This document shows positions 1-64,000 of a DNA stretch of 64,000 nucleotides, in pieces. Numbering within the stretch: position 1 is the stretch's first letter; every line of letters starts with the position of its first letter. The translations under genes were made by a program, and so were the position numbers. The stretch is taken from the NCBI RefSeq assembly GCF_019669905.1, contig NZ_AP019777.1, positions 4,588,001 through 4,652,000 of the forward strand, written 5' to 3'. Source of the DNA: Methylomonas koyamae. Lineage in GTDB: Bacteria; Pseudomonadota; Gammaproteobacteria; Methylococcales; Methylomonadaceae. Under the pieces are notes generated by a model. The model saw nothing but the letters and a program-made list of their open reading frames with translations. It ran no database searches and was not told the DNA's origin.

Positions 1-515
1 AAGGCCACCATTTCATCCACAGATAGCACTTTGCCGACGTTCAACAGGATCACGAAGCGGTTATCCCGTTTTGCCATACCGTTAATGAAATCGGGCCGGA
101 TACCCGCGCCGAAACTGGGCGGCGGCTCGATATCCTGCGGACCGATGTCTACCACCTCGTTGACCGCATCGACGATAATCCCGATATCCTGGTTATGTCC
201 GTCTTCATGCTCGCCGGCGGCAGTCTCGACAATGACGATGCCGGTGCGCTTGGCTATTTGGGTCGCGCCCTTGCCGAACCTGGCCATCAAATCGATGACC
301 GGCACCACACTGCCGCGCAGATTGATCACACCGCGCACGAAAGCCGGCATCATCGGCACTTCGGTTAGTTGGCCGTAATCGATAATTTCCTTGATATTCA
401 AAATCCCCAACGCATAAACCTCGCCGCCGAGCACAAAAGTCAGATATTGGCCGGCGGCAGCCAAGGATTCCGTAGCTGCCGGCAACTGGCTGGATGTAGT
501 CGCGATTGCTCCCAT
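1..515 (-). CDS. cheW: CheW chemotaxis adaptor (3' end beyond window)
   Basis: CheW couples chemoreceptors to the CheA kinase in the cytoplasmic signalling array. The reading frame is open from an ATG at 515 to the window edge, giving the first 171 residues of a protein usually about 160-180 long, so only the extreme C-terminus can be missing. The N-terminal 20 residues are a poorly conserved tail. The SH3-like core follows, with the typical segments YLTFVLGGEVYALGI, PAFVRGVINLRGSVVPVIDL and FVILLNVGKVLS. An AGGAGG ribosome site at 521-526 sits just before the start and overlaps the stop codon of the upstream receptor gene, so translation is probably coupled. It is the last visible gene of the minus-strand chemotaxis operon; cheR, cheD or cheB would be expected further left, but that is inference. 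Confidence 0.93.
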   Translation of the reverse strand, partial: MGAIATTSSQLPAATESLAAAGQYLTFVLGGEVYALGILNIKEIIDYGQLTEVPMMPAFVRGVINLRGSVVPVIDLMARFGKGATQIAKRTGIVIVETAAGEHEDGHNQDIGIIVDAVNEVVDIGPQDIEPPPSFGAGIRPDFINGMAKRDNRFVILLNVGKVLSVDEMVA

Positions 516-524
516 GCCAACCTC

Positions 525-3509
525 CTAGAAGCGCTCGAATTGGCTGAGATCGAATTCGGCTTCGCCGCCGTAACTGGAGCTCGGATTCGAAGCCGGTTTA
601 ACCTTTTCCACCCGACGCGAGACGCTCTTAGCGCGCCGCGCCCCGCTGCCGCCGTGGCCGATTTTGAAGAAGGCCATCAACGATTGCAGTTGTTCGGATT
701 GGCCGGTCATCTCTTCCGCCGTCGCCGCCAGCTCTTCGCTGGCCGAGGCGTTTTGTTGGGTGATTTGGTTCATTTGGTTCATCGCGTTGTTGACTTGGCT
801 GACCCCGGCCGATTGTTCCTGCGAGGCCGCCGCGATTTCTTGCACCAGGTCGGAGGTTTTGGCGATGCTCGGCACGATTTCGTCCAGCAGTTTGCCGGCC
901 GTTTCCGCCGTTTTTACGCTGCTGCCCGCCAGTTCGCCGATTTCTTGCGCCGCCACTTGGCTGCGTTCCGCCAGTTTGCGCACTTCCGCCGCCACCACGG
1001 CAAAGCCTTTGCCGTGGTCGCCGGCCCGTGCCGCTTCGATCGCTGCGTTCAGCGCCAGCATGTTGGTTTGGTAGGCAATGTCGTCGATGATGCCGATTTT
1101 GGCGGCGATTTCTTTCATCGCGTCTACGGTTTGTTTCACCGCGGCGCCGCCTTCCACCGCTTCTTTGGAGGCTTTGCCGGCCATGCCGTCGGTGACTTTG
1201 GCGTTTTCGGCGTTCTGGTTGATGCTGGCCGCCATTTCTTCGATGCTGGCGCTGGTTTCTTCGACGCTGGCCGCTTGTTCGCTGGCCGCTTGCGATAGCG
1301 ATTGCGAGGTGGAGCTGATTTGTTCGGCGGCATTGGTCAGTTGGTCGGCCGCCACGATCACTTCGCCTATGGTTTTCGACAGGTTGGCGATGGTGTTGTT
1401 GACGGTGTCTTTGAAGTCGCCGAGCTGGCCTTGGTAGTCGCCGTTGATGGTGCGGGTCAGGTCGCCTTGTTCGACCAGGCTCAGGACATCGACCGCTTCG
1501 TTGAGCGGGCCGATCACGCCGTCCAGGGTGTCGTTGACGCCTTGCACGATTTTACGGAAGTCGCCTTGGTGTTTGTTGGCGTCGGCGCGGGTCGATAACC
1601 TGCCGTCACGCGCGGCCTGGGCCAACATGTCGGCGTCGGCGACCAGGGCGTTGACCGCGTCGATGCAGGTGTTCAGGTTGTTTTTGATGACGTTGAAGTC
1701 GCCGTTGTAGCTGTCGGTAATTTTGGCCGGAATCGCGCCGCGCGAGATTTTGTCGACGTAGTCGGCGGCCACGTTCAGCGGGCCGATCACGGCATCCAGG
1801 GTGTTGTTGACCCCTTGCACGATTTTGCGGAAGTCGCCTTGGTATTGGCTGGCGTCGGCGCGGGTGGCCAGGCGGCCTTCGATCGCGGCTTTTTCCAACG
1901 CCGCCGCTTCCGCCACCATGTTGCCGATCGCGTCGATGCAGTTATTCAGGTTGTTTTTGATGGTGTTGAAGTCGCCGTTGTAGTTGTCGCTAATCTTGGC
2001 CGGGATGTTGCCTTTGGAAATATTGTCCACATAGTCCGCCGCCACGTTCAAAGGCCCGATCACGGCATCCAAAGTATTGTTGACCCCTTGCACGATTTTA
2101 CGGAAGTCGCCTTGGTATTGGCTGGCGTCGGCGCGGGTGGCCAAGCGGCCTTCGATCGCGGCTTTTTCCAACGCCGCCGCTTCCGCCACCATGTTGCCGA
2201 TCGCGTCGATACAGTTGTTCAGGTTGTTTTTGATGGTGTTAAAGTCGCCGTTGTAGTTGTCGGTAATTTTGGCCGGGATGTTGCCTTTGGAGATGCGGTC
2301 GACGTAGTCGGCGGCCACGTTCAGCGGGCCGATCACGGCATCCAAGGTGTTGTTGACGCCTTGCACCAACTTTCTGAAATCGCCATGGTGTTTGGACGCA
2401 TCGGCACGGGTCGCCAGTTTGCCTTCCACCGCCGCTTGCGCCAGCAGGTTGGCGTCGGCGATTACGGCTTTCAAATTGCCGCGAACCAGTTCGACCGCCT
2501 CGTTGATAAAGACTTTTTTCCCCGGCAATTTTTCTATCGGCGCATCGAAATCGCCTTCGCCGAAGGCTTTGAATACGCCAACGGCCATTTTTTTGACAGC
2601 GATATGGGCATTGACCATATCGTTGACGCCTTTCGCCACCGTTTTGAAACTGCCGTGGAATTTAGCGGTATCCACGACCACGTCGATATCGCCTTTTTCG
2701 TGTTCGGCAGACATATGGTCCATTTCGGCCAACAAGGCTTTAATGTTATCGCTCAGGCGCTTCATGTTGGCCATCACACTGGTCTCGTCGCCGGCGCGCA
2801 ATGCGATTACCGTGCTCAAATCGCCTTGCGATATCTTGTAAGCGAGATCGGAAACGAAGGCCGGTTCGCCGCCCAATTGCTTCATCAGATTACGGGCGAT
2901 AAAAAAGCCTAACAAGCCGACCACCGCGATAGACAACAAGGCAATCGTTGCCGAAACCGCAACGGCGCTCGATTGGATCGAAACGGCTTCGTCCGAGGAT
3001 TTTTTGCCCAACCGCTGGCTATACTCGCTATGGTTTTTAAACGCGGCCAGCAGTTTGTCCACCACCGGCTGGCTCCGCATCAACAAATCTCGGGCTTCGC
3101 TGCTTTTATTCTGCCGGGATAACTCTCGCACCTTAGCGCTCAACTTGTCGTAGTCCGCCAGAGCGGTTCTATCGTCCTGAAGCAGCCGTCTGTCTTCGTC
3201 ATTGGCCAATAACCCTTCGTATTGATTCAATGACTTATCGATATTACGGCGTTTGGTTTCGATTTCTCGTTCCACGCTCTGCATCGCCGCATCGTCGGTC
3301 TCTGTCAGATGCTGCCAAACGTGGACACGAATGCCTGATATCTGGCCGGCGATATCGTTCAACAACAATACGCTCGGCAAGGTATTGACGGTGTTGAAAT
3401 TGGTGGCGTTATAAACCTTATCTATCTGCACATAGTTAAAGCCCGCCAATCCGGCCAGCCCCAGTACGGCAGAGCCGATTAATATCAACAAACGCTGTGT
3501 GACTGTCAT
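525..3509 (-). CDS. Methyl-accepting chemotaxis protein with tandem HAMP-like repeats
   Basis: Inner-membrane chemoreceptor of 994 residues. TM1 is at about residues 5-26, a helical periplasmic sensor domain (4HB type) fills 27-181, TM2 is at 182-205, and a HAMP domain follows. Next comes an unusually long run of HAMP-like units about 91 residues long, with repeated [21 protein letters not shown] and NYNGDFN-IKNNLN-CIDA blocks. The C-terminal 300 residues form the MCP signalling hairpin, with its tip at [19 protein letters not shown]. The start has a GGAGGAG ribosome site. Residues 466-956 are encoded by DNA almost identical to the neighbouring receptor at 3629-7705. There is no CZB domain and no obvious CheR-docking pentapeptide; the tail ends in DLSQFERF. 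The ligand cannot be told from sequence. It lies between the PAS-containing receptor and cheW in the same operon. Confidence 0.93.
641..2114. repeat. Long direct repeat, copy 1 (shared MCP module)
   Basis: This 1474-bp stretch matches 4027-5500 at a constant offset of 3386 bp, with only scattered single-base differences, for example near 667/4087 (ttggcc versus ttgacc) and near 2065/5451. It codes for the last HAMP-like units and the whole signalling domain of the receptor. Similarity stops abruptly at both ends. Confidence 0.93.
1528..2346. repeat. Tandem 273-bp coding repeat (91-residue HAMP-like units)
   Basis: Equivalent points in the coding sequence occur at 1528, 1801, 2074 and 2347, an exact 273-bp period. 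The units starting at 1801 and 2074 are nearly identical at the nucleotide level, while the flanking ones are more diverged. Each unit encodes one 91-residue HAMP-like block of the receptor. Confidence 0.85.
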
Positions 3510-3628
3510 GGGGTACTCCTCCGCTTTTTAATTTAGTTGGCTCATGTTTTAAAGCTGATGCCTTACGGCAAATACGGCGCCGGCAACCGACCATAGGCAA
3601 TGGAGCCGGATCGGACCAAGCCGGCTGG

Positions 3629-6600
3629 TTACAAGTTGGCTTGAATCTTCAATTCGGCGATTGCCAACCCTACCGCGCTCGATGCGGCGGCATAGGCACT
3701 GCCTCGATCCAGCATCGATTCGGCCTGGTCGTATTGGCCGCTGTTGATAATCTCCGCCACTCGGCCCGCTTCCCGATGAAACACGGCGTGCTTTTGCATA
3801 CAGTCACGAAAACTGGGCAATTGCTGGTATTGGCGCTTGCCGGGGCCATGCAACCATTTACCCAACTTGCAACAATTGTCGCGGGCGATGGTGGCCGCAT
3901 CCATTTCCTCGCGATGGCTGATGCCCCGCCGCAGCTTGATTTTCCATTCGCTATGCGCCTGTAACGCTTCGTCCAAATCGATGGCCGGCTCGGCATCGGC
4001 GTATCGCTGATTGCGGCGGGCATCCGCCCCGCTGCCGCCGTGGCCGATTTTGAAGAAGGCCATCAACGATTGCAGTTGTTCGGATTGACCGGTCATCTCT
4101 TCCGCCGTCGCCGCCAGCTCTTCGCTGGCCGAGGCGTTTTGTTGGGTGATTTGGTTCATTTGGTTCATCGCGTTGTTGACTTGGCTGACCCCGGCCGATT
4201 GTTCCTGCGAGGCCGCGGCAATTTCTTGCACCAGGTCGGAGGTCTTGGCGATGCTCGGTACGATTTCGTCCAGCAGTTTGCCGGCCGTTTCCGCCGTTTT
4301 TACGCTACTGCCCGCCAGTTCGCCGATTTCTTGCGCCGCCACTTGGCTGCGTTCCGCCAGTTTGCGCACTTCCGCCGCCACCACGGCAAAGCCTTTGCCG
4401 TGGTCGCCGGCCCGCGCCGCTTCGATCGCTGCGTTCAGCGCCAGCATGTTGGTTTGGTAGGCAATGTCGTCGATGATGCCGATTTTGGCGGCGATTTCTT
4501 TCATCGCGTCTACGGTTTGTTTCACCGCGGCGCCGCCTTCCACCGCTTCTTTGGAGGCTTTGCCGGCCATGCCGTCGGTGACTTTGGCGTTTTCGGCGTT
4601 CTGGTTGATGCTGGCCGCCATTTCTTCGATGCTGGCGCTGGTTTCTTCGACGCTGGCCGCTTGTTCGCTGGCCGCTTGCGATAGCGATTGCGAGGTGGAG
4701 CTGATTTGTTCGGCGGCATTGGTCAGTTGGTCTGCCGCCACAATCACTTCGCCTATGGTTTTCGATAGGTTGGCGATGGTGTTGTTGACGGTGTCTTTGA
4801 AGTCGCCGAGCTGGCCTTGGTAGTCGCCGTTGATGGTGCGGGTCAGGTCGCCTTGTTCGACCAGGCTCAGGACGTCGACCGCTTCGTTCAGCGGGCCGAT
4901 CACGCCGTCCAGGGTGTCGTTGACGCCTTGCACGATTTTACGGAAGTCGCCTTGGTGTTTGTTGGCGTCGGCGCGGGTCGATAACCTGCCGTCACGCGCG
5001 GCCTGGGCCAACATGTCGGCGTCGGCGACCAGGGCGTTGACCGCGTCGATGCAGGTGTTCAGGTTGTTTTTGATGACGTTGAAGTCGCCGTTGTAGCTGT
5101 CGGTAATTTTGGCCGGAATCGCGCCGCGCGAGATTTTGTCGACGTAGTCGGCGGCCACGTTCAGCGGGCCGATCACGGCATCCAGGGTGTTGTTGACCCC
5201 TTGCACGATTTTGCGGAAGTCGCCTTGGTATTGGCTGGCGTCGGCGCGGGTGGCCAGGCGGCCTTCGATCGCGGCTTTTTCCAACGCCGCCGCTTCCGCC
5301 ACCATGTTGCCGATCGCGTCGATGCAGTTATTCAGGTTGTTTTTGATGGTGTTGAAGTCGCCGTTGTAGTTGTCGCTAATCTTGGCCGGGATGTTGCCTT
5401 TGGAAATATTGTCCACATAGTCCGCCGCCACGTTCAAAGGCCCGATCACGGCGTCCAAAGTATTGTTGACCCCTTGCACGATTTTACGGAAGTCGCCTTG
5501 GTGCTTGGTCGCATCGGCGCGGGTCGACAACTTGCCTGCCACCGCCGCTTGCGCCAGCAGGTTCGCGTCGGCGACCAGGGCCTTGATGTTACTGCGGACC
5601 TGTTCGATGGTTTCGTTGATAAATTTCTTTTTCCCCGGGAATTGCTCAATGGCGGCATCCATATTGCCTTCGCCGAATTCCTTGAAACAGGCCATGGCTT
5701 TCTTCTTGACCTCGATATGTCCGAATACCATGTCATTGACACCCTTGGCCATGGCCCGATAGCTACCATGGAAACGGTTTTCATCGATTTTGACGTCGAT
5801 ATCGCCAAGGTCGTGCTGGTCGGACATGTGGTGCATTTCTTCAATCAGGCCATTCAACGCATCGATGCAAGTATTCAGATTATTTTTGATGGTGTTGAAG
5901 TCGCCGTTGTAGTTGTCGGTAATTTTGGCTGGAATCGCGCCTTTGGCGATGTTGTCCACATAGTCCGCCGCCACGTTAAGCGGACCAATCACGGCATCCA
6001 GCGTGTCGTTAACGCCTTGCACAATTTTGCGGAAGTCGCCTTGGTGTTTGGTCGCATCGGCCCGGATAGACAACTTACCCTCCACCGCCGCTTGCGCCAG
6101 CATGCCGGCGTCGGCTATCAAAGCTTGCACCGAAAATACTGCGGCCTTGACGCCTTCGTTGAGCTGATTGAATTCCAGGCCGTAATTGTTGTCGTCGCGC
6201 GGCGGTATTTCGCCGCGTCCGAGCAAGGTCATGGCATTGATCATCGAAGCTACCGGCTTTAGCACGCCCATCGCGATATACCAGCTCAAGCCCAGGAAAC
6301 CCAACAAAAACAGCGATACCACCGCCAACGTGGCGTTGATCGTTCCGTCCAGCCGCGCCACGCGCGCATCCAAACCGCTATGCAGCAACTTGCCGAATCC
6401 GGATGACATGGCGAAATTTTGTTGAATGGTCTCGCTCAAAATCCTGAAATATTCGTCATCGGCAAGCTCCAATTTGGCAGGCTGCAAAATTTCGGTCTCG
6501 GCCAAAGCCAGGACCTGCTTGGCATCGACGCTGGCCTTAAGCAATGCCGAACGGATACCGGAATCCACGAAAGCGATTTTGGCGATGTTCTCATCGACTA

Positions 6601-7705
6601 ACGTCAATGTCTCTTCGGTATTGGCGATCAATTCGCGCAGGTAAGCGGCTTCTGCCGGCGTAATCACCTTTCTGTGTAAAATCGGCGCACCTATTCCGCG
6701 CAGCATGCCCAATTGCTCGGACAGGTCCGGAAATAAAGTGATCGCCAACACTTGCGTGTAATACGTGTCGTTTTCCGGATCCAACGCCAGACCGGATGCA
6801 TCGCCGAGCTTGCGATTGAAGGCATGTAATTGCGCGATGAATTCGCCATGCCGTGCCACATTGGCTTGAGCATCCATCTGGCCAACGACGGCCGCCAAGG
6901 TCTGCCACTGGTCTTGGATGGCTTTCCACGCCGGCGTTAAACCGAGCCCGGAGAAACGGTTATCCAACTCGGCAACATTGGCCAACTGGCGCTCGATTTC
7001 GTTGCGCTTCGCCTCCCTGGCATCGCTTTGGTCCTTGTTGCCCGCAATCACCATCGCGTTCAAACCGCGGTGCTCCACTACCAATTTCATCAAATTGATG
7101 GTTTCGGTGGCGTAATCGACACCCTGTTTTTCTTTCAAGGCGAAATTTCTATCGTCGACGCTGCGCCCGACCAATAAGTAGGTCGGCACGGCGAACATCA
7201 CAATGGCGAGTACGATCAAAGCCAAAAATTTTTGCCACAGTTTTATCTTGCTCAGCATGGTGTTCAGTGTTTTCGGTTGAAATGGATTGCTGATGCGGCC
7301 GGCCTTGATGTCGGCATATAAGCTGGCAGCCGCATCGACATCGCGGCGTTGGGGTTTAAAACGTAGAGAGCGGTAACCAACGATTTTGCCTTGGGTATAG
7401 ACCGGCGAGACGTTGGCCTCCACCCAATAGAAATCGCCTTGTTTCGAGCGGTTTTTTACTAACCCGCTCCAGGTATTGCCTGCGGAGATGGTGCGCCACA
7501 TCCATTCGTAGGCCTCGGCCGGCATGTCAGGATGGCGAACGATGTTATGGGGTTGCCCGATCAGTTCCTGCTCGGCAAAACCGCTCAACTTGACGAAAGC
7601 CGGGCTGACGCTAGTGATGCGCCCTTTTAAATCAGTCGTCGAACTCAGTATTTCGTCTTCGCCGAAATGCAATTCGACATCGGTAACGGGTTGATTATTT
7701 CTCAT
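3629..7705 (-). CDS. PAS-HAMP-MCP-CZB chemoreceptor
   Basis: Large chemoreceptor of 1358 residues. Residues 1-120 form an Aer-like PAS domain ([38 protein letters not shown]) of the type that often senses redox or aerotaxis cues through a bound flavin or haem. TM1 is at about 157-178, followed by a long periplasmic helical domain and TM2 at about 465-488. An array of HAMP-like repeats comes next, and then the MCP signalling hairpin. From about 1240 to the end there is a CZB zinc-binding domain with [17 protein letters not shown] and [10 protein letters not shown], which supply the expected His and Cys ligands. Residues 736-1226 are almost identical to the downstream receptor. It lies 41 bp after cheA in the same operon. 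The CZB domain suggests a zinc- or oxidant-sensitive output; the PAS cofactor is unknown. Confidence 0.93.
4027..5500. repeat. Long direct repeat, copy 2 (shared MCP module)
   Basis: Partner of 641-2114 in the same orientation, offset 3386 bp. The encoded proteins are essentially identical through this part, then differ completely downstream: here the protein continues into a CZB domain, whereas the other copy ends in a short tail. Confidence 0.93.
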
Positions 7706-7746
7706 GGCTTAATTCCTGATTCGCAAAGAGAATGACCGGCAAAGCA

Positions 7747-9927
7747 TCATGCCGACATCGACAGGGCCTGGCGCTGCATTTTCTGTTCGAAGGAGCCGAC
7801 CAGCACCGGCACGTCGAGGATCAAGGCCACCTCGCCGCTACCCAGTATGGTCGAACCGCCCAGGCCTTGGGCATGTGCAAACAGCTTGCCTAGCGGTTTG
7901 ATCACCGTCTGAAACTCGCCGAGCAAGCGATCGACAACCAAGCCGGTTTTGGCGCCGGCCACGTCCACCACTACCACATTCGCCCGCCGCGGGGGTTGGT
8001 CGTTGATGCCGAACAGATTGCGCAGACGGATAAAAGGCAGCACTTCGCCGCGCAAGTCCATGTAGTCGTTGTTGCCGTTGTCGTCGGTCAATTCGACGCA
8101 TTCGACGACCCGGTCCAGCGGGATCACAAAGGAGGATTTACCGACGCCAACCAAAAAGCCGTCGATAATTGCTAACGTCAAAGGCAAGCGGATACGCATC
8201 GTCGTGCCGACGCCCAAGGTACTTTCGACTTCGATGCTGCCGCGCAAATCGGTGACGTTACGCTTCACCACGTCCATGCCGACGCCACGGCCGGACAGGT
8301 TGGAAATTTGCGCGGCGGTGGAAAAGCCGGGTTCGAAAATCAACGAGTAAACTTCTTGATCGGTCAACTTGGCATCGGCCGGCACCATGCCTTTTTCGAC
8401 GGCCTTGGCCAGGATGCGTTCGCGGTTCAAGCCACCGCCGTCGTCGCTGACCTCGATGGCAATGGTGCCGGATTCGTGGTAGGCATTCAGCCGCAACGTA
8501 CCCTGGCCGGGCTTGCCGTTTTGCAGGCGGACTTCGGCCGGCTCGATACCGTGGTCCATGGCGTTGCGCACCAAGTGCATCAGCGGATCGCCGATTTTTT
8601 CGACGACCGATTTATCGACTTCGGTTTCGCCGCCGGTGATGGCCAGATTGATGTCTTTGCCCAATTCCTTGCTGACATCGCGCACCACACGCTGGAAGCG
8701 GCCGAAAGTCGTGCCGATCGGCACCATGCGCAGTTGCAACGCACTGTCGCGCACTTCTTCGACCAGACGCATCATTTCGCCGGTGGCTTCCAGCAATGCG
8801 GATTGCGCGGTTTGCAAGGCACGCAAATTGACGCCGGCGCTGGAGATCACCAATTCGCCGATCAAGTCGATCAATTTATCCAAACGCTCGGCATCGACTC
8901 GAATGCTTTGGCTTTCGCGGGCTTTGTTGTCTTTAATCTGTTTTTGCTTTTCCAGCGCTGCCGTAACCAGCGGTTGCTGCACCACCTGCTGTTCGACCAG
9001 GATTTCGCCGATCGGCTGCGCCGGCTGACTGGCTTCGGAGTCGGATTTTTGCTTACTCAGGCCGTCTTCCAATTCACGCTTGGTCAGTACGCCGCTTTTC
9101 ACCAGCAATTCGCCAAGGTAAGCGTCGTCTTCCGGCAAGGAACGGATCAATTCGATGTAGTCGGCTATCGCGCTTTCCAACGGCAAGATGTGAATGATGC
9201 TGTCGGCCCGGACGAATTCGAATACGTTCTCCAACGCTTCCTTACCGGCATCGCTTTTGACGTCGATTTCGAAGCCTAAATAATTGGTTTCCGGATCCAT
9301 TTCCGCGGCTGCGGGAATCCGGTTGGTGATCGTCGTCAGATTGACGATACTGCCCAGCGTCGTCAGATAGCGGATGAAAGACAAAGGGTCCATGCCGTTG
9401 CGCAAAGAATCCTCGCCAAACCTGAGCGAGATATGCCAATTGCCGGTTTCTACTTCGCCGCCGCCGCTGGCTTCCAAATGGTCCTGCGCTTGAGCCACGG
9501 TTGCCACCGGGGCGGAATTGCCGCCATCCAGAAACGGCCGCAATTCGGCGAGCAGCGCATCGCCGGCCGTTGTCATATCCGGATTTTCCTCGACATCGCC
9601 GTCGACCACCGCCCGGATCAATAACGCAATGTGGTCGCAGCACGGCAACAACACGGCCACCAGATCGGAACTGACCTCGATTTTGCCCTCGCGTAGTGCG
9701 TCCAGAACGCTTTCGACCACATGGGTGAATTTAACGATGTGGTCCAATCCGAACAAACCGGAGGAACCCTTGATGGTATGCGCGGCACGGAAGATCGAAT
9801 TAATCCGTTCGGTCGGATCGGCGCCGTCTTCCAGACTCAACAGGCTGTCTTCCATGTCTTGCAACAGCTCCAGACTTTCTATCGTGAAAGTCACCAGAGC
9901 CGCCTTCATTTCGGCATCGATATTCAT
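7747..9927 (-). CDS. cheA: CheA histidine kinase
   Basis: Central chemotaxis kinase of 726 residues. The N-terminal Hpt domain carries the phosphorylated histidine at residue 50 (FRAAHTIKGSSGLFG). A middle region of about 150-330 has low similarity to classic P2 domains. The dimerisation helices follow at RVDAERLDKLIDLIGELVI. The ATPase domain has LVRNAMDHGIEP (N box), EVSDDGGGLNRERI (G1) and GRGVGMDVVKRNV (G2). The C-terminal CheW-like regulatory domain ends in LGEFQTVIKPLGKLF and GSGEVALILDV. The gene starts 3 bp after the stop of the STAS gene, so the two are translationally linked. It should phosphorylate the single-domain CheY encoded upstream. Confidence 0.96.
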   Translation of the reverse strand: MNIDAEMKAALVTFTIESLELLQDMEDSLLSLEDGADPTERINSIFRAAHTIKGSSGLFGLDHIVKFTHVVESVLDALREGKIEVSSDLVAVLLPCCDHIALLIRAVVDGDVEENPDMTTAGDALLAELRPFLDGGNSAPVATVAQAQDHLEASGGGEVETGNWHISLRFGEDSLRNGMDPLSFIRYLTTLGSIVNLTTITNRIPAAAEMDPETNYLGFEIDVKSDAGKEALENVFEFVRADSIIHILPLESAIADYIELIRSLPEDDAYLGELLVKSGVLTKRELEDGLSKQKSDSEASQPAQPIGEILVEQQVVQQPLVTAALEKQKQIKDNKARESQSIRVDAERLDKLIDLIGELVISSAGVNLRALQTAQSALLEATGEMMRLVEEVRDSALQLRMVPIGTTFGRFQRVVRDVSKELGKDINLAITGGETEVDKSVVEKIGDPLMHLVRNAMDHGIEPAEVRLQNGKPGQGTLRLNAYHESGTIAIEVSDDGGGLNRERILAKAVEKGMVPADAKLTDQEVYSLIFEPGFSTAAQISNLSGRGVGMDVVKRNVTDLRGSIEVESTLGVGTTMRIRLPLTLAIIDGFLVGVGKSSFVIPLDRVVECVELTDDNGNNDYMDLRGEVLPFIRLRNLFGINDQPPRRANVVVVDVAGAKTGLVVDRLLGEFQTVIKPLGKLFAHAQGLGGSTILGSGEVALILDVPVLVGSFEQKMQRQALSMSA

Positions 9928-9930
9928 CGG

Positions 9931-10224
9931 CTAACCCTCGCTGTGCGAAATGACCACTTGGTCGCCAAAGGCCGTGGTCAGATTGACAAGCTCCAAAATG
10001 TCCAACACCGCCTTGCTATGCATGACAAAACGCAGAGTTTTCCCGGCACGAGCCGCCTCCCGCTTGGCCAGAATCAACAATTGCAGACCGGCGGTATCCA
10101 TTTCCGCAACCTGGGAAAGATTGATTTCCAAATCGTCGCCCGAGCTTAAAAAACTCAATACATTGTTTTTTTGCTCCGCCGCGGTAAAGATGGTCAATTC
10201 GTCTTCTATCGTTAGAGTTTGCAT
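9931..10224 (-). CDS. STAS-domain protein in the chemotaxis operon
   Basis: Protein of 97 residues made of a single STAS fold of the anti-sigma-factor-antagonist type. The core NLSQVAEMDTAGLQLLILAK carries a threonine (T84 context DTAG) where a phosphorylatable Ser/Thr usually lies in this family. In sigma regulation such proteins are switched by a kinase/phosphatase pair, but no such partner is encoded nearby. Its position between cheY and cheA suggests a scaffold or an extra phospho-signalling input into the chemotaxis complex; this is inference. STAS proteins are known in some alternative chemotaxis clusters. Confidence 0.85.
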   Translation of the reverse strand: MQTLTIEDELTIFTAAEQKNNVLSFLSSGDDLEINLSQVAEMDTAGLQLLILAKREAARAGKTLRFVMHSKAVLDILELVNLTTAFGDQVVISHSEG

Positions 10225-10288
10225 CGTCGAACCCTTGCCCTTAAATGCGATTTGCCTGAAACGCTGAACAGCAGTCAGCGGCGAACCC

Positions 10289-10657
10289 TTAAGGCAAAAT
10301 CAACTTCGCTACGGCAGCCAGCATCTGTGCCGGCTGGAACGGCTTAACCACCCAGGCTTTGGCGCCGGCGGCTTGCCCTTCCTGTTTCTTGCCTTCCTGC
10401 GATTCGGTGGTCAGCATAATGACCGGAGTGAATTTGTAGGCCGGCAACTGCTTGAGTTCTTTGACAAAGGTGATACCGTCCATGTTCGGCATATTGACGT
10501 CGGAAATCACTAGGTGCACTTTCTGGCCGGTGAGTTTGCTCAACGCGTCTTTACCGTCCACGCCTTCGATCACCTCGTAACCGGCGCCTTTCAGCGCAAT
10601 ACTGACCACTTGACGAACGGAGGCGGAGTCATCGACCACTAGAATTGTTTTTGCCAT
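10289..10657 (-). CDS. cheY: CheY-type single-domain response regulator
   Basis: Receiver domain of 122 residues with no output domain. The acidic pocket is D9/D10 (VVDDSASVR), the phospho-acceptor is D53 (VISDVNMPNMDG), the switch threonine lies in MLTTES and the conserved lysine is K105 (VVKPFQP). It is expected to accept phosphate from CheA. The target could be the flagellar switch or another motility or signalling machine. The ribosome site (AGGA) overlaps the end of the upstream receptor gene, which implies coupling. Confidence 0.95.
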   Translation of the reverse strand: MAKTILVVDDSASVRQVVSIALKGAGYEVIEGVDGKDALSKLTGQKVHLVISDVNMPNMDGITFVKELKQLPAYKFTPVIMLTTESQEGKKQEGQAAGAKAWVVKPFQPAQMLAAVAKLILP

Positions 10658-10666
10658 TGTTTGATC

Positions 10667-11746
10667 CTAGAAAAAAGTAATATCGGTAGCGGGTTGTTGG
10701 TGGTTGACATTACCGCGATGGGCGCCGTGCTCGGAAACCATCGTGTAGGTACTGCTCAACTCATGCAGAATGTCGTCTGTCGCCAGCGGTTTGAGGCCGA
10801 ATACGCCGTCGCCGTGGCTGCGCATAATGTGGCGCGGCAGATTGCCGATGCTGTCGCGAACATGGGATAAAACCTGACTGATCCGGTCCTGAAATTGAAA
10901 TTGCACCAGCGATTCGTCTATCTCGCGTTTGATTAGACGGGCTTGATTGTCCATGTCGTCCGAGTGGCGCTGCAGCGTTTCGAACACGCCGTGCAATGCA
11001 CTCATAACGGTTTGGATATTGCCTTGCGATGCGGCGACGGCCGCAGTTTCGTTTTCGGTGCTTTTCTCGACGGCCACCAATGTGGTTTGGATCGCGCCAC
11101 TGACCTGGTCGACCTTAGAACCTATCAATTTACCGGTCTCGCCGGACAAATTGGACAACTTGCGCACTTCATCGGCCACCACGGCGAACCCGCGGCCGGC
11201 TTCCCCGGCTCTGGCGGCTTCGATGGCCGCATTCAACGCAATCAAATTGGTTTGCTCGGCGATCCGCGCCACTTCCCTAGCCATGGTTTTCAGTTCATCG
11301 ATAAACCCGGCCAAGGAGCGGATTTTGCTCAGTACCTGCAAGTTTTCCTGTAAAGAGGCATCCAGCGATCCGACGACTTTTTGCAGATTGGCGTTACTGG
11401 CCGAAAAAACGTCGTCGTGACCGCCGAGCGCCGGCTTGCTCGACACACCTAGCAAGGTATCGAGTCCGTCGGTAATCGCGGCAAAGCGTCCGGTCAATTC
11501 TGCGACGGCCTGATCCATTTGCCGGCGCGAAGATTCGATATGGTTGGACCAGACCGGCGCGACTTCGTCGGCAAACTTGTCAATTCCGGCAAGGTATTTT
11601 TCCAAATCGGCGGTAGGCAGCGACGGCGGTGGTTTGGGTTGATTTGCCAGCTCTTTCAGCAATCGACGTTTGGTATACGAGGCAGCAAACCAAGCGCTGC
11701 ACAGCGAACCAACCAACAATAAAAGTAATACTTGAAACATCGGCAC
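10667..11746 (-). CDS. Short membrane-anchored methyl-accepting chemotaxis protein
   Basis: Receptor-like protein of about 359 residues. It has one N-terminal membrane segment (residues 3-22, [19 protein letters not shown]) and then directly a cytoplasmic helical region with the conserved signalling tip ([34 protein letters not shown]). There is no periplasmic sensor domain and no HAMP. The C-terminal part carries [12 protein letters not shown], a motif common in this receptor class. The start is ambiguous: a GTG at 11746 lies 9 bp after an AGGAGG, while an ATG at 11740 is also possible. It is the first gene of the chemotaxis operon; the promoter must lie in 11747-11981. Confidence 0.9.
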
Positions 11747-11981
11747 TGGCTTCCGCCTCCTTTTCCGCTTAATCGAATTGCTCGAACCTGTTCAAAGACT
11801 CTCTGGCAAACGTCTGTCAAGCAGTATAGCTAGGCAATCACGCATTGCTAATGTGCGAATGTAGGAAATGTCCGACGCGCCGCAATTAAACCTTAATAAT
11901 TGCGGGCCAGTTACGGGAGAGGCTTGTATTGCTCGGGCAACGCTCTTAAAGTGTCGCGTTTTTGCGCAATCGAAGAAGACT

Positions 11982-12317
11982 ATGAACGACTACCCTGAAA
12001 AGACTTGCGAGATCGACCGACTGATCCGCCATCCTAAGCTGGTGGCAGCGGCACTGGCCGGCGACAAGACCCAACAACGCCGGGACGGCCTGTACGCCTA
12101 CCCTGGGGAAACGTTTGTTTTGGAAGGCGTCGAGTTCGAGATCACCGCGGTGGAGCGGCAACGCATCGGCGATATGAGCGACGCCGACGCCCAAGCCGAG
12201 GGCTATCCGAATTTGGCGGTATATAAGGATTTGATCTTGCGCATGCACAGCGGCATGGAATGGAACGACGACGGCCTGGTATGGCTACACTGCTTCAAGC
12301 GGCGCCAGCCGGAATAA
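11982..12317 (+). CDS. ASCH-domain protein
   Basis: Small cytoplasmic protein of 111 residues that looks like an ASCH (PUA-like, RNA-binding fold) protein. It shows an LAGDKTQQRRDG segment, a YAYPGETFVLEGVEFEITAVERQRIGDM core and a C-terminal W-DDGLVWLHCF strand. ASCH proteins bind nucleic acid or act on modified nucleosides; the substrate here is unknown. The ATG at 11982 is preferred over an upstream in-frame codon because the conserved region starts there and a GAAGAAGA sequence precedes it. Its 3' end overlaps the convergent hvfC gene by 23 bp. Confidence 0.75.
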   Translation: MNDYPEKTCEIDRLIRHPKLVAAALAGDKTQQRRDGLYAYPGETFVLEGVEFEITAVERQRIGDMSDADAQAEGYPNLAVYKDLILRMHSGMEWNDDGLVWLHCFKRRQPE

Positions 12318-13053
12318 CGATTCCTTTTTCGGCCAGTTCCCGCAACATCGCCAAGCCGTTGCTGTGCAACAGTTGCGGCTCGACCTGCGGGAATTCGGCT
12401 GCGACGATTTGCAAACATTGCGCGGCGGGCATCGGTCCCCGGTCTTGCAGGATTTGCAGCAAGCTTAGCGTCAGACCGCTCACCTGCAGAAAGTGGACTT
12501 GGTCCGCCTGGTCGCGATAGACGACCAGGCAAGTCGCTTGCTCGGGCGGCTGCGCCGGCAGGAAATCCGGACCGATGAGGTGCACCGGATATTGGTACAA
12601 CAACGGCCAGGCCAGTTGTGACAGCGCAATGGTTTGGGTAGACAGGTTGGCCAAAAACGCCTGGTCACCCCAATTCGGCGCATCCTTGGCAATCGACAGC
12701 GCCATTTCCACCCATTCGTAATGAGCCAACTCCAGCAGAAACGGATAGTCGTCCGGCTGATTGCGCTCGTTTTGCATATACTCCAAAAACTCTTCGGCAA
12801 TCTCGGAAAAATACGGCGTCCGGCAGTGGTGGCGGGAAAAAAAATCCTGCGTCAACTCCAGCCATTGTGCATCGTCCAGAATGGCCCGTAACACTGGAAA
12901 ATTGCTGGCAATGAAACTATCGATATTGTTGAAAAACAATTCGCGGTACATCGCCATCCGTTTAGGCGCGACATCGGCCGGCAGCGGATTGCTATACGGA
13001 TCGCGGATATAGGCGGCAAATCGCTGTTGCGTGGTTTGAAAAGATGCTGCCAT
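12295..13053 (-). CDS. hvfC: HvfC-like partner of MNIO peptide maturase (DUF2063)
   Basis: Protein of 252 residues of the DUF2063 / HvfC family. The N-terminal part has the family pattern QRFAAYIRDP, PKRMAMYRELFFNNI and SNFPVLRAIL. A later section contains FLLELAHYEWVEMAL, which is also typical. These proteins form a complex with the DUF692/MNIO enzyme and help it bind the precursor peptide. The true start is the ATG at 13053, which overlaps the hvfB stop as TGATG (1 bp), so the two proteins are translationally coupled, as expected for subunits of one enzyme. The C-terminal 100 residues resemble the winged-helix/RRE-like half of this family, but that assignment is inference. Confidence 0.88.
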   Translation of the reverse strand: MAASFQTTQQRFAAYIRDPYSNPLPADVAPKRMAMYRELFFNNIDSFIASNFPVLRAILDDAQWLELTQDFFSRHHCRTPYFSEIAEEFLEYMQNERNQPDDYPFLLELAHYEWVEMALSIAKDAPNWGDQAFLANLSTQTIALSQLAWPLLYQYPVHLIGPDFLPAQPPEQATCLVVYRDQADQVHFLQVSGLTLSLLQILQDRGPMPAAQCLQIVAAEFPQVEPQLLHSNGLAMLRELAEKGIVIPAGAA

Positions 13054-13901
13054 CAAGCCACCCGTTTTTCGGCGGCAACGGCATGCTGTTGAATGGCGCT
13101 GATCGTGTCCACTTCCCGTAACAATTCAGCCAGGGGTGGAATGTTGAAATCCCGTTCCAGCAAGGTTGGAAAGACGCCGAACAGATCGTAAGCCGTCGCC
13201 AGCAACGTCCAGACCGGGTCGATCACCGCGGCGCCATGGGTGTCGACCAAGAAGTCTTCGGCTTCGACGTAATGACCGGCAATATGCGCGTACGCGACCC
13301 GCTCGGCCGGCATGGCCCGCAGAAAAGCGGCGGCGTCGTAACCGTGGTTGACGCTATTGACGTAGATATTATTGATATCGAGCAGCACATCGCAATCGGC
13401 CTCGGCAACGACGGCATTGAAAAAATCGATCTCGGCCATTTCCTGCCCGGGCGCGGCATAATAGGAAATATTTTCGATGGCGATACGCTGTTCCAGAATG
13501 TCCTGTACCCGACGAATGCGGGCCGCGACATGTTTGACCGCGTCGGCGGTAAACGGCATCGGCATCAAATCGTATAGATGCCCGCCGTGGCTGCAATAGC
13601 TGAGGTGTTCGCTGTAAAACTTGATGCCGTGTTCGGCCATGAACCGTTTAAGATCGCGCACGAACTGTTCGTCGAGCGGATCGCTGCTACCGATGGATAG
13701 CGACAGGCCGTGGCAAACGAAGTCGAAGCGCTCGGTCATGGCCCGAAATTGCTTGCCGAACTTGCCGCCGATCGGCATCCAGTTCTCCGGTGCCACTTCG
13801 TAGAAGCCGACTTGCGTTGGCGGCTGGTCGACAATCTCGCTCAAAAACGAACGGCGCAAACCCAGGCCGGCACCGTGGACCAGATTGCGAACGCTCTGCA
13901 T
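13053..13901 (-). CDS. hvfB: HvfB-like MNIO RiPP maturase (DUF692)
   Basis: TIM-barrel multinuclear non-haem iron oxidase of 282 residues. Members of this family (MbnB of methanobactin, HvfB, bufferin BufB) modify cysteines of a ribosomal peptide to oxazolone/thioamide or related heterocycles. Likely iron ligands are visible: H64 (FVCHGLSLSIGS), E98/H99 (YSEHLSYC), E143 (IENISYY), D175 (LLDINNIYVN), H206/H210 (HIAGHY) and D220/H222 (VDTHGAA). The start at 13901 follows GGAAGAG and lies only 3 bp after the dedA stop. It belongs to the unit hvfA-dedA-hvfB-hvfC, and its substrate is very likely the Cys-rich HvfA peptide encoded at 14499-15053. Confidence 0.93.
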   Translation of the reverse strand: MQSVRNLVHGAGLGLRRSFLSEIVDQPPTQVGFYEVAPENWMPIGGKFGKQFRAMTERFDFVCHGLSLSIGSSDPLDEQFVRDLKRFMAEHGIKFYSEHLSYCSHGGHLYDLMPMPFTADAVKHVAARIRRVQDILEQRIAIENISYYAAPGQEMAEIDFFNAVVAEADCDVLLDINNIYVNSVNHGYDAAAFLRAMPAERVAYAHIAGHYVEAEDFLVDTHGAAVIDPVWTLLATAYDLFGVFPTLLERDFNIPPLAELLREVDTISAIQQHAVAAEKRVA

Positions 13902-13904
13902 CGC

Positions 13905-14468
13905 TTACTCTTCCGGTTTATGCGTCGAACGCCAAAACAAGGCCAGACCTATCGCCACCAACACGCCCAGAATATACATTTCGTATTTTTTGACCTGGCC
14001 CATGATGGATTCGGCAAATTGGCCGAAGGTATAGCCCAAGTAACCGACAGCGATGGCCCAGATCGCCGCACCCAGAAAATTCAAGGCAAAGAACTTCAGC
14101 GGATGAATCTTGCTGGCGCCGATCACGAACGGCGTCACGTTGCGTACGCCGTACAGAAAACGGAAACCGAGAATCACCGGTATCTGGTGTTTGTGCAGCA
14201 GATCGAACACTTTGTCGGTTTTACTATGCCAAAGCGGCCGCTTCTCCAAAAAAGAGATCCCCTTCCAGCGTCCCAGATAAAAGAAGGTCTGGTCGCCGGC
14301 AAAGGTGCCGAGGAACGCTGTCAACATGACCCATTCCAGCGCTAAATAGCCGCTATGCGCCAAAAAGCCGGCAATTACCAGAATGGTTTCGCCTTCCAGA
14401 TAGGTACCGATGAATAAGGCCAGATAACCGTAATCGATAACCAGCTGTTGTATATCCTGAAAATCCAT
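13905..14468 (-). CDS. DedA/SNARE-associated family membrane protein
   Basis: Polytopic inner-membrane protein of 187 residues of the DedA family. Family signatures are GTYLEGETILVIAGFLAHSGYL, FLGTFAGDQTFFYLGRWKG and the FRFLYGVRNVTPFVIGASKI box. Several DedA proteins flip polyprenyl-phosphate or phospholipid head groups and are tied to envelope homeostasis. The unusual point is position: it sits between the hvfA precursor gene (31 bp upstream) and hvfB (3 bp downstream), where hvf clusters more commonly carry a DoxX-type membrane protein. A role in export or envelope handling of the modified peptide is an inference from this placement. Confidence 0.9.
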   Translation of the reverse strand: MDFQDIQQLVIDYGYLALFIGTYLEGETILVIAGFLAHSGYLALEWVMLTAFLGTFAGDQTFFYLGRWKGISFLEKRPLWHSKTDKVFDLLHKHQIPVILGFRFLYGVRNVTPFVIGASKIHPLKFFALNFLGAAIWAIAVGYLGYTFGQFAESIMGQVKKYEMYILGVLVAIGLALFWRSTHKPEE

Positions 14469-14498
14469 AACGTCGATTCTTACCGTCAGGTCGGAGAA

Positions 14499-15053
14499 TT
14501 AATGGCCGGCCGCTTTGTCGGCATCCACTTTGCTGCCGCAACTGCCTTCGCCGCCTTTCATCATGGCACCGCAGCTATGCTCGCCGGCTTTTTTATCCGG
14601 ATTCATCATCGCGCCGCAACTGCCTTCCTCACTTTGTTTCGGCTTGTCGGCATTACCATGGTCCATGCCGCCCATCATGCCCATGCCGCAGGCGCCTTCC
14701 TTGCCTTTCATCATCGCACCGCACATGTTTTCCATGCCCGGCTTCATCTTACCGCCGCTCATCATGCCGCCGCACATCCCTTCGCCGCAGGAACCCTCTG
14801 CCTTCTTCGCGTCGGCTTTCTTGGCGCCGCCAGCCACTTTTTTACCGTTACTATCCATCGCATTGGAGCCGCAGGCACCTTGGCTGATTTTGCCGTTGGA
14901 ATGCTCGGCGTGCGAAGTAGCGACCTGCATATAGCCGCCGGACAGTTCCGACAACGCAAACGGATTGGACTCGGCTTGCGCGTTCGCAGCGATTCCGGAC
15001 AAAAGGGCACCGCCCATTGCAGCGGCCAACGGAGATTTATTGAATTTTTTCAT
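14499..15053 (-). CDS. hvfA: HvfA-like cysteine-rich RiPP precursor with signal peptide
   Basis: Secreted low-complexity peptide of 184 residues. Residues 1-27 are a Sec signal peptide cut after AQA. The mature part is rich in Gly, Met and Lys and has eight cysteines (61, 89, 94, 111, 122, 146, 161, 172), every one in a Cys-Gly pair. Five lie in canonical EGxCG motifs (86-90, 91-95, 119-123, 143-147, 169-173), two in variants ENMCG and EHSCG, and one in QGACG. EGxCG is the site modified by HvfB/HvfC in this family. Interleaved Met-rich GMM/GGMM runs would also favour Cu(I). The start has a GAGAGGA ribosome site. It is the first gene of hvfA-dedA-hvfB-hvfC, 104 bp downstream of nth. The chemical form of the product is not known. 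Confidence 0.92.
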   Translation of the reverse strand: MKKFNKSPLAAAMGGALLSGIAANAQAESNPFALSELSGGYMQVATSHAEHSNGKISQGACGSNAMDSNGKKVAGGAKKADAKKAEGSCGEGMCGGMMSGGKMKPGMENMCGAMMKGKEGACGMGMMGGMDHGNADKPKQSEEGSCGAMMNPDKKAGEHSCGAMMKGGEGSCGSKVDADKAAGH

Positions 15054-15157
15054 GTAGATATCCTCTCGTGCGTTTTTGTAATTATGTTATCCGGCCCGAT
15101 TCCGGCCGCATTACGAATGGCAAACGTCCTGCTGCTTCGATCCTGATTATTGCATAT

Positions 15158-15793
15158 TCAAGCTGGATTCTTGTCCTTAAATTCGCACAGGTCCGCGATG
15201 CAACAGGCCCCACAGCGCGGCTTTCGGGCAATACAGATGTAGCGGCCGTGCAGGATCAGTAAGTGGTGCGCATCTTTTTTATAGGGCTTGGGCACCGTCT
15301 TTTCCAGTTTCTTCTCCACCTCCAGCACGTTTTTCCCCGGCGCTAGGCCGGTGCGGTTGGCGACCCGGAAAATATGGGTATCGACCGCGATGGTTGGCTG
15401 GCCGAATGCGGTATTCAAAATCACGTTAGCCGTTTTGCGGCCGACGCCAGCCAGCGCTTCCAGCGCTTCCCGCTCACGCGGAACCTCGCCCCGATGCTTT
15501 TCCAGCAGAGTCTGGCAAAGTTTTATGACATTTGCCGCCTTGCTATTAAATAAACCGATGGTCTTGATGTGATCTTTCAAGCCGTCTTCGCCCAAAGCCA
15601 AAATCGCCTGCGGCGTATTGGCGACCGGAAACAATTTGGCGGTCGCTTTGTTGACGCCCTTGTCGGTCGCTTGCGCCGACAACACCACTGCCACCAGCAA
15701 TTCGAACGGCGTGCTGTAATTCAATTCGGTGGTCGGATTCGGCGTGGCCTCGGCTAGGCGTTGAAAAATCGTCAGGCGTTTTTCACTATTCAT
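15158..15793 (-). CDS. nth: Endonuclease III
   Basis: DNA glycosylase/AP lyase for oxidised pyrimidines in base-excision repair. From the ATG at 15793 the protein is 211 residues, the same length as the E. coli enzyme; longer in-frame extensions upstream lack support. The helix-hairpin-helix LEALAGVGRKTANVIL contains the catalytic lysine. The aspartate follows in AVDTHIFRVANRTGL. The C-terminal iron-sulphur cluster motif is C-x6-C-x2-C-x5-C (CIARKPRCGACCIADLC). It lies upstream of hvfA on the same strand, but the 104-bp gap and different function argue against a tight functional link. Confidence 0.97.
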   Translation of the reverse strand: MNSEKRLTIFQRLAEATPNPTTELNYSTPFELLVAVVLSAQATDKGVNKATAKLFPVANTPQAILALGEDGLKDHIKTIGLFNSKAANVIKLCQTLLEKHRGEVPREREALEALAGVGRKTANVILNTAFGQPTIAVDTHIFRVANRTGLAPGKNVLEVEKKLEKTVPKPYKKDAHHLLILHGRYICIARKPRCGACCIADLCEFKDKNPA

Positions 15794-15980
15794 ATCGGTT
15801 TGGCAAAATCGGGTTGAAGTGTTCCAGGCCATTCGAACTTCGGCAAGCCGATCCGGCTAGGCTGGCAATGCATGCATCAGCGGTAACGGCTAAATTTAAT
15901 GGAACCATTCCTCGCGCCTCAAGTCTTTAACTAGCCACCGCAAGGGGGCAACTCAACACACAACAAAAATCGGGGGATTT

Positions 15981-16316
15981 ATGAAAACATTAACAGCGAT
16001 TACCGTCAGCGCACTATTGTTTGCCAGCAGCGGCGTATTTGCCGAAGAACATGCCGCAACCGCGCTGGAACACGCCAACCAGGCCGTGACCCACGGCAAA
16101 GCCGGCCATGCTTCGGTATTGGTAGAACACGCCGAAGCCGCTCTGCCCCATGCCAAAAAAGGCGCCGAAGTCGCCAAAGGCGAAGCCAAAACCCACATGG
16201 AGGCCGGCGTCAAATCTCTGGAAAGCGCGGTCGAGCACGGCAAAATGGGCCATGCCGACGTTGCGACCAAAGCCGCCGAGGAAGCCGTCGAACATATCAA
16301 AGCCGGCAACAAATAA
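15981..16316 (+). CDS. smbP: SmbP-like small metal-binding periplasmic protein
   Basis: Exported protein of 111 residues. The signal peptide is residues 1-21 (ends VFA before EEH). The mature part is a helical array of seven-residue-like repeats with regularly spaced histidines, such as ALEHANQAVTHGKAGHA, LVEHAEAALPHAKKG and VEHGKMGHADVA, and many Glu and Ala. This matches SmbP, the periplasmic copper-binding protein first seen in Nitrosomonas europaea. It probably buffers copper or other divalent metals in the periplasm. A CGGGGGA ribosome site precedes the ATG. It is transcribed divergently from nth. Confidence 0.85.
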   Translation: MKTLTAITVSALLFASSGVFAEEHAATALEHANQAVTHGKAGHASVLVEHAEAALPHAKKGAEVAKGEAKTHMEAGVKSLESAVEHGKMGHADVATKAAEEAVEHIKAGNK

Positions 16317-16362
16317 TCCGCAAAACTCCCGCTATAAGGTCCCAACGGCCAGTTGAGGCCAT

Positions 16363-16395
16363 CGGGTAGAGGCGCAGCCAATGCGCTTCTACCCG
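16363..16395. terminator. Hairpin between convergent smbP and thyA
   Basis: Inverted repeat with a 14-bp stem (16363-16376 with 16382-16395, one G-U pair) and a 5-nt loop. It lies between two convergent genes and could end transcription from both sides. No long T-run follows, so intrinsic termination is probable rather than certain. Confidence 0.6.
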
Positions 16396-16402
16396 CACTC
16401 CA

Positions 16403-17236
16403 TCATACCGACACGGCCCCGGCAATATGCGGGTGCGCCTGATAATTCAGCAATTCGAAATCGCTAAACCGGTAATCGAAAATCGACTCCGGCCGGCGCC
16501 CGAACTGCAACTGCGGCAGCGGCAAAGGCTGGCGGCCCAATTGCAATTCTACTTGGGCAAAATGGTTGCGATAGACGTGGACGTCGCCGAACGACATGAT
16601 CAGCTCGCCCGGTTCGAAACCGCATTGCTGGGCCAGCATATGCGTCAATAATGCCACGCTGGCCTGGTTATACGGCACACCCAAAAAACAATCGGCACTG
16701 CGCTGAGTCATCATGCAAGACAATTTGCCATTGGCGACGTAAAACTGGTACAGCACATGGCACGGCGGCAACGCCATCCTGCCGGCCGCCGCATTTTCGC
16801 GTGGCCCTATGGTTTCATCCGGTAGAAAACCCACGTTCCAGGCGCTGACCACGTGCCGCCGCGAGTCGGGTTTACGCTTCAAGCCGTCGACCAGAATCTC
16901 GATCTGGTCGTAACAGGTGCCATCCGGCCCCAACCAATTGCGCCATTGCGCGCCGTAAACCGGACCGAGCTCGCCGTCCGGGGTCGCCCACTCGTCCCAG
17001 ATTGTGACGCCGTGGTCGTTCAAGTATTTGATATTGGTGTCGCCGCGCAGAAACCATAACAACTCGTAGGCTATCGATTTGAAATGCAGTTTTTTGGTGG
17101 TTAACAACGGGAAACCGTCGGCCAGGTTGTAACGGATTTGCCGGCCGAATACCGAGCGCGTCCCGGTGCCGGTACGGTCGTTTTTGTCGACGCCGTTGGC
17201 CATGATGTCGGCCAGAAGATCTAAGTAGGGTTGCAT
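16403..17236 (-). CDS. thyA: Thymidylate synthase
   Basis: Converts dUMP to dTMP using methylene-tetrahydrofolate. The 277-residue protein has all family blocks: [13 protein letters not shown], the catalytic cysteine C159 in [34 protein letters not shown] and [15 protein letters not shown]. It ends with the usual hydrophobic valine-rich tail (GAVSV). It is slightly longer than the 264-residue E. coli protein, mainly because of an insertion around 133-152 ([14 protein letters not shown]). Convergent with smbP. Confidence 0.97.
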
Positions 17237-17323
17237 AGCGGGATAAATCGAAAAAAATAGCTGCAGTATATCGGGGAACGGCTACCGGGCGGAAACGGTT
17301 CTGCCGTTACCGGCAGCGATTGG

Positions 17324-18472
17324 CTACAAATATTGCAGCCAACACCACTGCCGCCGCGCCGCTTTAAACGCTTCGAACCAGCGGCACACCGGATACAGCA
17401 TCAGTAATACCAGCAACCAAAAGCCGTAAACGCCGACCAAGCCAAAACCGTAATCGGCCGGCCAGTCTTTCTGCCAAATCCCGCCGCCCATCACTACCGC
17501 CACCGGACCGCCGTTGATCAACGCCACCAGTACCGCCAGACCGTGGATCGTGTATAGATGAATCAGATAATAGAACAGCGGAGTCCTGCCGAATACTTGC
17601 AGTACCGGCAGCGGCCGCGCCGCAAGCGCCAAAAACACCAGCGCCGGCCCCAACGTCATCAGCAAATACAATAGTGACGGCGGATATTTGTGGCAGTTTA
17701 GAAACGACAGCAGCGTGAACGACGGGTCTGGGTAGGCTTGCCACGGTTGCGGATCGCCGTACAGATTGCTGTAGCGCAACGCGACAAACCCGGCAAGCAA
17801 GCTACAGCCCAGTAGCATCAGCCACCGGGGATTTCGCCATTGCTCCACGGTCAACAAATGGCCGAAGCCGTAACCCAAGGCCATCACGCCGACCCAGGGA
17901 ATCAGCGGGTAATATGGGTTCAATTGCCAGCCAGCGCCCAAATCGATGTCGTCCCCGGTATGCAGCACCGACCACCACGGTCCGAACCAACCCAAGTCGG
18001 CAGGTTTAAGCCCATCGAACAAATTGTGCCCGACAACCATCGATCCGCCGATCACGACGACCCAGCCCAACGGCAATTTCACCAGCGCAGCCAACACGAT
18101 CATCGACCAGCCAAGCGCCCACAACACGCCGCCGTCGATGTGGCGCAAATCGGCGCGAAAATTCCAGGCCCAGGCTTCTACCGTACAAACCAATACCAGC
18201 AACAGCAAACCGCGCTTGGCGAGAAAACCGCTAACCGGAGCGTCCGTACCGCGTTTAGCCGCCCACAAATAGGCGCTGGTGCCGGCCAGAAACACGAACA
18301 CGGCCGCGCAGAAATGCGTAATCCAGCGAGTCAGGAACAGCGCTGCGGTGGTTTTCTGCAAATCGGTAGGATCGAAATGGGAAATACTGAAATAATCGCG
18401 GGTATGATCGAGCGTCATCAACATCATGACCAATCCGCGCAAATTGTCCAAGCAAGCGATACGTTGACTCAT
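17324..18472 (-). CDS. DUF1624 / heparan-glucosaminide N-acetyltransferase-like membrane protein
   Basis: Polytopic membrane protein of 382 residues with about 10 hydrophobic helices. The N-terminal signature CLDNLRGLVMMLMTLDHTRDYF and the following THFCAAVFVFLAGTSAYLW are typical of the DUF1624/HGSNAT-like acyltransferase family, with the conserved His in the first loop. Such proteins are predicted to transfer acyl groups across the membrane to sugars or lipids. The substrate in bacteria is mostly unknown. It lies 87 bp downstream of thyA's start on the same strand, and no functional link is evident. Confidence 0.85.
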   Translation of the reverse strand: MSQRIACLDNLRGLVMMLMTLDHTRDYFSISHFDPTDLQKTTAALFLTRWITHFCAAVFVFLAGTSAYLWAAKRGTDAPVSGFLAKRGLLLLVLVCTVEAWAWNFRADLRHIDGGVLWALGWSMIVLAALVKLPLGWVVVIGGSMVVGHNLFDGLKPADLGWFGPWWSVLHTGDDIDLGAGWQLNPYYPLIPWVGVMALGYGFGHLLTVEQWRNPRWLMLLGCSLLAGFVALRYSNLYGDPQPWQAYPDPSFTLLSFLNCHKYPPSLLYLLMTLGPALVFLALAARPLPVLQVFGRTPLFYYLIHLYTIHGLAVLVALINGGPVAVVMGGGIWQKDWPADYGFGLVGVYGFWLLVLLMLYPVCRWFEAFKAARRQWCWLQYL

Positions 18473-18651
18473 AGAAATGCGGCTGACCCCAACTAAAAGG
18501 GCTTAGCTTAGCGGCTCAGCGGCGCAAGTCAAACAACGCCTATCGAACAACCCGGCTAGGCCGGGCAACCAGCCGCAAGCCGAGGTTGGCCGGGTCGGAT
18601 ACCGCCGGAACCTAAGCGCCGGAAAAGCCTGGTCTCGCCGAAAATCGGCGC

Positions 18652-18846
18652 TCAAATCACGCCCAGGCTGGTACACAGCAACAACAGGCTGGAGCAGCAT
18701 ATCGAGACCAGAATGGTCAAGCCGACCGCAACATCGGCAAAAGAAGCCAAATACGCGTAAACCTTACGTCCGTTAATGGCTTTGGCTTGAATGACAGCGA
18801 CCTGGGCAAAATCCGCGACTTTCGGATTATGGTGATAGGTGTTCAT
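18652..18846 (-). CDS. Small predicted membrane protein
   Basis: Short frame of 64 residues with a hydrophobic C-terminal half (VAVGLTILVSICCSSLLLLC), likely one membrane helix, after a polar N-terminus (MNTYHHNPKVADFAQ). A GGGGG stretch lies 6 bp before the ATG and could serve as a ribosome site. I recognise no family, so it is kept as a possible gene only. Confidence 0.4.
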   Translation of the reverse strand: MNTYHHNPKVADFAQVAVIQAKAINGRKVYAYLASFADVAVGLTILVSICCSSLLLLCTSLGVI

Positions 18847-19142
18847 AATCGCCCCCGGTATAGTGATTTTTTGTCGTCAAAATACCAGCATAAAGCGAAC
18901 CTAAGCACAAAACCGTTTCAAAATCAATGCCGCCGGCTATCCGAACGAACCGACGTTAGTTTCGTTGACCGGCAAGTGTCAAAAAACGCGACACGGCCAG
19001 CCGGCAAGTTGCCGCTTGGTTACGCCGCCTAGCCTTTGCGGCGCCAAGGGCTTTTAAACCAAACCGGCTGCCGGGCGCGCGATCCGGGTGGCTTATGTCG
19101 TCAAATTATTCGACACAGTGCGGCGCCAACAGACGACAGCCA

Positions 19143-19325
19143 TCAGCGGTGGTGGTGGTGGCGATGATGCCAACCGCCGCCGTGGCGCGGACCGGCATCG
19201 TAGCCGTAACCGCCGTGAGGTGCATAATAGCCGGCCGGGCGATGGCCGTAGGGTACGTAGGCCACGCATCCCGAAAGCCAGAGCAAACCGGCCAACAACC
19301 CCCAAGTACGCATAATCCGTTTCAT
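19143..19325 (-). CDS. Small His/Gly/Tyr-rich lipoprotein
   Basis: Protein of 60 residues starting at the ATG at 19325, two bases after the stop of the upstream His-rich gene, so both are read from one message. The N-terminus is a lipoprotein signal (WGLLAGLLWLSGC) with the lipidated Cys at residue 20. The mature 40 residues are Gly, Tyr, Pro and His rich and end in a His cluster (GGGWHHRHHHHR) that should bind divalent metals such as Ni, Cu or Zn. No family is recognised. Similar short His-rich tails occur in metal-storage proteins. Confidence 0.65.
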   Translation of the reverse strand: MKRIMRTWGLLAGLLWLSGCVAYVPYGHRPAGYYAPHGGYGYDAGPRHGGGWHHRHHHHR

Positions 19326-19327
19326 GG

Positions 19328-19594
19328 CTACCAACCGCGCCGGTAATCGTAGTCGGGGTAAGGCGCGTGACGGTCGTGCCGGTAATCGCGCGGCGGCGGC
19401 AAAGCATGGTAACGCGGCGGCACGCGTTGGTAACCCCATCTCGGCGGAAGATACGCCGGGCGGTAAGGCCCGTGGTGGTGCCGGTAATGCTGGTGATGGT
19501 GGCCGTGGCGGCGGCCATGCCCCCAATCTTCGTGCGCGGCGGCCACACCGGAAAACGACAAACAAAACAAAGCGATGGCTAACAACCTGAACAT
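19328..19594 (-). CDS. Small secreted His-rich protein
   Basis: Protein of 88 residues with a Sec signal peptide (FRLLAIALFCLSFSGVAAA, cut before HEDW). The mature part is full of His, Arg, Tyr and Pro (HGRRHGHHHQHYRHHHG). It has an ideal AGGAGG ribosome site just before the ATG. It is followed at once by the His-rich lipoprotein gene. The composition suggests periplasmic metal binding. The family is uncertain; it resembles short 'YXWGXW'-type or His-rich exported proteins only in general style. Confidence 0.7.
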   Translation of the reverse strand: MFRLLAIALFCLSFSGVAAAHEDWGHGRRHGHHHQHYRHHHGPYRPAYLPPRWGYQRVPPRYHALPPPRDYRHDRHAPYPDYDYRRGW

Positions 19595-19833
19595 ATATCC
19601 TCCTTTGCGGACTGTTTCAGTTGCAGCAGATTGTTCTCCATTCAGCTTAATATCGGCTTAGCGCGGCTCACTTCGCGGCCAAACGAGAATCGCAGCGCCA
19701 AATTCATTCCCGCCACGATGACAACGGACTGTTTCGCAATAGATAGCGGTTCAAGCGATTTACCAGGCGCAACGCCGATCGGTCGACAGCCGGCTATAAC
19801 CGCTATACCGAATCGTCCCTAACCGGGATGGAA

Positions 19834-20430
19834 TTAGGCCCCAGCGGCCAATGACCGTTTATGCCATTCGCTGCAAAGTTTTCTGAACGAGCGACTACGG
19901 TCAAATGCTAACTGCAAGTTTATTTGCGCGGAAAACGCCGGCTGATCGGTGGTTTCGCCATACGAACGATTGGCCATGCAAGCCTTGATCCACCCCTTGG
20001 CATCGCGCGGTTGTTCGGGATCGACAAACTTTGCCGGGTCGTAAGTAAAGCCTCGATGTCCCTGCAGCGATTCGGCGGCTGCGACAAACCAGGCCTCGTA
20101 CTCTCTGTTTGCCAACACCACGGAAATTTTCCGGTGCGGGACGATACTTTCGGCGCGCCGCAAAATCTCTTGGCCCAGTTCGGCGGGGCAGTCATCGTCC
20201 GCATCGAACAGAATCAATATCCAGCCCTCGTCGCCGCATTTGTTAGCGGCAAGACTTAAGTGGCGACGAAATTCGTCCGCTCTGTTTAAAAAGCGGTCGC
20301 GACGAACTCGAATCGGATACCCCACATCGACGTGTATGTCCGGGGTTAACCACTGGTTGAGTCGCCGTAACAGAATGGGTAAAGCGATAACTTCGCCATC
20401 GCCTTCCACAATCGCGGTTACATTGATCAC
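19834..20430 (-). CDS. DUF4276 (Toprim-like) protein, ATPase partner
   Basis: Protein of 198 residues of the DUF4276 family, a Toprim-related fold. The acidic residues of the fold are visible: E9 in VEGDGE near the N-terminus and D76/D78 in ILILFDADDD. It starts with GTG at 20430, overlapping the ATPase stop as GTGA (4 bp), so expression is coupled. ATPase plus Toprim pairs occur in OLD-like and PARIS-type defence systems, where the Toprim protein is the nuclease effector. Whether this pair defends against phage is inference. Confidence 0.82.
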   Translation of the reverse strand: MINVTAIVEGDGEVIALPILLRRLNQWLTPDIHVDVGYPIRVRRDRFLNRADEFRRHLSLAANKCGDEGWILILFDADDDCPAELGQEILRRAESIVPHRKISVVLANREYEAWFVAAAESLQGHRGFTYDPAKFVDPEQPRDAKGWIKACMANRSYGETTDQPAFSAQINLQLAFDRSRSFRKLCSEWHKRSLAAGA

Positions 20431-21629
20431 GGCCGACTATCTCCAAATAAATCGGTTTGCTTTTGTTCTTCCAATTCCAGTTGTTTGCGGTCGGGAACCA
20501 ATTGATTCAGACGCAGCAATTCGCCGGCAGAAAACAGCGAGTCTCGCATCGCTTGCCGAGACGCTTCGTCGATAGGGCCGATCCGGGTTTCACCTTTTTC
20601 GGAAACCACTGACAATAATGAATCGGCGCTTAACTGCAAATCGTCGAGCAGGTCCGGACTGTGGCTGGTGACGATGATTTGAGTTTCTTGCGACGCCCGA
20701 TTCAGCGCTTCGCGCAAAGCCGAACTTGCCGCCGGATGCAAAGCCGTCTCCGGCTCTTCGATACCGATCAAGGTGGGGGCGTAATCCGGGTTACCCTGAA
20801 ATAGCGCAGCCAATATTCCCAGTGCCCTTAACGTGCCGTCCGACATGTTTTGTGCCAGAAAGCGCCAGGGGTGCTTAGCGCCGGCCATGTCCTGCCGAAA
20901 TTCCAAAGTCTCCATCGGGCCAATGGACTTACGCTCCACGCCATGAACCATAGGTACGACGGTTTGCAAATAGTCCTGGATGATGGTCATGCGTTCCGGC
21001 GAAACTCTTTCTAAATGGCCTATGACACTGGCGATGTTTTCTCCGACCGGCTTTAATAACCTACCCTCTTGCGGTTTTTGCAGTTCGCGCATTAACTTGG
21101 GATTCAAATTGTAAAATCCCATGGTGGAGAGCAAATCGAAAACCGGACGAAATTCGGTCATGCCGGAAGCGGCGACCAAGGCCAAACGGTCGGAGGTCAC
21201 AGAGGGGAACGTCGACTCGCTAGTGTTGCGCAGTTTGCCTTTATCGATCTGGAAAAACGGGCCTCTACCGATACCTTCCAATACGCATTCCTCGGTCTGC
21301 ACTTTGTAGCCTTGGCCGGAAAGCGCGCCAACATTGAATGCATAATGCCCTCTTTGCCCGTTAGCAAGCAAGAATTCCAGACGAATGCCGAAATGGTTTG
21401 GATGGCCACTGGAATATCTGCGCACTTCCGACAGGCCGCCGCGTTCGTTTAAGGCATTGTCCAGCGAACTGGTTAAGGCATCTCGCACCAAGTGCAAGGC
21501 GTCGAGAAAATTGCTTTTACCGGAACCGTTTGCCCCGACCAAATAGGTGAGCTGGTCCAATTTTACGTTGCAATAACCGATGCTTTTGTAATTCCGTAAT
21601 ACGACGCGAGTGATATGGGCATGGGCCAT
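20427..21629 (-). CDS. AAA ATPase (OLD/SMC-like), partner of DUF4276
   Basis: ABC/SMC-type ATPase of 400 residues. Walker A is GANGSGKS at 32-39 after an N-terminal VVLRNYKSIGY strand. The signature-like NMSDGTLRALGILAAL comes at about 265-280, Walker B is LIGIEEPETALHP and the switch histidine is in IIVTSHSPDLL. This matches the AAA_21/AAA_15 group found with Toprim or DUF4276 partners. The ATP-binding site looks intact. It forms a two-gene operon with the DUF4276 gene. Flanking DNA on both sides lacks integrase or tRNA genes, so no island boundary is visible. Confidence 0.9.
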   Translation of the reverse strand: MAHAHITRVVLRNYKSIGYCNVKLDQLTYLVGANGSGKSNFLDALHLVRDALTSSLDNALNERGGLSEVRRYSSGHPNHFGIRLEFLLANGQRGHYAFNVGALSGQGYKVQTEECVLEGIGRGPFFQIDKGKLRNTSESTFPSVTSDRLALVAASGMTEFRPVFDLLSTMGFYNLNPKLMRELQKPQEGRLLKPVGENIASVIGHLERVSPERMTIIQDYLQTVVPMVHGVERKSIGPMETLEFRQDMAGAKHPWRFLAQNMSDGTLRALGILAALFQGNPDYAPTLIGIEEPETALHPAASSALREALNRASQETQIIVTSHSPDLLDDLQLSADSLLSVVSEKGETRIGPIDEASRQAMRDSLFSAGELLRLNQLVPDRKQLELEEQKQTDLFGDSRP

Positions 21630-22002
21630 GGGCTCTAACTTCTCTATGTTTTGATACAGGTAACTTGCTGGATTCGCCTACCTTCAACCCAGAACCTTGA
21701 GGCCGAGTAGACCCGACGGAAATATCGAAATAACCGAGCTTATGCTTTTGAACGACTCGCCAAAGCGCATCTGTTTCTGGTTATTCAAGCCGGTGCTCAA
21801 CTTGCTGTGCCCATGTTACCGAAGTTAGCGGCGATTGCAGCAAAAGGCATTCCGGAAACGGCCAGGCCCAACGCGCTGCCGCCCGCGGCAAAATTTGACT
21901 TTATCGGCGGCTCGACCCGCCGAGATATCGACTTAACCCAAGCCAGCCCGACTGCAGCGTTTCGTCAAGCCGGCTTTCGGGCTCCTCACCGGTACAGCCG
22001 CA
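21630..22002. other. Intergenic region, nothing recognised
   Basis: About 370 bp between the ATPase gene start and the end of the BNR-protein gene. It must contain the ATPase promoter and the end of the BNR transcript. I see no convincing gene, hairpin with T-run, or repeat in it. Confidence 0.5.
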
Positions 22003-23226
22003 TCAATTCAATTCGACCACGGCCAGCCTTACCCGCTTCAGGGCCGGATCGGTCCAGGCCACGTAGGCTTGGTTGCCGATCACTTGCGTCGCCAGATACT
22101 TGCTGGGCCATTTCGGGAATCCGCCGCGATACAGCGTGGTGCGGCGGCTGATTTTACCGTCCTCGCCGAGCTTGGCCACGCGCAATTCGTCGTCCGGTCC
22201 CTGCCGGCCACGCCAACTGACCAGAGCCGAACCGTCTTCCAGCAACGAGGCATTGGCGTAACCGCTGGCGTCGGCATCCAACTCGACCGGTGCCCGGAAC
22301 GTTTCGCCGCCGTCGTGCGAGAACGCCGCCTTGACCCGGCCCTTGCCGTCGGCGGCGCTGAACCAGGCCACCACGGCATTGGCCGGTGCCAGATCGACCG
22401 ACGGCCCGTTGCTAGGGCAACCGCCTATCACCCAGCCGTCGGCGTGGACGCTGCCGATTTGCGGCGTTGCGCTAACCGGCTGCCAGCGCACCGCACTAAT
22501 GTCGCGGATTTCGCCGGCGGCATGGTCGCGGTAGACAGTCAGCAAACGTTCGCCGAGCGCCGCAGTGTAGCTGCGGCAGCAGGAACAAACGTCGTTGTCC
22601 AGAATTTGTTCGGGATTCGCCCGCCAATCCCTATCGATCACGGCCGACACCAACTGGTAGCGGTTGGCTTTCGGATCGGCGGCCGGATCGTGGCTGGCTA
22701 AACGCATGTCGGTCCAGACCAATGCCAAGCGCCCGCCCGGCAGCGCCGCCAGCGACATTTGCGCGTCGTAGACCCGCGCTGCCGCGCCGTAAGGTTTCAG
22801 CGGCGCGCTCCAGCTCAGGCCGCCGTCGATAGAGCGCGCCAGAAAAATATCGGAAGCATAACGGTCCGTCGAGTCCGTGGGATACGGCATCCAGGCAGCG
22901 GCCAGGCTGCCGTCGCTCAAGCCCAGCACGACCGGCGGATCGGCCAGTTTGCCTTGCTCGCGGATTACCGTTAACGGCAGACTCCAGCCCGTTTTTTCCA
23001 GCACGGCAAATTTGGCGGTGCTGGCATTGCCGTCGGTTTCCACCCAACTCAGGATCAGCTCGCCCGCCGCGGTTTTTTCCAAATGGTGTTGCTGGCTATT
23101 GTCGGCGGCCGGCACTGCCAGTTCCCGCCATTTCAGCGGCCGGTCGGCGAAGGCGGCGGAGCTGGCAACCGCCAGCAAAACCGAGACTGCGAATCCGGCC
23201 GTTGCGGCCCGCGAAAATTTGTTCAT
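22003..23226 (-). CDS. Secreted BNR-repeat (sialidase-fold) protein with CxCC motif
   Basis: Exported protein of 407 residues with a signal peptide (residues 1-27, cut after AFA). It should form a beta-propeller: Asp-box repeats are visible at SIDGGLSWS (132-140) and SHDGGETFR (about 303). Sialidase catalytic residues are not evident, so the usual 'exo-alpha-sialidase' label is doubtful. A CxCC motif (C214, C216, C217 in DVCSCCRSY) and C270 form a cysteine cluster that could bind a metal or form disulphides. It starts 27 bp after the stop of a TonB-dependent receptor, has an AGAGG ribosome site, and is surely co-transcribed with it. This implies a role in substrate capture or processing for that receptor. 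Confidence 0.8.
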   Translation of the reverse strand: MNKFSRAATAGFAVSVLLAVASSAAFADRPLKWRELAVPAADNSQQHHLEKTAAGELILSWVETDGNASTAKFAVLEKTGWSLPLTVIREQGKLADPPVVLGLSDGSLAAAWMPYPTDSTDRYASDIFLARSIDGGLSWSAPLKPYGAAARVYDAQMSLAALPGGRLALVWTDMRLASHDPAADPKANRYQLVSAVIDRDWRANPEQILDNDVCSCCRSYTAALGERLLTVYRDHAAGEIRDISAVRWQPVSATPQIGSVHADGWVIGGCPSNGPSVDLAPANAVVAWFSAADGKGRVKAAFSHDGGETFRAPVELDADASGYANASLLEDGSALVSWRGRQGPDDELRVAKLGEDGKISRRTTLYRGGFPKWPSKYLATQVIGNQAYVAWTDPALKRVRLAVVELN

Positions 23227-23253
23227 GTCGATTACCTCTGCATCGCTGCCGGA

Positions 23254-25782
23254 TCAGTACTCCACCCGAATCGAGCCGACGGCGGTCAGCGGCGCCCCCG
23301 GATAAACCCCCAGCGCCGGCGCGACGTTGGAATCGGGATCGGTGGATTCGTAATATTCCTTATCCAGCAAATTGCGAATGTTGAATTGGGCGGTAATCCT
23401 GGAACCGCCGATTTTGTGTTTATACGCCAAGAATGCATCCATCCGCACGTAGCCCGGCATCTGGAAACTGTTGGCATTGTCGCCTTCGCGCTGCCCGGCG
23501 GCAACCCCGCCGAGGCCGGCACTGAAACCGTCCTTGGCGGCATAGCCGTTGGCGTCGTAGCGCAACCACAAACTGCCGGAATGTTCCGGCACGTTGTTTA
23601 AACGGTTGCCGCGGGTAGCGCCGCTGTAATCCTTCAGCACCCTGGCATCGGTAAAGGCATAGCTGCCGATCAGGCTGAAGTTGTTGCTCAAGTAACCGGT
23701 CATATCCAGCTCGATACCCTGGCTGCGCTGCAGATTGGCGATCTTGTCGAACGGGTCCGGCGTGCTTAAATCGTTGACCAAAATATTATCCTTTTCCAGG
23801 TGGTAGTAGGCCAAAGTTGCCAATAGCCGTTGGTCGAACAAGCGGGTCTTGATGCCGGCTTCGAATTGTTCGCCGATTTGCGGATCGAAACTTCTGCCGT
23901 CGGCGCTCGGCGCGTTATTGGCGCCGAACGAAGTAGTCCAGTTGCCGTACAGGTTCAACTCGTCGAACAATTCGTAGGCAATGCCGACTTTGGGGCTGAA
24001 GCCCTGGTCCTCCCTTTTGAAGGCATTGACCTGGCTCTCGGCGGTGGCAAAATCGAAACCGTTGCCGCGCCCGGTCTCGGTCCAGTCGTAACGGCCGCCG
24101 CCCATGACGTGCAGCTTATCCCACAACGTGATTTGGTCCTGGAAATACACGCCGTACCAGCCGTTGTAAATCGAGGCGCGGTTACCGATGCCGCCGTTCG
24201 CCGCCGTGCCGAAAGTGTCGCCGACCGTAGCAAAGGCATTGTCGAACGTCGCTTGCGGAATACCGTAACTCGGGTATGGATCGTAGATATTGATCGCCAA
24301 CGCCGGATTGGCGCTCTTCCAACGGCCGTCGCCACCGTACTTGTTGAACGTGCGGTAAAAATCGAATCCGAGCAACAGATCGTGTTTCAGCTCGCCGGTT
24401 TGAAATTTACCGGTGACATCCAGGTTGGCGGCGTAATGCTCCTGCTCGGTGATTTGCCGAAAAATATTGCGCTGCATCAGTCCGGTGGTCTGATTCAGCG
24501 CGGCGGCCGCGTTAAAAGCCGGCCCAGGATTGACGAAAGTGGTGCCGCCCTCTGCCAGACTGGCCAGGAAGCGGTTGTGGATGGCCCAATCCTGATTGAA
24601 GCGGTGGTTGATTTCGGTGCCTATTTTGACGCCGGATTGCTCGCCCATCGGCGTGTTCGGATCGCCCAGGTTGCGGCTGATCGGGATCGCCGCCGGCCGA
24701 TTGCCGATTACCGGAATACCGAAGTCGGCCGGCGCGGTTTTATCGGTGCCTTCGATATCCAGGGTCAGGTCGGTGGCATCGCTGGGGCGCCAGGTAATGC
24801 TGGGATTGAACACCATCCGGTCCACCGAGACGAAATCCCGAAACGAGCCGTTGCTCTGGTAAGCGCCGGAGAAGCGGTAGACCAGCGATTTGTCCGCCGT
24901 CAACGGACCGCCGGCGTCCCATTGGGTCCGGTAATGGTCGTAGTTGCCGAACTGCTGTTCCAGCGAGTAGTAAGCGCTATCCAGGCCGCGTTTGGTGGTC
25001 AGATTGATCATGCCGCCCGGCTCGGTACGGCCGTAGAGCTGGGCCGGGCCTTTGATGACTTCGACGTTTTCCAGGTTGCCGGCGTCGAAATCGCCGAAGA
25101 AGGCCTCGCTGGCCATCAGGCCGTTGCGGTAGACGTTGCCGTTGCGGAAGCCGCGAATGATGAAACCGGTGCCGCCGCCGAGGGAAGGATTGGCGCGCAC
25201 GCCGCTGACGTTCTCCAGCGCATCTTTAATCCGGGTGGTTTTCTGGTCGTCCATTACCGCCCGCGAGACCACCTGAATCGAGGTCGGCGTTTCGAAAATA
25301 GGGGTATTGGTCTTGGTTGCGGCGAAGGACTTGTCGACCGCATAGTCCTTGCTGTAAGGGTCGCTCGCGCCGTAACTGCGGGAACCGGACACCGTTACCG
25401 CAGACAGGGTCGAAACCTCGGCTGGCGCAGCCGGCGCCTTTTCCAGCGTTATGGTGCCGTTGGCGGTCGTGCGCGGCGCCAATCCGGAGCCGAACAATAA
25501 GCGTTGCAGCGCCTGTTGCGCGGTGAACTGGCCTTTTACGCCGGGCGATTGCAGGCCCGCCGCCAGTTCGGCCGGATAACTGAGCGCCATGCCGCTGGCG
25601 TCGGCAAACGCGTTCAACGCCGCTGCCAGCGGCTGCGGGGCGATGTCGAACGCCTGTGTCCGCTCGGCGGCAAACGCCGGCTGCATGCCGGCTACTGCGA
25701 ACGCCGCCAGCGGCAGCGTCCGCAACATAAACGGGAAAGGACGGAATACGCCGCGTAAGCTGCGGCTGTTTCGACTGGCCAT
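23254..25782 (-). CDS. TonB-dependent siderophore-type receptor with STN domain
   Basis: Outer-membrane receptor of 842 residues. The signal peptide ends near AFA (residue 38). The STN signalling domain follows (FDIAPQPLAAALNAFADASG to GTITLE, about 43-112). The plug starts near 140 with TNTPIFETPTSIQVVSRAVMDDQ and LENVEVIKGPAQLYGRTEPGGMINLTTK. The rest is the 22-strand barrel, ending in a C-terminal aromatic (RVEY). The STN domain predicts cell-surface signalling through a FecR/FecI pair, but none is adjacent. The start has AGGAG 6 bp upstream. The ligand is unknown; the co-transcribed BNR protein is the only clue. Confidence 0.93.
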   Translation of the reverse strand: MASRNSRSLRGVFRPFPFMLRTLPLAAFAVAGMQPAFAAERTQAFDIAPQPLAAALNAFADASGMALSYPAELAAGLQSPGVKGQFTAQQALQRLLFGSGLAPRTTANGTITLEKAPAAPAEVSTLSAVTVSGSRSYGASDPYSKDYAVDKSFAATKTNTPIFETPTSIQVVSRAVMDDQKTTRIKDALENVSGVRANPSLGGGTGFIIRGFRNGNVYRNGLMASEAFFGDFDAGNLENVEVIKGPAQLYGRTEPGGMINLTTKRGLDSAYYSLEQQFGNYDHYRTQWDAGGPLTADKSLVYRFSGAYQSNGSFRDFVSVDRMVFNPSITWRPSDATDLTLDIEGTDKTAPADFGIPVIGNRPAAIPISRNLGDPNTPMGEQSGVKIGTEINHRFNQDWAIHNRFLASLAEGGTTFVNPGPAFNAAAALNQTTGLMQRNIFRQITEQEHYAANLDVTGKFQTGELKHDLLLGFDFYRTFNKYGGDGRWKSANPALAINIYDPYPSYGIPQATFDNAFATVGDTFGTAANGGIGNRASIYNGWYGVYFQDQITLWDKLHVMGGGRYDWTETGRGNGFDFATAESQVNAFKREDQGFSPKVGIAYELFDELNLYGNWTTSFGANNAPSADGRSFDPQIGEQFEAGIKTRLFDQRLLATLAYYHLEKDNILVNDLSTPDPFDKIANLQRSQGIELDMTGYLSNNFSLIGSYAFTDARVLKDYSGATRGNRLNNVPEHSGSLWLRYDANGYAAKDGFSAGLGGVAAGQREGDNANSFQMPGYVRMDAFLAYKHKIGGSRITAQFNIRNLLDKEYYESTDPDSNVAPALGVYPGAPLTAVGSIRVEY

Positions 25783-26020
25783 TGCTATCTCCTGAATTGG
25801 TACGAATTTGCCTCAAACCTTGAGGATGCAATGAAGACGGGCCAGCACAAGTTTCCCTCAATACGCCCGGCGATTTTTTTAGGCGGGCGGCGCCATCCGC
25901 CGGCGGCAAAGCTTGACGGCGCTAACGGCGCAGGTGCATGCTGCGGCACTTTCCACCACCCGCCGAAACCGGCCGGATTGCTTGCTCCGGCCGGCGACAG
26001 GCGACACTAGAGGAGGCTCC

Positions 26021-26434
26021 ATGTCCGAAACCACGTTAAACGGCAGTTGCCTGTGCGGCGCCGTAAAATTTCAAGTCCGCGGCGAACCGCAACGCTTTTA
26101 CCACTGCCATTGCCAACGTTGCCGCAAGGCCTCCGGCAGCGGCCATGCCAGCAATCTGTTCCTCAGCAACGCGACATTAAACTTTAGCCAAGGCGAAACT
26201 TTGCTAAAGCGTTACAAAGTACCCGAAGCCCAACGCTTTGCCCGCCAGTTTTGCAGCGAATGCGGCTGTGCCGTGGCACGTTTCATACCGGAATTGGAAG
26301 CGGTATTGATTCCGGCCGGCACCTTGGACGACGAGGCGCCGATCCAGCCGCAAGCGCGGATTTTCTGGGACTCGCGTGCCATCTGGTCTTGTGCCGGCGA
26401 CGATTTGCCGCGCTTCGCCGAATATCCGACCTGA
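26021..26434 (+). CDS. GFA-family zinc protein
   Basis: Protein of 137 residues of the GFA (formaldehyde-activating enzyme/CENP-V-like) family. Zinc ligands are seen in GSCLCGAVKF, FYHCHCQRCRKASGSGHAS and FCSECGCAVAR. True Gfa was proposed to speed the condensation of glutathione with formaldehyde, but most family members have no proven activity. The ATG at 26021 follows AGGAGG. It is 25 bp upstream of an oxidoreductase gene and likely co-transcribed with it. It is divergent from the TonB receptor. Confidence 0.88.
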   Translation: MSETTLNGSCLCGAVKFQVRGEPQRFYHCHCQRCRKASGSGHASNLFLSNATLNFSQGETLLKRYKVPEAQRFARQFCSECGCAVARFIPELEAVLIPAGTLDDEAPIQPQARIFWDSRAIWSCAGDDLPRFAEYPT

Positions 26435-26459
26435 GCGACCTGTCCGCGATACAAAGCCA

Positions 26460-27455
26460 ATGGCAATCTCATTCGACGAAGTCCGCTGGGGCATGATCGG
26501 CTGCGGCGCGGTCGCCGAACGCAAAAGCGCACCGGCCTTCGACAAGATCGCCCATTCCCGCCTGGTCGCGGTAATGGGCCGCAACCCGGCCAAAGCGGCG
26601 GACTATGCAGCGCGCCACGGCGTAGCGCGCTGGTACGCCGATACAGAGAAGCTGATTGCCGATCCGGAAGTCAATGCCGTGTACATCGCGACGCCGCCCG
26701 CCAGTCACGCCGAATACGCGTTACAGGCCTTGGCCGCCGGCAAACCGGTTTACGTGGAAAAGCCGATGGCCTGCCGTTACGGCGAATGCCTGACAATGAA
26801 CCAAGCCGCCGAAGCAGCCGGATTACCGCTGTTCGTGGCTTATTACCGGCGGGCGTTGCCGTATTTCTTGCACGTGAAGGAGTTGCTCGATGCCGGGGCT
26901 ATCGGCACGATATTGGCCGTCAACATCAGTCTGGTGCAATCGCCGCGTCCGGCCGACCGCAATCCGGACCGGCTGCCGTGGCGGGTCAAACCCGAGATCG
27001 CCGGCGGCGGCTACTTTTTCGATCTGGCCTGCCATACGCTGGACGTGCTGGATTTCATGCTCGGGCCGATCATCGACGTTAGCGGCCATAGCGCTAACCG
27101 CGGCGGGCTTTATCCGGCGGAAGACACCGTTTCCGCGTCGTTCCGCTTCGCCAATGGCGCCATCGGCTCCGGTTTTTGGTGCTTCGCCGCCGCCGAATCC
27201 GGCCGGGCCGACCGCGTCGAAATTCTGGGCAGCGCCGGCGCAATTCGGTTTGCCAGCTTTGCCTTTACCCCTATCGTGCTGGAAAACGGCACCGGAACCC
27301 GCCAATGGCTGCCGCCGAATCCGGAAAACATCCAGTTGCACCTGATCGAAGCGATTGTCGCCGAATTGCGCGGCCTGGGCCGCTCGCCGTCCACCGGCGC
27401 AACGGCGGCCAGAACCCAATGGGTGATGGACGCTATCGCCGGACATTTGGCCTGA
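26460..27455 (+). CDS. Gfo/Idh/MocA-family NAD(P)-dependent oxidoreductase
   Basis: Cytoplasmic dehydrogenase of 331 residues. The Rossmann dinucleotide loop is GMIGCGAVAERKSAPAF near the N-terminus. The family EKP motif is in VYVEKPMACRY. The catalytic-region histidine is in GGGYFFDLACHTLDVLDFMLG. The substrate is probably a sugar or inositol-like polyol, but cannot be named. The ATG at 26460 is chosen because it directly precedes the Rossmann strand (ISFDEVRWGMIG). It lies just downstream of the GFA gene. Confidence 0.9.
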   Translation: MAISFDEVRWGMIGCGAVAERKSAPAFDKIAHSRLVAVMGRNPAKAADYAARHGVARWYADTEKLIADPEVNAVYIATPPASHAEYALQALAAGKPVYVEKPMACRYGECLTMNQAAEAAGLPLFVAYYRRALPYFLHVKELLDAGAIGTILAVNISLVQSPRPADRNPDRLPWRVKPEIAGGGYFFDLACHTLDVLDFMLGPIIDVSGHSANRGGLYPAEDTVSASFRFANGAIGSGFWCFAAAESGRADRVEILGSAGAIRFASFAFTPIVLENGTGTRQWLPPNPENIQLHLIEAIVAELRGLGRSPSTGATAARTQWVMDAIAGHLA

Positions 27456-27578
27456 AGCCGTAACGTAAACCAACGGGCCGGCGAGTGTTATTGCCGATTG
27501 TCCAGCAGGGGGCCTCCGGAAAAATCCGCACAAAATAGCCGCAATTCAGCTATTGATTGCGATCTGCCAAGCGAACGG

Positions 27579-29741
27579 CTACACACTGAACACGTTCATC
27601 TCCTTCCAGTGCTGGCTGAAGGCCATGTCGGAGTTGACGATGTGCTTGGTCCAGCGCTCGATGAATTCCGGCAGGTCGGTTTGAGCCAGTTGGTCGTGCT
27701 GAATTTTCTTGTCCATTTCCAAAAGCTTCTCCAGCATCAAATTGTGTTCCTTGGCGTGGTTCGGGTAATGCTGGAAACCGGATTTTTTCATCAGCGCTTC
27801 TTCTTCGGCGAAATGCTCCTTAACGTGTTGGTACAGCTCGAACATCAGGTCCAGGCGTTCGTCTTTGTTACGGGCCGCCATCAGTTTGTCGGCAATCTTG
27901 AAAAAGTCTTGGTGCTGATTGTCGACTTGAGGGTCGCCCATCGCATAACAATCTTGCCAAACGCAATGCATCATGCTGCCGGGCGCAGCCTTGGCCATGC
28001 CGGCGAGTTGGCGATGTTTGGCGAGGTAGTCCGGAGTCTTGTCTCCGCATTTTTTGAAGACGAACGCTTTACGTGCCTGATGGTAGGCATCGCTGCCGTA
28101 AAAGTTGGCGTGCATCTGCGCCAGTTCGAATTTACGGTACGCCGCCAGCGGTTTGATGGCTTCGTCCCGGCAGCGGATCGCGGCTTTTTCGGCCAACATT
28201 TTCTGCAGGTTGGCCGGGTCGGCGATCAAGGTATTGACCGAATGGCGGATTTGCGCGGCAAAGATCGCATGCTGCCGATCGAGAACTTTATCGACCATCC
28301 CCAAACGCCAGGCGCGGCGGGCGCTGACCGGCAGGCGTTGCTCGGTCAATTCGGCCGCGACGGTGTGGCCCACCCGCTTCGGCAACAAATAAGTCCAATA
28401 TTCCGAGCCGTACAACTCGCCCATATTTTTGTAGTGCGGGTTGAAGACGACGCCGTCGCGGACGAATACCTTATCCGGCGCCAACGCCAGAATCGCACCG
28501 CCGGCACCGGCGTTGCCGGCTACCGCCGCGACGGTGATCTTGTCCATGGTGGTAATGATTTGCCGGATCAGGTCGTCGATGGCGTTGATGTTGTCCCAGG
28601 ATGCGTCGGCCGGATTGGCCGCGGCCTCGATTTGGTTCAAATGAATGCCGTTGGACCAATACTCGTCGCCGCCGGTCAAGACGATGGCCTTTACATCCAG
28701 CGTGGCAACATGTTGGTACACCCGCAACAGCAAGCGGCATTGCTCGCCGGACATACCGCCGTTGTGAAACGGAAAATGCAAATAGGCGGCTTGGCCGGCG
28801 ATTTCGTACCAAACCTCCTGGCAGGGATATTGCCGACCCGCTTGGGTGTAATCGGGTTCGAGGTATTGGATGGTTTTGCCGAGCCAGCCGGACCAGCCGG
28901 CTTGCGGTTTCGGCAATAAATCGGCCAGTGCGGTTGCCGCCGGCAGTTTGATTGCGTTGCCGTCGGGGGTTTTAGGTTTCAGGTGGCCGATCCAGACAGA
29001 GCCATCGATGGTGGCTCGGCAAATCGCGCCATTGGCGACGGCAACGATTGCGCCGGGTTTACCGCCGAAGCGCTCGCCGGCCGCAGCGTTGTATAAATAA
29101 AACGGCCGGCCACACAGATCATCCAACACCCCGGGACTGCCGTCGGCGGCATGGATTCTGGCCAGGATTTCGTCGGTGGCATGCCGGTTCCAGTCGATGC
29201 GGCGATCGGCTTGTTTCATTTGCGGCCGCAAGCGGCCTTTAACGTCGGCTCGGTTGTAGTCCAGCGGTTCCGGCCGAAAGTGCGGCGAGTCCAGATACGC
29301 CATCGCTTCCCACAGGCAATCTACCGCGCACTGCGCTACCTCCCGATTGAACAGACTGCTTTTGCTGGCTTGGCGTAACGGGAAGGTTTTCGCGGCCCAG
29401 ATTGCGCCTGCATCCATTTCCCGGTCGGCGGCCAGCAGCGTGACGCCCCATTCGGAGACGCGTTCCTGTATCGCCCAGTCCAGTGACGACGGGCCGCGGT
29501 CACCCTTGATGCCGGGATGCACGATCAAGCACAGATAGTTTCGGTACAACGTTTCCGGCAGACGCCGGGTCAGGTAAGGGCAGAGAATCAGATTCGGTTG
29601 GAACAATTCCACGCCTTCGATTAGTTGCGTTTCGTTGCCGAGATGCAATTCCACCGAGACCTCGTAACCGGCGTCGTCCAGTTCGGTGTAAAAGCGTTGG
29701 GTTAGCCCGGAAAAGGCTGAGGAAATCAATAAAATACGCAT
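27579..29741 (-). CDS. hoxX: HoxX protein fused to a C-terminal hemerythrin domain
   Basis: Protein of 720 residues. The N-terminal half is a formyl-tetrahydrofolate transferase-like domain with H75-PGIKGDRGPSSLDWA. The middle is a crotonase-like domain with VLTGGDEYWSNGIHLNQIE and AAVAGNAGAGGAILALA. This is the layout of HoxX, which makes the CO ligand of [NiFe]-hydrogenase from formyl-THF in air. The last 120 residues are an extra bacteriohemerythrin with all di-iron ligands: H610, H643, E647, H662, H666, H700 and D705. Ordinary HoxX ends before this point. The ATG at 29741 follows AGGAG by 7 bp and is preferred over an upstream one. No hydrogenase genes are in the window. A role for the O2-binding domain in sensing or local O2 control is inference. 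Confidence 0.92.
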   Translation of the reverse strand: MRILLISSAFSGLTQRFYTELDDAGYEVSVELHLGNETQLIEGVELFQPNLILCPYLTRRLPETLYRNYLCLIVHPGIKGDRGPSSLDWAIQERVSEWGVTLLAADREMDAGAIWAAKTFPLRQASKSSLFNREVAQCAVDCLWEAMAYLDSPHFRPEPLDYNRADVKGRLRPQMKQADRRIDWNRHATDEILARIHAADGSPGVLDDLCGRPFYLYNAAAGERFGGKPGAIVAVANGAICRATIDGSVWIGHLKPKTPDGNAIKLPAATALADLLPKPQAGWSGWLGKTIQYLEPDYTQAGRQYPCQEVWYEIAGQAAYLHFPFHNGGMSGEQCRLLLRVYQHVATLDVKAIVLTGGDEYWSNGIHLNQIEAAANPADASWDNINAIDDLIRQIITTMDKITVAAVAGNAGAGGAILALAPDKVFVRDGVVFNPHYKNMGELYGSEYWTYLLPKRVGHTVAAELTEQRLPVSARRAWRLGMVDKVLDRQHAIFAAQIRHSVNTLIADPANLQKMLAEKAAIRCRDEAIKPLAAYRKFELAQMHANFYGSDAYHQARKAFVFKKCGDKTPDYLAKHRQLAGMAKAAPGSMMHCVWQDCYAMGDPQVDNQHQDFFKIADKLMAARNKDERLDLMFELYQHVKEHFAEEEALMKKSGFQHYPNHAKEHNLMLEKLLEMDKKIQHDQLAQTDLPEFIERWTKHIVNSDMAFSQHWKEMNVFSV

Positions 29742-29907
29742 GGTGGTTCTCCTGGTGCGGTCACTGCCGGACAAAGCGGTGGGCTGCCCGGCCGGCGGTA
29801 TCGCCGCGGTTATTTGGGGGGAAACTCCGGCCCAGCCGATAGCGCTCCGGGCACGAACGGAATTTGGCGCCTAGCGCGCGCCGTTGCCGGGCGTTATCCG
29901 GGCTGGG

Positions 29908-30936
29908 TCAATGAATGGAAATCGCTCGGCTGAATCGCTGTCGATAATTTTGCGGATTGACACCTAACTGGCGGAGGAAGGTGCGGCGCATCCGTTCCGG
30001 GTCCTTGAAGCCGGTCTTGTCGGCGACGCTTTCGATGGATAGCTCGGTGGTTTCCAGAAAATGGCGGGCTTGGTCGATGCGGGCGGTTTCGACGAACTTG
30101 GCCGGAGTCATGCCGGTTTCGCTCAGAAACACCCGGGCGAAGTTGCGCGGGCTCATTGCCAACCGATCCGCCATGGCCTCGACTTTCAGGTCGGTATGCA
30201 AATTGGCGACGATCCAGGATTGCAATTCGCGCAAGTCGGCGCGCTGGAAAGCCTCGTTGGACAAATAACTGCTGAACTGGGATTGGCCGCCCGGCCGTTT
30301 CAAAAACACGACCAGAAAGCGGGCGACATACAGTGCCAAATCGCGGCCCCAATCCTCCTCCAGCAAGGCCAGCGCCAGATCGATGCCGGAAGTGATACCG
30401 CCGGAGGTAAAAATGTGGCCGTGCTTGATGAAAATCCGGTCCGCTTCGACCTGGATGTTGGGATAGCATTCGGCCAATTGTTGGCTGTAATGCCAATGGG
30501 TGGTCGCAATCCGGCCGTCGAGCAAGCCAGCCTCGGCCAACAAAAAGGCGCCGGTGCAGACCGAAGCGATGCGCCGGACTTTAGGCGCCATCGCGGTTAT
30601 CCATTCCAGCAGTTCCCGGTCGTGCAATACCTGTGATACGTCGCCGCCCGGGATCAGCAAGGTGTCGTATTCGGCCGCAGCGTCTCCGTAAACGCCTTCG
30701 GCGACGATTTGCAGGCCCGACATGGTCGTTACCGGCCCCGGACTCTTGCCCAACAGTTTGATCGTGTAAATCGGGTCGGATTCGACCCCGTGTTGGCCCA
30801 AGCCGAGATTGGCGAAGTTGAACACTTCGAACGGCCCGGTGATATCCAACGACTCTACGCCGGGATACAGGACGATGCCGATGCTGCGCGATTGGTATTT
30901 GAAATTTTCCGGATGAGCAAAGCTAAATGCCGCCAT
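29908..30936 (-). CDS. GlxA-family transcriptional regulator (DJ-1/PfpI + AraC)
   Basis: Regulator of 342 residues. Residues 17-200 form a DJ-1/PfpI-like domain (IGIVLYPGVESLDITGPFEVF; the cysteine elbow is in RRIASVCTGAFLLAEAGLL). Residues 230-335 form an AraC-type double helix-turn-helix (VEAMADRLAMSPRNFARVF and SIESVADKTGFKDPERMRRTFL). Such proteins bind small metabolites or sense thiol chemistry and activate nearby genes. It is followed on the same strand, 166 bp on, by hoxX, which may be its target; the receptor gene upstream is another candidate. Confidence 0.92.
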   Translation of the reverse strand: MAAFSFAHPENFKYQSRSIGIVLYPGVESLDITGPFEVFNFANLGLGQHGVESDPIYTIKLLGKSPGPVTTMSGLQIVAEGVYGDAAAEYDTLLIPGGDVSQVLHDRELLEWITAMAPKVRRIASVCTGAFLLAEAGLLDGRIATTHWHYSQQLAECYPNIQVEADRIFIKHGHIFTSGGITSGIDLALALLEEDWGRDLALYVARFLVVFLKRPGGQSQFSSYLSNEAFQRADLRELQSWIVANLHTDLKVEAMADRLAMSPRNFARVFLSETGMTPAKFVETARIDQARHFLETTELSIESVADKTGFKDPERMRRTFLRQLGVNPQNYRQRFSRAISIH

Positions 30937-31058
30937 GACACTTTCCCCCGTTAGCTGATCTCGCTAACAAGCGTACTCGTTCCGGCACAGGATTCAATGA
31001 CAACTTTCCCTCGTTTTCTGCCAAGATCCATCGCAACCCTTTGCGGGCCAGAGCCAGG

Positions 31059-31092
31059 CCGGCGGGTTGCGTATCATGCCGCAGCCCGCCGG
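31059..31092. terminator. Hairpin after the TonB-receptor gene
   Basis: GC-rich inverted repeat with a 13-bp stem (31059-31071 with 31080-31092, one G-U pair) and an 8-nt loop, located 14 bp past the receptor stop. It could end the sigma/FecR/receptor transcript. No T-run is seen. Confidence 0.55.
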
Positions 31093-31105
31093 GTCGGAGC
31101 CGGTT

Positions 31106-33649
31106 TTAGAACTCGACCTTGATCGAGCCTATCGCCATCAATGGCGCGCCGGGATAAATACCGTTGCGCGGCGAGACGTTGGCGTCCGGGTCGGTCGATT
31201 CGTAATAGGTTTTGTCCAGCAGATTGCGGATATTGAACTGGGCCGTGACCGGAAATTTATGCACGTTCCATTTGTAGGCGGCAAACGCGTCGACCCGCAC
31301 GTAGCCCGGCAACTGGAACGGGCTGCCGTAATAGGCGTAATTGCCTTCGCGCTTGCCGGCCAGCACGCCTCCCACCCCCATGCTGAAGCCCTCCGCGGCC
31401 TGGTAACCGTTGGCGTCGAATCGAAGCCATAAACTGCCGGAATGTTCGGCGACGTTGGGCAACCGGGTACCTTCGTAACCGTCGTTATTTTTGGTGATGC
31501 GGGCATCGGTATATGCGTAGCTGCCGATGATGCTGAAGTTGTCGCTCAAGCGGCCGCTGACGTCGAGCTCTATGCCCTGGCTGCGCGCCTGGCCGATTGC
31601 GGCATTGTCGGTCGGGTCCGGCGTGCTCAGGTCGGCGGTCATGATGTTGTTCTTGGTCAGATGGTAATACGCCAGCGTTGCCAACAAGCGGTCGTCGAAC
31701 AACTGGGTTTTGACCCCGGCTTCGAATTGTTCGCCGGTTTCCGGCGCCAAAGCCTGGCCGGCGGCGGTGACGCCGTTATTGGCGCCGAACGAATTGCTCC
31801 AACTGCCGTAAACGCTGAGCCAGCGCCAGGGTTGGTACAGAATGCCAACCCTGGGGCTGAAGGCTTCGTCCTTGCGTTTGACCGACGGATTGGAATATTC
31901 CAGCGCATTTTCCGCGCTGGCTTCGGTTGCGCCGCGGCCACGGCCGACTTCGGCCCAGTCGTAACGGCCGCCGCCGTAGATATGCAGCTTGTCCCACAAG
32001 GTGATGTGGTCTTGAAAATAGGCGCCATACCATTCGGTGACGAACATCGAGTATTCGCGGCCGGGCTGCACGTAAGTAGCCAAGGTCGAATCGAATACCG
32101 ACGAGGGGATGCCGTAACTGGCGCGCGGGTTGTAGATATCGATGTCCAGCGCCGGATTGCGGTTCTGCCAGTCGCCCTGGGTATGGTACATGGTATGCGA
32201 TTGGGTGTAATCGAAGCCGACCAAGGCGTCGTGTTGCATCCCCAATAGCTTGAATTTACCGGTCAGATCCAGATTGGTGGTATAGGCCTCGACTTCGTTT
32301 TCCTGCGAGAAAATATTGCGGCCCAGCGTGCGGTTGTCGGCCAGCAGGGCGTTACCGAAGGCCGGCGACGGGTTGACGAACACCTGTTCGTTGTTTTCCC
32401 GGCTCATCAGGAAGCGGTTATGGATCGCCCAATCCTGGTTGAAGCGGTGGTTGAACTCGGTGCCCAAGTGCACCTTGCTCAAATGGTCTACCGGATCGTT
32501 GGTGTCGCCGAAACTGTTGCCGATCGGAATATTGGCCGGGCGGTTGCCGATGGCGGGAATGCCGAAATCGGCCTGGTAATCCTGCTTTAACCCTTCGACG
32601 TTCAAGGTAAAGTCGGTCGCGTCGCTGGGTTTCCAGGTGATGCTCGGCGACACGCTGACCCTGTCGGTAAAGATCAAATCCCGGAACGAATTGTTGTCCT
32701 GGTACGAACCGGAGAAGCGGTACAACAAGGTTTTGTCGCCGTTCAGCGGGCCGGTGGCGTCCCATTGTGTCCGGTAGTAGTCGTAGGAACCGAACTGCTG
32801 CTCCAACGAATAAAACGGCGTTTCCGACGGCTTTTTGGTGGTGACGTTGATCAGGCCGCCCGGTTCGCTGCGGCCGTACAGCATCGCCGACGGCCCTTTC
32901 AAGATCTCGACGCTTTCCAGATTGGCAATATCAAATTCGCTGTTAAAGCCGTTGGATTGGGTCGTAATCAGGCCGTTGCGGAAGACGTGGTCCACTTTAA
33001 AGCCGCGAACGATGAAGCCGGTGCCCATACCCAGCGTGGGTTGGGCGCGGACGCCGCTGACGTTTTCCAGCGCATCCTTGATCCGGGTGTTTTTCTGGTC
33101 CTCCATCACCGCGCGCGGCACCACCTGGATCGAGGCGGCGGTGTCGAAAATCGGCGTATCGGTCTTGGTGGCGGCAGCGCTATGCGACTTGGCGTACTCC
33201 CGGCTGCGCGGGTCGTTATCGTCGAAGCCGGACGCTTTACCGACCACGGTAACGCTGGGTAGCGTCGTCGAGCCGGGCGCGGATTGCGGCTCGTTCACCG
33301 CCGTTTTTTCCAGAATTACCGAATTGCCCTGGCCGGCCTTGTGCGCTAATCCGCTACCGGCCAATAACTTTTGTAAGGCTTGGTCAGCGGTCATGCTGCC
33401 GGACAACGCCGGCGCCTGCAAACTCCTGACCAGGTCCGGCGAGTAAACGAACTGGATTCCGGTTTGCTCGGCCAGTTGACTCAAAGCCGCATACAGCGGC
33501 TGTGCGGCGATATCGAATCGGTAAACCGCGGCGGAATTGGCCGCTGCCGGCTCGGCCAGACTGGGTTGAAGCGCTGCCGCGGCGCTGAGGCCCAGGCATA
33601 ACGTGGCGGCGGCGCGTTTACGGCTGCGGCGGAGACGAAGAGGTTTCAT
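31106..33649 (-). CDS. TonB-dependent siderophore-type receptor with STN domain
   Basis: Outer-membrane receptor of 847 residues. A signal sequence is followed by the STN domain (FDIAAQPLYAALSQLAEQTG to NSVILE). A plug with TDTPIFDTAASIQVVPRAVMEDQ and LKGPSAMLYGRSEPGGLINVTTK comes next, then the barrel with FSPRVGILYQPWRWLSVYGS and a terminal IKVEF. It resembles the receptor at 23254-25782 closely (same segments around NHRFNQDWAIHNRFL), so the two are paralogues. The start has AAGGA upstream. It is the third gene of the unit FecI (34859-35380), FecR (33821-34795), receptor: a complete surface-signalling system. Confidence 0.94.
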   Translation of the reverse strand: MKPLRLRRSRKRAAATLCLGLSAAAALQPSLAEPAAANSAAVYRFDIAAQPLYAALSQLAEQTGIQFVYSPDLVRSLQAPALSGSMTADQALQKLLAGSGLAHKAGQGNSVILEKTAVNEPQSAPGSTTLPSVTVVGKASGFDDNDPRSREYAKSHSAAATKTDTPIFDTAASIQVVPRAVMEDQKNTRIKDALENVSGVRAQPTLGMGTGFIVRGFKVDHVFRNGLITTQSNGFNSEFDIANLESVEILKGPSAMLYGRSEPGGLINVTTKKPSETPFYSLEQQFGSYDYYRTQWDATGPLNGDKTLLYRFSGSYQDNNSFRDLIFTDRVSVSPSITWKPSDATDFTLNVEGLKQDYQADFGIPAIGNRPANIPIGNSFGDTNDPVDHLSKVHLGTEFNHRFNQDWAIHNRFLMSRENNEQVFVNPSPAFGNALLADNRTLGRNIFSQENEVEAYTTNLDLTGKFKLLGMQHDALVGFDYTQSHTMYHTQGDWQNRNPALDIDIYNPRASYGIPSSVFDSTLATYVQPGREYSMFVTEWYGAYFQDHITLWDKLHIYGGGRYDWAEVGRGRGATEASAENALEYSNPSVKRKDEAFSPRVGILYQPWRWLSVYGSWSNSFGANNGVTAAGQALAPETGEQFEAGVKTQLFDDRLLATLAYYHLTKNNIMTADLSTPDPTDNAAIGQARSQGIELDVSGRLSDNFSIIGSYAYTDARITKNNDGYEGTRLPNVAEHSGSLWLRFDANGYQAAEGFSMGVGGVLAGKREGNYAYYGSPFQLPGYVRVDAFAAYKWNVHKFPVTAQFNIRNLLDKTYYESTDPDANVSPRNGIYPGAPLMAIGSIKVEF

Positions 33650-33820
33650 ATTGTCCTTGGTGTTTAGTTGATTCCAAGGCTAATACGCGTGGCACGACGG
33701 AAAGCCGTACTGAAAATCTGCGGCAAATTGTCGCGGCTTATCGTGCTATTCGAACGACAGAGCGCATGCCGCAAGCCGACGGCGCCCGTGACCAATTTGG
33801 ATAAGGCGTTGTGCGGTCGG

Positions 33821-34795
33821 CTATCGGCGCAAAAACAGCCAAGGCCCCGCTTTGACCACCGTTAGCGGCAGAGTTTGTTGCAACGCCGCCAGCCAGTCGT
33901 CGATATGCTCCAGGTCGACGGCGATGTTGACCGGCCGCTGCGCCAGCTCCGGGTCCAGCAACCGGATCGGCACCCGCCGGTAGCGGTTGATTTCGGCGAC
34001 CGCCTCGCCCAGCGTAATGAAATTGGCGATCAGCCGGCCGCGGCGCCAGGCGGAAACGGTTGACGGATCGACCGGTTCCGGTGCGCTTAAGCCGCCGGCG
34101 CCGAAGCGCAGGCGCTGGCCCGGCGCCAACACCGCGCTGTCGGCTTGCGCGCCCTGCGCAGACGGCCGGCTGGAGCGGACCTTGCCCTGCAACAGGCTGA
34201 CCGAACCGGAACTGCCGTCGTAGCGCACCACAAAACGGGTGCCGAGCGCTTCGGTGGCGGTCGTACCGGCAATGACCCGGAACGGCCGGGTCGGATCGTG
34301 GGCCACTTCGAATTCGGCCTCGCCGCGCAGCAGTACCACGCGGCGCTCGTTAGCGTTCAACGCAACGTCTAGCGCGGTATCGGTATTCAAGTGAACGACG
34401 CTGCCGTCGGCCAAGGCGACCGAAATCCGTTCGCCGATTTGCGCCCGGTAATCGGCCCAGGGGTGTTGCCAGTAGTCGGGATAGAGCCCGGCCACAACCG
34501 CCAACAGTAGCGAAGCGGCCGCGGCCAGGCTCAGGCCGCGGCGCAACCAAGCCCGGCGCTGCGGGTGGGCGGGCAGCGCCCGGCGGCGCTGGCGGTCGGC
34601 GTGCAATGCCGTCGGCAGTTGCTGCCACAATTGTTCGATGTCGCGGTAGGCCTGCTCGTGGTCGGGCGATTGCCGCCGCCACTGCGCGCAAGCGGCAAGC
34701 GCATCCGGTTCGGCGCTGCCGGAGGTCAGCCGCAAATGCCAGTTCACGGCTTCCTGCTGCAGGCGTTCGCGGCGTTGTGCGGGCGTTTCGGACAT
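33821..34795 (-). CDS. FecR-type anti-sigma/signal transducer
   Basis: Inner-membrane regulator of 324 residues from the ATG at 34795. The cytoplasmic N-terminal domain (DUF4880 type: EAVNWHLRLTSGSAEPDALAAC-QWRRQSPDHEQAYRD) contacts the sigma factor. One membrane helix lies at about 87-105 (GLSLAAAASLLLAVVAG). The periplasmic FecR domain (GERISVALADGSVVHLNTDTALDV, VLLRGEAEFEVAHDPTRPF) and a C-terminal STN-like part (VNIAVDLEHIDDWLAALQQTLPL) receive the signal from the receptor. It is encoded between its sigma factor and receptor. Confidence 0.93.
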   Translation of the reverse strand: MSETPAQRRERLQQEAVNWHLRLTSGSAEPDALAACAQWRRQSPDHEQAYRDIEQLWQQLPTALHADRQRRRALPAHPQRRAWLRRGLSLAAAASLLLAVVAGLYPDYWQHPWADYRAQIGERISVALADGSVVHLNTDTALDVALNANERRVVLLRGEAEFEVAHDPTRPFRVIAGTTATEALGTRFVVRYDGSSGSVSLLQGKVRSSRPSAQGAQADSAVLAPGQRLRFGAGGLSAPEPVDPSTVSAWRRGRLIANFITLGEAVAEINRYRRVPIRLLDPELAQRPVNIAVDLEHIDDWLAALQQTLPLTVVKAGPWLFLRR

Positions 34796-34858
34796 CGGGG
34801 TAAGGCTGGGCGGTTGGCGGGCGCCCACTATAACCAAAGCCGCACTCGCAGTGCCATA

Positions 34859-35380
34859 TTAATGCTCCGGCCGGTCCAGAGCCTTGCGGCAGTGCAGCAG
34901 CGCTCTGGCCAGTTGTTTCTCCACCCAACTGCAGGAAATGCCCAATTGCTCGGCAATCCGGGCATGGCTCAGGCCTTCGACCCGGCTCAGAAATAAAATC
35001 TCGGCGCATTGGTCGGGCAGTTCCGCCAACGCGCTCTGGACGATGCCAAGCTGGTCTCTGGCCTGTATCAACCGTTCCGGTGCGGCGGAGTCGTCGGCTT
35101 CGTGTGGCCGGTCCAGGTAGCGGTCCAGCAATTCGCCGCGGCGTTTTTGCCGGCGCACATGGTCGATGGACAAATTGGAGGCCACGGTAAACAGCCAGGC
35201 CCGCACCTCGGTCTCGCTGCACGGCGGCGGTTTCAGCAACATCAGCCGCAAGTAAATGTCCTGGACCAAATCGGCTGCCGTTTCCTGGCAATGCAGGCGT
35301 TGATTCAGAAACCGCTGGATTTGCGGGCGGGAATTCAGAAAAGTCAGGTAAATATCTTGTTCGGAAAAAAACATGCTCAT
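34859..35380 (-). CDS. FecI-type ECF sigma factor
   Basis: Sigma factor of 173 residues. Region 2 has RQIQRFLNQRLHCQETAADLVQDIYLRL-like helices and the promoter-melting segment VRAWLFTVASNLSIDHVRRQKRR. Region 4 has LPDQCAEILFLSRVEGLSHARIAEQLGISCSWVEKQLARAL. It is the first gene of the FecI-FecR-receptor operon on the minus strand and diverges from another FecI gene. Region 1.1 is absent, as usual. An ATG six bases further in is an alternative start. Confidence 0.94.
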   Translation of the reverse strand: MSMFFSEQDIYLTFLNSRPQIQRFLNQRLHCQETAADLVQDIYLRLMLLKPPPCSETEVRAWLFTVASNLSIDHVRRQKRRGELLDRYLDRPHEADDSAAPERLIQARDQLGIVQSALAELPDQCAEILFLSRVEGLSHARIAEQLGISCSWVEKQLARALLHCRKALDRPEH

Positions 35381-35757
35381 TAAAACCGGCCACTCCCCCG
35401 AATCGGTCGAACCAACGGCCTAGCAGAGTTTGTGCCATTCCCCGCTTACGGTCGCCGGCGCCGGTTACGCGGAAACCCAAGTCGCATTAAGAAGGCAGAA
35501 CTGCGGCAAATGCCGCAGTTTGCGAGGCATTTGCCGCAGTGGCTTGGCGTGCGCATCGGCAATTTCGGCCGGGGAATATGCCTCTGCCGCGCCGAAATTC
35601 GCTAAGGGCGGACACGGGCCAAACCGCAATTTCCGGTGCCGCAGCCGGATCGCTCCGGCCGAATGCGATAGCCCGCGCCGGGCGGTCCGGCTCCGAGCCG
35701 ATAGGTATGGCCTGCAATTTGCTGCCTTTGGCTACCCTGCCCCCCTTTACAGCCAAC
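35381..35757. other. Shared intergenic region between two divergent FecI genes
   Basis: About 375 bp that must hold the promoters of both divergent sigma-factor operons. The only strong structure is a perfect inverted repeat listed separately at 35500-35540. I cannot place -35/-10 elements with confidence. Confidence 0.5.
35500..35540. promoter_or_regulatory. Perfect 15-bp inverted repeat between divergent sigma genes
   Basis: The arms 35500-35514 and 35526-35540 are exact reverse complements around an 11-nt spacer. Each arm itself contains a small palindrome (ggca..tgcc). An 11-nt part of the arm (ctgcggcaaat) recurs at 33718-33728, upstream of the receptor gene of the same circuit. It could be a dimeric regulator site or an RNA hairpin. 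The regulator is unknown. Confidence 0.5.
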
Positions 35758-36264
35758 ATGCCAACCGTCGGCGAATCCCAATTACTTGACGCTTTTTTGC
35801 GCTACCAATCGGAAATCCGCCAATTTCTGGCGCGCAAGGTCGGCTGCAGCGATAGCGCCGCCGATTTGACCCAGGAAACCTATTTGCGCGTCGCCGGCTA
35901 TGCCGGCGCCAACGAGATAAGCAATCAGCGGGCGTTCGTGTTTCGCGTCGCCGACAATCTGGCCCTGGACCATTTGCGCAGTAGAGCCAGGCAAGAACAA
36001 CGCGACGGCGGCCTGGTCGACGAGGACATCCCATGCCACCAACCGCAACCGGATAGCGCGCTGGAGGGCCAACAACAAATGGAATTGTTCGAAAAACTCA
36101 TCTCCGAACTGCCGCCACAGTGCCGGACGGTATTCTTGTTGTGCCGGGTGGAAGGCAAGCGTTATTCCGAAATCGCCGCCGATCTGGGAATATCGGCGCG
36201 CACGGTGGAAAGCCATATGCACAAGGCTTTGCAGCTATTGAAAGACCGTGTCGATTTCTTTTAA
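35758..36264 (+). CDS. FecI-type ECF sigma factor
   Basis: Sigma factor of 168 residues from the ATG at 35758 (an in-frame ATG at 35707 is possible). Region 2 includes FLARKVGCSDSAADLTQETYLRV and AFVFRVADNLALDHLRSRARQEQ. Region 4 includes LPPQCRTVFLLCRVEGKRYSEIAADLGISARTVESHMHKAL. It is followed 82 bp on by a FecR gene, but no receptor gene follows, so the circuit's receptor must be elsewhere, possibly one of those in this window. Confidence 0.93.
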   Translation: MPTVGESQLLDAFLRYQSEIRQFLARKVGCSDSAADLTQETYLRVAGYAGANEISNQRAFVFRVADNLALDHLRSRARQEQRDGGLVDEDIPCHQPQPDSALEGQQQMELFEKLISELPPQCRTVFLLCRVEGKRYSEIAADLGISARTVESHMHKALQLLKDRVDFF

Positions 36265-36346
36265 TCCGGCAGCATCATGCAACTTAACCCCATTTTGAAA
36301 TCGTGGCATCATGCCAACCCCGGCCCATCGATTCGCGCCCCTCATC

Positions 36347-37498
36347 ATGTCCGATAAGCAGCAGTCAACGTCATCCCTATCGGTTTCCGACCAGGCCAGC
36401 GCCTGGTTTGCGCGCCTGCAAGCGGACGACGCCGGCGACGACGAGCGCCGCCGCTTTCAAGATTGGTATCGCGCCCATCCCGAGCATGCCGAAGCCTACG
36501 ACAAAACCCGCAAGCTGTGGAGTCTGCTGCAACTCCCGGCGGAGCGCGTCCACCAGCGCCTGCAAGAAGCCAAAACTGAACCATCCTCCATCATTGGCGG
36601 CGGTAGTGAAAGCCCCTCTCCTCGCGGGAGAGGGGTTGGGCCGAGGGGGAGTCAACAAGGTAAGACATTGGTTTATACACCCTCACCCTGCCCTCTCCCA
36701 AAAGGAGAGGGTTCTGTTTTGACTTTTACGGCAGCCCCCATTGGGAGAGAGCAGGATGAAAGAATCTTACAAACGCCACAACCCGGCGGACGAAACCTGC
36801 GTTGGTTTTCTTTGGGTTGCCTGAGCTTATTGTTGATGGTTGCCTGCTGGCGCTTACCCGCTCAATTAGAAAACTGGCGCAGCGATTACCATACCGAAGC
36901 GGGCCAACAATTCAGCGTCGATCTGGAAGACGGCTCCCGGCTGACCTTGAACACCGATACCGCGTTGGCAGTCCGTTATAGTGACAATGTGCGCAAGATC
37001 GAATTGCTGCGCGGCGAAGCCTATTTCGAAGTGGCACCGAACAAGAACCGGCCGTTTGTCGTCGACGGCGGCCAGGCGACGGCACGAGCGGTCGGCACCG
37101 CCTACAGCGTTCGCAAACAAGCCGACGATCTGCGCGTCGTCGTCAGCGAAGGCACCGTGGAAGTCGTCGCCGATCAAGCCAAGGCCCTGGTGCATGCCGC
37201 CGAGCAGGCCGAATACCGGCAAGGCCGGCTGCAAGCCGTTACGAAATTGGATAACGACGATGCGCTGGCCTGGCGGCGCCAGCAGATTGTGTTTCACCGC
37301 CAGCCGTTGACGCAGGTGTTGGAAGAGGTCAACCGCTACCGCAAGGGTCGCATCGTCGCCGTCAATCCGCAGTTGGCGGAGAGGGTCGTCAACGGCGTCT
37401 TCAACAACGGCGACCCGGACGCGGTGGTAGCCGCGCTGACGGCCACCTTGCCGGCCAAAGCCTTGCGGATGCCCGGCGGCCTGGTGCTGCTGTATTGA
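36347..37498 (+). CDS. FecR-type regulator with an in-frame repeat insertion
   Basis: FecR homologue of 383 residues. The N-terminal sigma-binding domain (SDQASAWFARL, FQDWYRAHPEHAEAYDKTRKLW) is followed by a foreign-looking linker at about residues 88-126. This linker is encoded by an intergenic-type repeat at 36609-36722 and contains SPSPRGRGVGPRG and TPSPCPLPKGEGS. The membrane helix is at about 148-163 (WFSLGCLSLLLMVACW). The periplasmic FecR domain (GQQFSVDLEDGSRLTLNTDTALAV, ELLRGEAYFEVAPNKNRPF) and the C-terminal domain are intact. The reading frame is kept. The insert lies on the cytoplasmic side between the sigma-binding domain and the membrane, so function may survive. Confidence 0.9.
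   Translation: MSDKQQSTSSLSVSDQASAWFARLQADDAGDDERRRFQDWYRAHPEHAEAYDKTRKLWSLLQLPAERVHQRLQEAKTEPSSIIGGGSESPSPRGRGVGPRGSQQGKTLVYTPSPCPLPKGEGSVLTFTAAPIGREQDERILQTPQPGGRNLRWFSLGCLSLLLMVACWRLPAQLENWRSDYHTEAGQQFSVDLEDGSRLTLNTDTALAVRYSDNVRKIELLRGEAYFEVAPNKNRPFVVDGGQATARAVGTAYSVRKQADDLRVVVSEGTVEVVADQAKALVHAAEQAEYRQGRLQAVTKLDNDDALAWRRQQIVFHRQPLTQVLEEVNRYRKGRIVAVNPQLAERVVNGVFNNGDPDAVVAALTATLPAKALRMPGGLVLLY
36609..36722. repeat. Palindromic dispersed repeat inserted in the FecR gene
   Basis: About 114 bp containing two hairpins: 36613-36635 (9-bp stem cccctctcc/ggagagggg) and 36691-36711 (8-bp stem). The outer parts contain the CTCACCC...CCTCTCC motif that also occurs in the intergenic copy at 39823-39860. 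It resembles widespread intergenic 'CCCTCTCC-GGAGAGGG' repeats and reads through in frame here. Confidence 0.75.
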
Positions 37499-38283
37499 TT
37501 CGGGATTCGGCCGGCTTGCCAACGGCAGCCTCGTATTGCAATCGTCCAGTTGCTGCACAGGCCCGGTCTACCTTCGAACCCGCGCAACCCCGACGCGCTT
37601 TTAGATATTCCGTCAAATCACGCACTTTTTGCCATCGATAGGCCATATCACACAATTCGCTTAAGCCACCTCGCGGTTGTTCGCCATCTCGGCCAACGAA
37701 ACGCATTTATCGTGCTAAGGAATTGGGCACAAATAATATCCCGCACTTCGAGCCAATCGCTCCCATGCTCTGCGCTTATCGTTATACACAAGTGTCGTCA
37801 TGCCCGCAGGACGCGGGCATCCAGTGCCATGGACGGTAGCGCCAAGCGGTCCTTGCAGCCTGGATTCGCTTCGCGGTCTACGGCTCCGGCACAAATCCGT
37901 CAGGAACGGATTTGCATTAACCCGAAGGGCATTGGGCAGGATAGCCCAATGTGAATCCCTGCCGGAATGACGGCTGTTAAAAAAGATGTGTAAGCGATGA
38001 GTGCTCCGCGTACCCAAGGGCATGGGAACCATAAGCGGAAGTTATTTGTAGCGAGACCCTGAAACGCAAGTCGCTATTTTTTCTGCAAAACTCCACGCTA
38101 CGCCCGGCTTTAAATCAGCGCCTTGTCGCAAAGGACCAATTCTTGCTTAACGATCGAGTTTGCAAGCAGAGAATATTTTGTTTTGATCGCCTCATCTACA
38201 GCAAGCGTTCCATGCAAAACCAATCCCTTTAACACAACAAGCTATGGATAAAGGCACTTACCAAGCAAGCTAAGGTTTAATCG
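37499..38283. other. 785-bp intergenic region
   Basis: No convincing gene. It contains a MITE-like element (37796-37973, listed separately). The rest is non-coding, AT-richer sequence leading to the promoter of the sigma factor at 38284. A receptor gene would normally follow the FecR gene here; none is present. Confidence 0.6.
37796..37973. mobile_element. MITE-like non-coding repeat with imperfect terminal inverted repeats
   Basis: A 178-bp segment begins CGTCATGCCCGCAGG and ends with the reverse complement of CGTCATTCCGGCAGG, so 13 of 15 terminal bases match. It has no coding potential. This 'CGTCATGCCC...GGAATGACG' type is common in intergenic DNA of many Proteobacteria. No target duplication was found. 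Confidence 0.6.
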
Positions 38284-38793
38284 ATGACCACACAACTGAT
38301 TGGCAACGGCGCACAGGAATTGACCCGGCTTTATCAAGACCATCATCCCTGGTTGCTGAAATGGCTGGAAAAGCGGGTGCAGGACCGCCTGCAGGCGGAA
38401 GACCATGCGCACGACACCTTCCTGAGCGTCATTGCCTCGAACCAGACCTCCAACCTGCACGAGCCGCGCGCCTATCTGGTGACGATCGCCAAGCGCCTGC
38501 TGATCAATCACTGGCGCCGCGCCACCATCGAGCAGGCCTACTTGGAGCGATTGGCGGCCCATCCGGAACAGATGGCACCGTCGCCGGAAGAAAATGCCGT
38601 CATTCTGGAAACGCTACGCGAAATCGACGACTTGCTTTGCCAATTGCCGGCGAAAGTCCGCAAGGCCTTCCTGATGGCGCAACTGGACGGACTCACCTAC
38701 GCCGAAATCGGCCGGCGGCTCGGCGTCAGCGACCGCATGGTCAGAAAATATATGGCGCAAGCCATGCTGCAGTGCCTACTCGCCGGTTTTTAA
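38284..38793 (+). CDS. FecI-type ECF sigma factor
   Basis: Sigma factor of 169 residues. Region 2 has WLLKWLEKRVQDRLQAEDHAHDTFLSV and ARAYLVTIAKRLLINHWRRATIEQ-like helices. Region 4 has LPAKVRKAFLMAQLDGLTYAEIGRRLGVSDRMVRKYMAQAM. The WRRATIEQ-YLE segment after region 2 is typical of FecI proper. The FecR gene starts 6 bp after its stop. The third member of the set is the receptor now broken by insertion sequences (40025-45183). Confidence 0.94.
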   Translation: MTTQLIGNGAQELTRLYQDHHPWLLKWLEKRVQDRLQAEDHAHDTFLSVIASNQTSNLHEPRAYLVTIAKRLLINHWRRATIEQAYLERLAAHPEQMAPSPEENAVILETLREIDDLLCQLPAKVRKAFLMAQLDGLTYAEIGRRLGVSDRMVRKYMAQAMLQCLLAGF

Positions 38794-38799
38794 ACCCAG

Positions 38800-39765
38800 A
38801 TGCGACACAAGAATAATCCGGACATCGCCCCGCGCATCCTGGCCCAGGCCGCCGAGTGGTTTGCGCTGTTCGGCTCCGGCGAAGCTCGCCAAGACGATAC
38901 CGCAAAGTGGCAAGCCTGGCTGGCCGCACACCCGGACCACCGCGCCGCCTGGGCCCGGGTCGAATTCTACACCGACAAATTCAGGGCATTGCCGCCCAAA
39001 GCGGCCTACGCCGCGTTAGACGCGCCCGATTTATACCGCCGGCGCGCGATCAAAAACCTGGTACTGCTGGGGGTCGTGGGGCTAGGGAGCTGGCAAGTTT
39101 CGCGCAGCCACTTTTGGCATGAATGCACGGCGGATTACCAGACTGCGGCGGGCGAAAGCCAAACGCTGGCTCTGCCCGACGGCTCGACGGCGATTCTGGA
39201 TAGCGGCAGCGCGTTGAACCTGGCCTTCTCCGCCGATTGGCGGCGGCTGCAATTGTTGTCCGGGGAAATTTATATCGAGACCGCGCCCGACAAGTCCGGC
39301 CGCCAGCGGCCGTTTGTCGTCGACACTGCGGATGGCCGGGTGCGGGCGCTGGGGACGCGCTTCAGCGTCAGCCAACAGCAAGGCCGTAGCCGCGTTGCCG
39401 TGTTTGCCGATGCGGTGGAAATACAGCCGGCGCATGGTTCCGTACCGAAGCAGGTGTTGCGCGCCGGCCAGCGGACCGGTTTCAGCGCGAATCGCATCGA
39501 GACTATCCAATCGAATCCGCTCGACCGGCCGGCCTGGACCCAAGGCGTCATCATCGCCGACGACATGCCGCTCGGCGAATTTTTACTGCAACTGAGCCGT
39601 TACCGCAAAGGGTACATCACCTGTTCCTCGGAAATCGCCGGCTTGCGCATCGTCGGCTCCTTCCCGCTGCAAGACACCGACCACATCCTCGCCTCGCTCG
39701 AAGCCACCTTGCCGGTCAAGTTGAGCCACCCGCTGCCGTATTGGGTAAAAGTCCTGCCGCGTTGA
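38800..39765 (+). CDS. FecR-type anti-sigma/signal transducer
   Basis: Regulator of 321 residues. It has an N-terminal sigma-binding domain (AAEWFALFGSGEARQDDTAKWQAWLAAHPDHRAAW), one membrane helix at about 86-101 (NLVLLGVVGLGSWQV), a periplasmic FecR domain (GESQTLALPDGSTAILDSGSALNLAF, LLSGEIYIETAPD) and a C-terminal STN-like region. It is coupled to the sigma factor upstream. Its receptor gene is 259 bp downstream and is interrupted, so this circuit may be deaf to its ligand. Confidence 0.93.
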   Translation: MRHKNNPDIAPRILAQAAEWFALFGSGEARQDDTAKWQAWLAAHPDHRAAWARVEFYTDKFRALPPKAAYAALDAPDLYRRRAIKNLVLLGVVGLGSWQVSRSHFWHECTADYQTAAGESQTLALPDGSTAILDSGSALNLAFSADWRRLQLLSGEIYIETAPDKSGRQRPFVVDTADGRVRALGTRFSVSQQQGRSRVAVFADAVEIQPAHGSVPKQVLRAGQRTGFSANRIETIQSNPLDRPAWTQGVIIADDMPLGEFLLQLSRYRKGYITCSSEIAGLRIVGSFPLQDTDHILASLEATLPVKLSHPLPYWVKVLPR

Positions 39766-39822
39766 ATCGGGAGTCATTGGCGGTGTCGCTTAGGATTCCG
39801 TCAAAAACAACTTACGCTTTTT

Positions 39823-39860
39823 GCCCCCACCCCTTCCGGGAGAGGGCCGGGGTGAGGGGA
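39823..39860. repeat. Short dispersed repeat, second copy
   Basis: A 38-bp copy of the CTCACCCC/CCTCTCC-type repeat (reads ccccacccc...gagagggccggggtgagggg on this strand) in the gap between the FecR gene and the receptor. Same family as 36609-36722 but only one unit. Confidence 0.6.
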
Positions 39861-39893
39861 TACACAAGAGAAGTTATTTTGGAGAAATCCTTA

Positions 39894-39935
39894 ACGGGCG
39901 AATGACCCGTAAGAGCGCGTAGCGAATTCGCCCGT
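39894..39935. promoter_or_regulatory. 10-bp inverted repeat upstream of the disrupted receptor
   Basis: Perfect arms 39894-39903 (acgggcgaat) and 39926-39935 (attcgcccgt) with a 22-nt spacer, about 90 bp before the receptor ATG. It may be a regulator site or part of an old repeat. Confidence 0.35.
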
Positions 39936-39990
39936 ACTAAATATTTTTTCCTTCCGCGGTTCCGCTTTTTCATTTTCGATTGACATAGGT

Positions 39991-40009
39991 AGTGACAACA
40001 ATCATTTTC
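39991..40009 (+). promoter_or_regulatory. Possible Fur box before the receptor start
   Basis: This 19-nt window matches about 12 of 19 bases of the classical Fur-box consensus, including an exact AATCATT core. It lies directly before the AAGGAG ribosome site. An iron-repressed receptor would be expected to have one, but a 12/19 match is only suggestive. Confidence 0.3.
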
Positions 40010-40989
40010 AAGGAGATAGAACCGATGTCACCCACCAAACGCCGTTGCCGCCCCGGCTTTCAATCGTCGCGATTGCAGCAAGCCGTAACAGGCATGCTGC
40101 TGCTATCCGCACTGACCGTTTCCACAGCCCCTTACGCGGAAAGCGATGCCGACACGCTAAGCGTTAAACATAACTATCACATCGGCGGCGGTTCGTTGAG
40201 CCAGGTGCTAAGCCAGTTTGCCACGACATCCGGGATGTTATTCGTCGCCGAAGCCAGACTAACCGAAGGCAAAACCAGCGCCGGGCTGGACGGCGAATAT
40301 ACCGTCGAAGAGGGCTTCAGGAAACTGCTGGCCAGCACCGGGCTTAGCTACTCCATCTCCAGCGATAAGACGGTGACCTTGAAAATTGCGCAGCCGCAAC
40401 CCCAATCCGGCACGACGGCGATGCCGGCGGTGACGGTGGTTGGGACTGCGGTTTACGATTCGACAGATCCTTACAACGAAGACTACCGCCTACCCAATGC
40501 CAATACGGCTACCAAAACCGACACGCCGATCATGGAAACGCCGATCTCCATCCAAGTAGTACCCAAGGCGGTAATGCATGATCAGCAAGCCGTTCAGCTC
40601 GGTGACGCCATCAAAAACGTCAGCGGTGTATTTCAGGGTTTTAGTTTTGGTGGCTTTTCTGAAACATTCTTTATTCGTGGTTTTGATGCGCGTAATACTA
40701 ATTACATAGATGGTTTGAGGTGGCCAGTCAGCAGAATACCGTTGGCAAATGCAGAGCGAATTGAAGTGGTAAAAGGAGCCGCTGCGAATCTTTACGGACG
40801 CATAGAGCCCGGTGGCATGATTAATGTTGTTACCAAAAGACCCCAGGCAATGCCCTATTATTCATTAGAACAACGGTTTGGCTCATACGACTTATTTCAG
40901 ACGCTGGCGGATGCTACTGGCTCAATCAATGGAGATGGGTCGTTAATGTATCGAATAAATTTTGAATATTTAGACAAAAACTCTTTTCG

Positions 40990-42318
40990 GAGGGTGTCCT
41001 GAATTTTGTGTAAACGGGATTTAATTATCGATTGGGCATCCTGTCTTCAAACTGAATGCTAAACCGATTCAAAGCCGCTTTCCAGTCATGCAACGGCATG
41101 GTCCATTTTTGACTGATATTCATCAGGGCCAAATAGAACAATTTCGACAAGGCTTCATCACTGGGAAATGAGCCGCGATTCTTGGTGATTTTCCGCAAAC
41201 TCATGTTCACCGACTCGATCGCATTCGTAGTGTAAATGATGCGGCGTATCTCGGGCGGATAGTCGAAGAAGGGAATGATTCTATCCCAATTACGTCGCCA
41301 AATTTGAGCAATGGGCGGGTAGGCCTCGTTCCACTGCGTCTCGAACTCAGCCAGCCTTTGCTCTGCTTCAACGACGCTGGCGGATTGGTATATTCGTTTG
41401 AGATCGCCGGCGATCTGTTTACGCATTTTCCAACTGACATAGTTCAGGCTGTTGCGGACTAGGTGGACGATACACAGTTGGACGGCGGCGTGTGGATAGA
41501 CGGTTTCAATCGCTTCCGGGAAGCCTTTCAAACCGTCGACACAGGCAATGAAGATGTCTTGCACGCCGCGATTCTTGAGGTCTGTCACGACCTGTAACCA
41601 AAACTTGGCGCCTTCGGTTTGGGCGATCCACAAGCCCAGCACTTCCTTCTCTCCTTGCAGGTTAATCCCTATGGCCAGATAAACGGCCTTGACACGAACG
41701 GCACCGGTATCGCGCACTTTGACGTGGATACAATCGAGATAAACGATGGGGTAAACCGGATCAAGCGGCCGCAATTGCCAGGCTTTGACTTCCTCAATCA
41801 CGGCGTCCGTCACCGAGGAGATCAAGGTGGGTGAAACTTCAGTGCCATACAGTTCTTCCAGATGGCTCTGGATTTCCCTGACGGTCAGACCTCGGGCATA
41901 GAGTGAAATGATCTTGTCATCAAAGCCCGTCCAGCGGGATTGGTGTTTGCCAATGATTTGCGGCTCGAACTGACCATGACGATCACGGGGAATCTCAATC
42001 GGCAATGCGCCAAAATCGCCTTTGAGGGTTTTACGGCTCTTGCCATTGCGGGTGTTGCCGGTGGCGTTGCAGACTGACTCATGCTTGGCATGGCCTAAAT
42101 GTTCAGTCATTTCGGCTTCTAAGGCTCGCTCGACCAAGGCCTTGGTGAGTTGTTTTAGCAGGCCATTTTCGCCCAGCAGGTCTTCAGGTTTTTGATAGCC
42201 CGACAATAAGGTATCAATTAGGTCGGTTGGGATGGCTTTTGGTAAGGTCATAGTTACTCCTCAAAGTAAGGGCAGTTTCCTGCCTAATGGCCGTTTACAC
42301 AAAAATTCTTACACCCTC
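40990..42318 (-). mobile_element. IS256-family insertion sequence
   Basis: Element of 1329 bp. The ends are inverted repeats beginning GAGGGTGT, with about 26 bp of imperfect match including TTTTGTGTAAACGG. It is flanked by an exact 8-bp target duplication TCTTTTCG (40982-40989 and 42319-42326), the size usual for IS256. It interrupts the receptor reading frame. Confidence 0.95.
41025..42251 (-). CDS. IS256-family transposase (mutator type)
   Basis: Full-length DDE transposase of 408 residues. Typical blocks are LLKQLTKALVERALEAEMTEHLG, GLTVREIQSHLEELYG, YPIVYLDCIHVKVRD (first Asp), FIACVDGLKGFPEAIE (second Asp) and IYTTNAIESVNMSLRKITKNRGSFP (Glu region). No frameshift, so the element is probably active. 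It is transcribed opposite to the receptor it interrupts. Confidence 0.96.
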   Translation of the reverse strand: MTLPKAIPTDLIDTLLSGYQKPEDLLGENGLLKQLTKALVERALEAEMTEHLGHAKHESVCNATGNTRNGKSRKTLKGDFGALPIEIPRDRHGQFEPQIIGKHQSRWTGFDDKIISLYARGLTVREIQSHLEELYGTEVSPTLISSVTDAVIEEVKAWQLRPLDPVYPIVYLDCIHVKVRDTGAVRVKAVYLAIGINLQGEKEVLGLWIAQTEGAKFWLQVVTDLKNRGVQDIFIACVDGLKGFPEAIETVYPHAAVQLCIVHLVRNSLNYVSWKMRKQIAGDLKRIYQSASVVEAEQRLAEFETQWNEAYPPIAQIWRRNWDRIIPFFDYPPEIRRIIYTTNAIESVNMSLRKITKNRGSFPSDEALSKLFYLALMNISQKWTMPLHDWKAALNRFSIQFEDRMPNR

Positions 42319-43118
42319 TCTTTTCGCGATTTTGCTTTTACTGATCGCAAATTTGTTGCTCCCTCGTTGACTTGGAAAATCAGTGATCGCACGCAGCTTG
42401 ATATCGACTTTATCTATTCAAATGAAAAATCATTGGAAGATCACGGTGTTGTTGCTAGCACCGTAACTCGTAGGCCCGTCAATATTCCTATTTCGCGCTT
42501 CTTGGGCGAACCTGCGATAGATAGAGGTAAAAACCAACTCTATAGTACTGCTGTGACGTTAAATCACGAGTTTTCTGACAATTGGAAGATTAACGCCAAG
42601 TTTAACCACAGAAACCGAAGCGCCCTCGATATTCAACATGCTGCCCCAGGCTTTTTAAACCCAGACCCTGTTGATCTGAATAGAGTGCTATGTTGTGGTT
42701 ATGATACCGAAGATGTATTGGGTGGTACTATCAATGTTTCGGGTAAGTTTTCAACTGGTGATATTAAACATACTGTATTGGTTGGATGGGATTATTGGGG
42801 ATCCAATAGCAATATTGATGGTTGGTTTTTAGGGCCGGCCGTTTTTGGTGGGCCAGTCAATCCTATTAATATCTTTAATCCTCAATATGGGCAATCTGGG
42901 GTAAACCTCGCAACTACAGCAAAAAATAGTTTTATAGATTCAAACACCAATTGGAACGGCGTTTATTTCCAGGATCAAATTACATTATTTGACAAACTTC
43001 ATATCCTTGGCGGTGGAAGGTATGATTGGGCGAATACAGGAAGTGGATTTTCATCGATTTCTTTAGCGGACGCATCATCAAACTTCACGGATATAGAAAA
43101 TCAAAAATTCAGCCCTAG

Positions 43119-44473
43119 CAGGCTGGTGAAAAACTCCCAAAGCTGCAGTCATCAAGGCGCATAGCCTCAGCAAACAAGTAAAATAGCGCATCTAAATTGG
43201 AGAAGCCCCCCATGCGCGGACACGATGCCATTCAAAATAGCTGGTTCAGCTACGTTAGCCTGGAAGACCGTATTCCCAAACAGCATCCGTTGCGTCGTTT
43301 ACGGCTACTCGTCGATGGCGTATTGGCCTCTATGGATGCGGTCTTTGCCGAATGCTACTCCCATACTGGCCGCCCGTCGATTGCGCCCGAAAAACTGCTG
43401 CGCGCCTTGCTATTGCAAGTGCTGTACACCGTTCGTAGCGAACGCCAGTTGATGGAACAGCTGGACTACAACCTGCTGTTTCGCTGGTTTGTCGGTTTGG
43501 GTATCGACGATGCTGTCTGGGAACGCAGCGTGTTCAGCGCCAACCGCGAGCGCCTGCTGTCCGAAGCACTGAGTCGCGAGTTTTTTGAGCGGGTCTTGGC
43601 CATTGCCGAATGGCAAAACCTGGTGTCCGACGAACACTTCAGTGTCGACGGCAGCCTGATCGAAGCCTGGGCCTCGCACAAAAGCTTCGTGAAGAAAGAC
43701 GGCAGCGGTCCTGATAAACCCGCCGGCCGCAATCCCGAGGTCGACTTCAGCGGCGAAAAGCGCAGCAATGCCACGCATCAGAGCACGACAGACCCCGAAG
43801 CGCGGCTTTACAAGAAAGGCGAATACACCGAGGCCAAACTGCGTTACATCACCCATGCCCTATCCGAGAATCGTAACGGCCTGATTGTCGATGTCGAAAC
43901 CACCCAAGCCACCGGCACCGCTGAAATCGAAGCCGCGCAAACAATGATCAAACGCCGTGTTCCCAAAGGCGGCAGCGTCGGTGCCGACAAAGGCTATGAC
44001 CAACCGGCGTTCGTCAACAAACTCAAGACGCAAGACATCAAAGCCCATGTTGCTCGCAAAAAGACCGGCAGTGCCGTCGATGGCCGCACCGCGCGCGGCA
44101 AAGCGTACGCTCAAAGCCTCAAGCGCCGCAAAATCGTCGAAGAAGCCTTCGGCTGGATCAAGACCGTCGGGGGCCTGCGTAAAACCCGCCACATCGGCTT
44201 AGCCAAAGTCGCAGGTCAGGCCTTGTTTTGCTTTGCCGCCTACAACCTGACGCGCTTGCTCAACCTATTGGTGTTCACGCCGAAACCGGCGTGGAGTGCG
44301 CCCACCTAGGGCGAAGTGCGCCTGAAAACCGTCCACAGACGGCTTCAGGCGAATAAAAAGCCCTTGAAACAGGGGCAAAACGGTTGAAACTCGATGTCAT
44401 GACCGATTTCAACACGAAAAAATCACGGAAACCGTGGGTAAGGGGAAATATCAGTGGGTTTTTCACCAGCCTG
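43119..44473 (+). mobile_element. IS5-family insertion sequence
   Basis: Element of 1355 bp with terminal inverted repeats starting CAGGCTGGTGAAAAA. It is flanked by the 4-bp duplication CTAG (43115-43118 and 44474-44477), typical for IS5-group elements. It interrupts the same receptor gene at a second point. Confidence 0.93.
43212..44309 (+). CDS. IS5-family transposase
   Basis: Transposase of 365 residues from the ATG at 43212. The N-terminal DUF772-like domain is YVSLEDRIPKQHPLRRLRLLVD to FRWFVGLGIDDAVWERSVFSANRERLL. The DDE catalytic core has HFSVDGSLIEAWAS (Asp), SVGADKGYDQPAFV (Asp) and RKIVEEAFGWIKTVGGLRKTRHIG (Glu). It appears intact. It reads in the same direction as the receptor it interrupts. 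Confidence 0.95.
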   Translation: MRGHDAIQNSWFSYVSLEDRIPKQHPLRRLRLLVDGVLASMDAVFAECYSHTGRPSIAPEKLLRALLLQVLYTVRSERQLMEQLDYNLLFRWFVGLGIDDAVWERSVFSANRERLLSEALSREFFERVLAIAEWQNLVSDEHFSVDGSLIEAWASHKSFVKKDGSGPDKPAGRNPEVDFSGEKRSNATHQSTTDPEARLYKKGEYTEAKLRYITHALSENRNGLIVDVETTQATGTAEIEAAQTMIKRRVPKGGSVGADKGYDQPAFVNKLKTQDIKAHVARKKTGSAVDGRTARGKAYAQSLKRRKIVEEAFGWIKTVGGLRKTRHIGLAKVAGQALFCFAAYNLTRLLNLLVFTPKPAWSAPT

Positions 44474-45249
44474 CTAGGGTTGGAGTGCTATATCAACCTT
44501 GGGAATGGCTCTCAGTTTACGGAAATTTTGTTGAATCGCTTGGCGCGGCAAACACGGGTACCGGTGTCAATGGAACCAGTCTTACTCCTGAAACGGCTGA
44601 ACAATTCGAAGCAGGATTTAAGACCGAATTTTTCGATCAGCGTTTGATTTCTAGTGTTTCGTATTATCACCTGACCAAGCAAAACATAAGTGTTCCGATT
44701 GCAGGTACGCAATTTTCGCAAGCGATCGGTGAAGCCCGTAGTCAAGGCGTAGAAATTGATGTTTCAGGACAAATAACAAATAGTTTAAAACTTATTGCTT
44801 CTTATGCCTATACCGATGCGGTGATTTTGAAAGGCGAAAATGCAGGAAATCGCTTATGGAATGTCCCCAGAAATGCGGGCAGTGTTTGGGCTAACTATGA
44901 TCTTCAAGAGCATGGAGTCAGAGGTTTGAGCGTTGGTGCTGGAGTATTTTTTCAAGACCAACGAGAAGGGGATAGTGCAAACAGCTTTGAATTGCCGGGA
45001 TATGGAAGAGTGGATGCGATGGCAAAATATCAGTTACCTATAGCAAAAGCAAAAACCACACTGCAATTCAATATCGAGAATTTATTGGATCATCAATATT
45101 ACGTTGCAACTGATAATAGTAATACTTTTATTACGCCGGGCGCGCCGCGTACTTTTATGGGTTCGGTTAAAGTGGAGTATTAACCTGCTTACCCACTTTA
45201 GGGCGAGGCAACGAACCCGACGGTTAGGTGGGTTCATGCCTTTGAGCGA

Positions 45250-45270
45250 GTCGGGGTTTACAACCCCGAC
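45250..45270. terminator. Hairpin after the disrupted receptor gene
   Basis: Perfect 9-bp stem gtcggggtt/aaccccgac with a 3-nt loop, 66 bp past the receptor stop. No T-run, so its role as a terminator is tentative. Confidence 0.45.
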
Positions 45271-45430
45271 CTGAACGGTTCAAAGCCCTTTGCGGCACCT
45301 AACAACGACAAAATCCGTCCGGCTGTTGGCATTAAACGGAATGGAGGTTTTCGTCACCGAAACGCCCTAGTCATACCAGTTCCATACAAAATCATCGCCA
45401 CTCCTGGCCGCTCTGATTTCTAGGTGAAAG

Positions 45431-45560
45431 ATGAATCACACTATCAATCCAATCAGCTCGATTCGACAAACAAAACCGCTCAACGATACTCGGGTCCGCC
45501 TGAGAGTCCGCCGCCGGCGCTGGCTGACCGTGCATCTTTGATGGGGTCTGACGCTGGAAC
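45431..45560 (+). pseudogene. N-terminal remnant of a PepSY membrane protein gene
   Basis: Translating from the ATG at 45431 gives a run ending RVRRRRWLTVHL, then a TGA, then WGLTLELL. The intact PepSY gene at 49028 has KARRQRWLTVHLWLGLTLGLL at the same place. So this is the first 40 or so codons of a second PepSY gene, with a stop and then loss of similarity. It completes the former sigma/FecR/receptor/PepSY set. Confidence 0.75.
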
Positions 45561-45615
45561 TGCTGCCCGAGGAAGCCAAGGGTACGCACCACGTACCTTT
45601 ATTTGTCGTTTGATT

Positions 45616-45657
45616 CTTCGGGAACCATCGAATGGTATGCGGTGCATACCCTACGCA
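45616..45657 (+). repeat. 42-bp direct repeat with internal palindrome, copy 1
   Basis: Matches 46215-46256 at 38 of 42 positions. Contains the perfect palindrome ggtatgc-ggt-gcatacc at 45634-45650. In one frame both copies read TIEWYAVHTLR and the differences there are mostly synonymous, so the pair may derive from related coding sequence. Confidence 0.7.
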
Positions 45658-45679
45658 TCTAACTCTATCGATTTCGGCC

Positions 45680-46189
45680 ATGACCTCGAACTATCCCCCG
45701 CTAACCGCCGCCTTTTTACGCCATCAGCCCGAGTTGCGGCAATTTTTGGTGCGCCGGGTGAATTGCAGCGATACGGCTGCCGACTTGCTGCACGACACTT
45801 TTCTACACATCGCCAACTATCCGGACCAACGGCAAATCGCCAACAGTCGAGCATTTCTGTACCGGGTGGCCGGCAATCTGGCACTGGATTACCTGCGCGG
45901 CCAAGTCCGCCGCCAAACGTGGGACGGCGGAGAGCTGGATGACGAATGGCCCTGCCCAAGCCCGCCACTTGAACGCTACGTGCAAGGCTGGCAGCAATGG
46001 CAAGCGGTGAAAAGCTGGATTCGCGGCTTACCGCCTACCCATCGCCAGACCCTGTATCTCCATCGCCTGCACGGCAAGACGCATCGGCAAATCGCCGCCG
46101 AGTTGCAGGTCACTGAACGCCACGTCGAATACCTGCTAAGCCGGACCGGACAATGGCTGGTTGAATCCGAATTGAGCGATGGCTGTTGA
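45680..46189 (+). CDS. FecI-type ECF sigma factor without a FecR partner
   Basis: Sigma factor of 169 residues from the ATG at 45680. Region 2 has FLRHQPELRQFLVRRVNCSD, LLHDTFLHIANYPD and AFLYRVAGNLALDYLRGQVRRQ. Region 4 has LPPTHRQTLYLHRLHGKTHRQIAAELQVTERHVEYLL. Unlike the other sigma genes here, no FecR gene follows; a TonB receptor with an STN domain does (46433). It is flanked on both sides by a 42-bp direct repeat. Either the anti-sigma gene was lost or another FecR serves this circuit. Confidence 0.92.
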   Translation: MTSNYPPLTAAFLRHQPELRQFLVRRVNCSDTAADLLHDTFLHIANYPDQRQIANSRAFLYRVAGNLALDYLRGQVRRQTWDGGELDDEWPCPSPPLERYVQGWQQWQAVKSWIRGLPPTHRQTLYLHRLHGKTHRQIAAELQVTERHVEYLLSRTGQWLVESELSDGC

Positions 46190-46214
46190 TAATCTTGCCC
46201 TGAAATACCGCCGG

Positions 46215-46256
46215 CCTCGGAAACCATCGAGTGGTATGCGGTGCATACCCTGCGCA
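46215..46256 (+). repeat. 42-bp direct repeat with internal palindrome, copy 2
   Basis: Second copy of the repeat at 45616-45657. The palindrome is at 46233-46249. After the repeat the same frame (TIEWYAVHTLR) stays open for about 28 more codons to a TGA near 46344, which hints at a coding remnant. Confidence 0.7.
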
Positions 46257-46432
46257 ACCGACAAGAAACACTAGTACCCATCGGCGCCTTTCAAGCCGGA
46301 ATCGATGGCGACTTTGAGCGAATCACCCACACCAGTCGAAATTGAAAAAATTTTTCTATCGCCACTAAGGGTAAACCCAAACTCGCGTCGTCTTTGTCGG
46401 TAACACCATTCATAGACAAAGGAGATTGACGA

Positions 46433-48799
46433 ATGAAACACCCCGCACCGGCCCGCCGCAGCCATTTCTTCGCCTTGGCCGCCGCCGGCTTGTTGGCGCC
46501 CGCCGTCACGGTTGCCGCCGAACCGGCCACGCAAAATTTCGACATCCCGTCCCAGGCACTTTCCTCGGCACTGACCCGTTTTTCCGCGGCAACCGGCTTG
46601 CAGGTCCTGTACGAAGGCGACATCGCCGAACGCATCACCGCCCCGGAACTAAAAGGCGTTTACAGCCCCGAACAAGCCTTGCAGAAAATGCTACGGGGCT
46701 CCGGCCTGAATTACCGGTTCAGCAACGGCAATACCGTAACGCTGGAGAAGATGGCGGTAGTGAAGCCGCAGTCGGCAGTGGGCGCGACGACATTGCCCAG
46801 TGTCACAGTGACGGGAAATGCCTATGGAGCCGTTAGTCCCAGTTTAACCACGCCATCCTTGCAAGAATCGCAAACCAAACTGAATCGTGTGGCGGGCGGA
46901 ACCTCGGTGATCGATGGCGAACGGATCAAGGAAGGCGCGCCGTTGTCGGTTAGCGATGCCTTGGCGACGGCACCGGGTGTTTATGTGGGCGACATTAGCG
47001 CTGGCGCGACCGGCGGGTCTCGTATCTCCATCCGCGGTTCGGACGGCAATTCCGATATTTCGCCGATTCGCGGGATCAAAATCCTGCGTAACGGCTTGCC
47101 GTTTACCCACGCCAACGGGACTTTCGATGTCGAAATGCTCAATCTTTACGCCATCGAGCATATAGAGGTTTATCGCGGCGCCAATGCCTTGGAATACGGC
47201 GGCAGTAACCTAGGCGGGGCCATTAATTACATCACGCCGACCGGCTACACCGCCGATCCCTTGAAAATTGGCATCGTCGGCGGCACCAACGATTATTACC
47301 GACCTTATTTCAGCGGCGGTAAAGTGTTCGAAAACGGCCTGGATGTTTTCGGCACGTTTTCCTACGTCAATACCGATACAACCCGGGAAAACAATCATCA
47401 AGAACAGTTTTTAGGTCACGGCAATATCGGTTACCGCTGGAACGAAAATCAGGAAACCCGTTTGTATTTCGATGCGCAAAACCATAATTTCTTGTGGCCG
47501 GCATCGCTGAGCAAGCGGCAAATTGACCAAAATCCCCAACAAAACGCCAACGACTGGTCGCTGCCTAACGGTTTTTCATCCTACCGCTTCGATCTAAAGC
47601 ATTCGGTAAAATTGCATGGCGGCGATCGACTCGATGTCGGCACTTATTATTCGATCAATAACTATCGTTACGACTATACCGATAGCGGCAATCACGACCA
47701 GTGGCAGGATGTCGGCTTCAATTGGCGGCATGAACTCAACGGTCAGTTATTGGGTTTAAATAACCGGGTGGTCTGGGGCGGTCTGACCCAATGGCAATTT
47801 ATCAACGATAAAAACTACGGCGTCGTCGGCCGGCAGCTTGGGCCGTTGTTGACGGCGGAGCGCGACCGCTGGCTGAATGTCGAAGCGTTTATGGAAGATC
47901 AATTGAGTTTGACCGACAGGTTTACCTTGATTGCCGGCATCCAGTTGAATTATCGCGATGTAAACTATGAGCGGTACGAGGGCTACGTTGCCAGTGCCGC
48001 CAGACCCAGCCCTCAAGCCAATCAAGATTTCTTCACGGCTAACCCCAAGCTGGGCTTTACCTGGCAAGCCACCAACGAAGCACAGATTTACGGCAATGTC
48101 AGCCGCAGCGCCGAACCGCCAAAAATGGCCGATCTTGCCAACATTTATCTCCAACCCAAACGAAATCTGCAAACAGCCAGCACCGTGGAAATCGGTACGC
48201 GCGGACAAGCCCAGCGCTTGAAATGGGATTTGGCCTTCTATCAGTCCTGGGTTAACAACGAATACTTGATCATTGCCGATCCCAGAAATCCAACGGCGTT
48301 TTCCTCCACCAACGCCGATAGCACGACCTTGCATCGTGGTGTCGAACTCGGCTTGGAAACCACTTTGCCGCTAAATCTGGCGGCATCCGGCGATAACTTG
48401 CGGCTCAGCGGCAACTACACCTGGAATGACTTTACGTTCGACAGTGATCCCGCGCTGCGCAATAACCGCTTGCCCGGCATTCCGGAACACAATGCTTTCG
48501 TCGAAGCGTTGTACCAGCATCCCAGCGGCTTTTACATCGGCCCCAATGCCCGCATCGTCAGTTCCAATTATGCGGACTTCGCCAACACCCTGGCCGCCAA
48601 ACCTTATGCGCTGTTGGGCGCGCGCATGGGTTGGGATGACGGCAAACATTGGAAGTTGTTCGTCGATGGCCGAAATTTGACCGACGAGCATTATGCGTCG
48701 TCGGTGTGGGTGATGGGTAATGCTAACGGCGCCGATTTGGAACAGTTCAATCCCGGCGCGACCCGCTCGGTATTCGGTGGCGTGGAATACCGGTTTTAA
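46433..48799 (+). CDS. TonB-dependent receptor with STN domain, FecA-like
   Basis: Outer-membrane receptor of 788 residues. The signal peptide ends near VAA (residue 29). The STN domain is at about 33-107 (FDIPSQALSSALTRFSAATG to NTVTLEKM). The plug differs from the other receptors here: GGTSVIDGERIKEGAPLSVSDALATAPGVYVGD and IEHIEVYRGANALEYGGSNLGGAINYITPTG, which is closer to FecA-type ferric-citrate receptors than to the FpvA-like 'TDTPIMETP' group. The barrel ends in GGVEYRF. It has a GGAGA ribosome site. It is preceded by a FecI-type sigma gene and followed by a PepSY gene, so the three form one uptake locus. Confidence 0.94.
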   Translation: MKHPAPARRSHFFALAAAGLLAPAVTVAAEPATQNFDIPSQALSSALTRFSAATGLQVLYEGDIAERITAPELKGVYSPEQALQKMLRGSGLNYRFSNGNTVTLEKMAVVKPQSAVGATTLPSVTVTGNAYGAVSPSLTTPSLQESQTKLNRVAGGTSVIDGERIKEGAPLSVSDALATAPGVYVGDISAGATGGSRISIRGSDGNSDISPIRGIKILRNGLPFTHANGTFDVEMLNLYAIEHIEVYRGANALEYGGSNLGGAINYITPTGYTADPLKIGIVGGTNDYYRPYFSGGKVFENGLDVFGTFSYVNTDTTRENNHQEQFLGHGNIGYRWNENQETRLYFDAQNHNFLWPASLSKRQIDQNPQQNANDWSLPNGFSSYRFDLKHSVKLHGGDRLDVGTYYSINNYRYDYTDSGNHDQWQDVGFNWRHELNGQLLGLNNRVVWGGLTQWQFINDKNYGVVGRQLGPLLTAERDRWLNVEAFMEDQLSLTDRFTLIAGIQLNYRDVNYERYEGYVASAARPSPQANQDFFTANPKLGFTWQATNEAQIYGNVSRSAEPPKMADLANIYLQPKRNLQTASTVEIGTRGQAQRLKWDLAFYQSWVNNEYLIIADPRNPTAFSSTNADSTTLHRGVELGLETTLPLNLAASGDNLRLSGNYTWNDFTFDSDPALRNNRLPGIPEHNAFVEALYQHPSGFYIGPNARIVSSNYADFANTLAAKPYALLGARMGWDDGKHWKLFVDGRNLTDEHYASSVWVMGNANGADLEQFNPGATRSVFGGVEYRF

Positions 48800-48865
48800 G
48801 CGATTGCGGGTTGCCAATAAATAGGCCTAAGCGTGGCGAAGCATGGCGCTCCGGCCCGAAATGAC

Positions 48866-48890
48866 GGCGGGAATGTCACACAGTCCCGCC
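48866..48890. terminator. Hairpin after the FecA-like receptor
   Basis: Stem ggcggga/tcccgcc (7 bp) with an 11-nt loop, 67 bp past the receptor stop. Weak evidence; no T-run. Confidence 0.3.
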
Positions 48891-49027
48891 AAACCCGGTC
48901 GATACGATGAGGATTTCCTACGCCTAAACGTCTTATTCAAGAAAGGCGGCCAGCGCTTGATCCAGGCAACAGCAGTACCTGGTTTCCCGGCCTATTTTTC
49001 GAATGTTGACGGTAACCGGCCCCCATC

Positions 49028-50251
49028 ATGAACAGTAATCTCTATCAACCTGACACGCTTATCCAATCCAAGCCGCAAAACCGAGAGCTGTCTCGCCTGA
49101 AAGCCCGCCGCCAACGCTGGCTGACCGTTCATTTGTGGTTGGGCCTGACGCTGGGCTTGTTGCTGTCTATTTATGGCATCACCGGCAGCATCCTGGTGTT
49201 TCATGCCGAAATCGACGAATGGTTACATCCCGAGATGTTGACGGTGCAACCACCGGCACATGCCGAATATCGACCCTTGGCGGAAATTTTCGCGGCCGGC
49301 AAGCAGGCGATGCCGCCAAACGCTAAACATAACTTCGCCACCTATCCGCGCAACGAATTCGCGGCCTTCAAACTGCGGTACGCAGTTGCTGGTGCTGACG
49401 GTTCGCTGGAAAACTGGGAAGTTGCCGTTGACCCGTATACGACTAATATCACGGGTAAGCAACTCAAGAGGCGTTCCAGCGACTGGCTACCCAGCACTTT
49501 TATCGGCTTGATGTTTGAATTGCATTTCGCCTTGTTGATTCCGGGAGACCTCAGTGAGCCGATAGTCGGCGGGTCCGCCGCGTTATTGATTATTTCGACC
49601 TTGACCGGCCTGATCGTCTGGTGGCCGCTGACCGGGCATTGGCGCAATGCCCTGACTTTTAAGGCCAAGGCAGGCAGAGTCCGCTTCAATTACGACCTGC
49701 ATAAAACCAGCGGCTTTTACACGCTGTTGGTGATGGTGCCGGTACTGTTTTCCGGGATTTACATGGTACTGCCGCACAACGTGGTGCCGGTGCTGGAGCT
49801 GTTCTCGCCAGTGACTTACCGCTACTGGTTTCAATCCCAACCGCCTTATCCAAATGCACCGACCATCGGCATGGACGAGGCGGCGGCGATTGCCTTCAAA
49901 CAATACCCGCAAGGCCGTCCGCACTGGATTTACGGCGCCGCCGAGCCGACCAAAACCTATACGGTTTGCCAGGACGGCGTCGATGCACCCGGCAGCATCC
50001 TGCAACGGCGCTGCACGGTGATCGACCGCTACAGCGGCAAGATTCTGGACTTGGACGATCCGAGTTTGCCGACGGCCACGGCCGGCGAAATTTTCACCCA
50101 CTGGCAATGGCCGCTGCATTCCGGCCAGGCCTTCGGCATGACCGGGCGGATTTTGGTATTCATCACCGGTCTGGCCTGCCCGGTGCTGTTCGTCACCGGC
50201 GTGATTCGTTGGCTGCAAAAACGGCGGGGCGGGCGCCGCTCAGCAAAATAA
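49028..50251 (+). CDS. PepSY-domain iron-regulated membrane protein
   Basis: Inner-membrane protein of 407 residues of the PepSY_TM family. TM1 is at about residues 35-58 (VHLWLGLTLGLLLSIYGITGSILVFH), followed by the family EIDEWLHPEML. Three more helices lie at about 175-200 (LLIISTLTGLIVWWPL), 228-250 (SGFYTLLVMVPVLFSGIYMV) and 370-395 (MTGRILVFITGLACPVLFVTG). A PepSY repeat is in TIGMDEAAAIAFKQYPQGRPHWIYG. Such proteins accompany siderophore receptors and some reduce ferric chelates at the inner membrane. It lies 228 bp after the FecA-like receptor. Confidence 0.92.
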   Translation: MNSNLYQPDTLIQSKPQNRELSRLKARRQRWLTVHLWLGLTLGLLLSIYGITGSILVFHAEIDEWLHPEMLTVQPPAHAEYRPLAEIFAAGKQAMPPNAKHNFATYPRNEFAAFKLRYAVAGADGSLENWEVAVDPYTTNITGKQLKRRSSDWLPSTFIGLMFELHFALLIPGDLSEPIVGGSAALLIISTLTGLIVWWPLTGHWRNALTFKAKAGRVRFNYDLHKTSGFYTLLVMVPVLFSGIYMVLPHNVVPVLELFSPVTYRYWFQSQPPYPNAPTIGMDEAAAIAFKQYPQGRPHWIYGAAEPTKTYTVCQDGVDAPGSILQRRCTVIDRYSGKILDLDDPSLPTATAGEIFTHWQWPLHSGQAFGMTGRILVFITGLACPVLFVTGVIRWLQKRRGGRRSAK

Positions 50252-50396
50252 ACTGCGTCATTTGACCGGTCGGCTGGGCGATATCGCACACTTCCCGCCG
50301 CCGCAACCACGCCAACCGACTGATAACACTGGCATTTCTCTATGGCACAAAACTGGCTGAGTGTTCCGCCAATACCAAATGCCAATTCCATAAACC

Positions 50397-50912
50397 ATGA
50401 GTCTGGACATCAGTGCCCTGTACCGGCGGTACCGCAGCGAGTTGCTGCACCATTTGCAACGGCTGGTGCAATGCCCGGATGCCGCTCAGGACTTGCTGCA
50501 GGAAAGTTACGTCATTCTGAGCCGCAGCGCCGCCGTTGGCGCGATCGAGCATCCGCGCGGTTTTTTGTACCGCATCGCCGGCAACTTGGCTCTGGACCAT
50601 TTGCGGCATAACAAGATCGTGGACGCGCACCGGACCGCCTGGGCTACCCACGAAGCCGAGCCGTTTCCCGATGCGGCGGAGCAACTGTCGGACCAACAAT
50701 GGCGGGCGCTGTTGCATCAAACCATTGCCGAACTACCGCCGCGCTGCCGAGATGCTTTTATCCTGCACAAATTACACGGCAGCAGCTACCGCGACATCGC
50801 CAAGCTGTTGGATATTTCCGAAAGCGCCGTGGAAAAGCACATCATCAAAGGCTTGGCGCATTGCCGCCGGCGCCTGGGCGTCCATTTCAACCGCCCTTAC
50901 CGTGATAGCTGA
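50397..50912 (+). CDS. FecI-type ECF sigma factor
   Basis: Sigma factor of 171 residues. Region 2 has LLHHLQRLVQCPDAAQDLLQESYVIL and GFLYRIAGNLALDHLRHNKIVDAH. Region 4 has LPPRCRDAFILHKLHGSSYRDIAKLLDISESAVEKHIIKGL. A FecR gene follows 59 bp on. The next gene in the same direction is a PepSY protein, not a receptor; the nearest receptor (53588-55957) is convergent and has its own sigma/FecR pair. Confidence 0.94.
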   Translation: MSLDISALYRRYRSELLHHLQRLVQCPDAAQDLLQESYVILSRSAAVGAIEHPRGFLYRIAGNLALDHLRHNKIVDAHRTAWATHEAEPFPDAAEQLSDQQWRALLHQTIAELPPRCRDAFILHKLHGSSYRDIAKLLDISESAVEKHIIKGLAHCRRRLGVHFNRPYRDS

Positions 50913-50971
50913 GGCTCGGCCGGCTCCGGCCGCCAGCTCGATATTCCCTGCTGCCGCTATATAATCCGGCC

Positions 50972-51937
50972 ATGACCCAGCACCAGCCCGTTTCCGTATC
51001 CGACGCCGCCGCCGAGCAGGCCATGGCCTGGTTCGTGCGTTTGCGCGCCGAAACGGCGACGCAGACCGAGCGCGACGAGTTTCAACGCTGGTACCGGGCC
51101 GATCCGGCCCACCGCCGGGCTTATGCGCAAACGGCGGCGTTTTGGGGCGACGCCGAATTCGGCCGGGCCTTGGCCGCCGCGGAATTAACTGCGCCGCCCA
51201 GCCCGCGGTTGCGCATTCGGCGCGCGGCTCCGGCCCTGGCTGCCGCGGCCTGCCTGATGCTGCTGCTCGCCGGCTACCGGCCGACGCTGGATTGTTGGCG
51301 AGCCGATTACTGTACCGGCGTCGGCGAAATCAAAAGTTTCAGGCTGGGCGACGGCAGCGAAGTCACTCTGAATTCGGCCAGCGCGATCAGCGTCGACTTG
51401 AACGACGGCTTGCGCCGGGTCGAATTGCGCCAGGGCGAAGCCTTTTTCGACGTGCAACCCGAGCCGCAGCGGCCGTTTCAAGTCAGCGGCCGCTACAGTA
51501 CGGTGCGGGTGCTGGGCACTCGCTTCGCCGTCAGGGAAGACAGCGCCGACGCCAGCGTCAGCGTGGTCAGCGGCCAGGTAGCCGTCGCCCGGCCCGAAGC
51601 CGAACCGGCTTTATTGCAAGCCGGCGACAGCATTACCGTTGCCGCCCGCCGCAGCGGCGATATCCGGCACAGCCCGGCGGCCGGCGGCACGGCCTGGCTC
51701 AAGGGCTACGCGGCGTTCGAAAACGCGCCGCTGAGCGAGGTCGTGGCCGAACTCGGCCGTTACCGCCGAGGAACGCTGGTTATTCGCGGCGCACCGCTAC
51801 GCGACTTGAAAATCAGCGGCCGTTTCGACATCCGCGATACCGACAAAGCCTTGGAGTCGCTGCAGCAAACCTTACCGATCCGGGTAACCCGGCTCACGCC
51901 CTGGCTGGTCTTGATCGGCAAAAGCGCGCAGGGCTAA
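50972..51937 (+). CDS. FecR-type anti-sigma/signal transducer
   Basis: Regulator of 321 residues. It has a sigma-binding N-terminus (AMAWFVRLRAETATQTERDEFQRWYRADPAHRRAY), a membrane helix at about 86-99 (ALAAAACLMLLLAGY), the FecR domain (GEIKSFRLGDGSEVTLNSASAISVDL, ELRQGEAFFDVQPEPQRPF) and a C-terminal STN-like region (LKISGRFDIRDTDKALESLQQTLPI). It is paired with the sigma factor at 50397. Confidence 0.93.
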   Translation: MTQHQPVSVSDAAAEQAMAWFVRLRAETATQTERDEFQRWYRADPAHRRAYAQTAAFWGDAEFGRALAAAELTAPPSPRLRIRRAAPALAAAACLMLLLAGYRPTLDCWRADYCTGVGEIKSFRLGDGSEVTLNSASAISVDLNDGLRRVELRQGEAFFDVQPEPQRPFQVSGRYSTVRVLGTRFAVREDSADASVSVVSGQVAVARPEAEPALLQAGDSITVAARRSGDIRHSPAAGGTAWLKGYAAFENAPLSEVVAELGRYRRGTLVIRGAPLRDLKISGRFDIRDTDKALESLQQTLPIRVTRLTPWLVLIGKSAQG

Positions 51938-52125
51938 CCGCGGCATCCGACTTTGCCGAATCCTCGCTACCTGGCCTGAAAAGGCAGGCTTCGTCTCCTA
52001 AGCGCCGGGCCAATTTCGGCCGACCGCTCCCGCCCAACCCACCGATTTTGGCGCCGATGTAGGGAATTGCCGCGCCCATACGTCTTACCGGATATAAACC
52101 TTTTTTCGGAATCAAGGAGTATCCC

Positions 52126-53334
52126 ATGAACTTGCGCCCCTTCTGGGTGGTTGTACACCGTTACGCCGGCTTGGCGATGACGGTTTTTCTGGTCATCGTC
52201 GGCCTGACCGGCAGTTTGCTGGCTTTCTACCACGAGCTGGATAGCTGGCTTAATCCGGCATTCTCGGCGCCGGCCGGCAACCGGCCGCGCATGGGTTTGC
52301 CGAGCATCCTGGAACGGGTGGAAACGTTGGCGCCCAACGCCCGTTTCCAATCGGTGAGCCTGAGCGACGACGCCGTCGAAGTCTGGGTCGCGCCGAAGAC
52401 CAATCCGCTGGACGGCAAACCTTACGCGTTGGATTTCGACCAGTTGCTGTTGAACCCCTACAACGGCGACGAACTGGGGCGGCGCAAGTGGGGCGATATC
52501 GGCCAGGGCCTGACCAATTTGCTGCCGTTCGTTTACCGCTTGCATTACGCCTTGGCGCTGGGCGAAATCGGCGGCTGGATCCTGGGCATTACCGCGCTGG
52601 TGTGGACGCTGGACAGCTTCGTCGGCTGTTACCTGACGCTGCCGCCGAGCCGGCGCCCTGCCGCGGCAACGCCGGCCAAGCCGTTTTGGCCGCGTTGGGC
52701 TCCGGCCTGGAAGATCAAATGGCGCGGCTCCGCCTATCGGATCAATTTCGATCTGCACCGCGCCGGCGGCCTATGGTTATGGCTGTTGCTGCTGGTGTTC
52801 GCCTGGTCCAGCGTTTACATGAACCTGAGCGACAGCGTCTATGCGCCGGTGACGCGGACGCTGGTCGGCGAATACCACGAACCGTGGCTGGATTTTCCGG
52901 ATCTGGATAAACCGCTGGAAAATCCGGCCATCGCTTGGCGCGACGCCTACCGCATTGCCGGGGAACTGATGGAACAGGCTACCCATGCACACGGCGTGTC
53001 AATCGAAAAGCCGGTATCGTTCCGATACAACGCCGAAAAAGGGTTTTACGTTTACGTCGCCCGCAGCGGTGCCGACATTCAGGACAAAGGCGGCGATACC
53101 CGATTGGTGTTGGATGCTACGACCGGGGCGCAGAAATTGCTGCTGTTCCCCAGCGGCCAATATGCCGGCAACACCGTGTCCAGTTGGCTGGCCGCGCTAC
53201 ACACCGCCAACGTGTTCGGCATGCCGTACCGGATTTTGGTCTGCACGCTCGGCCTGGCCATTGTCATGCTGGCGGTGACCGGCGTCGTGATTTGGTTGAA
53301 AAAGCGGCGGGCGAGGTTGGCCAAGGCTGCCTGA
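52126..53334 (+). CDS. PepSY-domain iron-regulated membrane protein
   Basis: Inner-membrane protein of 402 residues, PepSY_TM family. TM1 is FWVVVHRYAGLAMTVFLVIVGLTGSLLAFYHELDSWLNP. Other helices are at GGWILGITALVWTLDSFVGCYLTL, GLWLWLLLLVFAWSSVYMN and GMPYRILVCTLGLAIVMLAVTGVVIWL. The HR and HE residues in the first helix pair and the second-helix histidines (INFDLHRAG) could bind haem. It differs clearly from the PepSY protein at 49028. It has AAGGAG before the ATG. It lies 188 bp after the FecR gene, so it may be co-transcribed with the sigma/FecR pair. Confidence 0.92.
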   Translation: MNLRPFWVVVHRYAGLAMTVFLVIVGLTGSLLAFYHELDSWLNPAFSAPAGNRPRMGLPSILERVETLAPNARFQSVSLSDDAVEVWVAPKTNPLDGKPYALDFDQLLLNPYNGDELGRRKWGDIGQGLTNLLPFVYRLHYALALGEIGGWILGITALVWTLDSFVGCYLTLPPSRRPAAATPAKPFWPRWAPAWKIKWRGSAYRINFDLHRAGGLWLWLLLLVFAWSSVYMNLSDSVYAPVTRTLVGEYHEPWLDFPDLDKPLENPAIAWRDAYRIAGELMEQATHAHGVSIEKPVSFRYNAEKGFYVYVARSGADIQDKGGDTRLVLDATTGAQKLLLFPSGQYAGNTVSSWLAALHTANVFGMPYRILVCTLGLAIVMLAVTGVVIWLKKRRARLAKAA

Positions 53335-53587
53335 TCCCGCCGATGTAGCAGCCACTCAATAAACCCAATCCAGTTAAGTTGATCGATTCGGTTTTCATGG
53401 CCTTCTTTGAAATACAGGGAGGCCGGCCGCACTTAACTGCACTGTCTATAAACCCGGCTCTTGCTTTCGCCAGGGTCAGTCGAAGTCCAAGGTGAAGCCT
53501 GGTCTTGTACGACCGACCGATGGGTATGAGTAGTTAGAGAGCCGGCAAAAACTAGGCTGTTATCCATATGGCCTAGCTGTTCCAAGG

Positions 53588-55957
53588 CTAATACTCGATC
53601 TTGATCGCCCCCATGAAGGTACGCGGGTTACCGTAATAAGTCGGCCCATAACTGTAAATCGAGGCGTTATACGTTTTATCCAGCAAGTTATCGATGTTGA
53701 GTTGGGCTGTCACTTTGGTTTGTCCCACCTTCCAGTCCTTGCTGGTCATCAGATTCATGATCGCATAGCCCGGTGCCTGTGCCGTTTCGTAAAAGCCGAT
53801 TTCCCGCTGGCTGACCGCTTGCATGCCGACGCCAAACTTCAAACCGCGTAAATCGCCTTGCTGCAATTGGTAAGTGGTCCACAGGCTACCGTTATGCTTG
53901 GGGGCATTGTTCAAACGTTTACCCACCACGGCCGGATCGGTTTCGTCGGCAATCGTTTTGGCGAACGACATATAGGAATAAGCCCCGATCACGCTCCAAC
54001 CCGGCGCAAGTTCGCCGGATAAGTCGAATTCGATACCTCGCGATTCCGCTTCGCCCAAGGCTCGGGTATATGCCAGATAGCCGGCAATCGGCGCGTTGCG
54101 CTTGGTCAAATCGTAATAGGCCAGCGTCGCGGTGAAGCGGCCATCGAACAATTCGGTTTTGGCGCCGACTTCCCATTGATCTGCGGTTTGCGCGGGTAGC
54201 GGTTGGCCGTCCAAGCCGAAGTTGCCGGGCATGCCGAAGTTCTCGGTATAGCTACCGTACACCGAAAACTCCGGAATCGGCTGCCATACCAGACCGCCTC
54301 TCGGCGACACGCGCTCGGAATGGGTATCCGGGCTTCGGCCGCTGCCGAATTCACCGCTACTGCTGGAATACATATCGGCGTTGTCGTAACGCAAGCCAGC
54401 CAACAGATGGATATGGAACGGCAATTCCGCTTGATCCTGAGCGTAAAGCCCGAACCACGGCAACGTCGAATTCGAGTATGTCACGTCGCTGGGTAGAATG
54501 GTCGGCGGAGCTGCCCTATGCACGGGATTGTAGAGATTGCTGTTGTCGTAAAAATCCGGATTGGAACCAAAACCCGCCATCGTCGCCCGGTAATCGGTTC
54601 TGTAGTAGTCGCCACCTAACAGAATATTGTGTTTGACAAAGCCGGTTGCGAATTTGCCGGTCAATTCCAACGCATTATAAAAATTGTGCTGAAAGTCGTC
54701 GCCATCGGTGTTTTGCGCAAAAAAAGCTCTACCGACGTTTCCGGTGGCTGGATCCGCACTCGATCCATGAATTGCCGATATCGTCTGCTTGTAGTTTTTA
54801 AAATTGAACCGATGCCGGAGTTTCCAGCGGTCGTTGAAGTCATGCTCGGTATTTAACGCCAGCATCACATATTCGTCTTCCGTAAAACTCCACGGCTCGC
54901 CCAAATTGCGTTCTCTGGCTATCGGCGCGGGGCCATTCCCTAACAACGGCACCCTACCGTTACCCAATTCCTTGATCTTGCTGTATTCGAGTTTGACAGT
55001 GCTGACCGTGCGCTCGGAGATATTCCAACGCAAGGTCGGCGCCACCAGCAAGCGTTCGTTGCCGCCGAACTCCTGAAAGGAATGATTGCTTTGGTAACCC
55101 AGGTTAAAACGATAGGCAAGACTCTTGTCGTCGTTCAACGGCCCGGTGGCGTCGACACTGGTTCGATAAAGGTCAAACGAACCGAATTGCTGACGCAAGG
55201 CGTAATACGGCCGATCCAAAGGCTGTTTGGTGACGAAATTGACGATCCCGCCCGGCTCGGCACGACCGTACAGGATGGAGCCGGGCCCCTTTAACACTTC
55301 GACCCGCTCGACGTTTTCCAGGTCTTCTGTATGAGCCCACTCGCCTTGGCTCTTGTAACCGTCTCGATAATTGAGATAACTGCCGAAACCGCGGATAAAG
55401 AAGGTACCGCTGCCGCCGAGTCCGCTGCTGACGCCGCTGACATTGCGTAACGCTTGTTCGATAGTAATAGCCTGTTGGTCCTTCAGCACGCTTTGCGGAA
55501 CCACCTTGACCGACATCGGAGTTTGCATGATCGGGGTATCGGTTTTGGTCGCGGTACTGGCGTGGCGGACCTGGTAATCGGTGTTATACGGGTCGGTCGT
55601 GTCGTAAATTGCCTTAGCGCTAACCATGACCGCCCCCAACGTTGTCGTTTCCTGGCGATTTTCGCCCGGTCGTAACGTCACCGTGCCGCTACCGTCGATG
55701 GTGTAGATCAATCCGCTGCCGCTGATCAGGCGGCGCACGGCTTCCTCTAGCGTAAATTCGCCATGCAATGCCGGTGCGTTTTTACCGGCAGCGGCTTGTT
55801 CGGTATACAGCATCGCCGCGCCGGATTGTGCGGACAATTGCTGCAACGCAGCGGCCAAATCTTGGGCCGGAATGTCGAACCGGTGTTTGCTGCCGTCGGC
55901 GAAAGCCGGCGCCGAAACCAGCGCCGCAACGGCCAGAGGGGCGAATTTCAAGGTCAT
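53588..55957 (-). CDS. TonB-dependent siderophore-type receptor with STN domain
   Basis: Outer-membrane receptor of 789 residues from the ATG at 55957. That start gives a clean signal peptide (TLKFAPLAVAALVSAPAFA) with GGAG 9 bp upstream; longer forms have no ribosome site. The STN domain (FDIPAQDLAAALQQLSAQSG to GTVTLR) is followed by a plug with TDTPIMQTPMSVKVVPQSVLKDQ and VERVEVLKGPGSILYGRAEPGGIVNFVTK. The barrel ends in IKIEY. It is the third gene of FecI (57170-57697), FecR (56126-57145), receptor. It converges with the PepSY gene at 52126. Confidence 0.94.
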   Translation of the reverse strand: MTLKFAPLAVAALVSAPAFADGSKHRFDIPAQDLAAALQQLSAQSGAAMLYTEQAAAGKNAPALHGEFTLEEAVRRLISGSGLIYTIDGSGTVTLRPGENRQETTTLGAVMVSAKAIYDTTDPYNTDYQVRHASTATKTDTPIMQTPMSVKVVPQSVLKDQQAITIEQALRNVSGVSSGLGGSGTFFIRGFGSYLNYRDGYKSQGEWAHTEDLENVERVEVLKGPGSILYGRAEPGGIVNFVTKQPLDRPYYALRQQFGSFDLYRTSVDATGPLNDDKSLAYRFNLGYQSNHSFQEFGGNERLLVAPTLRWNISERTVSTVKLEYSKIKELGNGRVPLLGNGPAPIARERNLGEPWSFTEDEYVMLALNTEHDFNDRWKLRHRFNFKNYKQTISAIHGSSADPATGNVGRAFFAQNTDGDDFQHNFYNALELTGKFATGFVKHNILLGGDYYRTDYRATMAGFGSNPDFYDNSNLYNPVHRAAPPTILPSDVTYSNSTLPWFGLYAQDQAELPFHIHLLAGLRYDNADMYSSSSGEFGSGRSPDTHSERVSPRGGLVWQPIPEFSVYGSYTENFGMPGNFGLDGQPLPAQTADQWEVGAKTELFDGRFTATLAYYDLTKRNAPIAGYLAYTRALGEAESRGIEFDLSGELAPGWSVIGAYSYMSFAKTIADETDPAVVGKRLNNAPKHNGSLWTTYQLQQGDLRGLKFGVGMQAVSQREIGFYETAQAPGYAIMNLMTSKDWKVGQTKVTAQLNIDNLLDKTYNASIYSYGPTYYGNPRTFMGAIKIEY

Positions 55958-56125
55958 ACTCCATGTCTCCAGTTGAAAAGGGTTCATGGACATAGACGCA
56001 AGACGTAAAAAATGCCGCCAGCCGTGCAACGAATTTCGATGCGGTGCAGTTTCAGGCAGCATTTATTGTTGAAGCCGAATAACGTTTCGTAATCGCAGCC
56101 GGGGCTACGCGGTCCGACTTCGGGA

Positions 56126-57145
56126 TTAGCGGGCTTTTCCTGTCGGCTCCAGCACGATTTCCCGTTCGCTGAGGCGGATGATGTTCACCGGCAACAACGT
56201 GGCGACGGCGTTCAACAATGCGTCCAGTTGTTCGGTGCGGAAGCTGCCGTTGACCCTGAGCTCCGCCAGCTTCGGGTCGGGCAGGCGGATATCGACGTCG
56301 TGGTAGCGGCTGATTTCACTGACCACATCGGCCAGGCGCCGGCCGCGGAACACCAGCAAGCCCTGGCGCCAGGCGGTGGCGCCGGCCGGATCGCTATGCG
56401 GCAAGGCCTGGAAACCGCCGTCGTTGCTATAGGCCAATTGCTGGCCGGCGGCAAGTTGCTTGCGCTCGCCGCCGCCTTCCAGTTCCACTACGCCTTCCAA
56501 TACCGTCACGCTGGTTTGGCGAGCTTGTTTATAAACGTCGAACGCGGTGCCGATATCGCGGACTACGGCGTTATCGGTATGGACGCTAAACGGCCGGGCG
56601 GCATCGTGGCGTACGCTGAAGAACGCTTCGCCGCGCACCAATTCCACCCGGCGCCGGAAGCGGTTGTAACGCACCCGAACTTCCGAGTCGGCGTTCAATT
56701 CCAGGTTGGAGCCGTCGGCCAGCGCCACGGTGAGGCGCTGGTTTTTGCCGGTAGAGTAACTATGCGGCAGGCCGTACCAACCCTGCGGCGAAAACAAGGC
56801 CCAGCCGGCAACCAGCAACAGGCTGGCGGCGGTGGCGAACGCGGCGCAGCGGCGGCCGGCGCGGCGCGGCCGGTAGCTTAGAGCTTCGTCTCTGGCTTGG
56901 AAGTCTTGCCCTTCGAATTGCCGCATCCAGGCCCATTGCCGCTCGGCTTGGCGGTACGCTTGCGGATGGGCGGGGTCGGCCGCCAGCCAGGCCGAAAAAT
57001 CGCGTTGCACGCTCGCATCTTGCGGCGACTCGCGCCGCCGCAACAACCAGGCGATGGCTTGGTCGCGTTGAGCTTGGGTACAGGAAGGCGGCATCGGCGT
57101 TGCGCGGATTTCGGGTAAATGAAGAGGCGGCAGTTTACCGGACAT
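56126..57145 (-). CDS. FecR-type anti-sigma/signal transducer
   Basis: Regulator of 339 residues (a start 17 codons further in is possible). The N-terminal sigma-binding part is AIAWLLRRRESPQDASVQRDFSAWLAADPAHPQAYRQAERQW. The membrane helix is at about 103-118 (AAFATAASLLLVAGWALF). The FecR domain has KNQRLTVALADGSNLELNADSEVRVRY and ELVRGEAFFSVRHDAARPF, and the C-terminal domain has LRVNGSFRTEQLDALLNAVATLLPV. It starts 24 bp after the sigma gene stop and belongs with it and the receptor at 53588. Confidence 0.93.
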   Translation of the reverse strand: MSGKLPPLHLPEIRATPMPPSCTQAQRDQAIAWLLRRRESPQDASVQRDFSAWLAADPAHPQAYRQAERQWAWMRQFEGQDFQARDEALSYRPRRAGRRCAAFATAASLLLVAGWALFSPQGWYGLPHSYSTGKNQRLTVALADGSNLELNADSEVRVRYNRFRRRVELVRGEAFFSVRHDAARPFSVHTDNAVVRDIGTAFDVYKQARQTSVTVLEGVVELEGGGERKQLAAGQQLAYSNDGGFQALPHSDPAGATAWRQGLLVFRGRRLADVVSEISRYHDVDIRLPDPKLAELRVNGSFRTEQLDALLNAVATLLPVNIIRLSEREIVLEPTGKAR

Positions 57146-57169
57146 AGGCTAGACGGATAAAGCGCACGG

Positions 57170-57697
57170 TTACCGCCAGTCGGCGTCCGGGTCGGCGCTT
57201 AGCTTGGCGCTGATGTGCTGCATAGCCAGCATCACGTAACGCTCGGAACAGCGCACCGAGATACCGAGCCGAGCCGCGATTTCGGCGTGGGAGCAACCTT
57301 CGATCCGGTACAGCATGAAGGCGTGGCGGCGCAGTTCCGGCAGTTCGGCCAACCACTCGGAAAACCGCTCCAGTTGCTGCTGGGTCTGCCAGTATTGCTC
57401 CGGAGAGCGGCCGTGGTCGGCAATGTCGTCGATTTCCGCATCGGCGTCGGCAAAACGGGCGCGAGTCTCCCGACGGCGGTGGCGGTCGACGGTCAAATTG
57501 GCCGCAGTTTGAAACAAAAACGCCCTGGGATTTTGAATGGCGTCCGGCTCCGGATACTGCGACAAGCGCAGAAAACTCTCCTGCACGATGTCGCCGACAT
57601 CCGGCTCCTTCGGCCAACGGCCGCGCACAAAGGCGCCGACTTCCGGCGCGTGGCTCAGAAACAGCGTGTGTAAGAATCCTGAAAAATCTTTGGGCAT
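57170..57697 (-). CDS. FecI-type ECF sigma factor
   Basis: Sigma factor of 175 residues from the ATG at 57697 (a longer form from 57739 is possible). Region 2 has EVGAFVRGRWPKEPDVGDIVQESFLRL and AFLFQTAANLTVDRHRRRETR. Region 4 has LPELRRHAFMLYRIEGCSHAEIAARLGISVRCSERYVMLAM. First gene of the third complete FecI-FecR-receptor operon in the window. Confidence 0.93.
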   Translation of the reverse strand: MPKDFSGFLHTLFLSHAPEVGAFVRGRWPKEPDVGDIVQESFLRLSQYPEPDAIQNPRAFLFQTAANLTVDRHRRRETRARFADADAEIDDIADHGRSPEQYWQTQQQLERFSEWLAELPELRRHAFMLYRIEGCSHAEIAARLGISVRCSERYVMLAMQHISAKLSADPDADWR

Positions 57698-58114
57698 CGG
57701 CGCGGGCGAGTTCGGCAACGGCTGGCGCTGAGCGAGCAAGGTTTACGCCAAGATGCCGAAAATGCGCCTATGCCGCAGGTCCGACCCGCCGCCCCGGCCG
57801 GACCGTATCGCGATGGCCGTTAGAAACCGGGCCGGCCGATTCGCTCCGGATTTGCCGAATCAGTAACGGATACGCGAGATGCCGCAGTTTTTTTGGAAAA
57901 CGTGGCATTTCACACAATTGGGTAACCCGACCCTCCAATACCGCTCGCTTTGTCGAAATCTTAATCGGCCCGGGCCTCGGCCAGCTCCCCCCGAGCGGAA
58001 CACCCGCGCGATCAAAAGCGGGCCAATAGGCTTTTGGACAGCTTCCGCCCGGCACGAGGTTGCTGCCGGGGCGTATCGCGCCGGCCACGAACCGCACCGC
58101 GCATGCCGCAACAT
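57698..58114. other. Intergenic region upstream of a FecI operon
   Basis: About 415 bp between the sigma gene start and the end of the last receptor gene, both on the minus strand. It must hold the sigma operon promoter and the receptor's transcript end. A short imperfect inverted motif (atgccg at 57879-57884, tggcat at 57903-57908) around a T-rich spacer is visible. No gene is supported. Confidence 0.5.
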
Positions 58115-60553
58115 TCAATACTCCAGCTTGATCGAACCGATTACCGACAGCGGCTCGGCCGGCAGGTTGTAACGGCGTGCGCGCATACTGTAATACTCTG
58201 CATCATTCACGTTGTTCAGGTTAACTTGCGTCGTCAGCCGGGTGTCGCCGAGTTTCATTTTGTAGGCCGCCATCAAATCCAGGCGGGCGTAGGCACCGTC
58301 GGAATAGCTGTTTTCAGGATCGCCGTAGCGGCGGCCGGCGGTGTAAACCCCGGTGCCGATACTGAAGCCGTTCAACACCCCGGAGCTAAAGTCGTATTTC
58401 AGCCAGAGACTGCCTTGATGGATGGGGGCATAAGGTAGCCGGCGGCCGACATTTGCCGAAGCGTTTCGCGGGTCGTCAACGACTTTGGCATCGGTATAGG
58501 CATAGGTGCCGACCACGCTTAAGCCTTCGTAAATCCGGCCTTGAATATCCAGTTCCACGCCATTGCTTTGGCCTTTGACCGGCACCGATATCCGCGGATT
58601 GGGATTATTGCTGTCCTGGTAAAACTGGGTACGTTCCAGATCGAAATAGGTCAAGTTTGCGGTCAGCTTGCCGTCGTAAAATTGGGTTTTGATACCGCCT
58701 TCGAATTGAGTGGCCGAAAACAACGGGTAAAGCCGGGCACCGCCCAAATCGTAATCGTTCGCCGGCCCGAAAGACTCGGAAAAGCTGCCGAATACCGACA
58801 ACCAATTCACGGGTTCGTACAGAATGCCGACCCGCGGACTGATAAAGATATCGCTACGCGCGTCCGCGCTATTGGGCCCATTCCAGCTTAGATTCTGAAA
58901 GCGCTGCACCCAGTCGTAACGGAAACCGCCGAGCAGATGCAGTTTGTTCCAAAACGTCATCTGGTCCTGAAAGTAAATGGCTTTCGACGTGTTTTGCGTG
59001 ACGATGTTGCTAGTCGTCGGCGGCGTGTTGCGGTACTGGTCTATGGGCAAATTGGAGTTTTGCGGATCGAAGGTAAACAGGTTGATAAGATCGTTGCCGT
59101 TTATCACGCCGTCGCCGTTTTCGTCGACTCTGGCGTTGTAGACTTGGTAGTCCAAATTGGTGTCGTGGTACTCGCCGCCGAATAGCAGCTTGTGTTTGAC
59201 GCCGAAGGTATCGAAATCGAAGGCACCGTTGATCCAGGCAGTCAGCGAGTCGGTCCCCTCCGGGCTGAACCAGGTGCTGCGCGCCACTTTTTGATAGTCG
59301 GCGCTCGCCGGATTTTCATTGACCCGGCCCAGGTAAATCCCTTCCCAATTCTTTTTGGTTAAATAGCCCACCGCCCCCGCATTCAGCTTGACGTGATCGT
59401 TGACGCGGTGATCGATCCTGAAATCCAGCGTATCGTTGATCATGGAATTGCTTAGGCCGGATTGGGCAAAGGTGCGCTCGATCGGCAGATTGGCGATTTT
59501 GTTGCCGAACGCCGGCGTACCGGCATCGTAGGTGTAGTCGTCGTCGAAATGTTCGTACGATAGCGTCAGCTTGGTATCGGGCGACACTTGCCAACTGATG
59601 CTGGGCGCAAAAAACACCCGCTCGTTGCCCATAAACTGGCGGAATGAGCCGCTATCCAAATACGAAAAATCCACGCGGTAATTCAAGCCGTGTTTCTTGT
59701 CTATCGGCCCGGTCGCGCTGGCTTCCGTGCGGTAAAAATCGTAAGAACCGAAGCGCTGCTCTATCGAATAATACGGCACGTCGCTGGGCTGCTTGGTGAC
59801 GGTACTGATCATGCCGCCCGGATCGCTGAAACCGTAAAGCATGGCCGAGGCGCCCTTCAACACTTCCACCCGTTCGACGTTGGCCAGATCGAATTTGGTA
59901 AACGGGATCCGGACGCCATTACGGTAACCGACCGTGCTTTGCAGAAAACCGCGCAACACAAACTGCTCGAACATGCCGCCGTAGCCATGGTAGCTTTGCA
60001 CGCCGCTGACGTTCTTTAGCGCATCCTGCAGCCGATAGGCTTGTTGATCCTGCATGACGCGCCTAGTAACGACCTGGATCGATGCCGGCGTTTCCATGAT
60101 CGGCGTGTCGGTTTTGGTCGCGAGGGCGGTATTGGACCGGGTATAACTCAGGCTATATGGGTCCTCATCGTCGTATAGCGGCTGCCCGACCACGGTGACT
60201 GCCGGCATGGCCGTCGGATTAGCCGATTGCGGTCCGGCCGGATTTGCCGTTTTCTGCAACGTCACCGTGCCGTCTGCTGCCGTTTTGGCAGTCAGGCCGG
60301 AACCTTCCAATAACTTTTGCAAAGCCTGCTGCGGCGCAAAGCGGCCTTGCACGGCATTGCCGCGTAAATTGCCGGCCAGTTGCGAGCTGAAAAACACCTT
60401 GACGCCGCTGGCTTCGGAAAATTGCAGCAACGCATCGGCCAGCGGGGCCGCAGGTATCGCAAAATCGATTGCGCTTTCCGCCGCGCACCAGGGGCTGGCG
60501 CTCATTGCGGCGGCAAACAAAGTCGTACAAATGGTGGAGAAGCGTTGGCTCAT
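58115..60553 (-). CDS. TonB-dependent receptor with STN domain and EF-hand-like loop
   Basis: Outer-membrane receptor of 812 residues from the ATG at 60553, which has AGGAGG 4 bp upstream. The signal peptide ends near CAA. The STN domain (FAIPAAPLADALLQFSEASG to GTVTLQK) is followed by a plug with TDTPIMETPASIQVVTRRVMQDQ and VERVEVLKGASAMLYGFSDPGGMISTVTK. The barrel ends in IKLEY. Residues 477-488 (DENGDGVINGND) fit the 12-residue calcium-binding loop of EF-hand/dockerin type, with D477, N479, D481, G482, I484 and D488. They lie in a predicted outer loop. No sigma/FecR pair is directly linked to it; the pair at 56126-57697 lies downstream on the same strand. The ligand is unknown. Confidence 0.93.
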   Translation of the reverse strand: MSQRFSTICTTLFAAAMSASPWCAAESAIDFAIPAAPLADALLQFSEASGVKVFFSSQLAGNLRGNAVQGRFAPQQALQKLLEGSGLTAKTAADGTVTLQKTANPAGPQSANPTAMPAVTVVGQPLYDDEDPYSLSYTRSNTALATKTDTPIMETPASIQVVTRRVMQDQQAYRLQDALKNVSGVQSYHGYGGMFEQFVLRGFLQSTVGYRNGVRIPFTKFDLANVERVEVLKGASAMLYGFSDPGGMISTVTKQPSDVPYYSIEQRFGSYDFYRTEASATGPIDKKHGLNYRVDFSYLDSGSFRQFMGNERVFFAPSISWQVSPDTKLTLSYEHFDDDYTYDAGTPAFGNKIANLPIERTFAQSGLSNSMINDTLDFRIDHRVNDHVKLNAGAVGYLTKKNWEGIYLGRVNENPASADYQKVARSTWFSPEGTDSLTAWINGAFDFDTFGVKHKLLFGGEYHDTNLDYQVYNARVDENGDGVINGNDLINLFTFDPQNSNLPIDQYRNTPPTTSNIVTQNTSKAIYFQDQMTFWNKLHLLGGFRYDWVQRFQNLSWNGPNSADARSDIFISPRVGILYEPVNWLSVFGSFSESFGPANDYDLGGARLYPLFSATQFEGGIKTQFYDGKLTANLTYFDLERTQFYQDSNNPNPRISVPVKGQSNGVELDIQGRIYEGLSVVGTYAYTDAKVVDDPRNASANVGRRLPYAPIHQGSLWLKYDFSSGVLNGFSIGTGVYTAGRRYGDPENSYSDGAYARLDLMAAYKMKLGDTRLTTQVNLNNVNDAEYYSMRARRYNLPAEPLSVIGSIKLEY

Positions 60554-60972
60554 CTTGCCTCCTGGCATGGGTTAGCTTGTGCGCGGAGGCGGCGGCCGAT
60601 CTACGCCGCCGCGTTATCCGCGGATTCCTATGCAAAGACGAAGCAGGCGTTGGGTTTTATAACCAGGCGGGAAGAAAAAATTTTGGCGGTTGGCCGGTAA
60701 GGCAACTGGACGGCAATCCTTGCCAAGGCTTCCAGGGCTGTTCTCGGCATAGTCCATGGCAAATCGGCCAGGCATGCGGATTAAAACCGGCGCCGGTTCC
60801 GGTGCAAACCGGGCCATTGGTTCCGTTAGGATTATGCCTGTGTTTAATGACGGTTTTTTGAGGTGAAATGTCGCTAACGCCCCTGAGCGTAAGCCTATGT
60901 TTTAAATTTAAATGCCTGGTTTCAACCTTATACTGATCAGGCTAAAACCTTATTATTAATTTACTGATAGAT
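60554..60972. other. Intergenic region between divergent receptor and STAND genes
   Basis: About 420 bp. The half near the receptor is GC-rich, the half near 60900 is clearly AT-rich, marking a composition change. It holds the receptor promoter and that of the STAND gene. I looked for a cobalamin riboswitch and did not find its conserved boxes. Confidence 0.5.
60907..60934 (+). promoter_or_regulatory. Possible sigma-70 promoter of the STAND gene
   Basis: TTTAAA (60907-60912) and TATACT (60929-60934) are separated by 16 bp, about 39 bp before the ATG at 60973, in AT-rich DNA. Plausible but unproven. Confidence 0.35.
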
Positions 60973-63900
60973 ATGCACCCTTTTTTTGAAGTCACAGTCT
61001 CGGATGTTCAAAAACTGAATGATGAGCAGGCTCGTGAATTGATTGCTCGGCTTTGTAAAGCCGAACTTCAGTCCTTAGGTATTGGAACAGCTCCAGTCAC
61101 ATGGGGGGGCGATCAACGAGCGAAAGACGGAGGAGTTGATGTTAGAGTCGATATTCCACCGCCATCCTTAGTATCTGGCTATATACCCCAGGGGGTAACT
61201 GCTTATCAGGTCAAAGCCGAAAAGTTTGAACCTTCAAAAATTCCCGGTGAAATGGCTCCAAAAGGCAAATTACGTCCGGCAATCGTGGAGCTGAGCAAGA
61301 ATTCCGGCGCGTATATCATCGTGTCGACAGTAGACAATTGTTCCGACTCGTTTCTAATCAGTCGTAAACAAGCCATGTCGAAGTGTCTGGAGGAACACGG
61401 ACTAACTGAACACCTTGAACTCGACTTTTATGATAGCCGACGGATTGCCGACTGGGCCGGGAATCATCCTGGTGTTTTGGTCTGGTTACGGGACGTTTTG
61501 CGTAGGCCTATCCAAGGCTGGAAACCCTATGGACCTTGGGCCTATCAAGAGATTTCTATTGATGATGAGTATCTGCTTGACGACAAGATTAAGGTATTCG
61601 TTCCAAATACTGATGAAGCGATTTCCGTAATTGACGCCCTCAAACGCCTTCGAGAGGAACTGTCAACACCGCGCACCTCAGCGCGAATAGTCGGACTCTC
61701 GGGAGTTGGAAAAACGCGGCTCGTTCAAGCTTTGTTTGACATCCGTATAGAAGCATCAAGCGCGCTAGATCGAGAGAACGTTCTCTATACCGATCTATCG
61801 GACGATCCAAGCCCTCAGCCAACCGCAATGCTCGAAGCATTGATTCAAGATGAATCGAGTTGCGTGGTAATAATCGACAACTGCGGACAGAACGTACATG
61901 CAAAACTCACCGAAATCGTCCAGCGCCCAGAGAGCAAGATACGCCTAGTAACTGTTGAATATGACATCAAAGACGATTTGCCAACCGGCACGGCATGCTA
62001 CCGGCTGGAAGGATCGTCTGATGAAGTGATCGCAAAATTACTGAAGCGTCACTACCAAATGCTGTCGGACTTGGACGTGCATAAGATTGTCGAGTTTTCC
62101 GCAGGTAACGCTAGGGTCGCATTTGCCCTCGCGTCAACCTCTTCGACGAAAGGACAGTTGGCTCAACTCAGGGATGAGGATCTTTTCCGGCGCCTGTTTA
62201 TTCAAAAGCAATCCGAAAGCGACGAGCTTCTTAGATGCGCGAAGGCTGCAAGCTTGGTTTATTCGTTCGACGCGGAAGACGATTCGGAAACTTCTGAGTT
62301 GGCCATACTCGCGGCTGTCGGCGACGTTTCAATATCGGCATTTTTGAGGAATGTCGCAGAGTTAAAACGACGAGGCTTGATTCAGGCACGCGGCAAATGG
62401 CGCGCGGTATTGCCTCATGCCATTGCAAATCGTCTAGCGATGCGATGTTTGGAGGATTTTTCTCCACAATTTTTGATAAAAAAATTTGTTTCCGAAGCGT
62501 CTGCGCGTGTAGCGCGGTCATTTTCCCGTCGGCTGGGTTACTTGCACGAATCAGAAGTAGCCGCCGCCATAGTTAGCGAGTGGTTAAAACCCGGAGGCTT
62601 ATTAGGGGATACGACTAGGTTCAACGAGCTTGAATGGCAAATGCTGGAAAACATAGCGCCGGTTAACGAATCTGCCGCTCTTGATACCCTACTTCGGGCA
62701 ACCGATAACGAAGAACTCATATCGCATTCCAATGAGAAGCGCGCGGAATTTACCCTATTGCTTCGATCCCTTGCATACGAGGCTGATTTATTCGAAAAGG
62801 CAGCTTCCACTTTATTGAAATTTGCTTTGGCCGAACCCGAGGAAGGAAGCTCTAATTCAGGACGTAAGATCCTAAAATCGTTATTTTATTCGCATTTCTC
62901 TGGAACGCTAGCTTCGCCAAAACAGCGGACTGAATTTGTAAATGCGTTAGTTTTGTCGAACGACGATGCGAAGTTAAAGTTGGCAATTAGCTTGTTGGAG
63001 GCAGGACTTGAGGCATGCCATTTCTCGTCAAGTTTCGGCTTCGATTTTGGCGCACGCAAACGGAGCTATGGGTGGTATCCAAGAACGCTTGATAATTTTC
63101 GAAACTGGTATGGTGCTTTTGTCCAACTTGCCGCGCAGGTTGGAAAATCCGACACCCCGCTTGGGTTGAATGCCAGAGGCATATTGGGTAGAGCCATTCG
63201 CGGCCTTTGGGGGGACGAATGGCTGAATGAAACATTAATCGAAGTTGCCCAAGAGCTCGCTGCCGTGGATGGCTGGCCTGACGGATGGATAGGTATCCGT
63301 AACGCGCTTAGGTGGAAAAAAGAAGCAATAAACGGGGAATCCCTGGAGCAATTGAAAATGCTCGAAAAACAGTTAGCCCCGTGCGATCTGTGGGGGAAAA
63401 TTCAGGCGAAAATATTGCGGCGCGGCGATTACAGTGTTGAACTGGACGGCGAATATGAGGATGAGCCTGACCATAATTCCGGGCTTGGATGGTACGAAAG
63501 GATATTAGAAGAAGCGGAAGTTCTTGGAAAAGCCGCGGCCACAGATGAAACAATGCTATCCGACTTACGCCCTTTTCTATCTCACTCAGGACACACAAAC
63601 AAACCGTATTGTTTTGGTATTGGCGTGGGTAAGGAGCATTCCGCCGTTAGCGCTCTCATTAATCAAATTCACGCGATTATCGATAGTAATCCTAACCGGG
63701 CATTTGACCTGCAATTTGTGCACGGCTTGTTAGTAGGGTGGCATTCGGTAAAACCCCAAGAAGTCGGAATTTTTATGGACTCGGCTATCGGCGATCCGGT
63801 TTGGGCCGCTTATTTCCCCATGCTGCAACTTTCGGTGCAAGTCGATGACGTTGCGTATGACAGGCTAATCAAGTCGCTGGAAATAGGACTGGCACCCAGT

Positions 63901-64000
63901 TGGCGCTACGCTCAGCTTAGTTTAGGACGCAGAACGGACTCACTTTCAGTGAAACAACTTTCTGTGCTGCTGAATCTGCTGAAGTCAAAGCCGGACAATG
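60973..64000 (+). CDS. Avs-like nuclease-STAND NTPase (3' end beyond window)
   Basis: The frame is open from the ATG at 60973 to the window edge, 1009 residues so far. The N-terminal domain looks like an Mrr/Cap4-type PD-(D/E)xK nuclease: GGDQRAKDGGVDVRV with D56, then a Q-x-K strand at 79-81 (AYQVKAEK). A STAND NTPase follows with Walker A GLSGVGKT (241-248) and Walker B CVVIIDNC (D302). After a winged-helix-like section (about 450-490) a long helical repeat region begins, likely the sensor. This layout matches antiviral STAND (Avs) proteins, which recognise phage proteins and then cut DNA. The DNA is lower in GC than neighbouring genes, which suggests transfer. Which Avs class it belongs to cannot be settled without a search. 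Confidence 0.85.
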   Translation, partial: MHPFFEVTVSDVQKLNDEQARELIARLCKAELQSLGIGTAPVTWGGDQRAKDGGVDVRVDIPPPSLVSGYIPQGVTAYQVKAEKFEPSKIPGEMAPKGKLRPAIVELSKNSGAYIIVSTVDNCSDSFLISRKQAMSKCLEEHGLTEHLELDFYDSRRIADWAGNHPGVLVWLRDVLRRPIQGWKPYGPWAYQEISIDDEYLLDDKIKVFVPNTDEAISVIDALKRLREELSTPRTSARIVGLSGVGKTRLVQALFDIRIEASSALDRENVLYTDLSDDPSPQPTAMLEALIQDESSCVVIIDNCGQNVHAKLTEIVQRPESKIRLVTVEYDIKDDLPTGTACYRLEGSSDEVIAKLLKRHYQMLSDLDVHKIVEFSAGNARVAFALASTSSTKGQLAQLRDEDLFRRLFIQKQSESDELLRCAKAASLVYSFDAEDDSETSELAILAAVGDVSISAFLRNVAELKRRGLIQARGKWRAVLPHAIANRLAMRCLEDFSPQFLIKKFVSEASARVARSFSRRLGYLHESEVAAAIVSEWLKPGGLLGDTTRFNELEWQMLENIAPVNESAALDTLLRATDNEELISHSNEKRAEFTLLLRSLAYEADLFEKAASTLLKFALAEPEEGSSNSGRKILKSLFYSHFSGTLASPKQRTEFVNALVLSNDDAKLKLAISLLEAGLEACHFSSSFGFDFGARKRSYGWYPRTLDNFRNWYGAFVQLAAQVGKSDTPLGLNARGILGRAIRGLWGDEWLNETLIEVAQELAAVDGWPDGWIGIRNALRWKKEAINGESLEQLKMLEKQLAPCDLWGKIQAKILRRGDYSVELDGEYEDEPDHNSGLGWYERILEEAEVLGKAAATDETMLSDLRPFLSHSGHTNKPYCFGIGVGKEHSAVSALINQIHAIIDSNPNRAFDLQFVHGLLVGWHSVKPQEVGIFMDSAIGDPVWAAYFPMLQLSVQVDDVAYDRLIKSLEIGLAPSWRYAQLSLGRRTDSLSVKQLSVLLNLLKSKPDN

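Follow-up and report, generated by a model that had tools for sequence, protein, structure and literature searches.

A dedA gene between the precursor and maturase genes of an HvfABC-type operon in Methylomonas

The closest described relatives of the operon analysed here are HvfABC/oxazolin, fontiphorin and gonophorin, MNIO-PME1 'captophorin' systems (the Buf_EGKCG/oxazolin group) in which an HvfB-family MNIO and an HvfC-family partner follow an exported Cys-Gly precursor in the gene order A-B-C. All of this is shared with the operon in the window (the whole 64,000-nucleotide stretch of DNA under analysis, from the methane-eating bacterium Methylomonas koyamae), but here dedA lies between A and B, EGKCG motifs and a DoxX gene are absent, and the precursor scores under the HvfA cut-off. 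Bufferins (Buf1, DUF2282) have the MNIO plus PME1 logic and a Sec-exported precursor in common with it; they are set apart by a score of 275.2 for the window HvfB against the BufB cut-off of 310, and by a window precursor with no DUF2282 match in a Pfam profile search. Methanobactin (MbnABC) and the window HvfB belong to the same MNIO superfamily, but this HvfB scores 51 bits against the MbnB cut-off of 325, the precursor carries a signal peptide, and the partner is a DUF2063 protein and not MbnC. The inserted gene has its described relatives among the COG0586 DedA proteins (YghB/YqjA, UptA), putative undecaprenyl-phosphate flippases that share its VTT domain. Little is understood of the membrane partners that MNIO metallophore operons carry (the available text of PMC13419390 calls the DoxX-like HvfX uncharacterised), and what sets the several DedA proteins of one cell apart is an open question, going by the available part of PMC10127716.

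The operon is encoded on the minus strand in the order hvfA-dedA-hvfB-hvfC and spans 12295-15053:

15158..15832, minus strand: nth (endonuclease III), the neighbour upstream of hvfA, which marks the nth-hvfABC locus
15146..15154, minus strand: TGCAATAAT, an extended -10-like element upstream of hvfA, proposed from congener alignment and a pattern count
14499..15053, minus strand: hvfA-like precursor, 184 aa, with signal peptide MKKFNKSPLAAAMGGALLSGIAANAQA (Sec-type, judged by eye) followed by 8 Cys; Met-rich
13905..14468, minus strand: dedA (VTT domain), 187 aa, COG0586-like (PF09335, 70.6 bits, passing the cut-off of 33.9)
13908..13914, minus strand: GGAAGAG, likely Shine-Dalgarno site of hvfB, within the last dedA codons
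13053..13901, minus strand: hvfB, MNIO (DUF692) maturase, 282 aa (PF05114, 359 bits)
12295..13053, minus strand: hvfC, DUF2063/NGO1945_C partner (PME1), 252 aa, ATG at 13053 (PF09836, 95.2 bits; PF22106, 93.1 bits)
11982..12317, plus strand: small ORF convergent with hvfC, overlapping the hvfC 3' end by 23 bp

Gene calls and family profiles bear out the four-gene unit, in the order given by the sequence-only reading, and the two spacings that it described are also correct: 3 bp separate dedA from hvfB (the gap between hvfA and dedA is 30 bp), and the hvfB stop codon (13055-13053) shares bases with the hvfC start codon (13053-13051) in a TGATG overlap. The end of dedA appears to supply the ribosome site of hvfB, so that dedA, hvfB and hvfC would be translated as one block; the earlier proposal that dedA is translated with the maturase is in this respect probable. 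The sequence GGARGAR stands directly ahead of the dedA stop codon in 19 of the 26 genomes with the insertion (17 when the 3-bp gap to hvfB is also required). It is missing in the other seven, and this coupling signal is thus not general; in the nine insertion genomes outside the window's clade the dedA-hvfB gap is 2 to 17 bp. Within 130 bp upstream of hvfA, TGC(A/C)ATAAT occurs in 25 of the 26 genomes with dedA in the operon versus none of the ten without. A consensus promoter scan returned one match, under the shuffled mean of 2.8; it gave none upstream of hvfA and did not report the 15146..15154 element. Rfam, at the gathering threshold, yielded no regulatory RNA across 11500-16500.

Both enzymes pass their NCBIfam cut-offs, HvfB with 440.6 bits (NF003818, cut-off 360) and HvfC with 308.2 bits (NF050145, cut-off 142), and HvfC matches structure 3dee. 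We compared 14 HvfB positions, iron-site-3 and catalytic-base residues included, in 105 sequences, a set that leaves out G046, the in-operon G030 and G033 (190 aa or shorter) and nine named loci from the genus set or close to it (L130-L135, L143, L158, L159): 13 positions are identical in all 105 and R16 in 104, with N177, D220, H222 and D251 unchanged throughout. D251/F252 and R16/R17 were placed on D249/F250 and R15/R16 of FonB by motif, FonB itself not being aligned, and the other seven positions were chosen as what we take to be likely metal ligands. Mapped via 3bww, N177, D220 and H222 correspond to N175, D242 and H244 of the HvfB described in the available text of PMC13419390. Family scores and conserved residues together support the earlier view of the locus as a RiPP operon of the HvfABC kind that combines MNIO and DUF2063 proteins with an exported, Cys-rich precursor.

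In that precursor, Gly follows each of the eight Cys; five of the eight lie in EGxCG and none in EGKCG, the residue before Cys being Ser, Ala or Met. At 26.1 bits it falls far short of the NCBIfam HvfA cut-off of 95 (NF050188), and we therefore regard the window 'hvfA' as a divergent precursor. Its homology to HvfA is supported by synteny (nth-hvfABC), by the same-locus precursor L084 of a related family, a canonical HvfA that passes NF050188 with 100.3, and by its homologue P0113, which is named as HvfA family; the genus precursors L071 and L074 have no NCBIfam match. Gly follows 207 of 207 Cys where dedA is in the operon (26 precursors) and 83 of 85 where it is not (ten), and the motif is the same in both groups of genomes. 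This pattern matches the small-residue rule after Cys that is given for FonB in the available text of PMC13097082, and we count it for the MNIO metallophore reading. The precursors show, moreover, that a maturase can retain the Lys-Cys-class pocket residues and still be paired with nearly Lys-less substrates.

An adjacency of DedA in this genome only, a possibility raised along with the earlier reading, is contradicted by its distribution: of the 36 hvfB-bearing Methylomonas genomes, 26, the window's included, have dedA between hvfA and hvfB (G001, which has no hvfB match, is outside this set), and the arrangement is therefore not a matter of chance. Among 80 named HvfB loci, six have dedA (their genomes are all among the 26), 73 do not, and L150 is too short, with 234 bp upstream of hvfB; for 15 further named loci with no labelled HvfA-like ORF, 'between A and B' was read as upstream of B. 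The remaining ten congeners have hvfABC without dedA in the operon: seven of them keep an orthologue elsewhere, and in three no close DedA was found. The orthologue of G029, one of the seven, was matched only in part. At E <= 1e-30, DedA is present in one copy in 33 of 37 genus members, and in a family-wide draw 21 of 201 genomes had DedA matches; these belong to 2 of 29 genera, of which the second shows 39-40% identity.

The seven DedAs of the genus that lie outside the operon group together in one clade (99/97), and the AU test does not reject a single clade of those inside it (p-AU 0.131), a result that also leaves room for an ancestral place elsewhere or for separate insertions; one tree had as its outgroup G046 together with 13 of the 80 named loci. 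One gain and one later exit form the shortest history, but no more than that. Seen from the side of DedA, an MNIO lies within about 1.5 kb at none of the 29 class-level and none of the 28 phylum-level loci read. Six f7/f8 genomes do have a DedA near an MNIO, and we rejected this as the same association: it is another DedA, about 2 kb downstream of hvfC (about 5 kb in G042), it sits in a hemL-globin-dedA group (globin and VTT by Pfam, hemL by our own presumption) which in G049 lies on a different contig from hvf, and it resembles the window DedA weakly, at 22 to 50 bits. A literature search of partial coverage found no relevant paper that joins DedA with MNIO or DUF692, none that joins Methylomonas with DUF692, and no Methylomonas copper transcriptome; the main texts of PMC12452194 and PMC13097082 mention neither 'DedA' nor 'VTT'.

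In the DedA protein itself, aligned with 28 relatives, E25, E27, R103 and R109 are invariant, and D51, R130 and R136 of YghB align with E27, R103 and R109. The two Arg, at the second re-entrant tip, are present in 53 of 53 rows, a set that takes in YghB and a few duplicates, and an acid occupies the D51 position in 50 of 53. On the other hand, the first tip has an E-G-E motif, scores against UptA (41.8, cut-off 250) and PRK10847 (48.2, cut-off 236) reach neither cut-off, and E39 of YghB has no counterpart, which makes undecaprenyl-phosphate transport by this DedA uncertain. No solved structure of a relative was found by sequence (E <= 0.1) or profile (E <= 1), and a fold search with a model of the window DedA (mean pLDDT 86.8) gave no match at E <= 0.001. 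In the six of seven pairs for which it could be computed, dN/dS was 0.013 to 0.085 (dS > 1 in all six); judged from these codon comparisons, dedA is under purifying selection.

We consider it probable (roughly 0.7) that this is a known kind of MNIO-plus-PME1 operon (HvfABC, 'captophorin'/oxazolin-type) with a captured COG0586-like, lipid-flippase-type dedA, co-translated but dispensable. HvfC would present the HvfA-like precursor to HvfB, which would oxidise its CG-type cysteines, probably to copper-binding thiooxazoles; the peptide would then leave via Sec to the periplasm and bind surplus copper or other soft metals. For both the copper binding and the thiooxazole chemistry we extrapolate from characterised relatives, as described in the available parts of PMC13097082 and PMC13419390. 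A single acquisition of dedA close to the root of the genus is probable, after which the gene took the slot ahead of hvfB. The most likely role of the protein is an independent one, the proton-driven transport of undecaprenyl phosphate or a similar lipid, which would in turn affect the envelope and cation balance. It would be made along with the metallophore enzymes under envelope metal stress while taking no part in peptide processing. Bearing in mind that other relatives manage without it, dedA probably shares the expression of the operon as a neighbour without being essential to it.

The sequence-only reading had instead cast DedA as an accessory, and a dedicated role of this kind (helping to export or anchor the modified peptide or to associate it with lipid, or standing in for DoxX) would suit several observations: in most of the genus dedA holds the slot between precursor and maturase, in many of the 26 with the likely hvfB ribosome site; dedA is constrained; its orthologue is nearly confined to the genus in the family draw; and the window operon has no DoxX gene, the usual (common, not universal) membrane partner. 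Yet in ten congeners the hvfABC operon lacks dedA (seven carry DedA away from hvf, and in three there is no close DedA), precursor motifs are alike in both groups, and no HvfB locus read outside Methylomonas has dedA between precursor and maturase; the accessory role is unsupported on these grounds, and we hold it very unlikely. Nor do the genus and locus comparisons lend support to DedA acting directly on the peptide. DedA as a substitute for DoxX was rejected, since none of the ten has a DoxX match near the hvf locus and so one has not been exchanged for the other; in the window genome PF07681 (DoxX) matches lie only at C1:1590798 and C1:1687468. A bolder form, in which a DedA-family proton-driven lipid flippase is the fixed, co-translated fourth component of the metallophore system in Methylomonas and ties lipid-carrier recycling to the maturation of a thiooxazole peptide (nearly Lys-free CG motifs) or to its placement in the envelope, with the link secondarily lost in one clade, seems to us just as improbable. 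Conversely, dedA could be a pure passenger, inserted by chance and retained for the sake of the hvfB ribosome site at its 3' end, such that its loss would cut maturase translation. The limitation of the insertion to one genus, the ten congeners that dispense with it, the overlap of the ribosome-site-like run with the last dedA codons in 19 of 26 and the lack of MNIO genes near other DedA loci all fit; but a ribosome site needs the last codons alone, in seven of the 26 dedA occupies the slot although no such run is present, and the conservation of the whole protein, together with the orthologue surviving elsewhere in seven of ten, indicates that DedA has a function itself. A pure passenger is thus unlikely. 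Constraint on the whole protein and retention in the slot by most of the genus exceed what a neutral passenger would need and favour some shared physiology, a point that also weighs against our main reading.

The surroundings of the gene outside the operon suggest yet another reading, in which the peptide handles some metal besides copper, or answers redox or general envelope stress, and DedA is linked to cation balance. In six of the seven congeners that have the orthologue elsewhere, it adjoins genes for a CitMHS-family antiporter (which we take to be NhaD-like), TrkH or CNNM/CorC, and it is near a ZIP gene in G046; CorA or VIT1 occurs near DedA at 4 of 29 class-level loci (two of the four from one genus), a count inflated by our choice of transporter queries from these same neighbourhoods. 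The window precursor is Met-rich, and deletion of yqjA/yghB in Klebsiella changes divalent-cation balance, according to the available text of PMC10846249. However, none of the 28 phylum-level DedA loci has such neighbours (the control, HvfB loci of greater length, gave 1 of 74), and characterised relatives of the enzymes bind copper (available text of PMC13097082). The case for cation-transport genes as a general neighbour of DedA is weak. In 14 further stretches from 14 genomes, checked for an origin of dedA at the antiporter locus, the best NhaD-like gene had neither dedA nor TrkH/CNNM in its surroundings, which is the region that this survey covered, as distinct from the TrkH/CNNM region itself. 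We rate the reading with another metal or a stress as decidedly unlikely, and retain that of a known HvfABC-type operon with a captured, dispensable dedA. Most species of the genus have this DedA within the operon, others elsewhere or not at all, which amounts to a natural experiment in which a functional link can be tested.

Two minor observations concern the surroundings. The second MNIO of the window genome (C1:1688602) has its own DUF2282 precursor, with a DoxX match about 1 kb away, and a homologue of the small ORF at 11982..12317 is convergent with hvfC in many congeners.

The unit comprises four minus-strand genes, listed here in transcription order.

14499-15053, minus strand: hvfA-like precursor, 184 aa
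13905-14468, minus strand: dedA, 187 aa
13053-13901, minus strand: hvfB (MNIO maturase), 282 aa
12295-13053, minus strand: hvfC (DUF2063 protein), 252 aa

The MNIO part is of a known kind, an HvfABC-type operon. Pfam assigns the hvfB product to MbnB_TglH_ChrH (359 bits), the hvfC product to DUF2063 (95.2 bits) and NGO1945_C (93.1 bits), and DedA to VTT (70.6 bits); NCBIfam names both HvfB (440.6; cut-off 360) and HvfC (308.2; cut-off 142), for which the closest solved structures by sequence are 3bww and 3dee, respectively. Passages of PMC13097082 and PMC13419390 describe relatives of this type as producing copper-binding thiooxazoles. The four-gene unit proposed by the sequence-only reading stands in its gene order, precursor, MNIO enzyme and DUF2063 partner, but the precursor scores 26.1 against the NCBIfam HvfA model, far under the cut-off of 95, and the Pfam search returned no match for it. 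Two observations lead us to take it as a divergent HvfA, by locus and homology chain rather than by curated model: the precursor at the same nth-hvfABC locus of another family (L084; nth, the endonuclease III gene, lies upstream of hvfA) passes the HvfA cut-off at 100.3, and one homologue among the matches listed, P0113, shares 44% identity and bears the name HvfA family. The best 120 of 581 homologues were listed, and the organisms named among them are Methylomonas, Methyloprofundus, Methylococcaceae or Methylococcales. A tandem pair of HvfA-like ORFs precedes hvfB in three methanotroph loci (L144, L147, L162). At the other end of the unit, hvfC overlaps a small unnamed opposite-strand ORF by 23 bp, 3' end to 3' end (12295-12317), an overlap seen identically in many congeners.

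The precursor carries a Sec signal peptide, as judged by eye, and eight cysteines (QGACG, EGSCG, EGMCG, ENMCG, EGACG, EGSCG, EHSCG, EGSCG). Gly follows Cys at 207/207 positions in the 26 genus precursors with dedA between hvfA and hvfB ('in-operon' dedA) and at 83/85 in the 10 without it; Lys precedes Cys at 5/207 and 2/85 of these, compared with 167/464 when the best HvfA-like ORF is taken from each of 56 other loci. Given that the fontiphorin enzymes FonBC, in a passage of PMC13097082, tolerate Ala before Cys and require Gly or Ala after it, the motifs found here look usable as substrates. An Arg pair and Asp-Phe positions that the same source, in the part seen, ties to substrate selection are kept among the HvfB sequences compared (R16, 104/105; R17, D251 and F252, each 105/105), the residues being matched to FonB positions by motif.

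The DedA insertion is real and shared, and in many species it is probably co-translated. We searched for DedA and HvfB in 61 genomes (37 of the genus Methylomonas, the window's own included) and then laid out the loci: dedA is in-operon in 26 of the 36 hvfB-bearing genus members, which removes the concern that the arrangement might be confined to the window genome. Between hvfA and hvfB it is missing from the other ten (G006, G007, G008, G013, G014, G015, G019, G026, G027, G029), nine of which otherwise keep the nth-hvfA-hvfB-hvfC order; nth was not found near hvf within the stretch examined in G019. Genus-wide, 33 of the 37 genomes gave a single orthologue at E <= 1e-30 (the G029 match is partial), whereas G001, G013, G015 and G019 gave none. 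The window's DedA is identical to that of M. koyamae SM2. One draft genome (G030, 78% complete) has an internal TAA stop in hvfB, possibly a sequencing error.

In a family-wide draw, DedA matches at E <= 1e-30 occurred in 21/201 genomes and 2/29 genera, Methylomonas included; the second genus matches at 39-40% identity, with no hvf genes within about 1.5 kb. By coordinates, no DedA match lay within 2 kb of an HvfB match in 24 genomes of the order outside Methylomonas. Six of 80 named HvfB loci have DedA between A and B, all in genomes already among the 26 (five called Methylomonas; one Methylococcaceae MAG OWC_0100, our G016). By profile and tblastn it was not found there in 73, including Methylomonas lenta, Methylomonas FW.007 and Methylomonas 354-166, and in the remaining locus (L150) the upstream sequence is too short to judge. 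DedA relatives were present in 43/369 genomes at class level (E <= 1e-15) and 56/398 at phylum level (E <= 1e-30), and none of the 29 class-level and 28 phylum-level loci read had an MNIO gene within about 1.5 kb. Our search of a limited literature collection found no paper on dedA within an hvfABC operon.

In all 17 genomes of the window's clade, dedA ends in GGARGAR, the stop codon and three bases before the hvfB ATG; the purines expected to direct ribosomes to hvfB are, in this clade, part of the dedA coding sequence. GGARGAR recurs in two (G009, G018) of the nine other insertion-bearing genomes and is absent from seven, the dedA-hvfB gaps of these nine being 2 to 17 bp. An extended -10-like element, TGC(A/C)ATAAT, lies upstream of hvfA in 25/26 genomes with in-operon dedA and 0/10 without; a consensus promoter scan did not report it. 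The dN/dS of dedA, computable in 6/7 pairs, is 0.013 to 0.085; these values are rough, as dS is above 1 in every one of the six. Five pairs allowed the ratio to be computed for all four genes, and in four of them dedA has the lowest value. It is a functioning gene and no decaying remnant.

The tree built from HvfB, HvfC and Nth, with 50 rows, requires at least three changes of dedA state, and places the nine congeners without in-operon dedA, G019 aside, in one clade (support 100), of which G013 and G015 lack a close DedA. The DedA tree likewise needs three changes, with the seven genus DedAs outside the operon forming one clade (99/97) nested among the in-operon ones. The most parsimonious history has dedA gained once, close to the root of the genus, and leaving the operon once, in the clade of nine, with G019 separate; since in-operon DedAs as a single clade are not rejected (p-AU 0.131), this history is not proven.

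The residue pattern of the protein is close to that of COG0586 DedAs, which PMC10127716 treats as undecaprenyl-phosphate flippases. Aligned with E. coli YghB, E27 corresponds to D51 and R103/R109 to R130/R136 (Arg in 53/53 alignment rows); YghB E39 has no counterpart. E25, E27, R103 and R109 are invariant across 28 relatives, and helix breaks at 25-26 and 105-110 in an AlphaFold2 model (pLDDT 86.8) coincide with or adjoin them. The protein nevertheless falls short of the cut-offs for UptA, a COG0586-type DedA. That DedA is an accessory part of the peptide pathway, as had been suggested, is weakened on two sides: 10/36 genus members, like the loci read beyond Methylomonas, have hvfABC without it, and seven genus members retain DedA unlinked from hvf. 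A co-expressed, independent envelope protein therefore fits better than a pathway component.

Cation-transport genes as DedA neighbours are a hint only: the extra-operon orthologue adjoins CitMHS-family antiporter, TrkH or CNNM/CorC genes in 6/7 genomes, but such neighbours were seen near distant relatives in 4/29 and 0/28 loci versus 1/74 controls, and the transporter queries were drawn from the very neighbourhoods tested. In six congeners (L063-L068) the orthologue clusters with CitMHS-family antiporter, TrkH, CNNM/CorC or PilZ genes. Six genomes of two related families (L083-L088) carry another DedA downstream of hvfC, at a distance of 2 to 5 kb, in a group with a globin gene and what we take to be hemL; in G049 (L098) this group and hvf are on different contigs.

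Two other metal-related loci were noted. A Small metal-binding protein gene (SMBP; PF16785, 130.5 bits) lies at 15981-16316 on the plus strand, divergent from nth; SMBP also adjoins nth in 5/6 named loci with in-operon dedA (L130-L134), and was not labelled in the hvf stretches, 9 kb each, of the ten congeners lacking in-operon dedA. The window genome also has a second MNIO locus (L082; G000:C1:1684500-1693500), with a 91-aa DUF2282 (Buf1) precursor, an MNIO gene and a DoxX match about 1 kb off.
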